The notes under the pieces are model-generated. The model was not told the origin of the DNA, made no database searches, and saw only the letters and a list, made by a program, of their open reading frames with translations. From Salisaeta longa DSM 21114 (GTDB lineage Bacteria > Bacteroidota > Rhodothermia > Rhodothermales > Salinibacteraceae): 64,000 nt of DNA. Position 1 is the stretch's first letter. The number at the start of each line of letters is the position of its first letter. Of this stretch, positions 1 through 64,000 are shown in pieces. Location: positions 1,572,005 through 1,636,004 of the forward strand of contig NZ_ATTH01000001.1 of NCBI RefSeq assembly GCF_000419585.1, written 5' to 3'. Position numbers and translations under genes: made by a program.

Positions 1-43
1 GGAGAAGCGCAACGAGCACATGGGTTGCCTTGGGCATGAGCAT
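1..43 (-). CDS. N-terminal fragment of a gene cut by the window edge
   Basis: On the minus strand an ATG at 43 opens M-L-M-P-K-A-T-H-V-L-V-A-L-L before the sequence ends. A basic residue followed by a hydrophobic run looks like the start of a signal peptide. It lies 72 bases downstream of the outer-membrane gene at 116-2068 on the same strand and could be co-transcribed. Too little remains to name it; the other in-frame ATG at 37 is an alternative start. Confidence 0.35.
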   Translation of the reverse strand, partial: MLMPKATHVLVALL

Positions 44-115
44 AGAAAACCGTGGAGATCCGCTGAGAGCAAAAAAGGAACGTACAGCCATCCAGAAGCG
101 CGTAATCATTGGGGA

Positions 116-2068
116 CTAAAATCGGTGGGCAAAGCGGAGGGACGTCTGCACTTCTTGAAACGAGGGGCCGTCGCTGGACTGGCTCGACAATCCGCGCAGG
201 TTGAAGCTCACCTGCCCGCCGTCCCACAAGCGATATGTTGCCGTCACCATCGTCGTGAACTGACGGGAGGTGCTCGCCAGGTCGCACGTGGGGTTGCGAA
301 TGGTGCCGATGGGCTGCAAGATGTTCTGCGTTTGCGAAAGCCCAACGGTGGCATTGGTGCGCAGGGCCTGATCCAGAAAGGCATAGCTGGCGCCCACGTT
401 GAACCCCGTCACCTGCGTCTCGGCACTGGCGGCGCCGTTCGTGGAGAAGTTGGCCGATGCGTTGGCGGCCAGCCCCGATGGCATCGACAATACGTAGCTG
501 AGCGTGGCGTTTAGGCTGTTCGTATCGGCATCGGGACGGTGCGTCGTTTGCCCAGGCACGGGCGGACTTTCATCCGCCACCGACTGCAGCGCGGCCGATA
601 GCGTAAATGTGTGCGATCGCTGCCCGCCACGCAGCGAAAGTGTGGGCGTGAGGCTGAGGGTGCGCACCACAATGCGCCGCGCGAGCAAACGACCGAGCGG
701 CACCTGCGCCCCCAATCCGCTTCCCGATGCCCCGGTGGGCGTGTTCTCGTTCACCATCTGCATCACTGCACTGCTCAGCGTAAACGAGCGGCTAAGACGC
801 ATCTGCGCGTTTAGCATGTACTGCCGGCGCCGCAAGGTGGTGATCTTCTGGTCGAGCAGGTTGTTGCGCATCCGCTGAAATTGCCCGCTGACGTTGAGCC
901 GGCTGTCGAGCAGGCGCACGCGCGGCCGGACCGAGATGATCTCACGGTCGCCTTGCTCTTGCGGGCGCCCCATCGACCGGAAGCCCGGCTGTACGCGATT
1001 GTACGCAACGCGCATGCCCCAGCGCCGCAACGACAGCTCGGCCGAGGCCCGGCCTGCTACGGTGAAGCGGCTGCTGGTACGCGGCGTGAACAGACGGGTG
1101 AGTGCGCTGGGCACGCGGCTGTTGCTGAGGTCGAGCCGCTCGTCGCGCACATCGCGGGTGTAGGCACTTGCCGTCGCCTCGGCGCGCACATTCAGCGCGC
1201 CCTCAAAGAGCTGGAGGCCGAAGCTGGGGGTGACACTCAGATTTTCGGCCGGTTGCAGGAGCGAATCTGCACGCAGGCTGTCGGGCGTACCGGGCGCTGG
1301 GGAAGCGATCGAGCCGGGGCTATCGCGCCCCAAGAGCCCGATGAGGTGAACGTGGGTTCCGTCTTTTGAGCCAACGCCCAGCCGCGCTGCATACAGCCAT
1401 CGCTCGTAGGCCGCGCCCCGTAGATACGCGCGCCGCCGATCCAGCGGAGTCGCTCCTGGCGTCACGTTGCTGGTAAACGGCCGGGGCTGCACCGCCCGCT
1501 GGGCACGCCCCATGGCGAACGTAGCCACCACCGGTCCGGGCGACACTTCCAACAGCCCACCGCGCAGCGTTTCTCCATTAAGGCTGTAGGTTGAGAACGT
1601 AGGGCTGACGGTGCCGGCCCGCACGCGCCCCCAGCCCCAGGCCGTGGCAAAGCTGATGCGGTTCAGGGATTGGCGCACGCCCGTGCCCGTCGTGGAATAC
1701 GTCAGGTTGAACCCCGACGAGAGCCCGAAGAGATCGAACGTGGTGCGTGCGAACGCCTGGAAGCTGCTGCCCGGGCGACGGCTAGGGATGCCGCTGGCGC
1801 CGTACGCCTGCGACGAAAACCCGACGCTCCCGCTGATCGTGCGACCCAAAAACGACGGCCCGCTGCCCGCGGACTGTGCGTACGTTGCAGGCACGTGCAT
1901 GGCCAAGAGGGCCGCGGCGGCTAGCATCAGTGCCAGGGCCCGCCGGCGCCACCGAGGCGGCAACGCCGTCGCGCCGCGCTGACGTGCGGAAAGGTGGGCA
2001 GCGGCAGCGCCGTCCGACAGAACGCGGGCCGTGAGCGCGTGATGTATCGCGAAAGCAGATCGTTTCAT
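116..2068 (-). CDS. Outer-membrane beta-barrel protein, hypothetical
   Basis: This is a protein of about 650 residues with no family I can name. I start it at the MKRSAFAI methionine. An arginine-rich stretch is followed by a hydrophobic segment ending ATYAQ, which fits a signal peptide placed unusually far in (about residue 60), so the true start may be further downstream. The rest alternates polar and aromatic residues in short strands rich in Ser, Thr and Arg (for example SGSVGFSSQAYG) and ends in ...LRFAHRF. A terminal Phe is usual for barrels folded by the BAM machinery. Repeated 'SLTPTLSLRGG'-like strands support a barrel of many strands. A role in the outer membrane is inferred from the composition only. 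Confidence 0.6.
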   Translation of the reverse strand: MKRSAFAIHHALTARVLSDGAAAAHLSARQRGATALPPRWRRRALALMLAAAALLAMHVPATYAQSAGSGPSFLGRTISGSVGFSSQAYGASGIPSRRPGSSFQAFARTTFDLFGLSSGFNLTYSTTGTGVRQSLNRISFATAWGWGRVRAGTVSPTFSTYSLNGETLRGGLLEVSPGPVVATFAMGRAQRAVQPRPFTSNVTPGATPLDRRRAYLRGAAYERWLYAARLGVGSKDGTHVHLIGLLGRDSPGSIASPAPGTPDSLRADSLLQPAENLSVTPSFGLQLFEGALNVRAEATASAYTRDVRDERLDLSNSRVPSALTRLFTPRTSSRFTVAGRASAELSLRRWGMRVAYNRVQPGFRSMGRPQEQGDREIISVRPRVRLLDSRLNVSGQFQRMRNNLLDQKITTLRRRQYMLNAQMRLSRSFTLSSAVMQMVNENTPTGASGSGLGAQVPLGRLLARRIVVRTLSLTPTLSLRGGQRSHTFTLSAALQSVADESPPVPGQTTHRPDADTNSLNATLSYVLSMPSGLAANASANFSTNGAASAETQVTGFNVGASYAFLDQALRTNATVGLSQTQNILQPIGTIRNPTCDLASTSRQFTTMVTATYRLWDGGQVSFNLRGLSSQSSDGPSFQEVQTSLRFAHRF

Positions 2069-2566
2069 ACAGGGGCGGGCCCCGGTCGAGGCCGGGCCCA
2101 AGGAGTTTGTACGTTGCGCATCCCCAATATGCGGTGCAGCGTCGTTGCGCGCTTTCGTCTATGTTGCAATCTGTTGCGTTCAGGTTGCAACCGCATGCAT
2201 TCAGGATGCACAACCCTGCGCGATGCACGCAACAGAGGATGCGCTATCACCAGCTAGCAGCTGCCGGAGCGGTGCTGGCTCCTGGTGCCAGACGCGGCTT
2301 GTCCCTGCAATCATGAATCCACACCCGCGCATGGGCAGGGGTTTGCAGCCGAGCGAACGCGTCATTTCTATCGTGCTGCTGAGGCCCGTCACGATATGCT
2401 TGCACCGACATCCGCTTTCTCCCGCGCGTAAGCCGAGCAACAAACGCTCGCCTCGCGTGTGCAGGGGTAGTGCCGCAACATGCAATGGCCGCAGACCTTC
2501 CGCTGGTGCAATCGTACGCATGTTTGCACCACACACTAACGCCTTCACTTGTGCACCTCATCGCCC
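2069..2566. other. Intergenic region between divergent genes
   Basis: About 500 bases lie between the start of the barrel gene and the start of the cotransporter gene, so both promoters should be here. I see several TTGCA-type words and the element GCATGCATTCAGGATGC near 2191-2210, but no confident promoter, RNA or gene. Open frames across it have no recognisable protein character. Confidence 0.5.
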
Positions 2567-4924
2567 ATGGCTGCCTCGGCCCCCTCGTCTTCTGCTGCCG
2601 CATCCGATGGTTCAGCCGCATCGGTCGCCGAAATCGACGCGAGTATGAAGCCGCCGGATGAAACGCCCGGCAGCGGCGGCAACCAGTTTGGATGGTTTGG
2701 CGGGGTGTTCACACCTACGCTGCTCACCATCCTGGGCGTCATCATGTTTTTGCGCGAGGGCTGGGTGCTGGGCAACGCGGGCCTTGTGGGCGGCCTTCTC
2801 ATCATGCTCCTTGGCTTTGGCATAACCATCTGTACGGCCCTGGCCATGTCATCCATCACCACGAACATCCGGATTGGAGCCGGAGGGGCCTATGCCATCA
2901 TAGCACAGAGCCTTGGCCTGGAGGTGGGCGGCAGCGTGGGCATTCCGCGCTACCTGTCGCAGGCGCTGGCAGTCACCCTCTACATCTTTGGATTTCGCGA
3001 AGGGTGGCTCTACCTTTTTCCCGAGCACCCGCCGCTTCTCATTGACGTTGCCGTATTTCTCGTCCTGTACGGCATCGCATACGTGAGCGCCGACTTTGCC
3101 ATTCGGGTGCAGTATCTCATCATGGCGGTGATCGCTGCAGCCCTTGTCTCCATCGGTACGGCCGCGGCTACGGGGTCGATGCAGTACGGCCTCAGCGAGA
3201 TCCAACTGTGGGGCAACTTTCCGGGCTCGTCTGAAAATGGCTTTTCGGGGACCAGCTTCTGGATCGTGTTTGCGGTATTCTTCCCGGCCACAACCGGCAT
3301 CATGGCCGGTGCCAACATGAGCGGCGACCTCGAGGATCCGAAGCGTGCCATCCCGCTGGGTACCATGGCAGCCATTGGCGTTTCGCTGGTCATCTACATC
3401 TTGCTCGCCATCTGGCTGGCCCGCTCGGCCACGCCCACGGAGATGGTCAGCAACTACACGGTGATGATGGACAAGGCCTACTGGCCGTCGGCCGTCCTAG
3501 CGGGGCTTCTTGGAGCGACCTTTTCATCGGCGCTTGCATCGATGGTGGGCGCCGGACGCATTTTGCAGGCAATGGGCGCGCACCACGTTGTGCCTGGGGC
3601 CGGATGGCTAAAGCAACAGTCCGAGAATGGGGAGCCGCGCAATGCGATGTGGGTAACGGGCGGCATCATCTTTTTGTCGCTGCTCCTGCGCGACCTCAAC
3701 CTCATCGCGCCGCTCATCACCATGTTCTTTTTGGTGACGTACGCCATGATCAACGCCGCCGTCCTCATCGAGCAGAGCCTCGACCTCGTCAGCTTCCGCC
3801 CGCGGCTGCGCATTCCCATCTGGGTGTCGGCGCTCGGCTTGGCCGGCTCCCTCTTTGCCATGTTTATTATCAACCCAATGGTGAGCCTTGTGGCCGTGGT
3901 GGTAACGCTCGGCTTCTACGTTGTGCTGGCGCGCCGCCACCTCGACGCGCCCTTCGAAGACGTGCGTTCGGGCCTGTTTGTGGCTTTTGCCGAATGGGCC
4001 GCCAAGAAGGTGACCGAGCTGCCCACCATGCAAGAGCGGGCCTGGAAGCCGAACCTGCTGGTGCCGGTGGAGGATGCCAGCGACCTGCGGGGGACCTTCC
4101 TCTTCCTGCAAGACCTGACGCACCCCCAGGGGTCTGTAAAGATTGTCGGCGTGTCTGCGGCCGATGGGCCGGCCCGACCCGTGCGTTCTACAGCGGCTGC
4201 CGCGCCCCCTGCCGCGGATGCTCCCGATCCGTCCCGCGCTGCCACCGACGCGCTCAACGAGGAGATCAGCGCCCTCACCCATGCGTTTCGTGAGCGGGAC
4301 ATCTTTGCCTCGGCCACGGTCATTGATGCGGGCGGCTTTGCCGACAGCCTGTGTGCCGGCATGCAGACGCTACGCGGGGCGTTCTTCCGCCCGAATGTCC
4401 TTTTTCTGCGGATGCCCGCGACCCAGGCTCGTGCGGATGACTACCGCGTCGTTATTCGTGAGGCCGACCGCGAGAAGGTGGGCACCATTCTCTATGCCCC
4501 CCACCCCCGCGCGGCCCTCGGGCAGCGGCAAACCATCAACGTCTGGATCCACGACCGTAGCCCCGACTGGCGCATCTCGATGGAGATTGGCAACCTTGAC
4601 CTCGCCCTCCTCACCGGCTACAAGCTGTCGCAGAACTGGGATGCGAAGTTGCGTCTGCTGACAGTCGTCACGGATGACGCCGAGCAGGCGAAGGCCCAGG
4701 ACTTTTTAGAGAAGCTGATTGACGTGGGACGCATTCCCAACGCCACAGCCATTGCCGAAACCGGTGCGTTCGACGATTATATCGACCGTGCCCCGCAGGC
4801 CGATCTCAACATCTTTGGGCTCGTTCCTACGTTAGACTTCGCTTTTCCGCACCGCATGGTACGCACGACGCAGTCTACCTGTCTTTTCGTGCGCGACTCG
4901 GGTCTTGAATCGGCCCTTGCGTAG
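2567..4924 (+). CDS. SLC12-family cation-chloride cotransporter (Na-K-Cl type)
   Basis: A 785-residue integral membrane protein of the APC superfamily, bacterial SLC12 type. A short polar N-terminus (to about 40) is followed by FGWFGGVFTPTLLTILGVIMF, the typical first helix, and roughly 12 membrane segments to about residue 470. The 'FFPATTGIMAGANMSGDL' segment matches the SLC12 core helix 6 pattern (ATGIMAGAN). The C-terminal 300 residues are soluble and resemble the SLC12 cytosolic domain (a USP-like fold). Family knowledge predicts symport of Cl- with Na+ and/or K+, useful for ion balance in a salt-loving cell; the ions used here are inferred. ATG at 2567 is preferred over an upstream TTG at 2549. 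It stands alone, with divergent or distant neighbours. Confidence 0.85.
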   Translation: MAASAPSSSAAASDGSAASVAEIDASMKPPDETPGSGGNQFGWFGGVFTPTLLTILGVIMFLREGWVLGNAGLVGGLLIMLLGFGITICTALAMSSITTNIRIGAGGAYAIIAQSLGLEVGGSVGIPRYLSQALAVTLYIFGFREGWLYLFPEHPPLLIDVAVFLVLYGIAYVSADFAIRVQYLIMAVIAAALVSIGTAAATGSMQYGLSEIQLWGNFPGSSENGFSGTSFWIVFAVFFPATTGIMAGANMSGDLEDPKRAIPLGTMAAIGVSLVIYILLAIWLARSATPTEMVSNYTVMMDKAYWPSAVLAGLLGATFSSALASMVGAGRILQAMGAHHVVPGAGWLKQQSENGEPRNAMWVTGGIIFLSLLLRDLNLIAPLITMFFLVTYAMINAAVLIEQSLDLVSFRPRLRIPIWVSALGLAGSLFAMFIINPMVSLVAVVVTLGFYVVLARRHLDAPFEDVRSGLFVAFAEWAAKKVTELPTMQERAWKPNLLVPVEDASDLRGTFLFLQDLTHPQGSVKIVGVSAADGPARPVRSTAAAAPPAADAPDPSRAATDALNEEISALTHAFRERDIFASATVIDAGGFADSLCAGMQTLRGAFFRPNVLFLRMPATQARADDYRVVIREADREKVGTILYAPHPRAALGQRQTINVWIHDRSPDWRISMEIGNLDLALLTGYKLSQNWDAKLRLLTVVTDDAEQAKAQDFLEKLIDVGRIPNATAIAETGAFDDYIDRAPQADLNIFGLVPTLDFAFPHRMVRTTQSTCLFVRDSGLESALA

Positions 4925-5363
4925 CGCGCGCTGCCCCGCGTTGCTCGGTGTGCTGGACATCGGACGTGTCGTATGGGAGTGGGCGTCTCGTATGAGAGTG
5001 GGCGTCGGGAGGGGCTACCACCTCATTACTCCCCAGCTATCCCAGAGTGACTCGTACATCTGGTGTGGCGACAGCCTTGCGACTTTCCATCAATGACTCG
5101 AAGATCAGTAAAGAACAACGCAAGAACCTTGAATGGGCCCTCTGAAATTTGCAACCAAGCAGATCGGAGCGTTCTTATCGCTTTCCCTTCAGGGCTCGTA
5201 GTGCATGAGGAATAACGGTTCGACCATCACCGGAGCGGGGCGCGACAATCGCCAGCCGAATCGACGAGTATTCAGGTTGGCCCACTGGCAGCATGAAAGC
5301 ACCAGCCCTGCGTCCGGGTGCTTGGCCGTGTTACGCCGCGTGAGGAGTTTCGCATAACATCCG
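4925..5363. other. Intergenic region, no gene seen
   Basis: Apart from the 19-base tandem duplication, this roughly 440-base stretch shows no open frame with protein character, no tRNA and no clear terminator. It becomes more AT-rich toward the CRISPR array. Confidence 0.5.
4969..5006. repeat. Tandem duplication of a 19-base unit
   Basis: Two directly adjacent units, 4969-4987 and 4988-5006, differ at one position only: TCGTATGGGAGTGGGCGTC and TCGTATGAGAGTGGGCGTC. They lie just after the cotransporter stop codon. I see no role. Confidence 0.7.
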
Positions 5364-5615
5364 TTACCGAACTTCGTCCGACCTCCCTAAAACCCAGGCT
5401 GTAAAGTCGTAGGAGTAAATGTTGAACAGCCAAGTAGACACAGCTCCGAATACGGTCATCAGAACCCATGGCAGTACCCGGCCACCAATGTGAGTCCGCA
5501 ACCCAAATAAATTTGAGAGGTAAGCTATTGAAGTAACCATGGCAAAAATAATTAATACTTTTACAAGATTTATAATATTTTTACCAGATAGCAGTCTTTT
5601 CGACTCGTGGCTCAT
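5364..5615 (-). CDS. Small membrane protein, hypothetical
   Basis: An 83-residue protein with a basic N-terminus (MSHESKRLLSGK) and two hydrophobic segments, about 15-32 (INLVKVLIIFAMVTSIAYL) and about 46-64 (VLPWVLMTVFGAVSTWLF), so a two-helix inner-membrane protein is likely. Its DNA is much richer in A and T than the surroundings. A GAGAAAAA stretch before the ATG is at best a weak ribosome site. It lies just beyond the leader-distal end of the CRISPR array on the array's strand. No family recognised. It could be an accessory or a remnant of acquired DNA. Confidence 0.45.
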   Translation of the reverse strand: MSHESKRLLSGKNIINLVKVLIIFAMVTSIAYLSNLFGLRTHIGGRVLPWVLMTVFGAVSTWLFNIYSYDFTAWVLGRSDEVR

Positions 5616-5742
5616 AGTTTTTCTCAGTTCTTGTGCTGAAACTTGCTTTGCTGATTATTGAAGGAAGAGCGCAATGAGTAAAGCAGACTTGTCTTGCACA
5701 CCATCTGCTGAGCAAAACAGGTCTGTTTCATCAGTTTGATCC

Positions 5743-7607
5743 GGTCTATCCCCGCGTGTGCGGGGTCATCGCGGCGACGCGGATGCAGCCTGGAAGCGAA
5801 TCGGGTCTATCCCCGCGTGTGCGGGGTCATCATCTCGCCACGGTGGCCATCGACGTCGACGTAGGGTCTATCCCCGCGTGTGCGGGGTCATCCCCTCTTG
5901 CCCAGTATCAGTCCTACGCTGCTCAGGTCTATCCCCGCGTGTGCGGGGTCATCATTCTGAGACGAAGATTGTCAAGCCTATCACGCGGTCTATCCCCGCG
6001 TGTGCGGGGTCATCCCGCCAATGCGCCCGCGGCTGCCCTCAATCGGAGGTCTATCCCCGCGTGTGCGGGGTCATCGTGCCGGTGGGGAGGAGATTGTGGT
6101 CAACCTCAGGTCTATCCCCGCGTGTGCGAGGTCATCTAGGCACGATCATCCTGCTGACCCTCCATTATGGGTCTATCCCCGCGTGTGCGGGGTCATCGCA
6201 AAATAAGAACTTTCATGATCGTATTCGTCAGGTCTATCCCCGCGTGTGCGGGGTCATCTACTACCACACGGTAGCCAACCGAGCCTACGGCGGTCTATCC
6301 CCGCGTGTGCGGGGTCATCTCCAGCAGCTCGCGGATCGATGTACCTTCGTGCGGTCTATCCCCGCGTGTGCGGGGTCATCCCAGCAAGGGTAACTCCGAC
6401 CTCTACACGATGAGGTCTATCCCCGCGTGTGCGGGGTCATCATCGGCTGGCACCATAACCCCAGCGCTGTCACGGGTCTATCCCCGCGTGTGCGGGGTCA
6501 TCGCCTCGATGAGCAGGCCGCAGTTGCCGATCATGGGTCTATCCCCGCGTGTGCGGGGTCATCTCCGTCATGACCCAGCCGTACTCGTCGTCGTACGGTC
6601 TATCCCCACGTGTGCGGGGTCATCGCAAAGCGCCGAGTGACGCTGTCCATGGGCGGCGGTCTATCCCCGCGTGTGCGGGGTCATCCCCGTTCGCTTGGCG
6701 CTGCGCACAGGCGCTACCGGTCTATCCCCGCGTGTGCGGGGTCATCGCGTGAGGTAGGATTCGGGATCGTCGCAAAAAAGGTCTATCCCCGCGTGTGCGG
6801 GGTCATCGGCCAACCCGGTCACCGCCCGCCTGAGCGCGGGGGTCTATCCCCGCGTGTGCGGGGTCATCGGTGGGCGGCTTCGCCGGCCCGCCCCGGCTTA
6901 CGGTCTATCCCCGCGTGTGCGGGGTCATCGTCCTTTCAAGTCTGTGCTTCGCTCTCTGCAGCGGTCTATCCCCGCGTGTGCGGGGTCATCCAGCGTGCGC
7001 AGTCAAGCCAACTGGATCGTGAGGGTCTATCCCCGCGTGTGCGGGGTCATCACCCGGAAGCCGATGCTTCCAGGGCTTTCCAGAGGTCTATCCCCGCGTG
7101 TGCGGGGTCATCCCGGATGGCCTCATAATCTTGTGCGTCGAAGAAGGTCTATCCCCGCGTGTGCGGGGTCATCCAACACGCTCCTCCGCGGCGTCCACAC
7201 GCTCTTGCGCATCGGTCTATCCCCGCGTGTGCGGGGTCATCCCATCGGTTGACAGATCGGTTTTCGCGTTGACGGGTCTATCCCCGCGTGTGCGGGGTCA
7301 TCGTGCCGAACTGTTCGGCCATGAATCCCAAGTTGGGTCTATCCCCGCGTGTGCGGGGTCATCCGCGCCCTTCGTCGATCCACGAGGCGCGGAAGAGGTC
7401 TATCCCCGCGTGTGCGGGGTCATCGCCTTCCAGCGATCCTCGTTCGTTTCGGCATGCGGTCTATCCCCGCGTGTGCGGGGTCATCGTTTGGTGTCTCGGC
7501 ATCCTCGTACGACACTTCGGTCTATCCCCGCGTGTGCGGGGTCATCCCACATTAATTTTTACCGTGACTTGCTCGGCCAGGTCTATCCCCGCGTGTGCGG
7601 GGTCATC
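5743..7607 (-). CRISPR. Type I-E CRISPR array, 31 repeats / 30 spacers
   Basis: A 28-base repeat begins at 5743 and recurs every 61 bases to 7146, then at 7214 and every 61 bases to 7580. On the plus strand it opens GGTCTATCCCCGCG and closes TGTGCGGGGTCATC; the arms CCCCGC and GCGGGG form the hairpin cleaved by Cas6e. Spacers are 33 bases, except one of 40 bases at 7174-7213. Two repeats vary: 6109-6136 (G21 to A) and 6597-6624 (G12 to A). The reverse complement matches the E. coli I-E repeat layout, so transcription runs on the minus strand from a leader beside cas2. Each crRNA should carry a 5' handle AUAGACC plus one variable base. Spacers near 7579 are the newest. Short frames reading 'PRVCGVI' and 'IPACAGSS' through the array are not genes. 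Confidence 0.98.
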
Positions 7608-7645
7608 CCTGCGCCGATATGTCACGGCACAGGTACATCAATCTC

Positions 7646-7674
7646 ATTATATCAAAGAACATAGCCAGATGCAA
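7646..7674 (-). promoter_or_regulatory. CRISPR leader promoter
   Basis: In the 94-base leader (7608-7701), the minus strand carries a perfect -10 box TATAAT (complement of 7646-7651) and a -35-like TTGCAT (complement of 7669-7674) spaced 17 bases apart. Transcription would begin near 7639, about 30 bases before the first repeat. The position between cas2 and the newest repeat is where I-E leaders lie. Confidence 0.7.
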
Positions 7675-7701
7675 GGCTCCCTGCTGCCAATCCGGCAGAC
7701 C

Positions 7702-8115
7702 CTACGGGGTGTCCTCGCCCTCGGCTGGTAGGTACCGAAGCACCGGATCGTTTGCGTCGGGCGTGGGCTCCGCAGCGCGCGCGAGATCCTGCAGCTCGTC
7801 GATGTCATGCGCGGCAGTAAGCCCCCGTACGGTCAGCCATAACCCTTCGTGGTCGACCATCTCTTTCTTGGGCCACCCGATCATCCGAACGCCCAGCCCC
7901 GAGGGGGCCTGCCGGCTCTTCCAAAAAAGCACCACGCCGCCCTCCGGCGGAAGCAGTCCGGCCCATTCCATCATCACATGCCAGACGCGCTCCCGAACAG
8001 ACTTCTTCATCCGCGGCGCGGCATACACGCCGGGGGCAATCTCGTGCATGCATGAGGCCAAAAATCCGTTGAAGCGGTTGGGCGTGTTACGCGTCACCGC
8101 GATCGTCATCGCCAT
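7702..8115 (-). CDS. cas2: CRISPR adaptation protein Cas2 (Cas2e)
   Basis: Cas2 dimers bridge two Cas1 dimers in the integrase that inserts new spacers at the leader end. The sequence fits the I-E form: 'MTIAVTRNTPNRFNGFLASC' resembles the E. coli opening beta strand, then 'APGVYAA', 'VRERVWHVM' and 'GGVVLFWKSRQAPSGLGVRM' follow. I start at 8115 (MAMTIAV); 8109 is also possible, and either overlaps the cas1 stop. After the core (about 95 residues) there is an acidic tail of about 40 residues ending RYLPAEGEDTP. E. coli Cas2 lacks such a tail; it has no exonuclease motifs. It is the last gene of the cas operon, directly next to the leader. Confidence 0.93.
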   Translation of the reverse strand: MAMTIAVTRNTPNRFNGFLASCMHEIAPGVYAAPRMKKSVRERVWHVMMEWAGLLPPEGGVVLFWKSRQAPSGLGVRMIGWPKKEMVDHEGLWLTVRGLTAAHDIDELQDLARAAEPTPDANDPVLRYLPAEGEDTP

Positions 8116-8977
8116 CGAGCACCTCCTTGATCTGATCAATCATTTCGGGAATGACGTTGTTTTGACGCAGCATGCGTCCCGTCATTCGCCGCGTCAGCCC
8201 TTCAATTTTCCCGCCGCGCTGCCTGTGGCGCTTTGCCGCACGAAACGCCACGGGCAACGTGAGCGTGGCGCGGTGCAAATCGGCGATGTCGAGGGCAAAG
8301 GCGTAGCCCGACGATTCGTGGATGAAACCAAGTTGCGGGACGGTGCCCGTGACGGCCACGGCAATGCGCGCCGCAGCGTACACGGCCACCGCCGCGTGGT
8401 TGATGGCCTGGTTCACCGCATTGGTCGCCTCGGGGTCGGTACGGTCGTAACGCCGGCCCTGCCACTGCACGCCGTACTGCTCGGCAAGGCGCTCGTAGAC
8501 CTGCTTCATGCGTGCGCCCTCCACGCCACGCAGCGAGTCCATGTCGCGCATGTATGGTGGAAGTTCGCCGCCCAGGCGCATCGTGTACATGGCGCGGGCG
8601 ACGTCTATGCGGCGGTCTTCGTTGGCCCACAGCATAGCGTGCTGGCGTGCGCGCTTGGCGCGATCGGGGCCCAGCGGCATACTCACGGCATAGAGCCGCA
8701 CGCCCTTCGACCCCACGGCCAACAGTCCCGTCTGTTGCCGCGCCAGAAGCCGCAATGCATCGTGGCTAATGACGGTACCCGGCCCCAACAAAAGGTTGGA
8801 GATTTGTTGCAGCGGGATGTCGTACGCGCCGGCCTCCAACTGGTCGTTGCCCGCCGTGGTAAAAACCACCGTGCCGTCCTCGACGGCCAGGCGGCCACGC
8901 TCCAGCCAGAGCAGCCCGTGCCGATCGGCCTGGGGCACGCGCGCACTTTCAAGTCCAAGGCGTCCTTTGAGCGGCAT
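8087..8977 (-). CDS. cas1: CRISPR integrase Cas1 (Cas1e)
   Basis: Cas1 is the metal-dependent integrase that joins prespacers to the first repeat. This 296-residue protein has the expected I-E length and active-site residues: Glu153 in 'SLRGVEGARMK', His220 in 'GFIHESSG', Asp230 and Asp233 in 'ALDIADLHR'. These correspond by pattern to E. coli Glu141, His208, Asp218 and Asp221. The start MPLKGRLGLES at 8977 fits the family; a longer upstream frame is non-homologous. It overlaps cas2 and is separated from cas6e by 180 bases holding a heptamer repeat, so it may have its own translation or transcription control. GC is high, like module B and unlike module A. Confidence 0.96.
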   Translation of the reverse strand: MPLKGRLGLESARVPQADRHGLLWLERGRLAVEDGTVVFTTAGNDQLEAGAYDIPLQQISNLLLGPGTVISHDALRLLARQQTGLLAVGSKGVRLYAVSMPLGPDRAKRARQHAMLWANEDRRIDVARAMYTMRLGGELPPYMRDMDSLRGVEGARMKQVYERLAEQYGVQWQGRRYDRTDPEATNAVNQAINHAAVAVYAAARIAVAVTGTVPQLGFIHESSGYAFALDIADLHRATLTLPVAFRAAKRHRQRGGKIEGLTRRMTGRMLRQNNVIPEMIDQIKEVLDGDDDRGDA

Positions 8978-8985
8978 GGGAAGGA

Positions 8986-9020
8986 CAAGTGGTGAATGGC
9001 GAATAACGAATGGCAAATGG
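8986..9020. repeat. Five tandem heptamers in the cas1 5' leader
   Basis: On the minus strand the units read CCATTTG, CCATTCG, TTATTCG, CCATTCA, CCACTTG in perfect 7-base register, ending 8 bases before the cas1 start codon. Short tandem heptamers of this kind are known as intergenic repeats in several phyla. The placement across the expected ribosome site is notable. Confidence 0.7.
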
Positions 9021-9157
9021 GGGTCCCCGCAGGACAAGAACCGTCCCTTTCTGGATCGAGAAGCGCCCGGTTTTACACCGTTGCTTTTTCGGAGGTCGTA
9101 CCAGCGGACGATAGCGCAGCCTGCCGCCACGCCTCCATTCATGCAGGTCTGCACAGG

Positions 9158-9940
9158 TTACGCACGGCGGATCTTGAGCATGCCGTACCCGAAGGTTTTG
9201 TGACGGCCGAGGCCCGATCGGAGCACCTGCAGGAACGCATCGCTGTCCGTCACCTGCAGGGTACCGGTGAACGTCACGTCCGGGCGCTTGATCACCGCCG
9301 CCTTACGCTTTGTGCCGTTGGGGACGCGCCGCATCATCCGCTCAATCGAAAATCGCTCCAGGCCGGCCGCTGTGATATCGGCCCCGCCGCGCACATCAAA
9401 CTGACGCGTCAGCCAATCGGCATACACCTGTTCTCGGCTGAGGGGGACGTCGCTGGTCCACTGCTCAGACAGAAAGGCGTCCAGCTCCTGTCCTTCGCGC
9501 CAGTGCACCGTATCGCCGGCAGCGTTGGTGCCCGACCCCGCAGACGCCTTTCGGATCACCGGGCAGGCGCGCACCTCAAACCGGAGCGCGAGGCCCTCGG
9601 GGAGCGCAGTGGGCATGTCTTTCACGGCCAGGGCCTCCCAATCGCACAGATCGTACACCGTGGGGCTGGCCCCAATCTGGGCCTGATTCTGCAGGCCGTC
9701 TGCATCAACATCGGCGTAGCCCAGCACGTGCACGTGCCGCGCGCCCGGCGTCGACTCGATGCTAAAGGGCTTGGGGGCATCGTCGCCAAAGAGTTCGCCC
9801 AGGGCGCAGTGTACAAGATAGTTGGTGGTTGTGTGTTTAGCGGGCAGGTTCAGCATACGGCCGAGGGCGGCGAGGCCCTTGGCGTCGAGCTGAAGGTGCA
9901 CCATGTGAAAGGTGTTGGTAGATGTTGCAGTGATCGCCAT
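9158..9940 (-). CDS. cas6e: CRISPR RNA endonuclease Cas6e (CasE)
   Basis: Cas6e cuts the pre-crRNA at the repeat hairpin and stays on the 3' stem-loop as a Cascade subunit. The 260-residue protein has the RAMP layout. 'TTNYLVHCALGELF' supplies Tyr41 and His44 in the place of the catalytic Tyr/His of Thermus Cse3, and a glycine-rich loop 'GLGRHKTFGYGML' lies near the C-terminus. It lies 9 bases after cas5-A. It is the only cas6 in the window, so both Cascade modules must share it unless another copy exists elsewhere. The ATG at 9940 is used. Confidence 0.93.
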   Translation of the reverse strand: MAITATSTNTFHMVHLQLDAKGLAALGRMLNLPAKHTTTNYLVHCALGELFGDDAPKPFSIESTPGARHVHVLGYADVDADGLQNQAQIGASPTVYDLCDWEALAVKDMPTALPEGLALRFEVRACPVIRKASAGSGTNAAGDTVHWREGQELDAFLSEQWTSDVPLSREQVYADWLTRQFDVRGGADITAAGLERFSIERMMRRVPNGTKRKAAVIKRPDVTFTGTLQVTDSDAFLQVLRSGLGRHKTFGYGMLKIRRA

Positions 9941-9949
9941 GGTATACTG

Positions 9950-10708
9950 TCAGGTTGATCGTTGAGATAGTGCGTCGATGGCGGTGAGCCAGCGCTTCGG
10001 CATTGCCTTTTCACAAATGAACCGTTCGCCAACGTGAATCTGGTTCGTCCAGTCGCGGGCGTCGGTCACCGGCATGACATTGCCAGATGTATCTGCGTCG
10101 CAGGCATACCAAAGGCGTTTAGGCATCAGGCGGGTGCCTTCCTCATCGGTTGCAAATGTCTCTTCATCTGCGAGAGCCTCTTGAGGCCGCTCGGCTTCCA
10201 CTGTGCCCTGATACATGCGCACACCCGGAAGGCATGGTTGGCGCCCAATGAAGAGCGGGCGCTCCGGCTTCCGGAGTGCAGCTTCAATCTGCTCAGCAGC
10301 AAGGTGCTGTACATTAAGCGCGACGGTATACACAGCTCCTGCCCAGTATTCGCGGTTACGGATATTGGTAGTAGCCGTATTCCCGCTTCCGCGCTGGTCC
10401 AATGTACCCCATGTTGTCCATGCGACACTTCCTCCTTTGCTTTTTGCTTGCAGATGGGGGTGGCCCAGATCTGCAGTCTGATAGTCCACGATCTTTTCGC
10501 CAGGCATATCCTCGCGCACGGCATAGGAAAGACCACGCTGTAGACGCTCGTGCTTTTCGGGTTCGCGACGGTCGTACCCCAATGCGTTCGCCAGCATCCC
10601 AGTCATCATGGACAGGGCTGGAAACGGTTGAATGAGTCCTTCCTCGCTGACAATCGGCGCGCCAAAACTCATCATGGGTGCGTCAAATCGGAGTATGGAG
10701 TAGGTCAT
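9950..10708 (-). CDS. cas5e: Cascade subunit Cas5e, module A
   Basis: Cas5e (CasD) caps the crRNA 5' handle and joins the Cas7 backbone to Cse1. This 252-residue protein begins '[20 protein letters not shown]', the typical Cas5 opening strand with a conserved 'FGAP', and has 'RPLFIGRQPCLPG' and the near-terminal '[16 protein letters not shown]'. It overlaps the cas7-A stop by 4 bases, so translation is coupled. Bases 10032-10069 are identical to 16590-16627 in cas5-B, although the rest of the genes has diverged. DNA here is lower in GC than module B. Confidence 0.93.
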   Translation of the reverse strand: MTYSILRFDAPMMSFGAPIVSEEGLIQPFPALSMMTGMLANALGYDRREPEKHERLQRGLSYAVREDMPGEKIVDYQTADLGHPHLQAKSKGGSVAWTTWGTLDQRGSGNTATTNIRNREYWAGAVYTVALNVQHLAAEQIEAALRKPERPLFIGRQPCLPGVRMYQGTVEAERPQEALADEETFATDEEGTRLMPKRLWYACDADTSGNVMPVTDARDWTNQIHVGERFICEKAMPKRWLTAIDALSQRST

Positions 10709-11955
10709 GAGGACGTCCCGTTTGTGTAAAAGCGATCGACGTGTGCAGCAATCCAGTCGGCAATTTCGGGCAAGGTCGCCCTTTCAGCAGGCAGCGCATC
10801 TGTTTCGGATGTCGTCCCACAGATGCGTTCTTCCTGCGCGCCGTACATATCATCCATGCGTGCGGCGTAGCTGGTGAGTGCCTCGATGCTTGCCTCGGTG
10901 ACATCGCCCTCGGCAGGTACAGCTTTTTTGAATGCATTAGCCAAGGTGCGTGGCTGTTCGTCGCCACTCTCCACCATTACGAACTCGGCTCTAGCGTACG
11001 GGGCCGTTGAACTAAGCTTAGCACCCGGCGAAGCAGTCGTAATGGTATGCAGGAAACGCCGGAGCACCTCTTTGGTGAGGGTGGGATCAGCCTCTTTCCA
11101 CTCTTCGCGCTTGCATCCTTCCAGATTGCTCACCAACAGCGGCAGATCGACCACCACATAGCTGTAGAAGAGCCCGCTGGTAAGCTGCTTTACGTTGATG
11201 TGCGCACTTCCGGCTTCAGTACCGCCGGTTGTTTCGTCTTGTAGATCGTCGACGGCGGTGAAGTAATCGTCTTCACGTTGTTGGGCATGAGTCGTGATGG
11301 CATGTGCTACGTGTACGGCTGCATCGCCCTGGGCCATCACGTCACTGGTCACCATACGCCCATGCATGGCCGCGTCGATGCCCATGGCGTTTCCCAGTGC
11401 GGCGAGGTTGCTACGCAACTCATCGACAGCGATTGCATCTGCGATAGCATCTCGAGTTTGAGCGACGCTGTCTTCGTTGTAGTCTGCTTCTGCAACGCGG
11501 TCGAGCACGGCCTGAGCATCTTTCCGAATCTGACGCACCTCTGGCTGGCCCAGGACAACAAGCTGCGAAAGTTCGGTCTCACCCAGTGGGTCATCCGATT
11601 CAAGAACCGGCTGTACGTTGTCTTTAATATCGCCTTTCGACGTATCTCCACTTAATAGAATGTCCGACAGCCCTTGGACTGTAGCCGCCACAAGGCGCTC
11701 ATCGTATCCTTTTTCGACAAGCGGATCAGCGATCTTCTGGCGGAACGTGCGCCGCGACCGAATGGCCATATCACCCGCCTTACGGATAGCATGCTTGCCT
11801 TCGTACTTCCGCCAATGATACTTCAGGCACTGCGAGGAGACACGGGTGCGTGTGGCATTGCCAAACGGAAGGGATTTTGCAAATCCGGCATCGTCACGGT
11901 TCAAAAGCGTGCCGGGATAGGACGTGAGCAGGTGAAACTGAAAGAAGTTACTCAT
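10705..11955 (-). CDS. cas7e: Cascade backbone Cas7e (Cse4/CasC), module A
   Basis: Cas7e forms the six-subunit helical backbone that holds the crRNA spacer. This 416-residue protein starts 'MSNFFQFHLLTSYPGTLLNRDD', the family hallmark, followed by 'RTRVSSQCLKYHWR' (the RNA-contacting, Ser-Ser-Gln-rich loop). It also has 'DAAVHVAHAITTHAQ', 'DYFTAVDDL' and '[18 protein letters not shown]'. Its stop overlaps cas5-A and its start overlaps the cse2-A stop, both by 4 bases. It is clearly paralogous to the gene at 17260-18531 but differs across much of the middle region, especially about 95-190. Confidence 0.95.
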   Translation of the reverse strand: MSNFFQFHLLTSYPGTLLNRDDAGFAKSLPFGNATRTRVSSQCLKYHWRKYEGKHAIRKAGDMAIRSRRTFRQKIADPLVEKGYDERLVAATVQGLSDILLSGDTSKGDIKDNVQPVLESDDPLGETELSQLVVLGQPEVRQIRKDAQAVLDRVAEADYNEDSVAQTRDAIADAIAVDELRSNLAALGNAMGIDAAMHGRMVTSDVMAQGDAAVHVAHAITTHAQQREDDYFTAVDDLQDETTGGTEAGSAHINVKQLTSGLFYSYVVVDLPLLVSNLEGCKREEWKEADPTLTKEVLRRFLHTITTASPGAKLSSTAPYARAEFVMVESGDEQPRTLANAFKKAVPAEGDVTEASIEALTSYAARMDDMYGAQEERICGTTSETDALPAERATLPEIADWIAAHVDRFYTNGTSS

Positions 11956-12500
11956 CGGTGTTGGGGGGTGTCTTGATTCGAAGTATCAGCGTCTGACGTG
12001 TCATCGTCAGGGATGTAGGTAAAGTAGTCCTGCGCAAGTTGAAGCCGTGCGTCGTCGCCTGCGCCCTTATGATCGAAGAGGATGCGACGAATGATATTCC
12101 AGTTACCCGTATGACCGCTGCTCTTGAGCTGTCTGGCCGTGCGGCGCAGAATGCCGGGGAGCAGGTCGTCATCGGCTTCCAGTAGGCGCTTGAGTCGGGC
12201 CTCAGAGTACCCGGCTTGCTTGAGCGCCTTGCCGAGTGGCGGTTTCTCGGAATGTCCGGCAATGGCTATGCATTGAATGAGCAGTTGCCAGTTGCGCAGG
12301 TCGTCTTTGCGGGCGTTGTGCTTGCCAATCGTGCGAAGCAGTCGCCAGAACGCAGCGCCGGTCGTTCCGCGCCGGAGTTCAGCTTGCTCGCCCGATGGCA
12401 GTTCAACGTATCGCTCATACAGCTGCGTGGTGTGACTTGTCGGCGTTTCGGTCGTTGGCGTTGGATTCGGTTCCATACGACGTGTCGTACTGTTTGGCAT
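11952..12500 (-). CDS. cse2: Cascade small subunit Cse2 (CasB), module A
   Basis: Cse2 is the helical small subunit that forms the inner ridge of Cascade and steadies the displaced DNA strand. This 182-residue protein has 'AAFWRLLRTIGKH', 'WQLLIQCIAIAGH' and 'YSEARLKRLLEADDDLLPGILRRTARQL', the Cse2 pattern in which a conserved Arg-rich helix follows the 'sgyse.Rl..LL' motif. The listed start at 12500 makes it overlap the end of cse1-A by 86 bases; MEPNPT at 12476 would still overlap by 62. Acidic C-terminal tail. The opening 25 residues (Thr/Pro-rich) are not part of the fold and may be non-native. Confidence 0.9.
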   Translation of the reverse strand: MPNSTTRRMEPNPTPTTETPTSHTTQLYERYVELPSGEQAELRRGTTGAAFWRLLRTIGKHNARKDDLRNWQLLIQCIAIAGHSEKPPLGKALKQAGYSEARLKRLLEADDDLLPGILRRTARQLKSSGHTGNWNIIRRILFDHKGAGDDARLQLAQDYFTYIPDDDTSDADTSNQDTPQHR

Positions 12501-13937
12501 AGGTGAATTCGTGTCTCATGCGACCACTGAAAACAGATTGGGCGTGTGCCTTCCGTTTCCACGGCTGCTTGTTCGGACAGAGCGTCATCGCCTCGTTCAT
12601 CTGCGTCTGCAGGACATCGACCAGAATTGTCTCCCAGAACGTCTGACGCTCCTCGTCGCTCATGTCAGGCGCTTCGAAGAGCCGGTCAAAGAAACGCTGG
12701 TCGATGCGGGCGTGGAGGGCACTGATCTGGCGCTCGTATGCTTTGTCGGGCTCGTTGTAATCTTTCTTCCTGTATGCGCCAATGAAGCCACTGCTGGTGC
12801 CTTCATCGACATCTTCACAGAAGAGCCAGCCGAGTGCGTGGGAGAAGATGCTCTCGGCGGTTTCCGCTTTCTGGACACGGCGCTTTGACTCTCTTTCGAT
12901 CTTATTCCAGCCTCTGCGGCGGTTGGAGAAGGGAATGATGCGCTGTAGGTCGTTCACACGTCCTCCTTGCTCACCTGTTACCGCGCGACAAACGATGTAC
13001 CCCTTGGTAGCCTCAGCAAAACTGATGGGACGCTCGTATGTGTCGCCAAAAATAATGTCGCGGAGCCGACGATACTCAAAGTCACGGCGACTCGGATTAA
13101 GCACTTTATCTTCGCTAATGTTGACTGGTGCCCAGGGATCGCCGGTTTGTCCGTTGATATCGCCGATAACGCGTTCAGCTTCTGTACTTTTCTTCATCCA
13201 TGCCTCCCCTTTTCGGATTCGCCGTGGGCAATCGATAAACAGCGGATGAAGTCGGGCAAGATCCAGGCTTCCGTTTCCACTCCATGACCGTGTCCAAAGT
13301 AAGGGGTGGATCTCTCGTTTGAAGCTGTACTTTTCTTCAATACGATCCACATGTGTATTGAGCACCTTGATGTCGTGCATAATCCAAGGACCCAGTCGAA
13401 GGCTTGGGGTCAGCCCAAAGAAGGGTCGACTTCCGTAGCTTCCATTCATACGTACGGTACGTCGTCCACCCGGTGAGTAGAACCCTGTAGTTTGCACGTT
13501 CACTAACAGGTAAATCCAGTGCTCATCTGTGGGTGTATGCACCCGGCGCATTTTGAGTGCGTGGCTTTTCGAGAGAACCGGCACATCGTATTCAGTCGGA
13601 TGAATTTCCTTCCACCCGTCCAGTCTACCCTCGGGCACGGGCGGCTGCATGAATGCGGGCTTGCTGAGATCTTCGGTGTACAGATTCCAGGCCTCGGGCA
13701 CCGTTAGGGCTGCCAGCGCCTCGCGCCAGCCTGCTTCGGTCTCGGGTAGATCGCGGTTTTCCGTAGCGATGGCGCCAAGCTGTGCCAGAAAGCAATGCCA
13801 GGCTTGCTTCTGATGTGCCTGCAGCTTCGCAAACGATTCCACCGCATCAGCTTGCAGCAGCGCATAGATGCGTGGCAAGCTGCACATTTCATGGCCGGTG
13901 CTGGTTTCTACGGTAAATATCGGGTTGTCGAGTAGAT

Positions 13938-13941
<4 letters not shown>
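12415..13941 (-). CDS. cse1: Cascade large subunit Cse1 (Cas8e/CasA), module A
   Basis: Cse1 recognises the PAM, opens the DNA and recruits Cas3. This 508-residue protein has the expected size and opening 'MNLLDNPIFTVET', and then 'LQAHQKQAWHCFLAQLGAI', 'AFMQPPVPEG', 'WIYLLVNVQTTGFYSPGGR' and a four-helix C-terminal bundle. Its stop extends 86 bases into cse2-A; the final residues (about 480-508, 'DTSYGTESNANDRNADKSHH') look like a tail absent from the module B copy. The ATGA overlap with the cas3-A stop couples translation. GC is lower than the host: one 60-base line (13321) counts 25 G/C. Confidence 0.93.
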
Positions 13942-18531
<4,590 letters not shown>

Positions 18532-18637
18532 ACGTGGTATGCGTGATGAATGAGGTTGGTACAGGGTGTTCAACGTGTGTTTGTGGAGGGACACACAGCC
18601 GTACGTCGGCGCGCGGGAAGACACGCCCGGCAAGCAT

Positions 18638-19189
18638 TCAGTCGTCTTGCTCCTGCGCGTACAGGGCGCGGTAATAGGAGCGTGCAATCGTGAGTCGCAC
18701 GTCGTTCGCGTGCGGGGCCCCTAGGCTAAAGATGAGGCGGCGCGCGTCGTCCCAGTTGGCGGACTGCTCTTTGCTGGCCAGGTATTGCGCCATGCGGCGC
18801 ATCAGTGGGGGCAAGGCATCGGCGCCGGCTTCCATGAGGCGTACGAAGCGCATCTCCGACCACCCGGCCGTGGCCAGCGCTTGCCCCAAAGGCACGTTGT
18901 AGTCGTGCAAACCGGGTACGTACGCCATGCACAGGGCCAAAAGCCCCCAGCGGCGCTCCCAGTCGTCCTGCGACGCCCAGCCGGGGGCATCAAGCTGATC
19001 GGTCTGTTCGAGGAGGCGCCACAGCGCCGGCGTCACCGGTGCCTCGGGATTGACGCGGCGCAGCATGGCAATTTCGCCGGTTGAGAGGAAGCCGGGGTTC
19101 GCAAGCAATCCGGCCATGGTCCCAACGGCTTCGCTAGGGGTTTGGGATTTGTTATCTGTCGTAACTTCGGGAGCTGCGGGGTCTGGCAT
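18638..19189 (-). CDS. cse2: Cascade small subunit Cse2 (CasB), module B
   Basis: 183 residues with 'PALWRLLEQT', 'WGLLALCMAYVPGLHDYNVPLGQALATAG' split over the core, and 'WSEMRFVRLMEAGADALPPLMRRMAQYLA', the Cse2 signature helix. The N-terminal 20 residues are polar and probably disordered. It is separated from cse1-B by 51 bases and from cas7-B by 106 bases, so this module is less tightly packed than module A. High GC. Confidence 0.9.
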   Translation of the reverse strand: MPDPAAPEVTTDNKSQTPSEAVGTMAGLLANPGFLSTGEIAMLRRVNPEAPVTPALWRLLEQTDQLDAPGWASQDDWERRWGLLALCMAYVPGLHDYNVPLGQALATAGWSEMRFVRLMEAGADALPPLMRRMAQYLASKEQSANWDDARRLIFSLGAPHANDVRLTIARSYYRALYAQEQDD

Positions 19190-19240
19190 GGGGTTGGGAT
19201 TGTGGGTGAGAGCAAAACAGCGGGTTGCACCGGCCTATAA

Positions 19241-20803
19241 CTACGTAGCGGGTGCCTCGGTGGTACGGGGCGCAGACGCCTGATTGGGAAAGGCTTTCGG
19301 AAGCTGCTCCCGCAGCGTGCCCCAGAAAATGGACTGCGCGGTGCTTCGGGCGCGCCAGTAGCGCGTGGCGGTACGCGGCGTGCGCGTCTCGGCGTCGTGG
19401 AACTGCGTCTCGGCCGCGTCGCGGAGGACGCGCTGCCAGTCGGCCGCGGCTTCGTCCGGGTCCATCGCAACCGAGGCCCACAGCTTCGGGAAGAAGGCGT
19501 TGTCCACCGCGCGGTCGAACGCCTCCAGCCACGGCTGCACCGCGTCGCCGTCTACGTCGTCGGGGTTGCCGCCATTCAGAAGGGTGCCTACGGCACGGTA
19601 CAAAACCTTCGACTGCACGGTGCCCGCCTGCTCGATGCGCGCCTGGGCCCGGGCGGCTAGCTGCTCGCGCTCGGTCTTCCGCCCAAACAACGTGGCGACC
19701 TTCTTGGGCACAGCCACAATGCGGTGATGCAGCCCCTCCGTTTTGCCCTGCCCGCGCACCAGCGTTTGGGCTACGAGGTACAACAATCCGTCATCGCCGG
19801 CACGCACCTCTAGCGCGGGCGGCTTTTGGTAGTCGCCCGAAAGCAAGATCTGATGCAGTTTCTGGTACGTGAAGCCATTGCCGCCCAGCGTGAGGGCCTT
19901 CGCCTCGCCTTTGTCGATGGGCGTCCACGGGTCGCCGGTGATGCCGTTGAGGTCGTCGGGCGCGTCGATGCGGGCGGCCTTTGTGCTTGTGCGCCAGCAG
20001 GTGAGCGTGCCGTCTTCGTCGGCGGTGAAGCGAATCCGGCGGCAGACCTCAATGAAGTACGGATCGAGCGCCTCCAGCGACAGCGTGCTGTTTTTGGCGC
20101 CGTCCCACGGAATCGTCCAGAGCAGCGCCGGACCGTTGAGATCGTAGCGTTCCGCGAGCGAGCCGCGGGCATCGAGCAGCACCTGCACGTCGCGCCGGAA
20201 GCGGCGCCCCCATTCCAGAGCTGGCGAGAGCCCCACCAGCGGGCGGTTGCCGAGCCCGCCGTTCATGCGGGCAATGCCGTAGTTGTACCGGCCCGAGTAC
20301 CCTTCCAGTGTTTGAAGTGTAATCAGCGCATAGATCCAGTGCGCGGGCCGCGGTTGGGTGATGCGGGCAACTTTCAGATCGTGGTTCTTCGAGGCGACGA
20401 GGTAGTCGAGGGTGTCGGGCGTAGGCAGGTCGTCTTTGAAGCCGTCGAGGCGCCCCTCGGGCACAGGTGGCTGCAAGAACGCGGGCTGCGCGAGGTCGTC
20501 CACTACCAGGTGCCACGCGGCGCCGTTATCGTCGGCGAGGGCAAGAAGGGCCGTGCGCCAGCGCTTCGGAGATGCCGGCACCGGGCCGCCCATGGCGCGG
20601 GCCGCGCAGAGGGCTCCCAGCTGCACGAGGAACTGATACCACGGCTGCTGCTGATGCGCCTGTAGGGCCTCGAAGCTGGTGATGGCGGGCGCGTCGGCAT
20701 CGGCAAGCCGGTGCAGCACGGCGGGCAACGTCAGGGCCTCCACAGCATCATCGGCACTGCGAGCACGGAAAAGCGGATCGTCGAGCAAGCTGTAGGTCAT
20801 CAT
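19241..20803 (-). CDS. cse1: Cascade large subunit Cse1 (Cas8e/CasA), module B
   Basis: 520 residues from MMTYSLLDDPLFRARS (20803 or 20800). It matches Cse1 in 'LQAHQQQPWYQFLVQLGAL', 'AFLQPPVPEGRLDGFKDDLPT', 'WIYALITLQTLEGYSGRYN' and the C-terminal helices with 'RYWRARSTAQSIFWGTLREQL'. PAM-reading loops cannot be compared by eye, but this protein and the module A copy differ widely and could read different PAMs. It starts a separate transcription unit: upstream lies a 200-base divergent intergenic region shared with the vapB-like gene, with a palindrome at 20883-20899. Very GC-rich (line 19501: 43 of 60). Confidence 0.93.
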   Translation of the reverse strand: MMTYSLLDDPLFRARSADDAVEALTLPAVLHRLADADAPAITSFEALQAHQQQPWYQFLVQLGALCAARAMGGPVPASPKRWRTALLALADDNGAAWHLVVDDLAQPAFLQPPVPEGRLDGFKDDLPTPDTLDYLVASKNHDLKVARITQPRPAHWIYALITLQTLEGYSGRYNYGIARMNGGLGNRPLVGLSPALEWGRRFRRDVQVLLDARGSLAERYDLNGPALLWTIPWDGAKNSTLSLEALDPYFIEVCRRIRFTADEDGTLTCWRTSTKAARIDAPDDLNGITGDPWTPIDKGEAKALTLGGNGFTYQKLHQILLSGDYQKPPALEVRAGDDGLLYLVAQTLVRGQGKTEGLHHRIVAVPKKVATLFGRKTEREQLAARAQARIEQAGTVQSKVLYRAVGTLLNGGNPDDVDGDAVQPWLEAFDRAVDNAFFPKLWASVAMDPDEAAADWQRVLRDAAETQFHDAETRTPRTATRYWRARSTAQSIFWGTLREQLPKAFPNQASAPRTTEAPAT

Positions 20804-20882
20804 GGTAGGCAGGTGTGAGGCGGTATAGTGAGCTGTTTCCCCAACGGCTGCAAGGAAACGTACGAATCGACCGATGCCAGGG

Positions 20883-20899
20883 TGGACATTCCGTGTCCA
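20883..20899. promoter_or_regulatory. 17-bp palindrome upstream of cse1-B (putative operator)
   Basis: TGGACA-TTCCG-TGTCCA is a perfect 6-base inverted repeat with a 5-base centre, 80 bases upstream of cse1-B and about 105 upstream of the vapB-like gene. The same element with one centre change occurs at 24134-24150 upstream of cas3-B. The shared sequence extends over 19 bases (20881-20899). No regulator gene is visible nearby. Confidence 0.65.
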
Positions 20900-20964
20900 G
20901 CCCAAGATGTCGTGGTGCAGAAGGACGCTGCTGCACCCAGAAGCGGCGCATGCGTTTTAGAGTA

Positions 20965-20977
20965 TGCACATCGTGCA
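20965..20977. promoter_or_regulatory. Inverted repeat upstream of vapB-like gene
   Basis: TGCAC-ATC-GTGCA is a perfect 5-base inverted repeat 28 bases before the antitoxin-like start. RHH antitoxins usually repress their own promoter through such sites, so it is a plausible autoregulatory operator. Short, so chance is possible. Confidence 0.4.
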
Positions 20978-21004
20978 CCTTTCCGCTCATACGAGGGCAT
21001 ACTG

Positions 21005-21226
21005 ATGCGTATCACGGCCACGGTACCGGATGAGCTTGGGGCGGCGGTGAAGGAGCAGACCGACAACGTGTCGGCCTTCGTCGCAGAGGCGCTGCAGGAA
21101 AAACTCGACCGGCTGCATCGGCGCGCGGCCCGCGAACGGCTGCTGAAACGGGCCGGGTCGGGTGGCGTCGACGCGTCCTCCGATCATGTGCTGCGCGAAG
21201 AGCGTCGGTCCGATGAGCGTATATGA
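21005..21226 (+). CDS. vapB: VapB-like ribbon-helix-helix antitoxin
   Basis: A 73-residue protein, MRITATVPDELGAAVKEQ..., with the RHH layout: one N-terminal strand (RITATVP), helix 1 (about 9-18) and a longer charged helix (about 22-48, 'VSAFVAEALQEKLDRLHRRA'). The 'GSGGVD' and acidic tail are typical of antitoxins whose C-terminus wraps a PIN toxin. A GAGGG ribosome site lies about 8 bases before ATG 21005. It is transcribed against the cas genes, in the gap between cas3-B and cse1-B. The partner toxin is reduced to a stump. It could be an orphan antitoxin, a relic of an inserted toxin-antitoxin pair, or a local repressor of the divergent cas promoter (inference). Confidence 0.7.
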   Translation: MRITATVPDELGAAVKEQTDNVSAFVAEALQEKLDRLHRRAARERLLKRAGSGGVDASSDHVLREERRSDERI

Positions 21227-21257
21227 CCGCGTTGGGGTGGATACGGGCATGATCTAA
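21213..21257 (+). pseudogene. Truncated PIN (VapC-like) toxin stump
   Basis: Overlapping the end of the antitoxin-like gene, ATG at 21213 reads M-S-V-Y-D-R-V-G-V-D-T-G-M-I then TAA. 'VGVDTGMI' resembles the first strand and first catalytic Asp of PIN-domain toxins, placed exactly where vapC normally starts. No continuation is found in the other frames before cas3-B ends at 21370. Only 14 codons remain, so the identification is tentative. Confidence 0.4.
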
Positions 21258-21369
21258 CTCGCCGTCCAACATCTGCCGGACAAGTCCTCGTGTGTGCTTG
21301 GTGGTTTGTGCCATCGTTCCGGAGATTAGCTGAGCAACACGTTTTGGGATGTTGTCCATTCGCTTTCTA

Positions 21370-23982
21370 TCATCGGTCTGTGGTGCGTGTGAGCCCGAAG
21401 CGGTCGTAGCGGAAGGCGTGACCGGCGAATTGAAACCGGAATCCGCCGTCGAAGGCCTGTACATCGGTTGCGTCTTCGGTATCGGGCGGGCCGCCGAGTT
21501 GCCACTCGCTCACCGACAGCTCGGTAAGTGGTGTCTTTCCAAGGGGGCCCATCATCGCGTCAGGAAGCACGATGCGATGGGTGTTCTGCCCGAGGCGCGT
21601 CTTGATCTGGTCAAGCGCGTCCCCGAACAGCTCTTCGCCAAACGGCTGCGACCGGTCGTACGTGGCCAGGTCGTGCAGCATGCGGTCGGCGCTGGCCTTG
21701 CCCATGATGTGCTTCTGGTGGGCCGCCCATCGCTCGTCGCCCGCCGTTACGATCGCGCGCAACACCTCGGGATGGGTGGCGTGCTCCACGAGGCGGCGGT
21801 TGTCGTGCGGGATGTCCCACGCGCCGCCCGCTTCCAGCACCTGCCACGCAGCTTCCACCATGCGCAGGTCTTGGTAGACGGTGCCCAGGCCGTGCGGACC
21901 CTTCAGCGCCTTGCCCTCAGGCGTAAGGGCGGCGGTGAGATCGCGCCCTGCGGGGGTGAGGACGAGGCACCGGGCCGTAGCATATCCGTCGGGCCGCGGG
22001 CGGGTGTGGCGGTGCAACCGGCCGATGCGTTGCAAGAGCACATCCATCGGACAGAGGTCGGTGAGCAGCAGGTCCGCGTCGATGTCGAGAGACTGCTCCA
22101 CGGTCTGCGTAGCAACCACCACGCGGCCGTCGGCCGTAGAGCGCGCGTCTTTGCCGTACACCGCTTCGATGCGCCGGTCGAGCAGGCGGCGGTCGTCGGG
22201 GGCAAAGCGCGAGTGGTGCGGGGCGGGCGTGCCGTTGATGCCAAACAGCAATCCTGCATCGTCTGCCTCCGCTTCGAGGGCGCGCTGCACGGCCTTGCAG
22301 TCGTCCACCAGGTTGCGGATGATAAGCACGCGGGCGCCCTCGCGGGTGGCCTCCAGCGCTCGGCGGGCAATGGCCTGCGGGTCGTCGGCGATGGGCACAA
22401 GCGACGGCTCCACCGTTTTCTGTTGATCGGACGAGGCGGCGTGCGTTGCTTCGGGATGCTGGCGTGCGGCGTCGACGTGCGTCACGAGCGGATAGGCGGT
22501 GACGGTGGCGGCGTCCAGCGACGGCGTTTGCCCCGTGCCACCGGTGGCAAGATGCGTGCGGGCCGCGGCGCCCAGGGTGGCCGACATCAAGAGCGCGTGG
22601 CCGCCGGCCGACAGGTGCCGGTCGAGCACCCGGTCGGTGACGGCCGTCATGTACACGTCCGAGGCGTGCACCTCGTCGATCACCAGGAAGTGGCGCAGCA
22701 GCGCGGCGGCGCGCATGTGGGCGTGGCTGGCCTGCAGGGCCGAAAGCAGCACCTGATCGATGGTGCCCACGGCGATGGGTGCGGCGAGGTAGCGCTTCGA
22801 CGTTTCGGCCGCCCAGCCGCGATGCTCAATTTCGTCGTCCCAGCGCACCTTAAACCCCGGAAGGCGCGTGCCTTCGGTGTCATCGGCCTTCAGGTAGCCC
22901 GGCACGGCCTGCACCACGGGCGGGCGGCGGTCCTCGGGAAAGATGCGCCGCACGGTATCGGTTACGCGTTCATGGAGCTGCGTGGCGGCACTGCGGGTGG
23001 GAACGGCAAAGTAGAGCGCATCGACCTGCCCCGCCTGAAAGAGGCGCATGAAGCGCGCAAGGGCGGCCTCCGTCTTGCCCGACCCCGTGTCCGATTCCAG
23101 AATCGACAGGCTGCCGCTGTCGTGAATAGGCAGCGCCTGCACCGCCTCCTGCATCGGGTACGGGGTCCATCCCCCCAAGATCGGCCCAAAACCGACGGGC
23201 GCGTCCAACGCGCGGCGGGTCTGCTCGGCATCCAGAAACAGCGTGTCGACGGCCCGGTGGGCACAACGGCGGGCGCGCTCCATCGGGCGTTCTTCGGTGG
23301 CATAGTCGAAGAAGCGGGTGTCGGAGCCCATCCAGTCCGCCAGCGTCAGGACGCCGTTGAAGGCGTGCTGCAGCACGGGGGCATCGGGAAACGGACGGGC
23401 CTCGGTGAACGCCTTCGGAAACCAGCGCTGCGTGGCCGTCGCGAGTTGATGCAGACCGTCGGCAGGATCGCGGGCGTCGGTGGGGGCCCACAGCCGCTTG
23501 TCGAACGATTCTACAGGCACGGGCTTGCCGTGATGTCCCCACGTGGCAAGCAGAAAGTGCATCAGGGTCTCCCCCGTTGGATCGGCCGGAAACCATTCGG
23601 CCATTTCCACAATCGGCAACGGCTTTAGCCACCGCATGGGCTCCGGTGCGCTGAGGACGTTAACGATGGGCCGCACATGATCGGCCGTGGGCTTTGCATC
23701 GTGGGCAATGTTCTGGAAGCCGTGGTTGACTTTGCCGGCGTCGTGCAGCGCGGCAAAGACGCCCAGGCGCGCCACGTGCACGTCCGAAAGGGCCTCCCAG
23801 CCGATGAGCCGCGCCAGGCGATCGCGGAGAACCGTGCGGGTGAGCAACGCTTCGGTGGCGGCCGCCACATCCGCCGCGTGGGCAATGAGCGGATGCCATC
23901 CGGTGATAGTGCCGGTGGTGCGGTCGTTGTCCTTGTATTTGAGCTTGGCCCAGAACTGGCGGGGGTGGGGGGTACCGTGCAT
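21370..23982 (-). CDS. cas3: CRISPR nuclease-helicase Cas3, module B
   Basis: 870 residues with a complete set of motifs: HD residues His30/His35 (GWHPLIAH), His80-Asp81 (ALHDAGK), His150-His151 (WGHHG) and Asp216 (LADWMGSD); Walker A DTGSGKT at 298-304; DEVH at 436-439; MSAT; and QRIGRLHRHTR. It should therefore be active. Unlike cas3-A it does not touch its cse1: 566 bases with a palindrome and the vapB-like gene intervene. Separate promoters for cas3 and the Cascade operon are also the rule in E. coli. Upstream, 151 bases from its start, lies the second copy of the palindrome. GC is high (line 22021: 38 of 60). Confidence 0.96.
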   Translation of the reverse strand: MHGTPHPRQFWAKLKYKDNDRTTGTITGWHPLIAHAADVAAATEALLTRTVLRDRLARLIGWEALSDVHVARLGVFAALHDAGKVNHGFQNIAHDAKPTADHVRPIVNVLSAPEPMRWLKPLPIVEMAEWFPADPTGETLMHFLLATWGHHGKPVPVESFDKRLWAPTDARDPADGLHQLATATQRWFPKAFTEARPFPDAPVLQHAFNGVLTLADWMGSDTRFFDYATEERPMERARRCAHRAVDTLFLDAEQTRRALDAPVGFGPILGGWTPYPMQEAVQALPIHDSGSLSILESDTGSGKTEAALARFMRLFQAGQVDALYFAVPTRSAATQLHERVTDTVRRIFPEDRRPPVVQAVPGYLKADDTEGTRLPGFKVRWDDEIEHRGWAAETSKRYLAAPIAVGTIDQVLLSALQASHAHMRAAALLRHFLVIDEVHASDVYMTAVTDRVLDRHLSAGGHALLMSATLGAAARTHLATGGTGQTPSLDAATVTAYPLVTHVDAARQHPEATHAASSDQQKTVEPSLVPIADDPQAIARRALEATREGARVLIIRNLVDDCKAVQRALEAEADDAGLLFGINGTPAPHHSRFAPDDRRLLDRRIEAVYGKDARSTADGRVVVATQTVEQSLDIDADLLLTDLCPMDVLLQRIGRLHRHTRPRPDGYATARCLVLTPAGRDLTAALTPEGKALKGPHGLGTVYQDLRMVEAAWQVLEAGGAWDIPHDNRRLVEHATHPEVLRAIVTAGDERWAAHQKHIMGKASADRMLHDLATYDRSQPFGEELFGDALDQIKTRLGQNTHRIVLPDAMMGPLGKTPLTELSVSEWQLGGPPDTEDATDVQAFDGGFRFQFAGHAFRYDRFGLTRTTDR

Positions 23983-24133
23983 AGCAGGAATGGATTGGAG
24001 CAGAGGCGCGATGGAAAGACAACCGGGCGGTGCGAACGTAACGTCTCCGGTAGCATGCGAAATGCTTCCGTTGCTCGCGGCCCGCGGTTGTGGGTGTGAC
24101 GTGCTTCAACATAGCCGGCGTTCAGCAGCGAGG

Positions 24134-24150
24134 TGGACATTCGGTGTCCA
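24134..24150. promoter_or_regulatory. 17-bp palindrome upstream of cas3-B (putative operator)
   Basis: TGGACA-TTCGG-TGTCCA, with arms extended to 7 bases (GTGGACA/TGTCCAC, 24133-24151). It differs from the copy at 20883-20899 by one centre base. It lies between the DnaQ-like gene and cas3-B. The pairing of both copies with starts of module B transcription units suggests a common regulator. Confidence 0.65.
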
Positions 24151-24173
24151 CTTTGCCTGCAATGTAGCCCTCC

Positions 24174-24731
24174 TCACGGGGCCCACTGCATCCGTTGCAC
24201 GCCGGCTTCCCGTAGCGTGCGGAGTCCGAGTTGGTCGATGAGCGCCCAAAAGAGGGCCCGCGTCGCCCGCGCGTCGACCGGGGCGGTGTGCAAAGGGCCG
24301 CTGGGCGTGATCTGGAAGTGCGTGAGCAGCGTGCCGAGGCGATGGTTGGGCACCGGCAGGTTGGCCCGGCGGGCCAGCGCGAGCGTGTCGAGGCCCCAAA
24401 GCTGCGGGCCGCGCTGCCCGAGACGATCGGCTTCGCGCGCCACAAACCGCACATCAAAGGCCAGATGATGGCCCACCACCACGTGTTCACTGAGCGCGGC
24501 GAACAGCGCGTCAAGGTGACGGGCCAGCGCGGCATCGTAGCCGGATGCGGAGGGATCGGCCGTCCCGTGCAGCACCAATCCGCGATGATCCACCAGTGCC
24601 GTCTCGGTGATGCGCGCGCCGCGGTCGGGGCGCAAGCCGGTGGTCTCGATATCAAAGAAACGCAGCGGTGCAACCGATATCGGACCGTCGGCCCACGGGC
24701 TGTGCATGCGCATGCCATCGCTCCGGTGCAA
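24174..24731 (-). CDS. DnaQ-like DEDDh 3'-5' exonuclease
   Basis: A 185-residue protein with the full DEDDh set: ExoI 'FFDIETTGL' (Asp/Glu), ExoII 'HHLAFDVRFV' (Asp) and ExoIII 'HTAPVDARATRALF' (His/Asp). This matches the proofreading epsilon/RNase T superfamily; by length it is an exonuclease domain alone. It lies on the cas strand, 191 bases before cas3-B and 9 bases after the TPR gene stop. DnaQ domains fused to Cas2, or acting separately, are known to trim prespacers in type I-E adaptation, so a link to the locus is possible. It could equally be a general repair exonuclease. Start uncertain (24731, 24713 or 24707). Confidence 0.82.
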   Translation of the reverse strand: MHRSDGMRMHSPWADGPISVAPLRFFDIETTGLRPDRGARITETALVDHRGLVLHGTADPSASGYDAALARHLDALFAALSEHVVVGHHLAFDVRFVAREADRLGQRGPQLWGLDTLALARRANLPVPNHRLGTLLTHFQITPSGPLHTAPVDARATRALFWALIDQLGLRTLREAGVQRMQWAP

Positions 24732-24740
24732 CGCCGGAGG

Positions 24741-25481
24741 CTACACGTCGTCCAGCAGCTTCCGGGCGTCTTCCTTGTGCCGCGGATCATCCGGGTCCTT
24801 CACGGGCATCTGAAGGGCTATATTGAGGTGCTTGCGCGCCGGGTCTTCCTCGTCCATTTTCATGTACGTGCGCGCAAGCTCCACGTGATGAATAATTTTG
24901 TCTTCGAGGCGGATGGCCGTTTTGAAGTCGCGAACGGCTTGTTCAAACGATGCCTCGGGCAGGCCGCCGTACACGGTGCGCACAATAGCCCGCGAGAAAA
25001 AGCCGAGGTCCGCCACCTCACGGTTCCAGCGGGCGCGCACGTGGTACGCAGGGGCCAGGGTCGAATCGAGCGCGATGGCCCGATCCACGTGGGTCTTCAC
25101 CGCGCGCGACCGGCGGATGCGCTCGCCCGTTCCGGCATTCAGCGCCACGCGCCCCTGCGCAATCGCCAGGGCCAAGTGCGCATGCGCGTTCGATGAGTCG
25201 GCCGCAAGGGCTTGCTGTGCGGTCTCTAGCGCCTTGGCATACTGCTGCGCCTGTGCATCGCCCGACCGTTGCTCGCCAATGTCGACTTCGGTGAGGGCCT
25301 CCCGCCACAGCAGCGCCACCGCCGGGGGCCGTCCGGTCTGGGCCGTGTTAATGGTTTCGAGCGCTTCTTGGAACGCCCCGGCCTGCCGCAGGCTGTCGAT
25401 GGTGCTTAGCGGAAGCGCTTGCGCGTGTGCGGCACCCACGCACGCGATGCTTAAAACGAAAGAGAGCAAGAGACGTCGCAT
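24741..25481 (-). CDS. Secreted TPR-repeat protein
   Basis: A 246-residue protein with a clear signal peptide (MRRLLLSFVLSIACVGAAHAQA) followed by repeated helix pairs of tetratricopeptide type: 'ALETAQQALAADSSNAHAHL', 'AIALDSTLAPAYHVRARWN', 'AVRDFKTAIRLEDKIIHHVE', and 'PARKHLNIALQMPVKDPDD'. TPRs hold protein partners; a periplasmic scaffold or assembly role is likely but the partner is unknown. It ends 9 bases before the DnaQ-like gene, so the two may be co-transcribed. Confidence 0.8.
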   Translation of the reverse strand: MRRLLLSFVLSIACVGAAHAQALPLSTIDSLRQAGAFQEALETINTAQTGRPPAVALLWREALTEVDIGEQRSGDAQAQQYAKALETAQQALAADSSNAHAHLALAIAQGRVALNAGTGERIRRSRAVKTHVDRAIALDSTLAPAYHVRARWNREVADLGFFSRAIVRTVYGGLPEASFEQAVRDFKTAIRLEDKIIHHVELARTYMKMDEEDPARKHLNIALQMPVKDPDDPRHKEDARKLLDDV

Positions 25482-25550
25482 ATGCGGCCAGCAATCGATT
25501 GTGGAAGGCGGTGAAGGCCCGGCAGGGAAAAGGTTCGGGCGGCCTAGCAG

Positions 25551-25919
25551 CTACGCGGCGCGGTTCATGTTGGGCGGCGGCGTGGGCGAGGGAAGCGCGG
25601 GCGACGCGAGCACGTCATGATCCAGCAGATCGCTCACGCAGCAGTGCCAGCGCCCGGCGCTTCGTTTGAGCTGTAGCGGAACGCGCCGGTCGTTCTGCAG
25701 CCGCAACATAAAGTTGACATCGTCCAGTCCGCCCCACCACCGGGTGCTTTCGACCCGGTCGAGCGCCACGCATTCACGATACCGCCCGCGCCACGTCCAC
25801 CCGGTAATGATGATGCGATCGGAGTAGAGGTAGGCGCGCCCCCAAAACAACGACTGATTGGGTACATCGCACGGCGACACGAGCAACGGTTCATCGGATA
25901 CGACGCGCTGCATATGCAC
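25551..25919 (-). CDS. Hypothetical protein, 122 residues
   Basis: No family recognised. The chain begins MHMQRVVSDEPLLVSPCDVP, is rich in Trp, Arg and beta-prone segments ('LYSDRIIITGWTWRGRYREC', 'FMLRLQNDRRVPLQL'), and ends in a Pro-rich tail. The pattern of short strands and 'drve..rWWGGLDDVNF' could be a PH-like barrel, but that is only an impression. A TPR gene is downstream and a DUF4230 gene upstream, all on the minus strand. Confidence 0.55.
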   Translation of the reverse strand: MHMQRVVSDEPLLVSPCDVPNQSLFWGRAYLYSDRIIITGWTWRGRYRECVALDRVESTRWWGGLDDVNFMLRLQNDRRVPLQLKRSAGRWHCCVSDLLDHDVLASPALPSPTPPPNMNRAA

Positions 25920-26037
25920 GGATGAGTCGTTAGAAGATTGTCCCCCGGAACCTGCCAGAAAGTACAGGTCCTACGTGTTGGTGTCAAGTTTCTGCGAGAA
26001 GTATTCCATAACCGCCGCCCCAAGCGTTAAGAAATCA

Positions 26038-26817
26038 TCAAGGCGTCGGGTGTAGACTGCTGTCGGACGGAGTCTCGGGGGCGTGCAGCGTGAGGTCGTT
26101 GCGGATTTGAAAGCGGAACGTGGGCGTGTCGATACCGGCTGCGCGCAGGGCTGGCGTGAGCATCTGCTGCACGGCCTGTGCGGTGTTAATGCGCGGCTGC
26201 GTGGCTTGCTGAAGGTGCCGGCGGGCTTGCTTTTCGAAGGCCGGCTGCAGCGTACGCAGCGCGCGTGCCTTCACCGAGTCGGTTGCGGCGGTCGAAGCGA
26301 GCTGCATCCAGCCCGTGGCGGTGGTGCGCATCTTCATCTGCCCCAGGTGCGGCTCAACCGCATGCACCGTAAGCGGCGGCAGCTCCACCACGATGCGGCC
26401 GTCGGGTGCCACATCGATCATGTCGGCCGAGAGCTGTTGCACGTTGAAGCCGTACGACACCGTGCCCGGCACGCGCACCGTCGCCTGCGTGGTGCCCTGA
26501 TCCCAGTCGAAGCTTGGGGCCCAGGCGCGCACCGCGTTGAAGAACCACGGCGCGACGCTCGCGGTGCGCTGCACGGTCTGCTCCACCGTAATGTCGAGCT
26601 GCCCCGTCACCAAAAACGACGCGGGCGTCTCCTCCTGAAGCGTTGTAATCACAGTGCGCTCCACCGTCGCGGCCCCGGGCGGCACCTGCCACACCGCCAC
26701 GGCAACGGCCACAAGCAGCCCCACCACCACACCGCCCCAGGCCGCAATCTTCTGACGGGCCGTCCACGGCGAGCGGCCGGTAGCGTCGTTGGTAGAAGGA
26801 GACGCAGAATCACTCAT
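26038..26817 (-). CDS. DUF4230 family membrane-anchored protein
   Basis: A 259-residue protein starting at MSDSASPSTNDA (26817). One N-terminal membrane helix, about 23-44 ('AAWGGVVVGLLVAVAVAVW'), is followed by a soluble domain with 'VERTVITTLQEETPASFLVTG' split in two strands and later 'VSYGFNVQQLSADMIDVAP.GRIVVELPPLTVHAV', characteristic of DUF4230. The family is widespread; its function is unknown. It lies 85 bases after an EamA gene on the same strand. Confidence 0.75.
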   Translation of the reverse strand: MSDSASPSTNDATGRSPWTARQKIAAWGGVVVGLLVAVAVAVWQVPPGAATVERTVITTLQEETPASFLVTGQLDITVEQTVQRTASVAPWFFNAVRAWAPSFDWDQGTTQATVRVPGTVSYGFNVQQLSADMIDVAPDGRIVVELPPLTVHAVEPHLGQMKMRTTATGWMQLASTAATDSVKARALRTLQPAFEKQARRHLQQATQPRINTAQAVQQMLTPALRAAGIDTPTFRFQIRNDLTLHAPETPSDSSLHPTP

Positions 26818-26902
26818 GGGCGGGGGGCTGTCTGAATCGTGGTACGCGGGACGCATACGGACCGCCGGTGCAATCGCTCCCCACGGACTCCGTACGGCCC
26901 GG

Positions 26903-27769
26903 CTACCAGCCCAGCAGCGCCAGCGCCCCCACCGCCGCCGCCAGTCCCCAGCGGTTGAAGCGCGTTAGGCGCTCGCCCCACGTCCACACGCCCAGCAGGG
27001 TGGCGCCCAGCACAATGGCAATGTTGTTGACCGGAAAGACGAGCGTGCCGGGCAGCCGGTTTAGCGCGGCAAGCAGAAACTCCAGCGATCCATAGTTGAT
27101 GATGCCGAGCAGCACGCCCCAGCCCAGCGCGCGCCGCGTGGGCCAGCGGCCGTGCCGCCAGCCGCGCCACGCCACAATGGCGAGTCCCACCAGAAAGGCC
27201 ACGCCAAAGGAAAGCAGCAGAAAGAGGGTGCGGCTGTTGTGCGCGCCGAACCATTCCTCGAACGCCTTCATGGAGATGTCGACCGCCCCGCCCAGCAGAA
27301 AGGTGAACAGCAGCACGAGCGAGACGCGCGCGGCCGACGCGTCGGGCCCTTCGTCTTGGGGCCGGTGCGACAGCAAGAAGAACGCGCCGCTTGCAATGAC
27401 CATCCCCACGAGTTGCGCGGGCGACGGGGGTTCGTGCCAGACGAGCCACGAGGCCACAAACGGCAGCACCACCGACACGCGCATGACGCCCACCGCCAGC
27501 GAGAGCCCCGCGACGTCCGTAGCCCACGAGAGCATGAAGAAGCCGCCGATGAGGAGCGCGCCCGTCGCCAGGCTCATGGCCACCAGCGCCGGCGACCACG
27601 TGAGCGCCCCGGCCGACGCCCCGCCGCCGCTCAACAGCACGAGCGCTACCCCCACCGCCGCCCCGTAGTTGATGGCTACCAGGGCCACACGATCGACGCG
27701 GCCACCGGTGTGCTTAAACACCACACCGATGGCAATGCTACAGAAAATTGCAGCCGCAAGATAGGCCAT
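26903..27769 (-). CDS. EamA-family (DMT superfamily) transporter
   Basis: 288 residues with about ten hydrophobic helices, starting MAYLAAAIFCSIAIGVVFKH, and two halves of similar design. 'GSLEFLLAALNRLPGTLVFPVNNIAIVLGATLLGVWTWGERL' is the typical second EamA half-end, where a conserved Glu sits in the ninth helix. DMT carriers export or import small metabolites; the substrate cannot be told from sequence. High GC, single gene on the minus strand. Confidence 0.82.
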   Translation of the reverse strand: MAYLAAAIFCSIAIGVVFKHTGGRVDRVALVAINYGAAVGVALVLLSGGGASAGALTWSPALVAMSLATGALLIGGFFMLSWATDVAGLSLAVGVMRVSVVLPFVASWLVWHEPPSPAQLVGMVIASGAFFLLSHRPQDEGPDASAARVSLVLLFTFLLGGAVDISMKAFEEWFGAHNSRTLFLLLSFGVAFLVGLAIVAWRGWRHGRWPTRRALGWGVLLGIINYGSLEFLLAALNRLPGTLVFPVNNIAIVLGATLLGVWTWGERLTRFNRWGLAAAVGALALLGW

Positions 27770-27864
27770 GAACCCACAGGTCGCTTCCGGATATTGGGTG
27801 CTGCGGTACGGAAGATCCGGAGCCTAGATGTGCGGTTGGACGAAAATTCGTGCAGACGGGTGCG

Positions 27865-28734
27865 TTAGGGCATTTGCCGCCGGGCACGGTCGTGCGCCCA
27901 ATCGTTAAGCGACCAGTCGTACGGGCGATATGTCACGGTGTAGCGCGCCTTGCGAAGCGCGGCGCGCCGCGGACCGCGCATGTACGGCGCAAGAAAGCGC
28001 TGCACGGCCGCCGGTGATCCGCCAAAGTCTTCTTGAAACCACAGAAAGAGTTTTGAAAGCTGGAGCGTATCGCTAACGGACGGCCGCGGGATGCGGTTTT
28101 TGGTGGAATCGCGCAGAAAACGCTGTGCTTGCGCCGCCAGCTGTGCGTCGAGGCGCGCAGCCGTGTAGGCCCTGCGCCGCAGCGGCGGACAACTCATCGC
28201 GGCGCATACCAGCGCAAAGTGGATGCGTGGTTCGCTGAATCGCGTACGGATGATGCCGTGCTCAATCTCGTTGAGCGACCGCGGCGCGCCCGCCACGCGG
28301 CCTACCGTGCGCTCAAACGGTCCATGCGTCCTCCCCGCGGTATTAGATGGCGGAAGGTCGCGCAAGCTCGTAATCGGGTAATGCCGGAGCACCAAGCGCA
28401 AGGTGAGCGCATTGTACGCGTTGATCCAAAAGGCCAGTTGCTGCGCGCGGCTCATGTGAGACGTATCGGCGCGAGCCAAAACCTGCAGATAGGGCGCGAG
28501 CGTCGTTTGCTGCACCTGTCGAAGCCCGGCGTAGTCCACACGGCCGCTGCTGTCCACATACGCCTGCAAGAGCCGGGTAAACGGAGCATGGTCTATAGTT
28601 GTCGCCGGGCGACCGACCGCCGGCGCCGGCTGACCGAAGGCACCGCCGCTGCTCGTCCATCCGAAAAGCAACATCATCAGGATAGCATACAGCGCATCAG
28701 CGCTTTCCGGCACCCCGTGGTTGATTTGCTGCAT
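27865..28734 (-). CDS. DUF547 domain protein, secreted
   Basis: 289 residues. A hydrophobic stretch near the N-terminus (about 16-35) suggests export; the later Met at about 20 is another start. The DUF547 core runs from about 95 to 230: 'RAQQLAFWINAYNALTLRLVL', 'HGIIRTRFSEPRIHFALVCAAMSCPPLR', and 'AQRFLRDSTKN'. The conserved 'FWINaYNal' and 'HfalvCaa.sCP' motifs with a Cys pair are the family marks. Biochemical function is unknown in bacteria. Confidence 0.85.
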   Translation of the reverse strand: MQQINHGVPESADALYAILMMLLFGWTSSGGAFGQPAPAVGRPATTIDHAPFTRLLQAYVDSSGRVDYAGLRQVQQTTLAPYLQVLARADTSHMSRAQQLAFWINAYNALTLRLVLRHYPITSLRDLPPSNTAGRTHGPFERTVGRVAGAPRSLNEIEHGIIRTRFSEPRIHFALVCAAMSCPPLRRRAYTAARLDAQLAAQAQRFLRDSTKNRIPRPSVSDTLQLSKLFLWFQEDFGGSPAAVQRFLAPYMRGPRRAALRKARYTVTYRPYDWSLNDWAHDRARRQMP

Positions 28735-28881
28735 TATGCAGGTTGGATCGCATTCAGTTGCAAACGTCCAGGGGTTCTGTCACGCCGCGGCATGCGCACG
28801 CACGCCTTTCCTGGCAGATACGACCTTCTGTGCACGCCCCGCATCCATCGTTACATCAGCGCCTCACGGTGGGGTAGGCGC

Positions 28882-29460
28882 CTACGCCTGGGCAGCGTTG
28901 TACTCCGGCGCCAGCAGCCCATAGCTCTCCTTGTCCCAGTATGCACCGTCGCGGTAGAGGTAATCGCGGGCCGTGCCTTCTTTTGTGAAGCCCATGCCCT
29001 CCACCAGGTCGCGCCAGGCCGTGTTGTACTCAAACGTCTCCGCCCGCACGCGGTGCAGGTTCAGGCGATCGAAGCACACATCCAAGAGCAAGCCCATCGA
29101 CTCGCGTCCGTACCCTTCGCCCCAGTACGAGCGATTGCCAATGGTAAGGCCCACCAGGGCGTGCGCGTGGTGCGGGTTGATACGCCCAATGTATGCAACG
29201 CCCACCAGCTTATCGCCCACGTGGACTTCAAAGTCGCGGTGGCCGGGCGAGGGGGCGTCGCACATCTGTTCGAAGCGCTTTTTGAACGCCCCAAAGCTCT
29301 CTTCCTCGTACGGAATCTCGCTGTCCAGGCGGTTGAGCTCCGGGTCGTTATTCCAGCGGAAGTGGGTGTAGATGTTTTCGCGTTGCAGCGGCTCAAAGTG
29401 TACGCGGCGGCCACGAATGGGCAGCAGTTGCGACACCGAGGGGAGTACTTGGATTTCCAT
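28882..29460 (-). CDS. GNAT family N-acetyltransferase (RimJ/RimL-like)
   Basis: 192 residues from MEIQVLPSVSQLLPIRGRRV (29460). It transfers acetyl from acetyl-CoA to an amine. The acetyl-CoA loop appears as 'NRSYWGEGYGRESMGLLLD' (Q/RxxGxG/A form), preceded by 'GDKLVGVAYIGRI' and followed by 'LNLHRVRAETFEYNTAWRDLVEGMGFTKEG', which matches the RimJ/RimL group. Substrate unknown. A 14-bp palindrome (29469-29482) lies 8 bases upstream of the start codon and is likely an operator. Confidence 0.85.
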   Translation of the reverse strand: MEIQVLPSVSQLLPIRGRRVHFEPLQRENIYTHFRWNNDPELNRLDSEIPYEEESFGAFKKRFEQMCDAPSPGHRDFEVHVGDKLVGVAYIGRINPHHAHALVGLTIGNRSYWGEGYGRESMGLLLDVCFDRLNLHRVRAETFEYNTAWRDLVEGMGFTKEGTARDYLYRDGAYWDKESYGLLAPEYNAAQA

Positions 29461-29468
29461 AAGCGTTT

Positions 29469-29482
29469 CGGAAGCGCTTCCG
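29469..29482. promoter_or_regulatory. Palindrome CGGAAGCGCTTCCG (LacI-type operator)
   Basis: A perfect 14-base palindrome with the AAGCGCTT centre common to LacI/GalR-family operators, just upstream of the GNAT gene. Two related sites at 29785-29794 and 29885-29895 lie in the same intergenic region, toward the GH31 gene. Confidence 0.6.
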
Positions 29483-29784
29483 AACGTAGATGAGGAAGAA
29501 AACGAGGGCGAGGGGGATGAGCCCCGTGGGTGCACGTGCTTCTCTGGAATGCAAGATGCCGAAGAATCGTTTCGCCTTCGCAGGACGTCCGACGCATGCG
29601 CCAGACGCACGAACGCGCAACCCGGCATGCAGCTCGCACTACTGCATCTTACAACAAATGGCATGCCGCGTATCATCTATTGGCGCACCTGCGTGGCAAG
29701 TCATTGAACGCGGCGGCGCTCGTTGCGCTTTGCCCGATCTGGCGTGGGATCGCTCCTTCGTTTTTGCACAAACAGCATATTTTG

Positions 29785-29794
29785 GAAGCGCTTC
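29785..29794. promoter_or_regulatory. GAAGCGCTTC palindrome upstream of the GH31 gene
   Basis: A perfect 10-base palindrome within TTTGGAAGCGCTTCTATCG, 157 bases before the GH31 start. Same centre as the site at 29469. Probable LacI-family operator for the sugar cluster. Confidence 0.55.
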
Positions 29795-29884
29795 TATCGT
29801 AATACACGCATTACACAAAAGCCCTTCCACGCCGTAGAAGCCCACTGTGCCCCTTGCGAAAGTACACATCGGCACCTACTTTCC

Positions 29885-29895
29885 GAAGCGCTTTC
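29885..29895. promoter_or_regulatory. GAAGCGCTTTC site upstream of the GH31 gene
   Basis: AAGCGCTT centre with flanks CCG and TC, 56 bases before the GH31 start codon, about 100 bases from the previous site. Spacing of about ten helical turns would allow looping by a tetrameric LacI-type repressor (inference). Confidence 0.5.
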
Positions 29896-29950
29896 AAGGC
29901 CATGGCTTCGGAAGATCGTGTACCCACTGCGGATCAACAACAGACGCTCA

Positions 29951-32407
29951 ATGAGATATCTGGGATGGATTTGGATCGCGCTTGCATGGGCCCTGCCGGT
30001 GCATGCACAAACAACGCCGGGGGCGTACGTGTCGCACCGGGCCACGCCGCACGGGGCAACGATCACGGCCGAACACGCGACGGCCCGCGTCACCTTCTAC
30101 CGCCCCGCCGTGGTGCGCATCGACTGGCTGCCCCGTGGGGCCACCGCGCCGGATAGCTCGTTTACCGTGGTGGCTACGCCCGAACCGGTGGCCGTGCGCA
30201 GCCACGCCACCGCCACGGCCCTCTACCTGCGCAGCCCGCGCGCTACCGTCACCGTTACGAAAGACCCGGTGCGCATTCACGTGGCCCGCGACGGGGCGCC
30301 CGTCCTGCAGGCCGCCCCCGACAGCAGCGTCGTCTTTGCCGACACCACCGTGAGCGTTCGCTTTGCGCTCGATCCCACCACGCACGTGTACGGCTCCGGC
30401 GAGCGCGGCCATCAGTTCGACCTGCGCGGCACGGCCTTTCGGCTCTACAACACGCAGCAGTACGGCTACCAGACCGCCCCGAAGGTCATGAAGGTGAACG
30501 TGCCGTTCTTTCCCACCTCGGGTGGCTACGCGGCCTTCATCGACAACACCTATCCGGGGTACCTGGACGTCGGCGTGGCCGACACTACCGCCTGGCGCTA
30601 CGCGGCCTACGAGCCGGAGGGCACCCTCACGTATTATGTCATCGCCGCCCGCGCCATCCCCGAGCAATTGCGCCACTATACGTGGCTCACCGGCCGCCAA
30701 CCCATGCCGCCCAAATGGGGCCTGGGCTACATTCAGTCGCGCTACGGCTACCAAAACGCAGCCCACGCCCGCGGTGTCGTCGATACGCTGCGCACCAAAG
30801 GCTTTCCCGTCGACGGCCTCGTCCTCGACCTGTACTGGTTTGAGCACATGGGCGATTTGGCGTGGAACCGCGAGCGCTTCCCGCAGCCCTTCGACATGAT
30901 GCGCGACCTGAAGGCACGCGGCGTGCAAACGATTGCCATCACGGAGCCCTTCGTGGTGGAGCAGGCCCGCCTGTTCGATCCGCTTACCGATCGGGGCTGG
31001 GCGGGCGCCGGGCCGTCGGGCGAGCCGCTCATCATGGAGGACTGGTGGTCGTGCGCCACCGATGTGTGCCGCACGGCGCTCGTCGACCTCACCGATCCGG
31101 CCGCCCAGCAGTGGTGGTGGTCGCAGTACCCGGAGTTTATGGGCGATGCCATGGCCGGCTTGTGGACGGACCTGGGCGAACCGGAGCGCCACCCGCGCGC
31201 CATGACACACCACCTGGGCTCGGCGGAAAAGGTGCACAACATCTACAACTTTTTGTGGGCGCAAACGCTCTACGAAAACTTCCGCTCCTGGCGGCCCAAC
31301 CAGCGCATGTTCAACCTTACGCGCAGCGGATTCGCTGGCATTCAGCGCTACGGCACGTTTCTGTGGTCGGGGGATGTGGGGCGGAGCTTTTCGGCGTTTC
31401 AGCCGCAAACCGCCTTCATGCTCAACATGGGCCTTTCCGGCCTGAGCTACTACAGCTCCGACCTGGGCGGCTTTACCGGCGGCACCACCACCCCCGAGTT
31501 GTACGCACGGTGGCTGCAATACGGCGCGTTTACGCCCACCATGCGCGCCCACGGCGTTGAGCCGCAGCCCACCGAGCCGTGGGGCTACGGGCCACAGGTG
31601 GAGGCCATCGTGCGCGACTACGTGCGGCTGCGGTATCGCCTGATGCCGTACCTCTACTCCACTGCCTGGCAGAACCACACCACCGGCCTGCCCATCGTGC
31701 GGCCGCTCTTTTTCCTCGATCCCAGCGACCCGCACCTGCAGGGCTACGATGAGGCGTTTCTCTTCGGCGATGCCTTCCTCGTTGCGCCCGTGCAGCACGA
31801 GGGCCAGCGCGCCAAGACGGTGTACCTGCCGAAGGGAACGTGGGTGCACTACTGGACGGAAGCCGTGGTGGCCGGTGGCGACTCCGTGACGGTCGACGCG
31901 CCGCTTGCGCGCCTACCGCTCTTTGTACGCGCCGGCCGCATCGTCCCCACGCGCCCGGTGCGCCTGCATACCGGCGCGCAGCCCGCCGACAGCCTCGGCC
32001 TGCAGGTGTATCCGCACGCCACGTCGCCCGCGGCCTTTACGCTGTACGAGGACGACGGCCGCTCGCAAGCCTACGCCAGCGGGGCGTACGCCCTTACCCG
32101 CATCGAGCAGTCGATGGCCGGCGATGCGCTTCGCCTGACGGTGCACCCGGCGCAAGGAACCTACGACGGGCTGCCGGCCGAGCGCACGCTCACCGCTGCC
32201 ATTCACCGGATGGCAACCGCCCCGACGGCCGTGCACGTGAACGGAACGGCTGTGCCGCTTCGCTCCTCGCGGGCGGCGATGGCGCAGCGCGGCGGCGCCT
32301 TTTACGACGCCGACCGCCGCATCTTGCACGTGCGATGGACCGGACGGACCGATTCGGCGCAACGTCTCGTTGCACGCGGCGTGTCGCTTATTTCTGTCAC
32401 TCCATAA
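29951..32407 (+). CDS. GH31 family glycosidase (alpha-glucosidase/alpha-xylosidase)
   Basis: 818 residues starting MRYLGWIWIALAWALPVHAQ at 29951, a signal peptide; the longer upstream frame covers the operator region. GH31 marks: N-terminal beta domain; 'MPPKWGLGYIQSRYGYQN'; 'VDGLVLDLYWFEHMGD'; catalytic nucleophile Asp407 in 'WTDLGEP'; acid/base Asp475 in 'FLWSGDVG'; and 'RYRLMPYLYS'. It hydrolyses terminal alpha-linked sugars outside the cytoplasm; alpha-glucoside versus alpha-xyloside cannot be settled by eye. It lies 9 bases before a second glycosidase and ahead of an SSS symporter, forming a sugar-use operon, with LacI-type operators upstream. Confidence 0.92.
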   Translation: MRYLGWIWIALAWALPVHAQTTPGAYVSHRATPHGATITAEHATARVTFYRPAVVRIDWLPRGATAPDSSFTVVATPEPVAVRSHATATALYLRSPRATVTVTKDPVRIHVARDGAPVLQAAPDSSVVFADTTVSVRFALDPTTHVYGSGERGHQFDLRGTAFRLYNTQQYGYQTAPKVMKVNVPFFPTSGGYAAFIDNTYPGYLDVGVADTTAWRYAAYEPEGTLTYYVIAARAIPEQLRHYTWLTGRQPMPPKWGLGYIQSRYGYQNAAHARGVVDTLRTKGFPVDGLVLDLYWFEHMGDLAWNRERFPQPFDMMRDLKARGVQTIAITEPFVVEQARLFDPLTDRGWAGAGPSGEPLIMEDWWSCATDVCRTALVDLTDPAAQQWWWSQYPEFMGDAMAGLWTDLGEPERHPRAMTHHLGSAEKVHNIYNFLWAQTLYENFRSWRPNQRMFNLTRSGFAGIQRYGTFLWSGDVGRSFSAFQPQTAFMLNMGLSGLSYYSSDLGGFTGGTTTPELYARWLQYGAFTPTMRAHGVEPQPTEPWGYGPQVEAIVRDYVRLRYRLMPYLYSTAWQNHTTGLPIVRPLFFLDPSDPHLQGYDEAFLFGDAFLVAPVQHEGQRAKTVYLPKGTWVHYWTEAVVAGGDSVTVDAPLARLPLFVRAGRIVPTRPVRLHTGAQPADSLGLQVYPHATSPAAFTLYEDDGRSQAYASGAYALTRIEQSMAGDALRLTVHPAQGTYDGLPAERTLTAAIHRMATAPTAVHVNGTAVPLRSSRAAMAQRGGAFYDADRRILHVRWTGRTDSAQRLVARGVSLISVTP

Positions 32408-32416
32408 GCTGCCATC

Positions 32417-35137
32417 ATGCCCACCGGCTTCTTTGCATCTGGTCCCGCCGCCCGCTTTCCGCTGCCGCAGGGCCTCGCGGGCCTGGCGCTGCTTGTGGCG
32501 CTGTGCGTCCCCGCACGGGTCGCCGCTCAAGCGGTGCTGTTTCAGAACCAGGCCTATACCGTCACCGATACGTCGGTAACGCAAGGCCCCTTCCGCGCCG
32601 CGGCCCCTTCCCGCACGCGCCTCGTCTCCAACTACCAGCGCGAGCGGACGGCGCTCAACTTCAAGTTTAGCATCAACGGCGAAGACAACGAGGCGCCCTC
32701 CGGCGACGACCACCGGCTGCGGCTGCGCCCCGTCGACGGCCGCGTGCTGACGCCCGTGTACACCTTCGGCGAGCGCCCCGACGGATCGTTTCCGCGCCCC
32801 ACGGTGGCCGCGCCCCGCGGTACGGGCGACTCGGTGCGCGTCACCTTCCGCCTCGACATGCGCCCTGTGCTGCGGAGCTTCCGCCAACACGGCTTCTACG
32901 ATCCGCCGTCGGGCGCGCGCATCGCGGCCGAGGACTTTCGGTCGGTTGCCATTGTGGGCGACGTCGATCCGCTCATCTGGGATTTCGAGCGGGCCGCCCG
33001 CTCGCCGCGCTTTCGCCTCACCGACCCCGACGGCGATGGGGTGTACCACGTGACCCTCACGTTTGCCGCGCGCGACGTGCGGCCCCTCAATGCCAAAGGC
33101 CAAGCCGTATGGACCCTCAGCAAAGACCTTGACCGCTTCCCCACGTACCGCTCCGAGCAGCGGCTCGTGGACGCCCTCTACAACCTGTCGCTCGAAGAGC
33201 TGCTGCTTAGCGTCCGCGACGACGGCGCGTTTATGGCGGGCGCCAAGTGGACCGGCGTGTGGACGCGCGACATCAGCTACAGCATTCTGCTGAGCCTTGC
33301 GTTTTTGCACCCCGAAGCGGCGAAAAAGAGCCTGATGCACAAGGTGACGCCCGATGGCCGCATCATCCAAGACACCGGCACCGGCGGCTCGTGGCCCATC
33401 TCCACCGACCGCATGACGTGGGCCGTGGCGGCGTGGGAGGTGTACCTGGCCACCGGCGACCGCGACTGGCTCACCACCATCTACCCCATCATCAAGCGCT
33501 CGGCGGAAGACGACCTGCGCACGGCCTACGACGAAGCCAGCGGCCTCTTTTACGGCGAGTCGTCGTTTCTGGACTGGCGCGAGCAGTCGTACCCCAAGTG
33601 GCTGTCGCCCACCGGCATCTACCTCTCGCAGGCCCTGGGCACCAACGCAGTGCACTACCGCACGTACGACCTGCTGGCCACCATGGCCCAGGAGCTAGGC
33701 GCACCGGCCAAGCGGTGGCGCACCATCGCGCAAAGTGTTCGCGCGGCCATGAACGACCGGCTTTGGCTGCCCGACCGTGGCTACTACGGGCAATACCGGT
33801 ACGGCCGCAACTACTACACCGTCTCGCCGCGCGCCGAGGCGCTGGGCGCCTCCCTGTCCATTCTGTTTGGCATTGCCACAGGGGAACGGGCCCGCACGCT
33901 GGCCACCCATCAGCCGGTAACGCCCTTTGGCGTGCCCACGATTTGGCCCTACATCCCCGACATCCCGCCGTACCATAACGCTAGCATGTGGCCCTTCGTG
34001 CAGGCGTACTGGACCTGGGCCAACGCCGAGGCGGGCAACACGCCCGGCGTTACGCAGGGCCTGGGCAGCCTCTACCGCGCCGCGGCCCTCTTTTTGACCA
34101 ACAAGGAAAACATGGTCATCCAAACCGGCCACTTCGAGGGCACCCAAATCAACTCCGATCGCCAGTTGTGGAGCGTTGCGGGCACCCTCGCATCGGTGTA
34201 CCGCGTGCTGTTTGGCTTCCGCCTTCGGCCCGATGGGTTGCACCTGCAGCCGTTTGTGCCCAGGGCCTACAGCGGCACCCGCACCCTTACCGGCGTGCGC
34301 TACCACGACGCAACGCTCAACATCACCATGCGCGGGCACGGCAGCCGCATCGTGCAAACAACGCTGGACGGCGAGGCCCTGCGCCAGCCCGTCATCCCGG
34401 ATACCCTCTCCGGTACGCACAACATCACCCTTTTGCTAAGCGGTGGATTGCCCGAGGGCCGCGTGCATCACGTGGCGCATCGGTACACGCCGCGCGCGCC
34501 GCAGGTTACACGCACCGCGGGGAAACTATCGTGGGATGCCGTGGCCGATGCCGTGCGCTACCGCATCTACCGCAACGGCACGCTGGTGGACAGCACCACG
34601 GCGCTTCGATACGGCGTCGCGCCCACCGGCACGCTCTCGGAGTACCAGGTGAGCGCGGTAGGCCCCGACGGATTCTCCTCGTTTTTGAGCGCGCCGGTGC
34701 GCGTGATTCAGAACGACGCGGTGCGCACCCTGGAGCCGCCCGCTCCCCTGTCCACCGAAACCACCGGCTATCGCGGCGACGGGTACCTCGTGCTCACCAC
34801 CGACCGGCACACCACGGTCACTTTTACCCTGAACGTCGACGCGCCCGGCCTGTACGCCCTCGACGCCCGCTACGCAAACGGCAGCGGGCCGGTAAACACC
34901 GACAACAAGGCGGCCATCCGCACCGTGCTCGTGGACAACCGCCGGGTGGGCGCGCTGGTGATGCCGCAACGCGGCGACGACGTGTGGAGCGACTGGGGCT
35001 ACAGCAATCCCCTGCGCGTGCGCTTGCATCAGGGCACCCATAGCATCACCGTGCGTTTTACAGAAAGCAATAATAACATGAACGGAAATGTGAATACGGC
35101 TTATTTCGATCATTTGCGCCTCACGCGCCTGAAATAA
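32417..35137 (+). CDS. Secreted six-hairpin glycosidase with C-terminal FN3 and CBM-like domains
   Basis: 906 residues with a signal peptide ending near 'ARVAAQ'. After a beta-rich N-terminal part (about 40-230) comes an (alpha/alpha)6 toroid of GH63/GH15-like design: 'GAKWTGVWTRDISYSILL', 'SWPISTDRMTWAVAAWEVYL', 'DWREQSYPKWLSPTGIYLSQ', and 'VPTIWPYIPDIPPYHNASMWPF'. Conserved acids in the toroid are presumably catalytic. About 700-750 resembles FN3 ('AVRYRIYRNGTLVDS') and the last 130 residues look like a CBM6/35 lectin ('TGYRGDGYL', 'YFDHLRL'). It likely trims an alpha-linked oligo- or polysaccharide together with the GH31 enzyme. The exact GH family is not certain. Confidence 0.82.
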   Translation: MPTGFFASGPAARFPLPQGLAGLALLVALCVPARVAAQAVLFQNQAYTVTDTSVTQGPFRAAAPSRTRLVSNYQRERTALNFKFSINGEDNEAPSGDDHRLRLRPVDGRVLTPVYTFGERPDGSFPRPTVAAPRGTGDSVRVTFRLDMRPVLRSFRQHGFYDPPSGARIAAEDFRSVAIVGDVDPLIWDFERAARSPRFRLTDPDGDGVYHVTLTFAARDVRPLNAKGQAVWTLSKDLDRFPTYRSEQRLVDALYNLSLEELLLSVRDDGAFMAGAKWTGVWTRDISYSILLSLAFLHPEAAKKSLMHKVTPDGRIIQDTGTGGSWPISTDRMTWAVAAWEVYLATGDRDWLTTIYPIIKRSAEDDLRTAYDEASGLFYGESSFLDWREQSYPKWLSPTGIYLSQALGTNAVHYRTYDLLATMAQELGAPAKRWRTIAQSVRAAMNDRLWLPDRGYYGQYRYGRNYYTVSPRAEALGASLSILFGIATGERARTLATHQPVTPFGVPTIWPYIPDIPPYHNASMWPFVQAYWTWANAEAGNTPGVTQGLGSLYRAAALFLTNKENMVIQTGHFEGTQINSDRQLWSVAGTLASVYRVLFGFRLRPDGLHLQPFVPRAYSGTRTLTGVRYHDATLNITMRGHGSRIVQTTLDGEALRQPVIPDTLSGTHNITLLLSGGLPEGRVHHVAHRYTPRAPQVTRTAGKLSWDAVADAVRYRIYRNGTLVDSTTALRYGVAPTGTLSEYQVSAVGPDGFSSFLSAPVRVIQNDAVRTLEPPAPLSTETTGYRGDGYLVLTTDRHTTVTFTLNVDAPGLYALDARYANGSGPVNTDNKAAIRTVLVDNRRVGALVMPQRGDDVWSDWGYSNPLRVRLHQGTHSITVRFTESNNNMNGNVNTAYFDHLRLTRLK

Positions 35138-35200
35138 CGGATGCGCTTTCATACATTGGGCGTTACGCTTGTATTATTCCACCAATGAGCAACCGGCCGC

Positions 35201-36886
35201 ATGGATCTTTCGCTGGGTATTATCGACTGGAGCATCATCGCGCTATACTTTCTCGTCGTGTTTGGGGTGGCAGCCTGGGCCACCATCAAGGAACGAAGCG
35301 GCGAGGAAACCTCAGCGGATTACTTCTTGGCGGGGCGCAACGTCGGCTGGTTTGTGGTGGGCGCGTCGCTCTTTGCCTCCAACATTGGCAGCGAGCACCT
35401 GATTGGCCTCGCCGGCACGGGGGCGTCGAGCGGTGTGGCCGTCGGGCAGTTTGAGGTGCTGGCGTCGCTGATCTTGCTGCTTCTGGGCTGGGTGTTTGTG
35501 CCGTTTTACATCAAGAGCGGCGTGTTTACGATGCCCGAGTTTCTGGAGAAGCGCTACTCGTCGGGCGCGCGCTGGTACCTGGCCACGATTTCGATTGTGG
35601 GCTACGTGCTCACCAAGATCTCCGTCACGATCTTCGCGGGCGGCGTGGTGTTCGACGCCATTGGCGTGCCGTTTTGGACCGGCGCCTTCATTGTGGTGGG
35701 CGTTACCGGCCTCTACACCATCCTGGGCGGGCTGCGCGCGGTGCTCTACACCGACCTGATGCAGGTCTTCGTCCTCATTGGCGGCTCGGTGATGGTGACG
35801 CTGATCGGCATCTCGCAGTTGGGCGGCTGGACCGAGCTGCAGCAGATTGCAGGCGAGAGCTTCTTCGACATGTGGCTGCCCATGACGCACCCCGACTTTC
35901 CGTGGACGGGCATTCTCTTTGGCGCACCGATCCTGGGCATCTGGTACTGGTGTACCGATCAGTTCATTGTGCAGCGCACGCTCTCGGCCAAAAACGAGGA
36001 CCACGCCCGGCGCGGGTCGATGTTTGCCGGTTACCTGAAGCTCCTGCCGGTCTTTATCTTCGTGCTGCCCGGCATTGTGGCCTATGCGCTGCAACAGCAA
36101 GGGCTGCTGACGCTAGAGCAGCCGGATCAGGCGCTTCCGGTGTTGGTGGGCACGCTGCTTCCGGTGGGGCTGCGTGGCATTGTGGTGGCCGGTCTGCTGG
36201 CCGCGCTCATGAGCTCCCTGTCGAGCGTCTTCAACTCGTGCTCTACGCTGGTGACCTGGGACGTTTACCGCGAGCTTAAGCCCGATGCTACCGAACGGCA
36301 ACTCGTGTGGGTGGGGCGCCTGGCTACCGTTGGCCTGACCGTTTTGGGCCTGGCCTGGATTCCACTCATGGACAACATCAGCGGGCAGCTGTACACCTAC
36401 CTGCAGAGCGTACAGGGCTACATTGCCCCGCCCATCGCGGCGGTCTTTTTGCTCGGTGTGTTCTGGCAGCGTGTGAACGCGAAGGGCGCGCTGGCCTCGC
36501 TGGGCACCGGCTTTGTGCTGGGCGCGACCCGGCTGATCCTGGAGCTGATCAACGGCGCACAGAAAACGGGGCTGCCCGACGGCTCGGTGTGGGCCTACGT
36601 GGCCGAGATTAACTTCTTGCACCTGGCATTTTTCCTCTTCCTCATCTGCGTAGCGGTGCTCGTGATTGTGAGCTTGCTCACCGAGCCGCCGGCCCGCGAG
36701 AAAGTCGCCGGCCTCACCTATGCCACCGCCGATGAGCCGGTCGCGGGCCAAGAGACGGTTGATGCCAACCTGGCGGCCGCGATGGAAGGCACCGACGAAG
36801 ACACATCGGACTGGCGCCGGGTGGACCTCGGGCTCACGCTTTTCCTGCTTGCCCTCGTGGGCATGATGTGGTGGTACTTCAGCTGA
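35201..36886 (+). CDS. Sodium:solute symporter (SSS/SGLT family)
   Basis: 561 residues, 14 or so membrane helices, opening 'DWSIIALYFLVVFGVAAWATIK'. SGLT features: 'DYFLAGRNVGWFVVGASLFASNIGSEHLIGLAGTGA' (helix 1, sodium site), 'ILGGLRAVLYTDLMQVFVLI', 'WYWCTDQFIVQRTLSAK' and 'VAGLLAALMSSLSSVFNSCST' (helix 8 Ser pair of the Na2 site). It imports a sugar with Na+, probably the product of the two glycosidases upstream; 63 bases separate it from the second. A soluble segment of about 60 residues precedes the last helix. Confidence 0.9.
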   Translation: MDLSLGIIDWSIIALYFLVVFGVAAWATIKERSGEETSADYFLAGRNVGWFVVGASLFASNIGSEHLIGLAGTGASSGVAVGQFEVLASLILLLLGWVFVPFYIKSGVFTMPEFLEKRYSSGARWYLATISIVGYVLTKISVTIFAGGVVFDAIGVPFWTGAFIVVGVTGLYTILGGLRAVLYTDLMQVFVLIGGSVMVTLIGISQLGGWTELQQIAGESFFDMWLPMTHPDFPWTGILFGAPILGIWYWCTDQFIVQRTLSAKNEDHARRGSMFAGYLKLLPVFIFVLPGIVAYALQQQGLLTLEQPDQALPVLVGTLLPVGLRGIVVAGLLAALMSSLSSVFNSCSTLVTWDVYRELKPDATERQLVWVGRLATVGLTVLGLAWIPLMDNISGQLYTYLQSVQGYIAPPIAAVFLLGVFWQRVNAKGALASLGTGFVLGATRLILELINGAQKTGLPDGSVWAYVAEINFLHLAFFLFLICVAVLVIVSLLTEPPAREKVAGLTYATADEPVAGQETVDANLAAAMEGTDEDTSDWRRVDLGLTLFLLALVGMMWWYFS

Positions 36887-36981
36887 TCCGCCGCAGCGGG
36901 TGATGGGCCGCAGCGCGGTGCGACCCTCCATCGTCGTTTGATGTTCGCGCCGTTGCTGCTTGCGCCCGGCCAAGCAGCGGC

Positions 36982-37758
36982 CTATCCGGCCCATTCGTAC
37001 AGCAGGATGCCCCCCGCCACGGCCACGTTGAGCGACTCGACCCCGGCGCGGCCCGCGGCGCCGGGCAGGGCGACGGGCTCGTGCAGGCGATCGCGCACCG
37101 CCGCACTCAGGCCGTGCGCCTCGCTCCCCATCACGAGGACGGCCGGCGTCTGTGGCGTCCACGCCCCGGCGGGCGTGCCGTACAGGTCGGCGCCGTAGTG
37201 CGTAAAGCCGCGTTGCTGCAGCGCATCGAGCGCGGCCCCGAGCGTTGGCGTCGCCGCGAGGCGGAGGTCCCACTGCGCCCCCATGCCCGCCCGCAGCACC
37301 TTTGGGTGGAAGACATCGGCCGTGCCCGGTCCGCACAGCACCGCCTCGATCCCGAACCAGGCCGCGGTGCGCAGCAGCGTTCCTACGTTGCCCGGATCCT
37401 GCACCCCGTCGAGCGCGAGTACCGTGGCCGCTTCCGTTAGCGCTTCGGGCGACACGTACGTCTGCTCCACCACGGCAAGCACGCCCTGCGCGTGCGCCAC
37501 ATCGGAGAGCTGCGCCATCGTCGCAGCATCGGTGCGGTACCACGGCACGTTGGCGTCGGCCAGCATGGTGCGCACCGCCGACTGCTCGGCCGCTTCTTGC
37601 GTGACGACGCCCTCCACGACGGGCGCGCCCGCCGCGAGGGCCGCTTCCACACTGCGCACCCCCTCAATGAGCGTGCGCCCGGTGCGCTTCCGATATTTGC
37701 GCTGCCCGAGGCGCGCGATGGCTTTGCGACGGCGATTGGATAGCGCAGGAAGATGCAT
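36982..37758 (-). CDS. SpoU/TrmH-family RNA 2'-O-methyltransferase
   Basis: 258 residues from MHLPALSNRRRKA (37758; a start at 37788 is possible). The SPOUT knot motifs are visible: motif 1 'VLALDGVQDPGNVGTLLRTAAWFG', motif 2 'AVLVMGSEAHGLSAAVRD' and motif 3 'ESLNVAVAGGILLYEWA'. An N-terminal substrate-binding part (about 10-90) contains 'RTLIEGVRSVEAAL', as in RlmB/TsnR-like proteins. It methylates ribose in rRNA or tRNA using S-adenosylmethionine; the target nucleotide is unknown. Confidence 0.9.
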   Translation of the reverse strand: MHLPALSNRRRKAIARLGQRKYRKRTGRTLIEGVRSVEAALAAGAPVVEGVVTQEAAEQSAVRTMLADANVPWYRTDAATMAQLSDVAHAQGVLAVVEQTYVSPEALTEAATVLALDGVQDPGNVGTLLRTAAWFGIEAVLCGPGTADVFHPKVLRAGMGAQWDLRLAATPTLGAALDALQQRGFTHYGADLYGTPAGAWTPQTPAVLVMGSEAHGLSAAVRDRLHEPVALPGAAGRAGVESLNVAVAGGILLYEWAG

Positions 37759-37930
37759 GCGTGAGGTTTCTGTTAACGTGAAGAGCACATCAGACGGGCA
37801 AGCAACCCGGCATTTGCTGCACCGTTAGGGCACGCCCTGCATCATACCGTGGGCTGGAAGCGGTTGCAGCGCGCTGTTTCTTTTGTCGCCCACCCGCACG
37901 CTTGATCGTTCACCTACGCCATCGTTCCCC

Positions 37931-39238
37931 ATGCCCTTCAAACAAGACGTGTACAACCGCTCCGTGTATCGCGAACCGGCCCCCATCGACCACGCGGCCG
38001 ATCCCTTTCAGGCCATGATGGAGCGGTTCGACGTCGCCGCAGAAATCCTGGAGCTCAACCCGGGCTTCTACGAGTACCTGTGCCGTCCGGCCCATGTACA
38101 CACCGTTTCGATTCCGGTGGTGATGGACACCGGCCACATCCGGGTGTTTGAAGGCTACCGCGTGATCCACAACAACGTGCTGGGGCCCAGCAAGGGCGGC
38201 ATTCGCTACGCGCCCGACGTGAGCGTGAGCGAGGTGAAAGCCCTGGCCGCCTGGATGACCTGGAAGTGCGCCGTGGTGGATGTGCCCTTTGGCGGCGCCA
38301 AGGGCGGCGTGATTTGCAACCCGCGCGACATGAGTCCCGGTGAGCTGGAACGCCTGACGCGCCGCTACACGGCCAACCTGCTGGACGTGTTTGGCCCCGA
38401 CCGCGACATCCCGGCGCCCGACATGAACACCAACGACCAGATCATGGCGTGGATACTGGACACGTATTCGATGCACGCACGCCGCACCGAGAACGCCGTG
38501 GTGACAGGCAAGCCGGTGGGGCTGGGCGGATCGCGGGGGCGCACCGAGGCCACCGGCCGTGGCGTGATGACCGTAACGCTGGCCGCGCTGGACCGCGTGG
38601 GCCTCGATGCTGCCGATTGCACCGTGGCCGTGCAGGGCTTTGGCAACGTAGGCTCCATCGCAGCCAAGCTGCTCGCCGAACAGGGCTGCTCCATCGTCGC
38701 CGTGAGCGACGTCACCGGCGGCTACTACAACGCCGACGGCCTCGACATCCCGGCCATGATCGAGTACGTGAAGACCCACGACGGCACGCTGGACGGCTAC
38801 GAAGCCGCCGAGCCCCTGACCAACGAGGAGCTCCTGACGCTCGACGTGGACGTTCTTGTGCCCGCTGCGAAGGAAGATCAGGTTACCGAGGAGATCGCGC
38901 GCGACGTGCAGGCGAAAATTATCGCCGAAGGCGCGAACGGCCCCACCACCCCGGCGGCCGACACCGTCCTCAACGAGAAGGGCGTCATCGTCATCCCCGA
39001 TATTCTCGCAAACGCCGGCGGCGTCACCGTGTCGTACTTCGAGTGGGTGCAGGACCGCCAGGGCTATTTCTGGACGCTCGACCGCGTCAACGAGCGCCTG
39101 GACCGCATCATGACGCGGGCGTTTGACGGCGTGTTTGAGACCGCCGAAACGCACGATGTGTCGCTCCGCATTGGCGCCTACGTCATGTCTATCCGGAAGG
39201 TCGCCGAAGCGCTGCGCATCCGCGGCATCTACGCCTAA
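37931..39238 (+). CDS. gdhA: Glutamate dehydrogenase
   Basis: 435 residues from MPFKQDVYNRSVYREP (37931). It converts glutamate and 2-oxoglutarate plus ammonium. Motifs are 'NNVLGPSKGGIRYAP' (substrate Lys), 'MTWKCAVVDVPFGGAKGG' with Lys124 at the catalytic Lys position, and 'VAVQGFGNVGSIAAKLLAEQG', the Rossmann dinucleotide loop. 'GANGPTTPAAD' and 'ANAGGVTVSYFEWVQ' are C-terminal family signatures. Length and features match the short hexameric GDH group (NAD or dual specific). A hairpin terminator follows. Confidence 0.94.
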   Translation: MPFKQDVYNRSVYREPAPIDHAADPFQAMMERFDVAAEILELNPGFYEYLCRPAHVHTVSIPVVMDTGHIRVFEGYRVIHNNVLGPSKGGIRYAPDVSVSEVKALAAWMTWKCAVVDVPFGGAKGGVICNPRDMSPGELERLTRRYTANLLDVFGPDRDIPAPDMNTNDQIMAWILDTYSMHARRTENAVVTGKPVGLGGSRGRTEATGRGVMTVTLAALDRVGLDAADCTVAVQGFGNVGSIAAKLLAEQGCSIVAVSDVTGGYYNADGLDIPAMIEYVKTHDGTLDGYEAAEPLTNEELLTLDVDVLVPAAKEDQVTEEIARDVQAKIIAEGANGPTTPAADTVLNEKGVIVIPDILANAGGVTVSYFEWVQDRQGYFWTLDRVNERLDRIMTRAFDGVFETAETHDVSLRIGAYVMSIRKVAEALRIRGIYA

Positions 39239-39280
39239 CCGGCTGCGTGTACCGCTCATCACCGAAGGCCCAAATAACAG

Positions 39281-39310
39281 ACGGCCCGCTGCGGAGAGGC
39301 AACGGGCCGT
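39281..39310. terminator. Hairpin between convergent genes
   Basis: ACGGCCCG (39281-39288) pairs with CGGGCCGT (39303-39310) around a 14-base loop, followed on the plus strand by TTTGGTCGTTTGG. It lies between the glutamate dehydrogenase and the convergent TonB receptor and can serve both; the T tract is weak. Confidence 0.6.
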
Positions 39311-39349
39311 TTGGTCGTTTGGGCAGCGTGTCACACACGCTCAGGGGCG

Positions 39350-42300
39350 TTAGAAGGTGTACCGCACGCCCAGGCGCATTTGCCACTGCGAGCTGTAGGT
39401 GGAGCCGGTGCGCAACTTATCGAACAGCGCATCCTGGCTGATTGCGCCGTTGAACGCATCGGGGGTGCCATCGCCGTTGGTATCGGCCACCTGCACCACT
39501 TCCGCCGTGTACACCGGCGTCAGGTCCATCGTGCCGTTGCCGTCGCCGGGCGGATCCACAAACCCTTCAAACTGCACCGGCGAGAACGAGCTGGGCGTTT
39601 GAAAGCGCTCGCCCCAGTCGGTGCCAAAGATGTCGCCCAGCATGGAGGAGAAGTTGAAGATGTCGGCCGTGATCTCCAGCGACTGCGTACGCCCTACCAG
39701 GTCGCCGGCCACCTCAAGCTTAAAGTTGAGGTCGACGACGCCTTCAAACGGCGTGCGGTCGGCGTTGCGATCGGTGTACTCGCCCCGGTGGCGGTTCAGG
39801 TAGTCGTTGGCCTGAATGAACTGATCCAGGGCGGCTGCCTGCTGCTGGGGCGTTATCGTGACGCCGTTAATTGTCGTCGGCTGAAAGTTGAACGCCGACG
39901 CCGTGCGGGGCACATAAAAGAGCGAGACGCTCTCGTCAATGCTTGAGCGCACCATGTCTTCGCTGTTGTCGATGATATACGACAGCGGGCGGCCCGACTG
40001 CCCCACATACGTGAGGCCAATGGTGGCTGCCAGGTTTTCACCAAACGCCTGCCGGTAATCGGTGCGCACTAGGATGCGGTGGCCCACCGAGAAGTCGGAG
40101 CGCGACAGCTCCAGGTTGTTCGCGCCGTTCACGTTTTCCATGCCGTCCCACAGCGAGTTGATCTGCGAGGAGGTGCCCTCGTTGATCACGTACGAATCGC
40201 CGTAGGTGTACGACGCATTCACGCGCATCGCGTTGTCCGTACCGAAGACATCTTCGTACGTGTTGCGAAGCTGCGCCGTGAGGTTGTAGGAGTACCCGCG
40301 GTCGGTATTCCCCACGCGGTGCACCGCCGTATAGCGGTTGTCGATGCGCACGCCTTCGGAGAAGGGCCCCACATCGCCGTTGTTGTACATCTCGGGCACC
40401 CACACCGGACGGTTGTCGGGGCCGTTGAGGCGCGCATTGGCCGGCAGCAGGTTCACGTTGGTGACGAGGACGTTGGAGAGCGTGTTGGTGTATTGCCCTT
40501 CAAACGTGCCCACCCAGCCGCCGGGCAGCTGCTGGTCGAGCCCCAGCGAGTAGCGCAGGAAGCGGGGCAGCTTGTATTCGTCCTCGAACAGCTCCAGGCG
40601 TCCACTCGGAATGATTTCCGAGGGAGCGCGGCCCCCGCAGCACGGATCCTCTACGGTAAGACCGCCATCGCTAAGATCCGTATCGAGCGGATTCTGGCCG
40701 AAGTTTGAGACCTGCCCAGATAGTACGCCGTTGTTTAAGAACATGCCGCCGTACCACACAAACGGCTGGCGACTGGTGAATACGCCTATGCCGCCGCGCA
40801 CCTGCGTGCGCTGGTCGCCGTACACGTCCCAGTTAAACCCAAAGCGCGGGGCCCAGTGCGGCGTGGCATTCGGCGCTTCGCCGGCTTGGGCGCCTTGCAG
40901 GTCGTAGTAGTTGGCGATGGTGGGCAGCGTCGTATTCCGCGGGTTCAACAACGAATTGTTGGGCACCAGCGGGTCCTCCGGATTCGCATACGGCGGATCG
41001 TCGAGGATGAACGGGAAGTCGACGCGCAGCCCGTAGGTAAGGCGCAGGCGGTCGTTGACCTGCCACTCGTCCTGCGCATAGACGCCCGAGAGGAGCGCAT
41101 TGAACTGCCCCGCAAAGCTGGTCGCATCGCCCACCGTTTCCTCAAACCCGGGGGTGTTCGGGTTGTCATCGACCAACGAGAACGCACGCAGCAAAAAGCT
41201 GTTGGCCGGCTGCGGGCGCTGATAGCCCGCCGCGTTCGGGTCGGCGTCGTAGGGCGCACATCCGCTGATGCTCCCGGGATTATTGGCCGCCGCGCACGCC
41301 GACTGCCGGAACTGGTCGACGCTGTCGAAAAAGTACCAGCCGTAATTGAATGGGATGAACTGGTTGTTCAGGTCGTACCACTCGTTGTGCGTACCAAACG
41401 TGAGGGTATGATCGCCCAGAAAGATGTTGGTGTTGTTGGTCAGCGTCGCCACATCCTGCGAGAGGAAGTTGACAGTGGAAAACGGCTCGCCGCCAATCTC
41501 AATTGCGCCCGCGCCGTCCGTGATGCTGATGGTAGGGAAAGGCTGCGAGAGGTTCGTGTCGCGATCGTCCTCGACCTTTTTGTACGACAGGATCAGCTTG
41601 TTGGACACCCGGGTGCCAAACGTGCCGTTCCACTCCAGCGCGCCAATTTGGGTGGTGTTGGGGAAGACCTCGTTGCGGCTGTTAAAGACGAGCTCGCCGG
41701 AGTCGCTTCCGTCCACCTCCACGTTGTCCGACTGCGTGTAGCTGTAACGCAGCGTGATCCGGTGGTTTTGGTTTACGTTCCAATCCAGCTTGCCCAGCAG
41801 CTTGTTGCTGTCGAGCACGCTGTCTTTGGTGCGAAAGCCGCCCGGCGAGAAGCCCAGCGTCTGATCGAGGAACCCGAGGAAGTTGTTTACCTCGGCCGCT
41901 GAGTTGATGACGCTTCCCCGGTAGGTGCCGACGGCGTCGTTGTCGTTGGCAAATTCGGCCGTGAATGGGGCCGGCGTGCTACTCCGCAGGATGTCGGCGT
42001 TGACGAAGAAAAACAGCTTGTCTTCGATGATCGGCCCACTGGCCCAGCCCACGTAGCGATTGTTGGTAAACGTAGGGAACGGGCCATCCGGCAGGTTTTC
42101 CACGAAGCTCTCCTCCCGGCGCTCATACGCAAACGAGCCCTTAAACTGATTCGAGCCGCTGCGCGTAATCGCGTTGATGGCGCCGCCGCCGAAGAAGCTC
42201 TGCGTGACGTCGAACGGCGAGATGTCGATCTCGAACTGCTTGATGGCGTCGATGCTGATGGGCGACGCGCCGGTCTGCCCGCCGTCAACGCCCGTCTCGG

Positions 42301-42916
42301 CCAGACCAAACACATCGTTGCTCACCGCGCCGTCGATGAAAATGGTGTTGTAGCGGTTGTTCTGGCCCGCCAGCGAAAAGGCCGTGCCATCGTCGCCCGT
42401 GTTGATGGTGGTAGACTGCGGCGTGAGGCGCACGAAATCCGCCAGGCTGCGGTCTAGCGAGGCAGCGTTGTCGATTTCATCACCCGAGATATTGGTGGAA
42501 ATACCCGTGCGCTCCTTGTTGAATACACCGCCCTCGTCCGCGGTAATCTGCACCTCAGCAAGCTGTGCAGTCTGCTCTTTTAGGCGAAGAGTGAAGCGGC
42601 GCGATTCGCCCAGGTCGAGCTGAATGCCCTCTAGTCGCTGGGACTGATAGCCCACAAACGATGCTTCAATAATGTAGGGCCCACCGACGCGCACGCTGGG
42701 CAGCACGAACCGCCCGTTGGCGCTGGTGGCGGTGCCATATTGCGATCCGGTGGGTACGTGTAAGGCGACGACGTTGGCGCCCGGCAAGGGTTCACCGGAC
42801 TCATCGACCACCTGCCCGCGAATGGTCGCGGTGGTTACGCCCTGCGCATGCGCCCACGATGCTGTTCCCAGCATCAAGGCGAGCACCATGCACAGCGTGG
42901 TAGCTTGGTGTCTCAT
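39350..42916 (-). CDS. TonB-dependent outer-membrane receptor with carboxypeptidase-regulatory-like domain (Oar type)
   Basis: 1188 residues from MRHQATTLCMVLALMLG (42916) with a signal peptide ending 'SWAHAQG'. Residues about 25-95 form a CarboxypepD_reg-like domain ('IRGQVVDESGEPLPGANV', 'GRFVLPSVRVGGPYIIEASF'). A plug follows ('SLADFVRLTPQSTTINTGDDG', 'DAIKQFEIDISPFDVTQ', 'NAITRSGSNQFKGS'), then a long 22-strand-type barrel ending 'RLGVRYTF'. This is the Oar-like group abundant in Bacteroidota and Rhodothermota. It takes up a ligand across the outer membrane using TonB energy, or helps surface assembly; the ligand is unknown. No SusD partner is adjacent. Confidence 0.92.
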   Translation of the reverse strand: MRHQATTLCMVLALMLGTASWAHAQGVTTATIRGQVVDESGEPLPGANVVALHVPTGSQYGTATSANGRFVLPSVRVGGPYIIEASFVGYQSQRLEGIQLDLGESRRFTLRLKEQTAQLAEVQITADEGGVFNKERTGISTNISGDEIDNAASLDRSLADFVRLTPQSTTINTGDDGTAFSLAGQNNRYNTIFIDGAVSNDVFGLAETGVDGGQTGASPISIDAIKQFEIDISPFDVTQSFFGGGAINAITRSGSNQFKGSFAYERREESFVENLPDGPFPTFTNNRYVGWASGPIIEDKLFFFVNADILRSSTPAPFTAEFANDNDAVGTYRGSVINSAAEVNNFLGFLDQTLGFSPGGFRTKDSVLDSNKLLGKLDWNVNQNHRITLRYSYTQSDNVEVDGSDSGELVFNSRNEVFPNTTQIGALEWNGTFGTRVSNKLILSYKKVEDDRDTNLSQPFPTISITDGAGAIEIGGEPFSTVNFLSQDVATLTNNTNIFLGDHTLTFGTHNEWYDLNNQFIPFNYGWYFFDSVDQFRQSACAAANNPGSISGCAPYDADPNAAGYQRPQPANSFLLRAFSLVDDNPNTPGFEETVGDATSFAGQFNALLSGVYAQDEWQVNDRLRLTYGLRVDFPFILDDPPYANPEDPLVPNNSLLNPRNTTLPTIANYYDLQGAQAGEAPNATPHWAPRFGFNWDVYGDQRTQVRGGIGVFTSRQPFVWYGGMFLNNGVLSGQVSNFGQNPLDTDLSDGGLTVEDPCCGGRAPSEIIPSGRLELFEDEYKLPRFLRYSLGLDQQLPGGWVGTFEGQYTNTLSNVLVTNVNLLPANARLNGPDNRPVWVPEMYNNGDVGPFSEGVRIDNRYTAVHRVGNTDRGYSYNLTAQLRNTYEDVFGTDNAMRVNASYTYGDSYVINEGTSSQINSLWDGMENVNGANNLELSRSDFSVGHRILVRTDYRQAFGENLAATIGLTYVGQSGRPLSYIIDNSEDMVRSSIDESVSLFYVPRTASAFNFQPTTINGVTITPQQQAAALDQFIQANDYLNRHRGEYTDRNADRTPFEGVVDLNFKLEVAGDLVGRTQSLEITADIFNFSSMLGDIFGTDWGERFQTPSSFSPVQFEGFVDPPGDGNGTMDLTPVYTAEVVQVADTNGDGTPDAFNGAISQDALFDKLRTGSTYSSQWQMRLGVRYTF

Positions 42917-43190
42917 AGGATTTCTGTTGTACGGATACATACAGCGAACGAAGGTGCTGCATCGACCGGAGCGGCGTCCGGGCGTGCATGGCTCAACGTA
43001 GAAAGGCCGCAGGCCGAGTGCTTGACCGCTGCGTTATCACTCTTTTACCGAATTGCAAACCCGCTACGCACAAGCGCTAAAAGCATCTAATTTCACCGAT
43101 ACGTCGCACGATCGCCCCGCCCCCTACGAACCTTTGGCATGCAGCGACACGTCTGGTTTGCCCGCTTGTGTTGCAAAGTAATCTGTGTGC
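42917..43190. other. Divergent intergenic region
   Basis: About 270 bases between the TonB receptor start and the divergent DMT transporter start. It becomes AT-richer near 43030-43100, where promoters are expected. No defined promoter or riboswitch could be recognised. Confidence 0.4.
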
Positions 43191-44066
43191 ATGGCCACCA
43201 CCGCTACGCCCACGCAAACCTCACGCGGCGTCTGGTACATGATTGGCGCTGCATTTTTTTGGAGCCTCATGAGTGCCTGCGTAAAGTGGGCCGGTCATAT
43301 GCTCCCGAGCCAGCAGATTGTGCTCGTGCGTGCCGTTGTGACGTTGGCGTACAGCTACGTTTTGCTGCGGTGGAGCGACGTCGATGTGTGGGGCCACAAC
43401 AAGCCCCTTCTTTGGCTGCGTGGCCTTTTGGGGTTTGGGGCGCTCAGTTGCTTCTTTTTCGCCCTCACGGTGCTCCCCCTGGCCGATGCTACCGTCATTC
43501 ATTACACCAACCCGGTGCTCACGGCGCTCATCGCGGCCCCCGTGCTGGGCGAGTCGCTGCGGCGACAGGAAATGTTAGGTGCGCTGCTAAGCCTCACGGG
43601 CGTCGTGTGCATTGCGCAGCCCGCGTTTCTCTTTGGCACCGCCGACCTTAACCCGCTGCACGTAGGCATTGCGCTGCTTGGGGCGCTCCTTGCGGCGTCG
43701 GCCTATGTGGTGGTACGCCGGCTGCGCGCTACCGAGCATCCGCTGGTGGTGGTGTTCTACTTTCCGCTGGTGGCTACGCTGGGCTCGGTGCCCACCACCG
43801 CGCTTGTTGCCGATTTGGTGTGGCCGTCGTGGCTCACGTGGATCGTGCTGCTGGTGGGCGTGGGTGGGTGCGCTCAGGTGGCGCAGGTGCTCCTCACCAA
43901 GGGGCTGCATGCCGAGCGCGCCGGGCGGGCCATGTCCATCTCGTACCTTCAAATCGTGTTTGCCGCGTGCTGGGGCTTTCTGCTGTTCCAGGAAGTGCCG
44001 GACGTGTGGACGGGCGCGGGCGCCGCGTTGGTGGTGAGCGGCACGCTGCTTGTCACCCAAGCATAA
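43191..44066 (+). CDS. DMT/EamA-family transporter
   Basis: 291 residues from MATTATPTQTSRGVWYMIGA. About ten transmembrane helices in two EamA halves: 'AAFFWSLMSACVKWAGHMLPSQQIVLVRAVV', 'TVLPLADATVIHYTNPVLTALIAAPVLGESL', 'SYLQIVFAACWGFLLFQEVPDVWTGAGAALVVSGTLLV'. The conserved Glu in helix 4 and in helix 9 are seen (LGESL, FQEVP). Probable metabolite exporter, substrate unknown. Only distantly like the EamA protein at 26903-27769. Confidence 0.85.
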   Translation: MATTATPTQTSRGVWYMIGAAFFWSLMSACVKWAGHMLPSQQIVLVRAVVTLAYSYVLLRWSDVDVWGHNKPLLWLRGLLGFGALSCFFFALTVLPLADATVIHYTNPVLTALIAAPVLGESLRRQEMLGALLSLTGVVCIAQPAFLFGTADLNPLHVGIALLGALLAASAYVVVRRLRATEHPLVVVFYFPLVATLGSVPTTALVADLVWPSWLTWIVLLVGVGGCAQVAQVLLTKGLHAERAGRAMSISYLQIVFAACWGFLLFQEVPDVWTGAGAALVVSGTLLVTQA

Positions 44067-44241
44067 CTACGCGTGCGGCGAGGTGTGTGGAGTTTTCACC
44101 AACACCGGCAACCGGCAGAACAAACGCTCGCGCCAAGCATCTAAGGGTGTGCTTCGAAAGGAGACGCGGCGGCACCGAGGCATCGATGGGTGCTTCACGC
44201 AACGTTGCGCTGCGCAGCTTCTCTCAAGCATACTTAACGAT

Positions 44242-44314
<73 letters not shown>

Positions 44315-44320
44315 CTACCG

Positions 44321-44355
44321 CCCGGATCTCACGCATGTGAGGTTCGGGTTTTTTT
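44321..44355 (+). terminator. Rho-independent terminator after tRNA-fMet
   Basis: CCCGGATCTCAC (44321-44332) pairs with GTGAGGTTCGGG (44336-44347), with two G-U-type positions, around a short GCAT-centred loop, followed by seven T. Confidence 0.85.
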
Positions 44356-44376
44356 GTTGTCCTGTGCTCTGCTTCC

Positions 44377-44865
44377 TCACGGCAACTGTACCGAAAGCGC
44401 TTGTTGCTTCATGGCTTTCGGAAACATGCTGCGCACGGTGTGCGCGTCGTCCGCCGTCCAGAATCCGATGCCCAGCGCCATGTCCTGGTAGCGGATGATT
44501 ACGTAGCCACGGCCCGTACACGCCGCCCGCTGCGTCTCCGTCGCCGCAAAGGGCGCCCGATGCATGAACGCCGTCGCCTGCGCGGCGGTCGCTGCAATGA
44601 CGTTCTGCGTGGCGTGGTGGCCAAACTGCAGGACGGCCTCGGTGGTGGGCTTGGGATACTTCATGGCCGGCCGCACGAACGGCAGTCCCACGCTGCGATA
44701 CGTGGCGGGCGGCGTGCAGTCCGGCGGCACGAGGTAGATCTTTTTCTTTCCGGGGCGCACCATCACCCACGCATCAAAGACGTCCGGCGGAATGCCAAAA
44801 CGCTCCTCCATCAGCTGCAGGTAAGGTGCCGGATCGACGACGGGCGGTAGGGACGAGGCGGGCAT
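44377..44865 (-). CDS. PUA-like domain protein (related to the tail of RNA C5-methyltransferases)
   Basis: 162 residues from MPASSLPPVVDPAPYLQLME (44865). The order 'KKKIYLVPPDC', 'YRSVGLPFVRPAMKYPKPTTEAVLQFGHHATQNVI', and 'GYVIIRYQDMALGIGFW' resembles the C-terminal PUA-like part of RsmF/Sun methylases ('GLPv.r.....kPt...l.f'), with no methyltransferase domain. Similar small stand-alone proteins exist; RNA binding is inferred. Start chosen to exclude a long GC-rich extension; 5 bases separate it from the BtuF-like gene, so they are probably co-transcribed. Confidence 0.7.
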   Translation of the reverse strand: MPASSLPPVVDPAPYLQLMEERFGIPPDVFDAWVMVRPGKKKIYLVPPDCTPPATYRSVGLPFVRPAMKYPKPTTEAVLQFGHHATQNVIAATAAQATAFMHRAPFAATETQRAACTGRGYVIIRYQDMALGIGFWTADDAHTVRSMFPKAMKQQALSVQLP

Positions 44866-44870
44866 TGGGC

Positions 44871-45728
44871 TCAAGCGGATTGGGGGACGTCGTGGAGCAG
44901 CAGGCGCGGGGCATTGCCCGCGGCGAGGGCCGCGCGGAGCGCCTGGAGGTACGACGGCGCGTGCAGCAAGCGGGCGCCGTACCACGAGAACAGTTGGCCA
45001 TCTACCACATGGACCGGCGCCTCCACGGCATCGCGCATGTCCTCCGTAAAGCGCGGCTTTTGGTGAAACGGAAACGGCTCGCTGCTGCACAGCACCACAT
45101 CGGGCGCGGCGGCGCGCACGGCATCGAGCGTCACCTCGGGGTAGCGCGTCGTATCGGCAAACACATTGCGAAGGCCCGCGCGCTGCATCACATCGTGGAT
45201 GAACGTATCGCCGCCCACCGTCATCCACGGATCGCGCCAGATGAAATAGGCCGCCCGCAGCGTGTCTTGCACGTCAAGCGCGGCGAATCCGTCTGCCACG
45301 CGCGCGGCCAGCCGGTCGGCCGCTGCGGCACGATCCACCAGCCGGCCCACGGCCCGCATCATCGCGCAGGCCGCGGGGACCGTCGCCACGTCGGTGACGT
45401 ACACGGGCGCTTCCTCCGCGAGGGCCGACACGTCGTCCGGCGTGTTTTCCTCCTTGTTGGCAATGATGAGGTCCGGGCGGCACGCGGCCACCGCTTCGGG
45501 ATCGACCTGCTTTGTGCCGCCCACCAAAATTTTTTCCTCGCGCCAGTGCTCCGGCCGCTCGCAAAAGCGCGTGATGCCCACCACCCGCTCGCCCACGTCC
45601 AGCGCGGCCAGCAGCTCCGTTTGGCTGGGCACCAACGATACGATGCGTTCGGGCGGCTGCGCAAGCGATACCGCGCGGCCCAGCGCATCGGTGGTGTGGT
45701 ACGGAAATGGGGCCGGGGCATCAGGCAT
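44871..45728 (-). CDS. BtuF-like substrate-binding protein (cobalamin/siderophore type)
   Basis: 285 residues from MPDAPAPFPYHTTDALGRAV (45728). Class III periplasmic-binding fold: 'PERIVSLVPSQTELLAALDVGERVVGITRFCERP', 'GGTKQVDPEAVAACRPDLIIANKEEN', 'FIWRDPWMTVGGDTFIHDVMQRAGLRNVFA', and 'PDVVLCSSEPFPF'. This matches the ABC cobalamin-binding group that in many Bacteroidota lacks a signal peptide, as here; perhaps it binds a corrinoid or metal chelate in the cytoplasm. No permease or ATPase is adjacent. It overlaps the stop of the upstream aminotransferase gene by 8 bases. Confidence 0.83.
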   Translation of the reverse strand: MPDAPAPFPYHTTDALGRAVSLAQPPERIVSLVPSQTELLAALDVGERVVGITRFCERPEHWREEKILVGGTKQVDPEAVAACRPDLIIANKEENTPDDVSALAEEAPVYVTDVATVPAACAMMRAVGRLVDRAAAADRLAARVADGFAALDVQDTLRAAYFIWRDPWMTVGGDTFIHDVMQRAGLRNVFADTTRYPEVTLDAVRAAAPDVVLCSSEPFPFHQKPRFTEDMRDAVEAPVHVVDGQLFSWYGARLLHAPSYLQALRAALAAGNAPRLLLHDVPQSA

Positions 45729-46869
45729 GGGAGGGGGCATGGTGCGCCATGGCATCGAGAACGGTGTCGATTTCTTCTGCGGTGGTGTACCACGACGGGG
45801 CAAAGCGGACGTTTCCGTTGCGCACCGAGGCCACGATGCCGTCCGCCTTCAGGGCGTCGTGCAGGGCTTGGGGCTCCGGCACGTCGATCGTTACGATGCC
45901 GCTGCGGTGTGCGGGGTCGTTGGTGCCGTAGCGGGCAAAGCCCAAGGCGGCCAGCCCCTCGGCCAGTTGCTGCGCACGCGCCATGAGGTGGCGCTCGGCG
46001 GCGGAAGGCCCCACGCGGCGGTACAGCGCGAGCGCCGCATGCAGTCCCGCAATGCCGATGTTGTTGGGCGTGCCCAGGTGAAACTGGCGGGCGTCGTCGT
46101 AGAACTGCAGGTCGTACGCAAAAAAGTCGTCCCAGTCCACCGGACCGTGCAGCCATCCGGCGGGCGGATGCAAGCGCTCGCGCAGGGCGGGGCGGCAATA
46201 GAAGTAGCCCGTGCCCTGCGGCCCCATCAACCACTTTTGGCCGCCCCCGGCGAGCGCGTCAATCTGTGCGGCGTCCACGTCGAGCGTTAGCGCCCCCAGG
46301 CCCTGGATGGCATCCACGCAGAAGATGATGTCGTGCGCCGCACACAGCGCGCCCACCGCTTCGAGGTCCACTTGAAAGCCCGAGAGGAACTGCACCCACG
46401 ACAGCGTGAGCAGGCGGGTGCGGGGCGTCAGCGTCTCCTCAATGGCCTCCAGCGTGAACGTGCCGTGCGTGTGCGGAATAAAATCGACCGCGACGCCCTT
46501 GCGCTCCAGGTTCATGAACGGATACACGTTGGCCGGAAACTCGCACGCAGGCAGCGCCACCCGGTCGCCGGCCGTCCAGGGAAAGTGCTCGGCCAGCAGC
46601 GCCAACCCCGTCGACGTGTTCGGCATCCACGCAACATCGTCGGCCGGCGCCCCGAGTAGGGCCCCCAGGTGGGCGCGGGCCGCGGCGGGCACGGGCGCAA
46701 AATCCGCGTAGTTGTCAATCGGATCGGTGGGCGCTGTGCCCTGCCGCTGGCGCACAAACCCTTCAATGGCGGCCTGCACCGGCCGACTTAAAGGCGCGGT
46801 GGCCGCGTGGTTCAGGTAGATCGTGTGGGCCGTGTGCGGAAAGTACCGGCGGGCGTCGGTCGGCGACAT
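45721..46869 (-). CDS. Class V aminotransferase-fold PLP enzyme
   Basis: 382 residues from MSPTDARRYFPHTAHTIYLN (46869; an in-frame TTG lies two codons upstream). Class V features: 'IYLNHAATAPLSRPVQAAIEGF', 'DDVAWMPNTSTGLALLAEHFPW', 'LTLSWVQFLSGFQVDLEAVG', 'IIFCVDAIQGLGAL' (Asp and Gln that hold PLP), and 'LAGGGQKWLMGPQGTGYFY' with the Schiff-base Lys. Relatives are isopenicillin-N epimerase/cysteine desulfurase-like enzymes; the substrate is not clear. Operon with the BtuF-like and PUA-like genes. Confidence 0.9.
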   Translation of the reverse strand: MSPTDARRYFPHTAHTIYLNHAATAPLSRPVQAAIEGFVRQRQGTAPTDPIDNYADFAPVPAAARAHLGALLGAPADDVAWMPNTSTGLALLAEHFPWTAGDRVALPACEFPANVYPFMNLERKGVAVDFIPHTHGTFTLEAIEETLTPRTRLLTLSWVQFLSGFQVDLEAVGALCAAHDIIFCVDAIQGLGALTLDVDAAQIDALAGGGQKWLMGPQGTGYFYCRPALRERLHPPAGWLHGPVDWDDFFAYDLQFYDDARQFHLGTPNNIGIAGLHAALALYRRVGPSAAERHLMARAQQLAEGLAALGFARYGTNDPAHRSGIVTIDVPEPQALHDALKADGIVASVRNGNVRFAPSWYTTAEEIDTVLDAMAHHAPSHA

Positions 46870-46875
46870 AAGCAA

Positions 46876-46913
46876 AGCAGCAGACGAAACAGACGAATGG
46901 TTCGCCTGCTGCT
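46876..46913 (-). terminator. Hairpin after the response-regulator gene
   Basis: On the minus strand AGCAGCAG(G)CGAA pairs with TTCG(T)CTGCTGCT, followed by TTTGCTT. It lies between the response-regulator stop (46953) and the aminotransferase start (46869) and would end the regulator transcript. Confidence 0.6.
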
Positions 46914-46952
46914 AAGGGGTGTTCAGCGTCCGCGACTTACAACGGACGGACG

Positions 46953-47672
46953 TCAGTTCTCTTCCATCACCGGGGGCTTCGGCGTTTGCTCGTTGGTGCC
47001 CTGGCTGTACGTCCACTGCACCGAGTATTGCAACAGCTCAGACACCGTATCGAAGCCCAGCTTTTCCTTGGCCCGTCGGCGGTAGGTTTCAATCGTTTTG
47101 CGCGACAAGTTCAGGCGCTCCTGAATGTCCTGCACGCTGTAGCCTTGTCCTAGCATCTGAAAGACCGCCATCTCGCGGTCCGTCAGCTCGTCGATGGCGA
47201 AGCTCGGCTCCGAGGAACGGCCCATGGCCACCTTGTTCAGGATGCGCGAAGCCATGCGGCGGCTGAGGTACACCTCGCCGTTTTGCACGCTTCGAATGGC
47301 CTCAAGAACGGTGCGGGTGGGCTCGCTCTTCATCAGGTAGCCCGAGGCGCCGGCCCGAATGGCCCGCTCGGCATACACGTTCTCGTCGTACATCGAAAAG
47401 ACAATCATTTGCACGTCGGGAAGCTGTGCACGCACGTTCTGAACGAGGTCGAGGCCGTGCGCATCGTCCAAGGAAATGTCGACGACCGCCACATCGGGCG
47501 ACAGTTTTTCCATGAGGTGAAAGGCCTCATCCGACGAGCTCGCCTCGCCAACAATTTCCATATCCATGGTGCCTTCGATGAGGTCGGCAATGGCCTCACG
47601 GATGGCCGGATGATCGTCAACAACAAAGATGCGTACGTGGTCGGTGGAGCGGGCGTTGGATTTCTTAGCCAT
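46953..47672 (-). CDS. NarL/FixJ-type response regulator
   Basis: 239 residues from MAKKSNARSTDHVRIFVVDD (47672). Receiver domain: acid pair Asp19-Asp20, phospho-acceptor Asp65 in 'VAVVDISLDD', and Lys in 'GYLMKSEP'. LuxR-type helix-turn-helix near 163-215: 'ELTDREMAVFQMLGQGYSV' and 'LNLSRKTIETYRRRAKEKLGF'. It binds DNA as a dimer when phosphorylated. The histidine kinase with the fitting HisKA_3 domain is the next gene upstream, 224 bases away, so the two form a pair. Confidence 0.94.
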   Translation of the reverse strand: MAKKSNARSTDHVRIFVVDDHPAIREAIADLIEGTMDMEIVGEASSSDEAFHLMEKLSPDVAVVDISLDDAHGLDLVQNVRAQLPDVQMIVFSMYDENVYAERAIRAGASGYLMKSEPTRTVLEAIRSVQNGEVYLSRRMASRILNKVAMGRSSEPSFAIDELTDREMAVFQMLGQGYSVQDIQERLNLSRKTIETYRRRAKEKLGFDTVSELLQYSVQWTYSQGTNEQTPKPPVMEEN

Positions 47673-47896
47673 GGGATTGGTAGATCGATCAACGAAGGGG
47701 ATCCGAACAGCAGACGGAAGGTACAGGGCGCGTGGCACGCGTCGCGTAGACGTCATGGTACAAAACGCTAACGACAGAAGCACGCAGGAGTATGGTACGG
47801 AAGAAGCAACACCTAGAATATGCGCCAGTGACGGGCTGTGCGTGGTAGATTTGGAGCATATCCACAGCCCGTGGCTCCACCTCAATCACACCCAAG

Positions 47897-50146
47897 TCAA
47901 ACGCTCTCAACAGCCGAAGGGCGCCACGTACACGCAACGGTCGTTCCGTTGCGCCGAGAGGACGTGATGTTCAGTTGGCCGCCGATGGCGCGCGCCCGGT
48001 ACCGGATGCTGTGCAGGCCCAGTCCATCACTCGCGGCCCGCGGGTCGAATCCGTCGCCATTGTCGGCAATGCGGAGCAGCAGGCGCCCGTCGTCTGTGCG
48101 ACGGAACACCACCTCGATGCATGTGGCCTCGGAATGCAGGCGGGCGTTACGCAGGGCTTCTTGGGCAATGCGGTAGAGCTGCATCTTGGCGTAGTCGTCC
48201 GTCACCTCGGCGCTGCCGTCGTGCATGTAGCAGCACGTTACGGCGTCGCGCTCCTGGTTGCAGCGCGTGGCGAGGTCGCGCAGCGCATGGGCAAGGCCGT
48301 CGCGCTCTACCTGCATGGGCAGCACGCCCCGCTGCAGGTCGTTGACGTGGACGATGGACGTTTGCAAGTGATTAGACACGCGCTGAATGGCGTGGTAGCC
48401 ATCGGTTGCAGGCTCGAAGTGGCGCTCGCCAATGTTTTGCAGCAGCATGCGCGTACCGGCAAGCTGCTGCCCAATACGATCGTGCAGGGCGCGCCCAATC
48501 CGGCGGTGATGACGCTCGACGGCGGTCACCATCCGCTGCTCCATGTGCACGCGGTCGGTCACTTCGGTGCTTCCTACCCAAATGTCATGCAGCACTTCTT
48601 CTTCCGCAACGCCCACCGTGTTGATCACAAAGTGCCGATGGGGGGCTTCCAGCTGTTCCATCACGTGCTCGTAGCCCTGCAAGCGGAACTGCGCGGCCAC
48701 CGCCTTCTCCAGAATCTTTCGGCTGTTGTCGGTTAGCAAGTCGCTGAGGGCGCGTCCGGTGAGGGCCTGTGCGCTCTTGTAGTTGAGCAGCCGCGCTGCG
48801 GCGGTGTTGCATTCCGCCACGTAGCCCGCGCGCAGTACATGGTCGATCTGCGCTTCGGACGCTTTTCGGAGCGACAGCGGCCGCGTCAGCCCAATGCGCA
48901 GGATGGCCTCGGAGGTGGCATCCACAAACTGCTGGTACCGCTGCTGGCTGCGCCGGAGCGCCCGGTTCGCGGCCCGCCGCTGCAACGAGGTGCACAGCAG
49001 GTCGCCCAGCACGTTGAGCAAGCGCGCATCGCGCGACCGGTAGGCGCTGTGGCCCGGCCCGTGCTCAATGCCCAGGTAGCCCAGCATGTGCCCTTCGGCC
49101 GTCAAGATGGGCACCGCAAACATGGCTCCGGGCGGCGGCTCGCCCGAGGGGTGCCCCCACTCGTACTGAACGTAGGATTCCAGCGGCACGGCATCGTCGG
49201 CGGCCGACGCGGCCTTTTCGTCTCGGAGGCGCGCGATGCGCTCGGTGGGCAACACCATCAGAAACGCGTACTGGGCTCCGGTGGCCGTACCCACGATCTC
49301 GGGGAGCGCGTTCAGGTCGCCCGGGGTTTCGGCGACGAGCAGGCGCGAGGCCTTCACCAACGCCTCTTCAACCCCGCTATCGGGCATTGCGGCCGGGCCC
49401 ATCGTCTCGGTCACCCAGCAGACGGCGCCGTGCAGCGTGCCCGCTGGTTGCAGCGGCGTAACGTGCCAGCGGACCATGCGCCCGCGCAGCGGAATGCGCC
49501 CCGTCCATGCGCGGCCTTCGGCAACGGCGGCTGCGATGGTCTGCCGGTACTCCTCGTGGGTCACGGCATCCGTTAGGTGATGCACCGGCCGGCCGTACAG
49601 CTCCCGGAACGCCGTGGAGGCGCGATGCACGCGGCCGTCGGGCGCGATTGTAAGGGCCGGGTGACTCAGCGTGCCGCTGCTGCTTGCGCGCTGAATGAGG
49701 CCATCGACGGCGGCCAGCACGCCGGGCGTGGATGCGCCTGTTTCCGTGAGGTGCATCCGCAGCATCTCGCCGAAGTGCTCCAGGCGCGCCATGGCGTCGT
49801 GCCCCCAGTGCACCACGCTATTGAGCGACCGAAACCGCAGGCGGCCCCACAACCCCACAGCCGGATCGGAGATGGGCACATCCATCGAGAACGCGGCCTC
49901 GTTTACATCCACCGCCCGAAGCCCGGAGCTCACATACGGCGTCTGCACCGACGCGTGATGGACAAACAGCGCCCCGTCGGCCGCGCCCAGCGCACGGGTC
50001 ACCCGTGCAAGCGCTTGCTGCAGGGCCGATCGCGCGCCCGGCGCCGCGGCAATGCCCGCCACGCCCAGCGCGATAGCGTCCCACAACGGCGCCACAGAGG
50101 CCTCGGAGGGCCGCGATCTTGTAACAGCTACAGGTAAAGACTTCAT
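47897..50146 (-). CDS. Sensor histidine kinase (PAS/GAF, HisKA_3)
   Basis: 749 residues from MKSLPVAVTRSRPSEASVAP (50146). No membrane helices are seen, so it is cytoplasmic. A GAF-like region near 30-150; a PAS-like segment ('GRVHRASTAFRELYGRPVHHL'); a second GAF ('AGEPPPGAMFAVPILTAEGHMLGYLGIEHGPG' in part); a second PAS ('AECNTAAARLLNYKSAQALTG'); then the HisKA_3 box 'RRIGRALHDRIGQQLAG' with phospho-His555, and the ATPase with 'LYRIAQEALRNARLHSEA' and 'LLRIADNGDGFDPR'. It signals to the NarL-type regulator at 46953. Signal unknown; two GAF domains suggest a small molecule. Confidence 0.92.
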   Translation of the reverse strand: MKSLPVAVTRSRPSEASVAPLWDAIALGVAGIAAAPGARSALQQALARVTRALGAADGALFVHHASVQTPYVSSGLRAVDVNEAAFSMDVPISDPAVGLWGRLRFRSLNSVVHWGHDAMARLEHFGEMLRMHLTETGASTPGVLAAVDGLIQRASSSGTLSHPALTIAPDGRVHRASTAFRELYGRPVHHLTDAVTHEEYRQTIAAAVAEGRAWTGRIPLRGRMVRWHVTPLQPAGTLHGAVCWVTETMGPAAMPDSGVEEALVKASRLLVAETPGDLNALPEIVGTATGAQYAFLMVLPTERIARLRDEKAASAADDAVPLESYVQYEWGHPSGEPPPGAMFAVPILTAEGHMLGYLGIEHGPGHSAYRSRDARLLNVLGDLLCTSLQRRAANRALRRSQQRYQQFVDATSEAILRIGLTRPLSLRKASEAQIDHVLRAGYVAECNTAAARLLNYKSAQALTGRALSDLLTDNSRKILEKAVAAQFRLQGYEHVMEQLEAPHRHFVINTVGVAEEEVLHDIWVGSTEVTDRVHMEQRMVTAVERHHRRIGRALHDRIGQQLAGTRMLLQNIGERHFEPATDGYHAIQRVSNHLQTSIVHVNDLQRGVLPMQVERDGLAHALRDLATRCNQERDAVTCCYMHDGSAEVTDDYAKMQLYRIAQEALRNARLHSEATCIEVVFRRTDDGRLLLRIADNGDGFDPRAASDGLGLHSIRYRARAIGGQLNITSSRRNGTTVACTWRPSAVESV

Positions 50147-50484
50147 ATGTGCACAGGAGAGCTGCCTGCGGGATGCGATCCCAAACAAGCAGCGCGTTAG
50201 GTGGGGATGGTGGGGATTGGAGGCGTTACGCGCAAGGTCGTGTCCTCCAACGTGCATCTATTACGCATAGTAAAGGATAGGGCAACATCCGTCAGTCCAC
50301 TCTTCGTCCGTTTGTACTGCGCCTCTGGTGCATCATCCGGTAGGCGAAGCGTGCTAGGCCGTGCGTTTTCAGTATCATACCGCCTGATGGATGCCCGCGC
50401 GTCAGGGGGAGCGGGGGCGATGGGTCATGGAGACAACTGCTGTGCCACACGACCCACCATCCGAGATACAAATATCAAGAAAAT
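50147..50484. other. Intergenic region, nothing recognised
   Basis: About 340 bases between the kinase start and the tRNA-Gly terminator. A GGTGGGGATGG run near 50200 and an AT-rich end; no gene or RNA seen. Confidence 0.4.
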
Positions 50485-50524
50485 AAAAAAGCGCGGAACA
50501 AGCTTTTCATAGCTTATTCCGCGC
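50485..50524 (-). terminator. Rho-independent terminator after tRNA-Gly
   Basis: On the minus strand GCGCGGAATAAGCT pairs with AGCTTGTTCCGCGC (50491-50524) around a short ATGAAA-type loop, followed by six T. Strong hairpin directly after the tRNA. Confidence 0.9.
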
Positions 50525-50529
50525 TTCGG

Positions 50530-50602
50530 AGCGGGTGATGGGATTCGAACCCACGACCTTCTGCATGGCAAGCAGATGCTCTAGCCACTGAGCTACACCC
50601 GC
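50530..50602 (-). tRNA. tRNA-Gly (GCC)
   Basis: Minus-strand cloverleaf: acceptor GCGGGTG / CACCCGC, D-arm GCTCAGTGGCTAGAGC, anticodon loop TTGCCAT (anticodon GCC) on stem TCTGC/GCAGA, T-arm GTGGGTTCGAATCCCAT, discriminator T as in tRNA-Gly. CCA not encoded. Confidence 0.96.
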
Positions 50603-50680
50603 ATAAGGCAATATGTTGGGAGCAGTTGCTATTTTCGCAACTGCGATTTCGGTAAATACGGACGCTAACCATCGGTTCCC

Positions 50681-51226
50681 TCAAAACCCAATCTTCGCGG
50701 ATCCTTTGCGCGCGTCTTCGGCATCGCCCGACGCGCGCGTTTCAAGCGGAAGGGTAAACGTTTGCGCATACGGCGTGGCGCCCTGTGCCTTCCAGAAGGC
50801 CTGCCCGGCCCCGTTGGCCTGCAACACCTGCAACCGAACGCGGGCCACGCCCTGGTGCGTGGCCCAGTGGGTAACCGCGGCCACCAGCTGCCGGCCAATT
50901 CCTTGGCTCCGCACCGCTGGCACCACGTACAGCTCGTCGATAAACACCTCATCCACGGCGGCATAAATGGGCGGCGGCCCCGTCCGGCGCGCACTCACAA
51001 ACCCCACCACCGTGCCTTCGTCCTCCGCCACAAACAGCCGCTGCGTCTCGTCGCTCAGCCAATACGGCGCGTCGTTGCGCCAGCGCTCGGCGGCATCCTC
51101 AGAAAGCGTGAGGCGCTCGTCTTGGGCGGCCTGCTCGCGTTGCAGCGCCAGCCACAGCGCCTCCAGGCGCGCCAAATCGTCCGTCGCGGCGCGGCGAACA
51201 TCGGGAAATGCTTGAGCATCGGACAT
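50681..51226 (-). CDS. GNAT family N-acetyltransferase
   Basis: 181 residues from MSDAQAFPDVRRAATDDLAR (51226). GNAT pattern: 'RRAATDDLARLEALWLAL', 'FVAEDEGTVVGFVSAR', 'VFIDELYVVPAVRSQGIGRQLVAAVTHWA' with the acetyl-CoA loop RSQGIG, and 'VLQANGAGQAFWKAQGATPYA'. Similar to ribosomal-protein or aminoglycoside-type acetylases; substrate unknown. It lies 73 bases after the acyl-CoA synthetase stop on the same strand. Confidence 0.88.
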   Translation of the reverse strand: MSDAQAFPDVRRAATDDLARLEALWLALQREQAAQDERLTLSEDAAERWRNDAPYWLSDETQRLFVAEDEGTVVGFVSARRTGPPPIYAAVDEVFIDELYVVPAVRSQGIGRQLVAAVTHWATHQGVARVRLQVLQANGAGQAFWKAQGATPYAQTFTLPLETRASGDAEDARKGSAKIGF

Positions 51227-51299
51227 GGCAAACGAAGAGATCGATTCAATGGGCACACGGACGGCAAACAACGCCCGACGGCTGCAATGTATCCACCGG

Positions 51300-52880
51300 T
51301 TACGATCCGGCCGCTGCTCGTTCCTCTTTCACGAGCGTACGCCGCAGGATCTTGCCCGAGGCCGTCTTCGGAATCTCTTGCACAAACGCCACGCGCCGGA
51401 CCTTTTTGTACGGCGCCACCTGGTCGGCCACAAACGCCATTACGTCCTCGGCCGCTAGGCCGCGGGCGTTCGGCTTGCGCACGATAAACGCCTTGGGCAC
51501 CTCGCCGGCTTCCTCGCTCGGGCTGGGCACCACCGCGGCATCGGCAATGCCCTCGTGCGCCTGCAAGATCGCCTCCAGCTCGGCGGGGGCCACCTGGTAG
51601 CCCTTGTATTTGATGAGCTCCTTCACGCGGTCGACGATATACACGAAGCCTTCCTCGTCGGCGATGGCTACGTCGCCGGTGTGCAGCCAGCCCGCCTCGT
51701 CGATGGTGTCGGCGGTGGCGTCGGGGCGGTTCAGGTAGCCCTTCATCACCTGGGGGCCGCGGACCCACAGCTCGCCGCGCGCGCCAGTCTCCACGTCGGT
51801 GGTGCCGTCTACATCTACGATCCGAAATTCGGTGTTGGGCACGGCGCGTCCTACCGCGTCAATCTTGTGGATGTCGGCCCCGCGGGCCGCGAGGTGCGTG
51901 ACGGGGCTCGTTTCCGTCATGCCGTAGCCTTGCTTCACGACACAGCCGATCCGGTCGCGGCAGCCTTCGGCGACGGCCGTGGGGAGCGGCGCGGCCCCCG
52001 AGGTGATGTACTGGAGCGTCGAGAGGTCGTAGTCGTCGACGACCGGCTGCTTGGCCAGGCCCAGGATGATGGGCGGCACGAGGTAGGCACTCTTGATGCC
52101 ATGCGCCTGCACGAGCGCGCAGAAGTCTTCCATCTCGAAGCGCGGCATGGTCACCACCGTTGCGCCGCAGCGCAGCGCCATGCTCAAGATGACCGTCATG
52201 CCGTAGATGTGATAGAACGGCAGGATGCCCACCGTTACCTCACCGGCTTCGAGGCCTTCCACCGGCACGCACTGGCAGATGTTGGCCACGATGTTGCGGT
52301 GCGTAAGCATCACGCCCTTCGGCAGACCGGTCGTCCCGCTGGAGTAGGGCAGCACCGCCACGTCGTCTGCGGGATCGACCGTCACCGTGGGCGCCGCGCC
52401 GCCGGTTGCCAGCAACGCCTCGAAGGACGTCCCGCCCGTATCGCCGCCGCCCAGTACAAACACCTCCTCGATCTCTGCAGCGTCCGCTGCCGCCTTGGCC
52501 TTGTCGAAAAACGGCGGGACGGTCAGCAGGAAGCGGGCGTCGGCGTCCTTCAGCTGATGAGCGAGCTCGTCGGCAGTGTAGAGCGGATTGATGGTCGTGA
52601 CGATCCCGCCGGCGCGGATGGCACCGTAAAATGCGATGGCGTACTCGGGCACGTTGGGCGCGTAGATCGCAAACACATCGCCGGGGGCAAACCCGCGGGC
52701 CGCGAGGGCCCCGGCCATCTGCTCGATGCGCGCCTGCAAGGCCCCGTACGTGAGCGTGCGCCCCGAGGGGCCGTCGATGAGCGCCGGGCGGTCGGCCCAC
52801 GTGGCAAAGCGCTCCGTAACGAACGCGGGCAGGCTTACGTCGGGGATGGCAACGTCGTCAAACGGGCTGGTGTAGATCAT
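51300..52880 (-). CDS. AMP-forming acyl-CoA synthetase (4-coumarate--CoA ligase-like)
   Basis: 526 residues starting MIYTSPFDDVAIPDVSLPAF. It activates an acid to acyl-AMP and then acyl-CoA. Signatures: P-loop 'LPYSSGTTGLPKGV' (about 178), 'GYGMTETSPVTH', 'GWLHTGDVAIADEEGFVYIVDR' and the C-terminal catalytic Lys in 'IPKTASGKILRR'. Closest in layout to the 4CL/long-chain class; substrate unknown. Two AAGCGCTT/GGCGCTTCC palindromes lie 22 and 55 bases upstream, suggesting control by a LacI-type or similar repressor. Confidence 0.93.
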   Translation of the reverse strand: MIYTSPFDDVAIPDVSLPAFVTERFATWADRPALIDGPSGRTLTYGALQARIEQMAGALAARGFAPGDVFAIYAPNVPEYAIAFYGAIRAGGIVTTINPLYTADELAHQLKDADARFLLTVPPFFDKAKAAADAAEIEEVFVLGGGDTGGTSFEALLATGGAAPTVTVDPADDVAVLPYSSGTTGLPKGVMLTHRNIVANICQCVPVEGLEAGEVTVGILPFYHIYGMTVILSMALRCGATVVTMPRFEMEDFCALVQAHGIKSAYLVPPIILGLAKQPVVDDYDLSTLQYITSGAAPLPTAVAEGCRDRIGCVVKQGYGMTETSPVTHLAARGADIHKIDAVGRAVPNTEFRIVDVDGTTDVETGARGELWVRGPQVMKGYLNRPDATADTIDEAGWLHTGDVAIADEEGFVYIVDRVKELIKYKGYQVAPAELEAILQAHEGIADAAVVPSPSEEAGEVPKAFIVRKPNARGLAAEDVMAFVADQVAPYKKVRRVAFVQEIPKTASGKILRRTLVKEERAAAGS

Positions 52881-52901
52881 GGGAGCCGGGCAATAGCCAA
52901 T

Positions 52902-52946
52902 GGAAGCGCTTCGATGCAGTATCCCTTAACGTAAGGAGGCGCTTCC
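52902..52946. promoter_or_regulatory. Two palindromic sites upstream of the acyl-CoA synthetase gene
   Basis: GGAAGCGCTTC at 52902-52912 and GGAGGCGCTTCC at 52935-52946, 33 bases apart, close to the start codon at 52880. The centre matches the sites near 29469-29895. Likely repressor operators. Confidence 0.5.
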
Positions 52947-53251
52947 GGCTTTGCAACTGCTTCACACCGATCGCAGGGTAATCGCTCCAAGCGTGCCGGT
53001 TCGCGCTGATGTCGCTCAGGAGGGATTTACAGCGTGATGACGACGTGCCCGGGAGCAAGAGGGGCCGGGGGTCATATCTACGATAGGGCCTTGGTCATGC
53101 TCGTGGTACGATCTCCATCTACGGCCAGGAGTGCCCCATTGCGGAGATTGCCCTTTCAGCATGACCTTGCGCCTCCTTCCAAGAAATCCAGGGTTGTTGC
53201 ATCGACCTTTAGGGGGCGCGGTGACGCCGATCGGGGCCCGCAGCGGCGTCG
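52947..53251. other. Intergenic region, no gene seen
   Basis: About 300 bases between the operator sites and the end of the surface-protein gene. GC-rich; no open frame with protein character and no clear terminator. Confidence 0.4.
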
Positions 53252-56200
53252 TTACCAGCCGGGCGAAATGCGGAGGCCCCACTCCCATCCGCTATCGGGC
53301 CGTTGAAACGGATACGCGTAGTACATCTCCAGTATAATCGCGCCCAGCACGTTAAAGCGTGACGTGATGCCCATGCTCGTCACCGGCACGCGCTCGTTGG
53401 TGCTCGTGTCCCATTTGAGCGTCGGTGCATCCTGACTCGTCCACGCCAGCCCGGCATCGGCAAACACGCCGACCTGCGTGGGCAGGTACTTAAACGGAAT
53501 GACGGCCAGCTGCTCGGGGCCAAGGAGCGGCAGCCGCACCTCCGCGCTTAGCTTGGCGACCCGCGTACCAAAGAGCCGGTCGATGGCCGGGCAGCCGGTC
53601 AGCGACTGTGCGGGCGATACGCTGCCTTGTTGAAGCGTGGTGCACTCGCTCGGACTGATCTCCCGCACGTTGTATCCGCGAATGAACCCGCGGCTGTACG
53701 GGTAGCCGATGTATTCCGTCCCGAACAGATCGTTGAACGACGCGCCGTAATTTCCGATGTGTAGGATGTGCCCGGCGAACGTAAACGGCTTCACAAAAAC
53801 GTACCGGCGCAAGTCGGCGAGGGTAGAGACAAACGACGTAGAACCCACTTGGGACGACACCTGCAGCCGCATCCGCCCGCCCTTGATGGGCGACGTGAGC
53901 CCCATGTACGAGAAGTCTTGCACGTAGGCGGCCGAGGATTGGGCAAAGTAGCGTGTTTTGGCCTCGCCCGGGAGCGGCTGAAAGTTGTTTTGGCGGAGGA
54001 AGTTGTTGATTTCCGCGAGGGAGAGATCTTCGTTCAGCGCGCGGCCCGTGAAGGTTTGCGACTGCACATCGACGTCGAAGCCGTACCGCACGCCGCCCAC
54101 ACCAAACTCGAACCGCCGCGTGCGGTCGAGCGGGTAGATGAGGTCGCCGCCCACCTGGGTGATGAGCGCGCGCCGGATGATCTGGTTGTAGATGGGCCCG
54201 GCGTTGGATGCCACCGGCACGACGCGCGCGCCGTAAATGACGGGGAGATGGCCGCCCGAGACGCCGTAATCCCACTGGTAGCGCTGGTTGAGGTACTGCA
54301 CCTGCCCGCCGATGTCTTTGAAGCTGCCCTGCGCCTGCACCGCAACCGTCAGCTGCTGATTCCCCAGCATATCAGAAAATTGCAGCGCCACGCCGCCCGA
54401 AACGCGTGATCCCAGCGGCCCGCCGACCGAAGCGCCCACCGACGGCGGCACGATGCCCGTGAGCGACAGGTCGGGGTCGTAGGGCTGCGTCTCGTACGTG
54501 TCGGGCGCATTGGGAAATCCGAGGCGCGGGTTATCGAGCAGCGTGGCCACGAGGCCATCCTCCGTTGGCGTGTAGGGCGGCAGCACACCGGCTTCGGGCG
54601 GCACGGTCGCGGCCTCCGCCACACGGTTGGCCGGCGGAGCCGCCTCGGGCACGGCGTCGGTCACCGACGCTGGATCGGGCGCGCCCTGGGCCCCCGCCGT
54701 GGCCGCTGCATTCATGGGCGTGCCCTGGGCCTGGGCCTTCGTCAGGCGATGGCCGGTGTACGTGTCCTTGGCAAACACCGACACCATCATGGCCCCGCTC
54801 TGGCGCGCCACCGACATGGCTGGCGAGAGCGCGGTGATGCCGCTTATGCCCGTCTTCAAGCGCGTCACCCGAAAGAGGGCGTCGCTGCGCAGCACCAGCC
54901 GGTACACATCCTTAAAGCCGTCCTGGTCGCTAATGAAGTAGAGGCTCTCGCCGTCCGGCGAAAATTGGGGATTGTGGTGCAGGGCGTCGCCAAAGGGTTC
55001 GCGGATGGTGATCTCGCCCGAGGACACGTCCACGAGGCCCAGGTTCATGTTGGTCGTGGGCGCAAGCAGCCGCAGGTTCGTGTCGCCGCGGTCGGTGGCG
55101 ATGGCGATGCGGTCGCCGCTGGGTGACCACGCGGGCTGCAGGTCGGCGTAGCGGTCGTTGGTGAGCTGCCGCACGTCCTTCGTCTGCAGGTTGAGCACGT
55201 ACAGGTCGCTGATGCCGCCGTTGGTGCCGGTGACGGCGAGCTTCGTGCCGTCGGGCGACCACGCCGGATTTTTGAGCGCGGTTACGTTCTTGATCTTAAA
55301 GCTGCGCTCGATTTCTTCCGTCTGCACATTCCAGATCGTGATCTGGTTGTCGCCGTTGGCGTACGACACGAAGGCGAGCTTTTCGCCGCTGGGCGACCAC
55401 GTGCCGGCCGAGCTGATGAAGCGCAGCGCGTTGAAGTGGGCGGTGGTGCCGGCATTGTCGAGCTCGGCAATGATCTCGCCCGTTTGCGCGTCGGCCACGT
55501 ACAGGGTGAGCGAAAAGAGCGAGCGCGCCGAGAAGAACGCCACGTACTGCCCGTCCGGACTCAGGCGCGGCGCGATGTTGATGGAGCCGCCGGTGAGCAC
55601 CGTCTTGCCCAGCGAATCGGCCGGGGTGCGGCCGGTCATGAGGGGCGCGTAGGTGTTCTCGATGGTTTCAGTCCACTCGGTGACGAGCGAGTCGCCCGTG
55701 ATGCCAAACAGCCGCGGGATGGCTTTCTTCACGCCGATCTGCCCGCCCAGCTTGAAGAGGTTGGTGACGGCGCGGTCGCCGTATTTGCCGCCCACGTAAG
55801 CCAGGAAGGCCTGCCCGTAGCGGTACGGAAAGAACTTTTGCGTATTCGACAGCTCGCCAAACGACGGCAGGGCCTGCCGCAGCGCCGCGTCGCGCATCCA
55901 CATGGCCGTGTGGGGATGCGCGCGCCCCAGGGAGAGGTATTCCGCCATGCCCTCCACCAGCCACAGGGGCAGGCGTTGCAGCTGCAGGTTCAGGCTGTCG
56001 CTGTTGAGGGCCAGGTCGTACTGAAACGAGTGCACCAGCTCGTGGCCCAGCACGTGGTTTGTTTCGCCGTATGCAGGCGAGAGCGGCATCACCACCCGCT
56101 CGCGCCGCGGCTCGGTAAACCCGCCCGTGGCCGGACTCAGCGCCTGATCGATGACGTTCGTCTGCTGGAAGTCGGCATCGTTGGCATACAGGATGATCGG

Positions 56201-56452
56201 CTTGTGGTCGAACGTGTGCAGGAAGACCTGCGAGTGGCGTTCGTACCAGCGCTCGGCCATCCGGGCCGCATCGCGCACGGCCTGTTCCTCGGCCGGATAG
56301 TAGTAGAACGTGAAGTGATCTGTGCGCAGCGTACGGAAATTAAAATTGTCGTACGTCACCTTGTTGCGCCCAAAGTACTGCGCCTGCGCAGGCACCGCGA
56401 CGAGCACGAGCAGCAGACCTATCAGGGTCGTACGAACAGACGACCGATCCAT
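53252..56452 (-). CDS. Surface protein: HELVH peptidase-like domain, TolB propeller, BamA-type barrel
   Basis: 1066 residues from MDRSSVRTTLIGLLLVLVAV (56452), with a signal peptide ending AQAQ. Residues about 40-290 are peptidase-MA-like: HELVH at 137-141, then 'LPLWLVEGMAEYLSLG', a gluzincin arrangement. About 320-600 carries TolB-type PD40 repeats ('PRLSPDGQYVAF', 'TWSPSGEKLAF', 'AWSPDGTKLAV', 'AWSPSGDRIAI', 'QFSPDGESLYF'). The last 400 residues form a BamA/Omp85-like barrel ending 'WGLRISPGW'. Known in Bacteroidota and Rhodothermota as one-piece proteins. It probably sits in the outer membrane with the propeller in the periplasm; whether it cleaves proteins is unproven. A Thr/Ala/Pro linker (about 610-680) joins the parts. 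Confidence 0.88.
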   Translation of the reverse strand: MDRSSVRTTLIGLLLVLVAVPAQAQYFGRNKVTYDNFNFRTLRTDHFTFYYYPAEEQAVRDAARMAERWYERHSQVFLHTFDHKPIILYANDADFQQTNVIDQALSPATGGFTEPRRERVVMPLSPAYGETNHVLGHELVHSFQYDLALNSDSLNLQLQRLPLWLVEGMAEYLSLGRAHPHTAMWMRDAALRQALPSFGELSNTQKFFPYRYGQAFLAYVGGKYGDRAVTNLFKLGGQIGVKKAIPRLFGITGDSLVTEWTETIENTYAPLMTGRTPADSLGKTVLTGGSINIAPRLSPDGQYVAFFSARSLFSLTLYVADAQTGEIIAELDNAGTTAHFNALRFISSAGTWSPSGEKLAFVSYANGDNQITIWNVQTEEIERSFKIKNVTALKNPAWSPDGTKLAVTGTNGGISDLYVLNLQTKDVRQLTNDRYADLQPAWSPSGDRIAIATDRGDTNLRLLAPTTNMNLGLVDVSSGEITIREPFGDALHHNPQFSPDGESLYFISDQDGFKDVYRLVLRSDALFRVTRLKTGISGITALSPAMSVARQSGAMMVSVFAKDTYTGHRLTKAQAQGTPMNAAATAGAQGAPDPASVTDAVPEAAPPANRVAEAATVPPEAGVLPPYTPTEDGLVATLLDNPRLGFPNAPDTYETQPYDPDLSLTGIVPPSVGASVGGPLGSRVSGGVALQFSDMLGNQQLTVAVQAQGSFKDIGGQVQYLNQRYQWDYGVSGGHLPVIYGARVVPVASNAGPIYNQIIRRALITQVGGDLIYPLDRTRRFEFGVGGVRYGFDVDVQSQTFTGRALNEDLSLAEINNFLRQNNFQPLPGEAKTRYFAQSSAAYVQDFSYMGLTSPIKGGRMRLQVSSQVGSTSFVSTLADLRRYVFVKPFTFAGHILHIGNYGASFNDLFGTEYIGYPYSRGFIRGYNVREISPSECTTLQQGSVSPAQSLTGCPAIDRLFGTRVAKLSAEVRLPLLGPEQLAVIPFKYLPTQVGVFADAGLAWTSQDAPTLKWDTSTNERVPVTSMGITSRFNVLGAIILEMYYAYPFQRPDSGWEWGLRISPGW

Positions 56453-56596
56453 AATATACGCATTGCTAGGAAGAAGGCTACGCGTGGTCTTCCCAACCGC
56501 CCCTAAAGCCAAAGCGTTCACGCCCGCTGCCGACGGTCGTTACGCGTCCGCAACGAGGGAACAAATCGTTACACGACCGGCCGCTGGAGCGCGTGA

Positions 56597-56995
56597 TTAG
56601 GCGGCAGCTCCTTTCCATGAGCCGATCAGCGTGGTCGCGACACCGCCGAGCTCGTCTTGCGTTCGGTGCCGGTAGCATTCACCGAAGACAACGCCGCTGA
56701 GGCTGGTCAGAATCTCCACGCGAAGCGGCGGATGGCCCATGCGGATAATCTGATCTTGCTTTGTGAACAGAGCGGGCTGTAGGGCCGGAACGTTGAAGCC
56801 AAACTCAGCCAACGCGGCCACGATTCGCTTCCCGTTGTTCTCCGTCGACTCGATCCAGATGTCGATGTCGCCTGTGGTGGGGGGATAACCGTGGTAGGCG
56901 ACAGCGTAACCTCCGACGATGAGGTATTTGACCTCATGAGCGTTGAGCAACTTCAACAGTTCGCTGAATTCGGTCGGAAGCTGGATCGTAGCCAT
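56597..56995 (-). pseudogene. Nucleotidyltransferase-fold protein, probably frameshifted at its end
   Basis: 132 residues: 'LLKLLNAHEVKYLIVGGYAVAYHGYPPTTGDIDIWI' in parts shows the GG...D-x-D nucleotidyltransferase signature. In relatives the chain ends with a 'sGR.KDl' segment. Here the frame ends at IGSWKGAAA, while the neighbouring frame reads 'RLITRSSGRSCNDL' at the matching place (about 56560-56625), so a frameshift near 56620 is likely. It overlaps the small gene at 56934-57140, its usual partner, by 62 bases. A toxin-antitoxin role has been proposed for such pairs but is unproven. Confidence 0.65.
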
Positions 56996-57140
56996 AGTTG
57001 ATTTGGCGCATTTCCTCGAGTGCCGCGATACGGGCCTTGGGATCCAGTGACAACCAGTAGGTGCGGTCGTCGTCCTCAGCTTCAGCGAAGGAAGTCACCG
57101 AAAACGCTGAGGTATCCAGCTTGAAACGAGAATTTGCCAT
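56934..57140 (-). CDS. Small partner protein of the nucleotidyltransferase
   Basis: 68 residues, MANSRFKLDTSAFSVTSFAE..., with 'YWLSLDPKARIAALEEMRQINYGYDPASDRIQR', a conserved form found directly before genes like the one at 56597-56995. The stop lies inside the next gene, so translation is coupled. Function unknown. Confidence 0.75.
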   Translation of the reverse strand: MANSRFKLDTSAFSVTSFAEAEDDDRTYWLSLDPKARIAALEEMRQINYGYDPASDRIQRTVEVAQRS

Positions 57141-57383
57141 ACGAGCAAACGTTTGGTATTGGACGAGTGTATCTGTGTTACCGACTCGTTTGGAACAGGC
57201 TCCTGGGTGGTATAACGGGATAGCTCAGGTGCGATGGACGCCATGAACTTGCGATAGTAGCGGGATCAGTGCAAGCTTTAGAATTTGGCGTTGGCCCATC
57301 GTCAGCTGTAGCGTTTTGTTATGCCGCGTGATTGCCAAACAAAGTAGATAGCATAACACTTCTTTTTCCATATGTGCGCTTTT

Positions 57384-60300
57384 TCATTTGTCCGTAAGGC
57401 CGCGATGAGGGCGGTCAAACTCCGATTCTTCGAGATCATACCTGACATGACCGTCTGAGCAGTGGAAATGCTCGGGGCGTCGCTCTTCCATCTCTTTCCC
57501 GCAGACGTAGCAAAAGTGCTGGGCTCGCTCCAAGTGGCCAACCTTCTCGTTGATGTCCCGAATCAATCCTTTTGGAACGTACTGCCCGACCTCAATGAGC
57601 CGGTCTCTTCTCTTGACCATCTCTTCATGTGAGCAGCACGCTCCGCAATTTTCGTTCGTGCAAATCCACCATCCATTATCACATTGTGATGAATCCCTAC
57701 TGTCAATAACAGAACGGCATTTCGGATTGAAGCAATGGTGTAGGTACACCTCTTGGCCATGCTTTGCGCACGATTTGTTTCCGCAGTGAAAGTGCGTCAC
57801 GCGGTAGTATGCATAATTGCTACTTCGCGTCGAATCGAGAATGTGGTCACATTCCCGACAGTACAGCCGGTCCAGCAACTGCGCGAATCGATTGACCCAG
57901 CCGAGAAACCGGTGGTACTGCCCCATCTCAATGGTTTCGTACGGAAGATCTTCATCGACGGACAGATTAAGCAGGACGAGGAAATCCTCGAGGGTGTAAG
58001 ATTCCCAATTACTCTCTTCATGGCGTCCGTGACAACTGGCGTAACACTTCTTGTTGCGACACCACCAGAAATCATGGACGCCAAAGTCTTTACGCTTCGC
58101 TTTTCGACCCTCGCAGTACGTCGGGTCATCAAGACAACTCTCTCGTTCCGTCTCTACCAGATGCTTGCTGTTGGACCAATGCTTCTCGTCCTGGAGGTTG
58201 ATAAAGAAATCATGGTTACGTGCAAACTGGAAGACGGCTTCCCGCTGGTTTTCGTTCTCCGCCGGAACAGTCCAAACCTTCCGGTTGGGGTCGTAGCGTC
58301 GTCTAGGGAGACGCTTGACATTAGCAACGAGCTGCTTGTCGTACTCAAATGAGATAACGAATAGCCGCCGCTCGTTCTGCATGACCTCCTCCACCTCGCC
58401 CTTTCCTGGTCGCATCTGAAGTTCGGCTCTACCTTCACAACGATTAAAAATGTCCTGAATCCGAAGACGTCGACAGGGATTGTCTCTGGTGACGTGTCTC
58501 GCAATTTGAATCAGGTACCCCTCTCGAGGAAATTCTCCCGTTCGAGCGGCATGCTGAATCGTCTGGATGATGAGCTCGGCGGAGAGGCCCAGAGGAGGTG
58601 AAGCACCGGGAGGACTTTCGTTTCTGTCTCGCTTGTTTTCCTCCTCAAGTTGAAAGGACGAGCAGGCAGCTAAACGTTCCGGAGTGAGCGTCACGCGTTC
58701 CTGGGCATGCAGGTAGAACGCCTTCCGGAGGGCCTTCACTTGATCCGAATCCGAGAGCCAGGAAAGACCCTCCTGGAGCAGTGGTAATTCAAAGTCAGCG
58801 TCCTCCTGCCGATCAATCTCATCGTCAATCCACCAGGTAAGACGGACCACGGCACGGGCGGTCTCGGAAGACAGATTAGAAAGAGTCAGGCGGCCGGGGG
58901 CATGGTCCACCAGTTGGCGTGCCGCCTTTTGCACACAGCGTGCGGTCTCTCGATTCCTAACCTGAATGTCCTGCAGGTACGTGCACAGGGTGTGTGCGAA
59001 CGCACTGACTTCAAGAGCTCCGTTCTTGACCCAAGACTCACCAGTATCAATCGCATCCACCGTGAGACCGTCCAGATACTCCAAGATTCGAGGTTGTGGA
59101 TGCACGTCGAGATGTCCCTCCTGGTAGAGCTGAACGTGGGTGGGGACATCTACGTGCTCCACCAATGCAGACTCGAAATTTGCACGCCGCGCATCGGCCA
59201 ACGTCTGTTCGGCTGCAGCGAGAAGCCATCGGGCTTCTGGGTAGCACTTCGACTCCTGCGATGTGTAGATGACCGGGAGGAAATCGGACCCGCGGATGCT
59301 CGTTTGGTCGGACTCAGCGATCATGGGTAGATCCTCCAGGCGTGCCCTCAAAATCCTTTCTGCGATGGTTGGGTCTACCTTTTCGAGCACCGGCTCCAGG
59401 TCACTTCGGTCAAACTTGCTGGCATTCTGCAAGAGCCATTCTTCCGGAACTGCGGACAGGCAGCCTTTGCCGTAGAGAACAACCTGCGTTTTCTCTGTCG
59501 CCTCCTGCTGTAGAACCATCTCGCATTGATCACGCAGGGACTCTGTAGTCGTATCCCTGGTCTCACTCTCGAATGTCTCCGAATAGGACTGGACATCCTC
59601 AAGCCATTGGGAAAGAGTATCATTTCGCTCCTCAGTAGAGTCTTCCCAGGCCTTCAAAAGCTCGTTCGTTCGGCAGATAGCAAACCGGCGCCGTTGCTCG
59701 GATTCCAGGTGCTGGAGCAGATCGACGCGTGTCTTCTTTTTCCAACAGTCAGAGTAGCCATTGACGAACTCCGAGTATCCGATATCGACGAGGAAACCAT
59801 CTTCCCATAGCGAAAACGCCCGCTCTCTGCTCAGTTCGCTCTGCTTGTAGCAATGCTGTACGAGGCGTTCGACAGCCCCCACGTACCCGTCAATATCCTC
59901 GGGGATCTCCCTCTCGTGCTCCTTCCGAAGCGCCTTCAGAATCTCATAATGCTTATCAAGGAGAGAGACAGCGTTTGCATCCGCAGTCAGGAGGGCTTCA
60001 TTGATTATCTCGGTATGTCGATCAACCCAGCTCGCAAGATCTTCCTGTGAAAAGCGTCGAACAATGTCTCGAAGTTTTGTCCCTCGGATAGATCTCGACC
60101 GATAGGAGTGATAGGATAGATCGACAAGCTGGTCGGACCAGTCATCTTGACAGGCTTGGTCTACAAGCGTGTCAATTAGACCCGGTTCAAGCGTCGGGAG
60201 AAGCCCCTCCAGCCAAAGCATGGAGGCGACGCTACCTGGAATGACGTCGTGATCCAGCAGACTTCGGACTTCTTGACAGTACTTATTCCAAATACGCTCC

Positions 60301-61112
60301 GTCCACTCCGAGGGCAAAACTGCCTTTTCCAGCACGTTGCCGAGCAGCCGGAGGGCCGTTCCCCGTTTTCGGTCGGACCGCTCTTCGTTGCTCCAGGCAA
60401 CCATCTCGATGAGATCCAGCACCCCGCTGACGTCCGACTGTGGCACCAAGTGAGCCATAACGGAAACATTAGGTCTCAGACTTACACCCCCGAGCATCCA
60501 AAAAGCCAAATCCTCCGCAAACGAAACTGAAGGCCGGCCGAACTCTCTTAGGGATTGAACTCCGACGGCTTGGTACTCTCCCGGCTTCCGAGAGGGAACA
60601 ATGCGAAACGCGACGTACATGTCATCGGAAATAGATTCAGCCTCGACATTCCGCTCGTTGACGTATGCGTCATCGCCGTCCAGCACGTCGAGCGGCTTCA
60701 GCGGCTGAATGAAGCCGAATCCCTTGTTGGAGTCGAAAAACTTGACCTTTCCGATCTGCCAGTTCGCGCGCTCACTCTCGAGGTAGCTACGGAGCTCTTC
60801 GTGTTCGGAGGTAGAGGCAACCTCTTTGATAAGCGGTCCAAGATCATCAGGGTGATCGTGAAGAAGACGAATGTCTTTGGCCTTGAAGGTACCCGGCTTT
60901 CTTGAGGACGGAACTTTCTGAAAAACAATGTATGCATCGTCGACGAGTTTGTGGGAAGCCTGTACATCGCCCCCGATGTAGACGTCGTCCTCGTTCTCCG
61001 TGTAATCGGCAACGGTCAGATCTCGCGCGAAGCCAAACTCCTTCTTAGCATCGTAGAACTTTACTTTTCCAAGGCACCACTTTGATTTCTCTCGGTCAAT
61101 ACGTGTAACCAT
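57384..61112 (-). CDS. Large protein with two cold-shock domains, HARP-like segment and Cys-rich tail
   Basis: About 1242 residues (start at MVTRIDREKSKW; an upstream ATG at 61172 would add 20). Two cold-shock-like domains, about 12-75 ('LGKVKFYDAKKEFGFARDL') and about 115-190 ('IGKVKFFDSNKGFGFIQPL'), bind RNA or single-stranded DNA in known cases. About 200-900 is helical and unassigned. About 917-975 ('FEYDKQLVANVKRLPRRRYD' then 'RKVWTVP') resembles the HARP domain of SMARCAL1 and bacterial helicases, but no Walker motif is seen. The last 250 residues hold many Cys pairs (WCRNKKCYASC, YCRECD, FHCGNKSC, CFNPKC, WICTNENCGACC, CYVCGKE), so several zinc ribbons. Lower GC than the host (line 57661: 24 of 60). 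A DUF4145 gene lies 105 bases upstream. Possibly a defence or nucleic-acid-sensing unit (inference). Confidence 0.8.
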   Translation of the reverse strand: MVTRIDREKSKWCLGKVKFYDAKKEFGFARDLTVADYTENEDDVYIGGDVQASHKLVDDAYIVFQKVPSSRKPGTFKAKDIRLLHDHPDDLGPLIKEVASTSEHEELRSYLESERANWQIGKVKFFDSNKGFGFIQPLKPLDVLDGDDAYVNERNVEAESISDDMYVAFRIVPSRKPGEYQAVGVQSLREFGRPSVSFAEDLAFWMLGGVSLRPNVSVMAHLVPQSDVSGVLDLIEMVAWSNEERSDRKRGTALRLLGNVLEKAVLPSEWTERIWNKYCQEVRSLLDHDVIPGSVASMLWLEGLLPTLEPGLIDTLVDQACQDDWSDQLVDLSYHSYRSRSIRGTKLRDIVRRFSQEDLASWVDRHTEIINEALLTADANAVSLLDKHYEILKALRKEHEREIPEDIDGYVGAVERLVQHCYKQSELSRERAFSLWEDGFLVDIGYSEFVNGYSDCWKKKTRVDLLQHLESEQRRRFAICRTNELLKAWEDSTEERNDTLSQWLEDVQSYSETFESETRDTTTESLRDQCEMVLQQEATEKTQVVLYGKGCLSAVPEEWLLQNASKFDRSDLEPVLEKVDPTIAERILRARLEDLPMIAESDQTSIRGSDFLPVIYTSQESKCYPEARWLLAAAEQTLADARRANFESALVEHVDVPTHVQLYQEGHLDVHPQPRILEYLDGLTVDAIDTGESWVKNGALEVSAFAHTLCTYLQDIQVRNRETARCVQKAARQLVDHAPGRLTLSNLSSETARAVVRLTWWIDDEIDRQEDADFELPLLQEGLSWLSDSDQVKALRKAFYLHAQERVTLTPERLAACSSFQLEEENKRDRNESPPGASPPLGLSAELIIQTIQHAARTGEFPREGYLIQIARHVTRDNPCRRLRIQDIFNRCEGRAELQMRPGKGEVEEVMQNERRLFVISFEYDKQLVANVKRLPRRRYDPNRKVWTVPAENENQREAVFQFARNHDFFINLQDEKHWSNSKHLVETERESCLDDPTYCEGRKAKRKDFGVHDFWWCRNKKCYASCHGRHEESNWESYTLEDFLVLLNLSVDEDLPYETIEMGQYHRFLGWVNRFAQLLDRLYCRECDHILDSTRSSNYAYYRVTHFHCGNKSCAKHGQEVYLHHCFNPKCRSVIDSRDSSQCDNGWWICTNENCGACCSHEEMVKRRDRLIEVGQYVPKGLIRDINEKVGHLERAQHFCYVCGKEMEERRPEHFHCSDGHVRYDLEESEFDRPHRGLTDK

Positions 61113-61217
61113 TACAGAAAATGCAGTCAGCACGGATGAACTGATGATGGAGCTATTAGCACAGAGCGGCATAACGGGGGAGCTCTGCGGCGGCTTGCCG
61201 TCCGCAGCAGCGTGAGG

Positions 61218-61871
61218 TTATGTGGCTTTCCCGTCTTGATTACGACTTGACGAAAGCTGCTTAACTTTATAATCGAGTTCGTAGATGTAATTCAATAGGT
61301 CCTCGCAGATCTCAATCGCGATTCGGAGATCATTTTCCGAAGGAGCGCCCAGTTCGTGAACTGCTTCGTTACCCATGAATCTGAACTCGTGGAGGTCTTC
61401 CACGATGTGATCAGGGAGTATCTGGTCCAGCTTCTCTATTCTCTTCTCTAAGTTGTCACCGGACTGACCTATGTCTTGATCTTTGCAGATTCCCTCAACG
61501 AGAGACCTAAGCCCAACAGCCGTTAGGATTCTGGTCTCTAAATTGAAGGCCTGAGCTGTCTCCCGGTAGATTTTGTTCAACTTCTCTGGTAGCTGCTTAA
61601 AACGCTTTGCATCAACTAGCCGCTTTTTCCTCTTCGGATAGTAGCTAGATGACCATAACTGTTCACCACTCTCAGGATCGTGATCACCCGCACGTGTCCA
61701 ACTAACTTCAAGCGTTCCCTCTTCGCAGCCAGCACAAATGAGGAGTCTCTGCCTACGCCTTTCCCAGAAACCCGTGTAACGTCCAGCACGGATATCAGGG
61801 TACTCTGTGGTATGCTCAGCCTTGATTTGATGATTTGTCTCTGAACCGCAGTTATTGCAAAAGACTCTCAT
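61218..61871 (-). CDS. DUF4145 protein with N-terminal zinc ribbon
   Basis: 217 residues starting MRVFCNNCGSETNHQIKAEH. Cys5-Cys8 and a second pair in 'LLICAGCEEG' make a zinc ribbon. The C-terminal part shows DUF4145: 'AVGLRSLVEGICKDQDI', 'NLEKRIEKLDQILPDHIVEDLHEFRFMGNEAVHEL'. DUF4145 occurs in restriction subunits and other defence proteins as well as alone. Same strand as, and 105 bases before, the cold-shock/HARP protein; both are AT-richer than neighbours and probably arrived together. Confidence 0.85.
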   Translation of the reverse strand: MRVFCNNCGSETNHQIKAEHTTEYPDIRAGRYTGFWERRRQRLLICAGCEEGTLEVSWTRAGDHDPESGEQLWSSSYYPKRKKRLVDAKRFKQLPEKLNKIYRETAQAFNLETRILTAVGLRSLVEGICKDQDIGQSGDNLEKRIEKLDQILPDHIVEDLHEFRFMGNEAVHELGAPSENDLRIAIEICEDLLNYIYELDYKVKQLSSSRNQDGKAT

Positions 61872-62177
61872 GTCCTACTGATATGAAGAATAATCTTGGT
61901 TCCTCGAAACCACATAACCTATACTTATATCAACATACTTGACATAGCACGCATCCATCATTTTGCGCAAACACCTGAAAGTCAGTGCGATGGGTGTATC
62001 GGGCCCGGTGCTATGTCAACAAAGTGGGCATAGCGCGTTATGCGATATCGCATGTAGCCACGGGCCAGCATGCGAGGGTAATGCTTACAAAATGTACAGG
62101 CGATCTGAAAGAACTGCAAACGGAAGGCCCTGGCAACGGTCCGCGCGGGCGACAGCCGCCCGCAAACGGAGCCATTG
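61872..62177. other. Edge of the low-GC segment
   Basis: About 300 bases upstream of the DUF4145 gene. TTGACA near 61939 is a possible -35 element without a clear partner. ATGCGATATCGCAT at 62040-62053 is a perfect 14-base palindrome. GC rises sharply after about 62090. No gene seen. Confidence 0.45.
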
Positions 62178-63380
62178 CTAGGAAGAAGCCCGCGTCTCGC
62201 CTGCTTCGGCCGGGTGCATGTAGCCGCGAAACAGCATGTCGTCGCCCACCGGCTCCCACGCGCCGGCCGCGAAGGTCCGGGCCTCGGCCATGGCCTCGAT
62301 GCCTAGATCCCTGAGCGTAGGCCGCCCGGCGCCCACGAGCTTCGGGGCGATGAAGAGAAAGAAGCGGTCCACCAACGCCTGCCGCACGAGGGCCGTGGCC
62401 AGCCCGGGCCCCGCCTCCACCAGCAGCGACTGCACCGGACGTGCCTCGCCGGCGCCGTCGCCCAGGTGCTGCAGCAACACCGACAGGTCGAGGTGCCCGT
62501 CGCGCTCGGGGATGCGCAGCACCCGTCCGCCCGCGGCACGCAGGGCCTCGGCGTAAGGGGGCGCGGCGCGCGTTGCGCCAAGCACGGCTGTCGTCGTGGC
62601 GGCCTGGTCGTCGCTAAACAGGTGCAACGACGGATCGAGCGTGCCCCGGCGGTCGAGCACCAGGCGCTGCGGCTGCGGCCCCTCCACATGGCGCACGGTC
62701 AGGCGCGGGTTGTCGGCCGCGGCCGTACCGGCGCCCACCAGCACCCCATCGGCCGCGGCCCGCCAGGCGTGCACCATGGTCCGTGCCTCGGTGCCCGAGA
62801 TCCACCGGCTGTCGCCGGTGCGCGTGGCAATGCGCCCGTCGAGCGTCTGCGCGATCTTGAGCGTCACCAGCGGCCGCCCGGTGCGCACATGGTGCACAAA
62901 CGCCTCGTTGAGCCGGTAGCAGCGCTCCGGCAGCACGCCCACGGTCACGTCGACCCCCGCGGCGCGCAACCGCTCGATGCCCCGTCCCGCAACCGCCGGA
63001 AACGGATCGACCATGCCCACCACCACCCGCGGAATGTCGTGCGCCAGGATGCGGTCGGTGCAGGGCGGCGTCTTGCCGTGGTGGTTGCACGGCTCCAGGT
63101 TCACGTAGAGCGTGGCCTGCCGCAGCGCCGCCGCGTCATGCGTGGCCCGGGCGTCGGCCAGCGCGCGCGCCTCGGCGTGGGCCTCGCCATACCGCGCGTG
63201 GTAGCCCTCGCCCAGCACGGTGCCGTCAGCCCCCACAATCACGGCGCCCACCCGCGGGTTCGGACTCACGAAGCCGGTGCCGCGGCGGGCCAGCGTCAGG
63301 CAGCGGGCCATCCAGCGGGCGTCGGACGAGGCGGGCGCTACAGTTCCGTGATGTACGTCGGAAGCGACGTTAGCTGCCAT
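62178..63380 (-). CDS. ribD: Bifunctional riboflavin deaminase/reductase RibD
   Basis: 400 residues. N-terminal CMP/dCMP-type deaminase: 'ARWMARCLTLARRGTGFVSPNPRVGAVIV', His68-Ala-Glu70 and Cys98/Cys107 in 'EPCNHHGKTPPC' bind zinc. C-terminal reductase: 'RPLVTLKIAQTLDGRIAT', 'SRWISGTEAR', 'LLVEAGPGLATALVRQALVDRF', 'RPTLRDLG'. It converts the pyrimidine deaminated intermediate to the ribitylamino uracil precursor in riboflavin synthesis. ATG 63380 overlaps the upstream gene by 43 bases; MARCL at 63311 is the other start, less likely as it loses conserved residues. No riboswitch is visible. Confidence 0.94.
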   Translation of the reverse strand: MAANVASDVHHGTVAPASSDARWMARCLTLARRGTGFVSPNPRVGAVIVGADGTVLGEGYHARYGEAHAEARALADARATHDAAALRQATLYVNLEPCNHHGKTPPCTDRILAHDIPRVVVGMVDPFPAVAGRGIERLRAAGVDVTVGVLPERCYRLNEAFVHHVRTGRPLVTLKIAQTLDGRIATRTGDSRWISGTEARTMVHAWRAAADGVLVGAGTAAADNPRLTVRHVEGPQPQRLVLDRRGTLDPSLHLFSDDQAATTTAVLGATRAAPPYAEALRAAGGRVLRIPERDGHLDLSVLLQHLGDGAGEARPVQSLLVEAGPGLATALVRQALVDRFFLFIAPKLVGAGRPTLRDLGIEAMAEARTFAAGAWEPVGDDMLFRGYMHPAEAGETRASS

Positions 63381-64000
63381 TGCTCAAAGTAAAACTTGGA
63401 TTCAGATCGGGCTTTTTGGTACGGCAGCACAAACTGCCGCATCGTGGGATGGGTGAGCGCCCCCAGGACGTCCACAACCGTCGCACGCAACGGATGGGCG
63501 GCAAACAGGCTCCAGTCGGATCCGTCATGGGCGGGCTCGCGGAAGCACACGAGCGCATCGTCGTCCAAAAGCGTGCGCAGCGCCGCCAGCGTGTCGCGCC
63601 GCGGCCCGCGGGCCACCGTGGCGAGGGCCTCGGGCGCGGGCGGCGTCGGACCCGTCGCCAGCACGGCGCTTCCGGTTGGGGCCATCCATTCGGCAATCAC
63701 CGCCTCCGGTGACAGCGCGTCAACCCCTTCATCAGCCCAGCGCGTCCACCGGTCTTTTGGGAAGGCCTCCACGAGCGCCCGCGCCACCTCCTCCGCGTTC
63801 TGCAACGCCGTGAAGCCAACGCGCCCCGTCGACAGGTTGGTGCCGGCCAGGTAGCCGCGGTGGTAATCGGATGTGCGCAACAAGGCGTCCAGCGGAAGCT
63901 GTGGGCCCTCGCGGCGCCGGGCATCCGCGCTCGTATCCGGCGTCACGGGCTCCACCAGCACCGGCTCCTCGAAAAAGTACTTGACAATGTCCACAACGAT
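63338..64000 (-). CDS. Hypothetical protein, 5' end outside the window
   Basis: At least 218 residues; the frame is open to the window edge (…IVVDIVKYFFEEPVLVEPV), and a GTG at 63994 is a possible but unproven start. The chain has 'RTSDYHRGYLAGTNLSTGRVGFTALQNAEEVARALVEAF' in parts and a helical middle; I recognise no family. The stop overlaps the ribD start, so the two are probably co-transcribed. Confidence 0.6.
   Translation of the reverse strand: MVVDIVKYFFEEPVLVEPVTPDTSADARRREGPQLPLDALLRTSDYHRGYLAGTNLSTGRVGFTALQNAEEVARALVEAFPKDRWTRWADEGVDALSPEAVIAEWMAPTGSAVLATGPTPPAPEALATVARGPRRDTLAALRTLLDDDALVCFREPAHDGSDWSLFAAHPLRATVVDVLGALTHPTMRQFVLPYQKARSESKFYFEQWQLTSLPTYITEL

Follow-up and report, generated by a model that had tools for sequence, protein, structure and literature searches.

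The window, by which we mean the whole 64-kb stretch of Salisaeta longa DNA analysed here, carries on its minus strand a compact block in which an attI region is followed by a cassette encoding a DUF4145 protein (gene 1), a giant cassette (gene 2) and a decayed nucleotidyltransferase cassette; intI is absent from this order (Table 1). Gene 2 is flanked by ribD, a gene for a WD40-like/peptidase protein and the other cassettes, and the block as a whole by a 16-nt direct repeat that occurs only twice in the whole genome. The junction between ribD and the peptidase gene is not conserved in 14 relatives of the same family, and an Rfam search gave no match. Gene 1 has a G+C content of 47.2% and gene 2 one of 53.5%, against 62.7% for the window. 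An earlier preliminary description, made from the sequence alone, had listed a DUF4145 zinc-ribbon reading frame, a giant reading frame and a decayed nucleotidyltransferase alongside them, and had called the region compositionally foreign. Both reading frames lie where it placed them and are intact, its G+C counts of 24/60 and 28/60 are exact, and the nucleotidyltransferase (NTP_transf_5/Aminoglyc_resit, E 3e-4), which stands beside a 68-aa ORF, looks truncated.

Table 1. Features of the block, in the order in which they are read on the minus strand
Feature	Position in window	Strand	Remarks
Outer copy of 16-nt direct repeat	62173..62188	-	spans ribD stop codon
Copy of attI region, 134 bp	61913..62046	-	identity stops at GTTATG core
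Gene 1, first cassette (744 bp); zinc ribbon + DUF4145 (HEPN-clan), PD-T7-4-like	61218..61871	-	217 aa
attC site 1, spacer between genes 1 and 2	61168..61224	-	untrained scan 61170-61222
Gene 2, second cassette (3.96 kb); CSD-CSD-helical-HARP-Zn protein	57384..61172	-	1262 aa annotated
Cold-shock domain 1, residues ~31-105	60858..61082	-	cross-match to second CSD of relative L018, E 2e-7
Cold-shock domain 2, residues ~136-208	60549..60767	-	Pfam CSD E 4.5e-5
Helical middle, residues ~216-915	58428..60527	-	mostly helices in low-confidence model, pLDDT 55
HARP/XPB damage-recognition-like domain, residues ~923-993	58194..58406	-	Pfam, PDB profile and model
C-terminal multi-cysteine (zinc) module, residues 1018-1262	57387..58121	-	family-defining; 18-sequence alignment A4
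attC site 2, past gene 2	57209..57325	-	untrained scan 57212-57322
Decayed third cassette: 68-aa ORF + truncated nucleotidyltransferase	56597..57140	-	degenerate attC
Second copy of 16-nt direct repeat	56461..56476	-	far end of block

Its recombination sites identify the block as an intI-less integron remnant that carries attI and cassettes. The stretch ahead of gene 1 is 94% identical (126/134) to a region (L019:8859-8992) that separates the first cassette of an array elsewhere in the genome from the intI pseudogene, and divergence begins exactly past GTTATG, the recombination core before gene 1. Scored as an attC, this stretch reaches 8 and its shuffles up to 9; since it does no better than shuffles, it was recognised instead through its identity to the intI-adjacent region, so that the assignment to attI is one of sequence identity and not of a recombination assay. 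Two strong attC sites, both in cassette orientation and with spacers 5 and 6 nt long, are the only ones that a scanner written without training data detected in the 64-kb window. Site 1 scores 12 and site 2, which was detected once one stem mismatch was permitted, scores 11; the best of 100 region shuffles scores 9 in each case. The spacer between genes 1 and 2 folds as DNA into the classic attC outline, and each of the two genes is followed at its 3' end by a correctly oriented attC with R''/R' and L''/L' boxes and extrahelical bases.

A covariance model that included the window sites (R1) finds 22 attC sites genome-wide, some 20 of them elsewhere in the genome. Because sites used for training score by construction in R1, a second model (R2) was trained only on the genome's other attC sites, with those of the window excluded. 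R2 recovers site 1 with 49.3 bits (E 3e-10) and site 2 with 63.1 bits (E 6.5e-14), and finds no third attC site in the window; at the third cassette, an attC-like sequence is legible by inspection in its 5' half only. The genome does contain an intI pseudogene, beside an array elsewhere and followed by attC sites of the window kind. This copy, the best in the genome, is interrupted by an in-frame TGA, matches positions 1-210 of the 315-position intI model and is missing its catalytic end. With no intI in the block and the best copy broken, we regard the block as an integron remnant rather than a complete integron. Given the attI copy and an attC after each gene, genes 1 and 2 are two independently acquired cassettes. 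Integron cassettes are acquired one by one, and the adjacency of the two genes is therefore uninformative about a joint function. The gene 2 cassette measures 3959 bp from attC core to attC core, far above the usual cassette length.

Gene 1 encodes an N-terminal CxxC...CxxC arrangement (C5, C8, C46 and C49) ahead of DUF4145 (Pfam, E 9e-13), and both parts are covered by a match to the PADLOC family PD-T7-4 (E 2.6e-10, residues 5-198). Its motif RFMGNEAVH places R164 and H172 in an R-x7-H spacing, whereas R-x4-6-H is the spacing usually quoted for HEPN nucleases. A sigma-70 promoter scan upstream of gene 1 gave no match. Close relatives are absent from 114 genomes of the order, and a plasmid relative travels without gene 2. 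Family resemblance supports a predicted role of gene 1 in defence.

The annotated ATG of gene 2 falls within the R' box of attC site 1, and relatives of the protein start directly at the cold-shock domain; the true start is thus probably the ATG at 61112 (M21), which would give a product of about 1242 aa. The protein had been described as two cold-shock domains, a long helical region, a HARP-like segment and paired cysteines with no helicase or nuclease motif in sight, and this make-up is borne out by Pfam, by the cross-match to relative L018, by a PDB profile and by the C-terminal cysteines. The Pfam CSD match covers residues 141-158 and lies below the Pfam cut-off; the same domain matches the PADLOC model CSD_V, built for the cold-shock protein of type V retrons, with E 5.5e-6. 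In L018, whose cross-match supports the first cold-shock domain of gene 2, the CSD reaches E 3.5e-11. Both repeats of gene 2 hold the RNP-type K-G-F-G-F/I core, as KGFGF/KEFGF. The helical middle shows no recognised catalytic motif and, in self-comparison, no clear repeats; at the low confidence of its model it could hide a catalytic domain. Neither a Walker A nor an HKD motif occurs in gene 2, which also matches no Pfam helicase family. A CARF/HEPN reading was considered and set aside, as it came from one weak PADLOC CARF match that ten relatives did not reproduce.

The HARP segment deserves separate consideration, since every single match to it is weak. In Pfam it covers residues 938-971 with 23.9 bits (E 3e-5) at a cut-off of 25, and two relatives give HARP matches at the equivalent position (E 0.003 and 0.006). 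When the C-terminal half of the family is compared as a profile with the PDB, the best match is 4o66, the crystal structure of the SMARCAL1 HARP domain (E 0.005). An AlphaFold model of residues 800-1262, from an alignment that left out sequences from plasmid records, has a mean pLDDT of 77, with most of the HARP stretch above 90. Foldseek ranks 4o66 second for this stretch (probability 0.69, E 0.42), and VIA-align superposes it on the N-terminal domain of Archaeoglobus XPB (6p66; 55 residues, rmsd 1.8 A) with a Z of 5.9, which, being below 8, is not strong by itself; VIA-align also returned further XPB entries, including the XPB-Bax1-forked DNA complex. Within the C-terminal half, these structural matches bear on the HARP stretch alone and not on the fold of the zinc module. 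As three methods agree on one place, the predicted HARP segment is probably real. The preliminary description had made its reading depend on the HARP match withstanding a profile search, and the match survives both profile and structure checks. In SMARCAL1, HARP is required for structure-specific DNA work (PMC4035279). Beyond this segment, gene 2 has 17 cysteines past residue 1019; 13 of them are conserved in 16 or more of the 18 relatives, and N1094, C1105, C1108, C1130, C1147, D1157, R1159, C1171 and C1176 are invariant in all 18 sequences.

It is this C-terminal module that makes the family visible. Pattern scans with the single gene 2 protein found no relatives in genome contigs or viral contigs, tblastn of gene 2 against phage records found none, and 40 related genomes hold one full-length relative (L018, 34% identical in the best segment). 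With an alignment of the zinc module as query, relatives of 590-1308 aa were detected in Enterobacterales, Bacteroidota and Firmicutes. A cold-shock-like segment opens most of them, and a multi-cysteine module closes every one. HARP is confined to the subclade nearest the window protein, so the mechanism of the family as a whole cannot centre on it. The family occurs in 7 of 394 genomes of the phylum and 3 of 244 of the class; in E. coli, 198 of 5426 complete genomes contain a relative at no less than 80% coverage, and other E. coli genomes hold remnants, cut by an insertion sequence in the three that were inspected. PADLOC-DB 2.0.0 has no system that matches gene 2 as a whole protein, only short CSD_V and weak CARF matches, and ten relatives gave CSD_V matches or none. 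No model in Pfam, NCBIfam or PADLOC covers the family beyond CSD and HARP, in keeping with the earlier remark that no described system has this make-up, and our literature searches found nothing on the family, on its operon or on HARP in defence. By its sequence, gene 2 is the founding member of an unnamed protein family.

In Enterobacterales, on Klebsiella plasmids as well as E. coli chromosomes, the order is hsdM-hsdS-YecA-like-[relative]-hsdR-metallopeptidase-DUF262, and in Prevotella the relative follows a type I restriction-modification (RM) operon (hsdM-hsdS-hsdR-[relative]). One genome (G312) has the relative within a single BREX operon, after PglX and before PglZ-BrxL, with gaps of about 30 bp around it; in another (G310) it lies about 0.3 kb downstream of the Wadjet genes JetC-JetD. 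Further relatives come after a type III REase and a PtuA-like ATPase (Septu; G106), or, in Roseburia/Bacteroides, after WYL, an ATPase gene with HATPase/AAA-type matches and a third gene; they also occur near an FRG protein that is a PADLOC candidate (G216) and convergent to a PsyrT/DpdF-like helicase (G174). In all, L016, L017, L024, L030-L036, L049, L050 and L051 are encoded in or beside RM, BREX or Wadjet systems. The window copy is not, as no RM, BREX or Wadjet gene adjoins gene 2 in the window. Three relatives (L028, L029 and L037) stand solo among ordinary chromosomal genes, L018 is solo near a phage integrase, and L048 has no recognisable defence neighbour. In our judgement, chance would hardly place relatives with canonical systems in five contexts, in several cases within one operon, and we consider the predicted link of the gene 2 family to defence fairly firm.

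How gene 2 might act is a matter of weighing several hypotheses. We lean towards a role in phage defence, either as a single gene or as an accessory, in which the protein acts as a non-catalytic binder of nucleic acid, and we hold this to be somewhat probable. On this view, single-stranded DNA or RNA arising while the phage grows would be held by the two cold-shock domains, forked or branched DNA would be recognised by the HARP/DRD-like domain, and the zinc module would contact either nucleic acid or a partner; by engaging intermediates of phage replication or transcription, the protein would then block them. Relatives may complement the host RM, BREX or Wadjet system whose operon or cluster carries them, and the window protein would act alone. 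There are precedents for such places: PrrC is an independent defence embedded in a type I RM locus (PMC3874165), TgvAB and BrxU, which lie within RM or BREX loci, likewise defend independently (PMC11411939), and integrons carry defence cassettes, chromosomal integrons being regarded as defence-gene stores (reviewed in PMC12409362).

The preliminary description had gone further in treating genes 1 and 2 as a two-gene, nucleic-acid-sensing or antiphage unit. Its antiphage part stands in so far as the gene 2 family, with RM, BREX and Wadjet neighbours, appears to be defence-linked and nucleic-acid-binding; the joint system does not. The two genes are adjacent, co-directional and both low in G+C, and DUF4145/PD-T7-4 is itself a defence family with single-gene action (PMC9519451), but an attC lies between them, attI lies ahead of gene 1, plasmid relatives of gene 1 occur without gene 2, and each gene is patchy alone. 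The neighbourhood survey that had been suggested did turn up defence contexts, yet not a steady DUF4145 partner: none of 27 relative loci, some of them partial, has a recognisable DUF4145 neighbour. Homologues lacking the partner in housekeeping settings had been named as evidence against the proposal, and for the pair such evidence was partly found, some relatives being alone in ordinary contexts. A two-gene system is thus already largely refuted and, in our estimation, very improbable. The next-best fit to the data is a latent abortive-infection guard, which the RM, BREX or Wadjet complex of the host would keep inactive until phage anti-restriction sets it free, as with PrrC in EcoprrI; the zinc module or the helical middle would then harm the cell. 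The position of relatives between hsdS and hsdR or between PglX and PglZ, a PrrC-type place in the case of the type I operon (PMC3874165), would suit such a guard, and the invariant D1157 and R1159 of the zinc module could be catalytic. However, no nuclease, ATPase or other toxin motif is recognised, and the copies in the window and in L018, L028, L029 and L037 are intact with no adjoining host system, which leads us to consider a guard unlikely.

A housekeeping or stress chaperone of nucleic acids, serving replication-fork or RNA maintenance, might also have been captured passively as a cassette, its proximity to defence genes being due to chance. Maintenance proteins do contain cold-shock and HARP domains, and the solo relatives amid ordinary genes fit this hypothesis, but the very patchy distribution in class, phylum and E. 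coli, the mobility evident from plasmids, the integron and the phage integrase near L018, and the occurrence within operons of several unrelated defence systems make it rather improbable. A further proposal is that the protein regulates or assembles the host defence operon, for example by binding RNA and so controlling how hsdR, pglZ or jet is expressed. Cold-shock domains frequently target mRNA and the family accompanies many different systems; an operon-specific regulator, however, would not be expected solo or with systems so unrelated, and 600-1300 aa is an unusual size for the role, and we judge this proposal improbable. Returning to the binding hypothesis, we also put forward, more tentatively and as a possibility that we would not yet favor, that these proteins form an unnamed antiphage class: large, motorless nucleic-acid binders, built from a cold-shock OB domain, a helical scaffold, an optional HARP fork reader and a zinc module with invariant D-S-R, which would ride in RM or BREX operons or beside Wadjet as complementary immunity sensing phage replication structures, and would also travel as stand-alone integron cassettes.

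If a role in defence is correct, PADLOC, Pfam and NCBIfam have missed a defence family that resides in the type I RM operon of 198 of the 5426 complete E. coli genomes, and the E. coli members make the question of defence directly testable. It would also mean that one integron cassette can hold a very large (4-kb) probable defence gene, here in a bacterial family whose cassettes are little studied. One is then led to ask what a HARP/cold-shock protein that has no motor would be sensing.

Among known systems, the block resembles integron cassettes, CALIN and attI-bearing remnants in having an attI with its core, attC sites of the type found beside the intI pseudogene, one orientation and low G+C; it differs from a complete integron in that this locus has no intI and the best-preserved copy found is disrupted. 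Gene 1 resembles PD-T7-4 (PMC9519451) and the DUF4145 members of the HEPN superfamily (PMC3710099) through a near full-length match and the DUF4145 domain, although the match to PD-T7-4 is weak, at 38 bits. Gene 2 recalls cold-shock proteins and the CSD protein of the type V (Se72) retron in its N-terminal cold-shock domains, with weak matches to the Se72 effector and CSD_V, but those proteins are small and single-domain, and neither a retron RT nor an ncRNA was observed here. Its Pfam match, the similarity to 4o66 and the predicted fold (6p66, 2fwr and 6p4f) relate it to the SMARCAL1/HARP annealing helicases and to the XPB damage-recognition domain; unlike SMARCAL1, it has no SNF2 ATPase/helicase motor by Pfam and Walker A criteria, and its HARP domain is joined to cold-shock and zinc modules. 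Finally, gene 2 differs from PrrC, TgvAB and BrxU in having no recognised anticodon-nuclease or GmrSD motif, and its window copy is free of a host system, whereas its relatives occupy the same kind of place as these proteins, between hsdS and hsdR or between PglX and PglZ.

The block of attI copy and gene cassettes in the window is bounded on either side by a perfect 16-nt direct repeat, CTTCTTCCTAGCAATG, which occurs just twice in the whole genome; the chance expectation for such a pair in the region is about 0.004. The pair may be a trace of the route by which the block was inserted. Within the block, the third cassette's small ORF and nucleotidyltransferase resemble a decayed toxin–antitoxin-type pair, and the nucleotidyltransferase seemingly lacks its C-terminal part.

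Elsewhere in the S. longa genome, the intI pseudogene of the main array (L019) has an in-frame TGA inside the HLPxALARKYPNA stretch and is missing its catalytic C-terminus. Partial intI-like matches also occur at other sites, among them C1:783.7 kb. The first cassette of the main array apparently contains a gene for a RecQ-like helicase together with a DprA-like gene, and this large two-gene cassette may itself be a defence unit. By eye, the C-terminus of the helicase resembles a phosphoribosyltransferase. Because another array (L020) carries proteins that by eye are restriction-endonuclease-like and MazF-like, the S. longa cassettes look rich in defence and toxin–antitoxin genes.

Locations of the features discussed
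Feature	Location	Remark
Direct repeat	window 56461-56476, 62173-62188	minus-strand reading
Nucleotidyltransferase	window 56597-56995	third cassette
Small ORF	window 56934-57140	third cassette
intI pseudogene	L019:8200-8778	G000:C1, ~3.126 Mb
Apparent RecQ-like/DprA-like cassette	L019:8990-12620	first of main array
264-aa, 310-aa restriction-endonuclease-like and MazF-like proteins	L020:8266-10947	another attC array; by eye
1655-aa protein	L018:12-4979	strand opposite to relative
Type I RM island	L081:4628-17079; also L084	E. coli, adjoining yecA
WYL regulator, HATPase/AAA-type ATPase, iSTAND-like protein	L027:3696-7049; also L026, L023	Roseburia/Bacteroides

Near the sole full-length homologue of gene 2 found among 40 related genomes (L018) is a protein that looks like ankyrin repeats along its whole length. 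The E. coli island is variable: its cold-shock gene, a gene 2 relative, is whole in some members and IS-interrupted in others, and its neighbours, which include DUF262, PD-(D/E)XK and TIR genes, vary too. In Roseburia and Bacteroides, the conserved WYL/ATPase/iSTAND-like trio always lies upstream of the relative, with which it may form a separate four-gene defence system.
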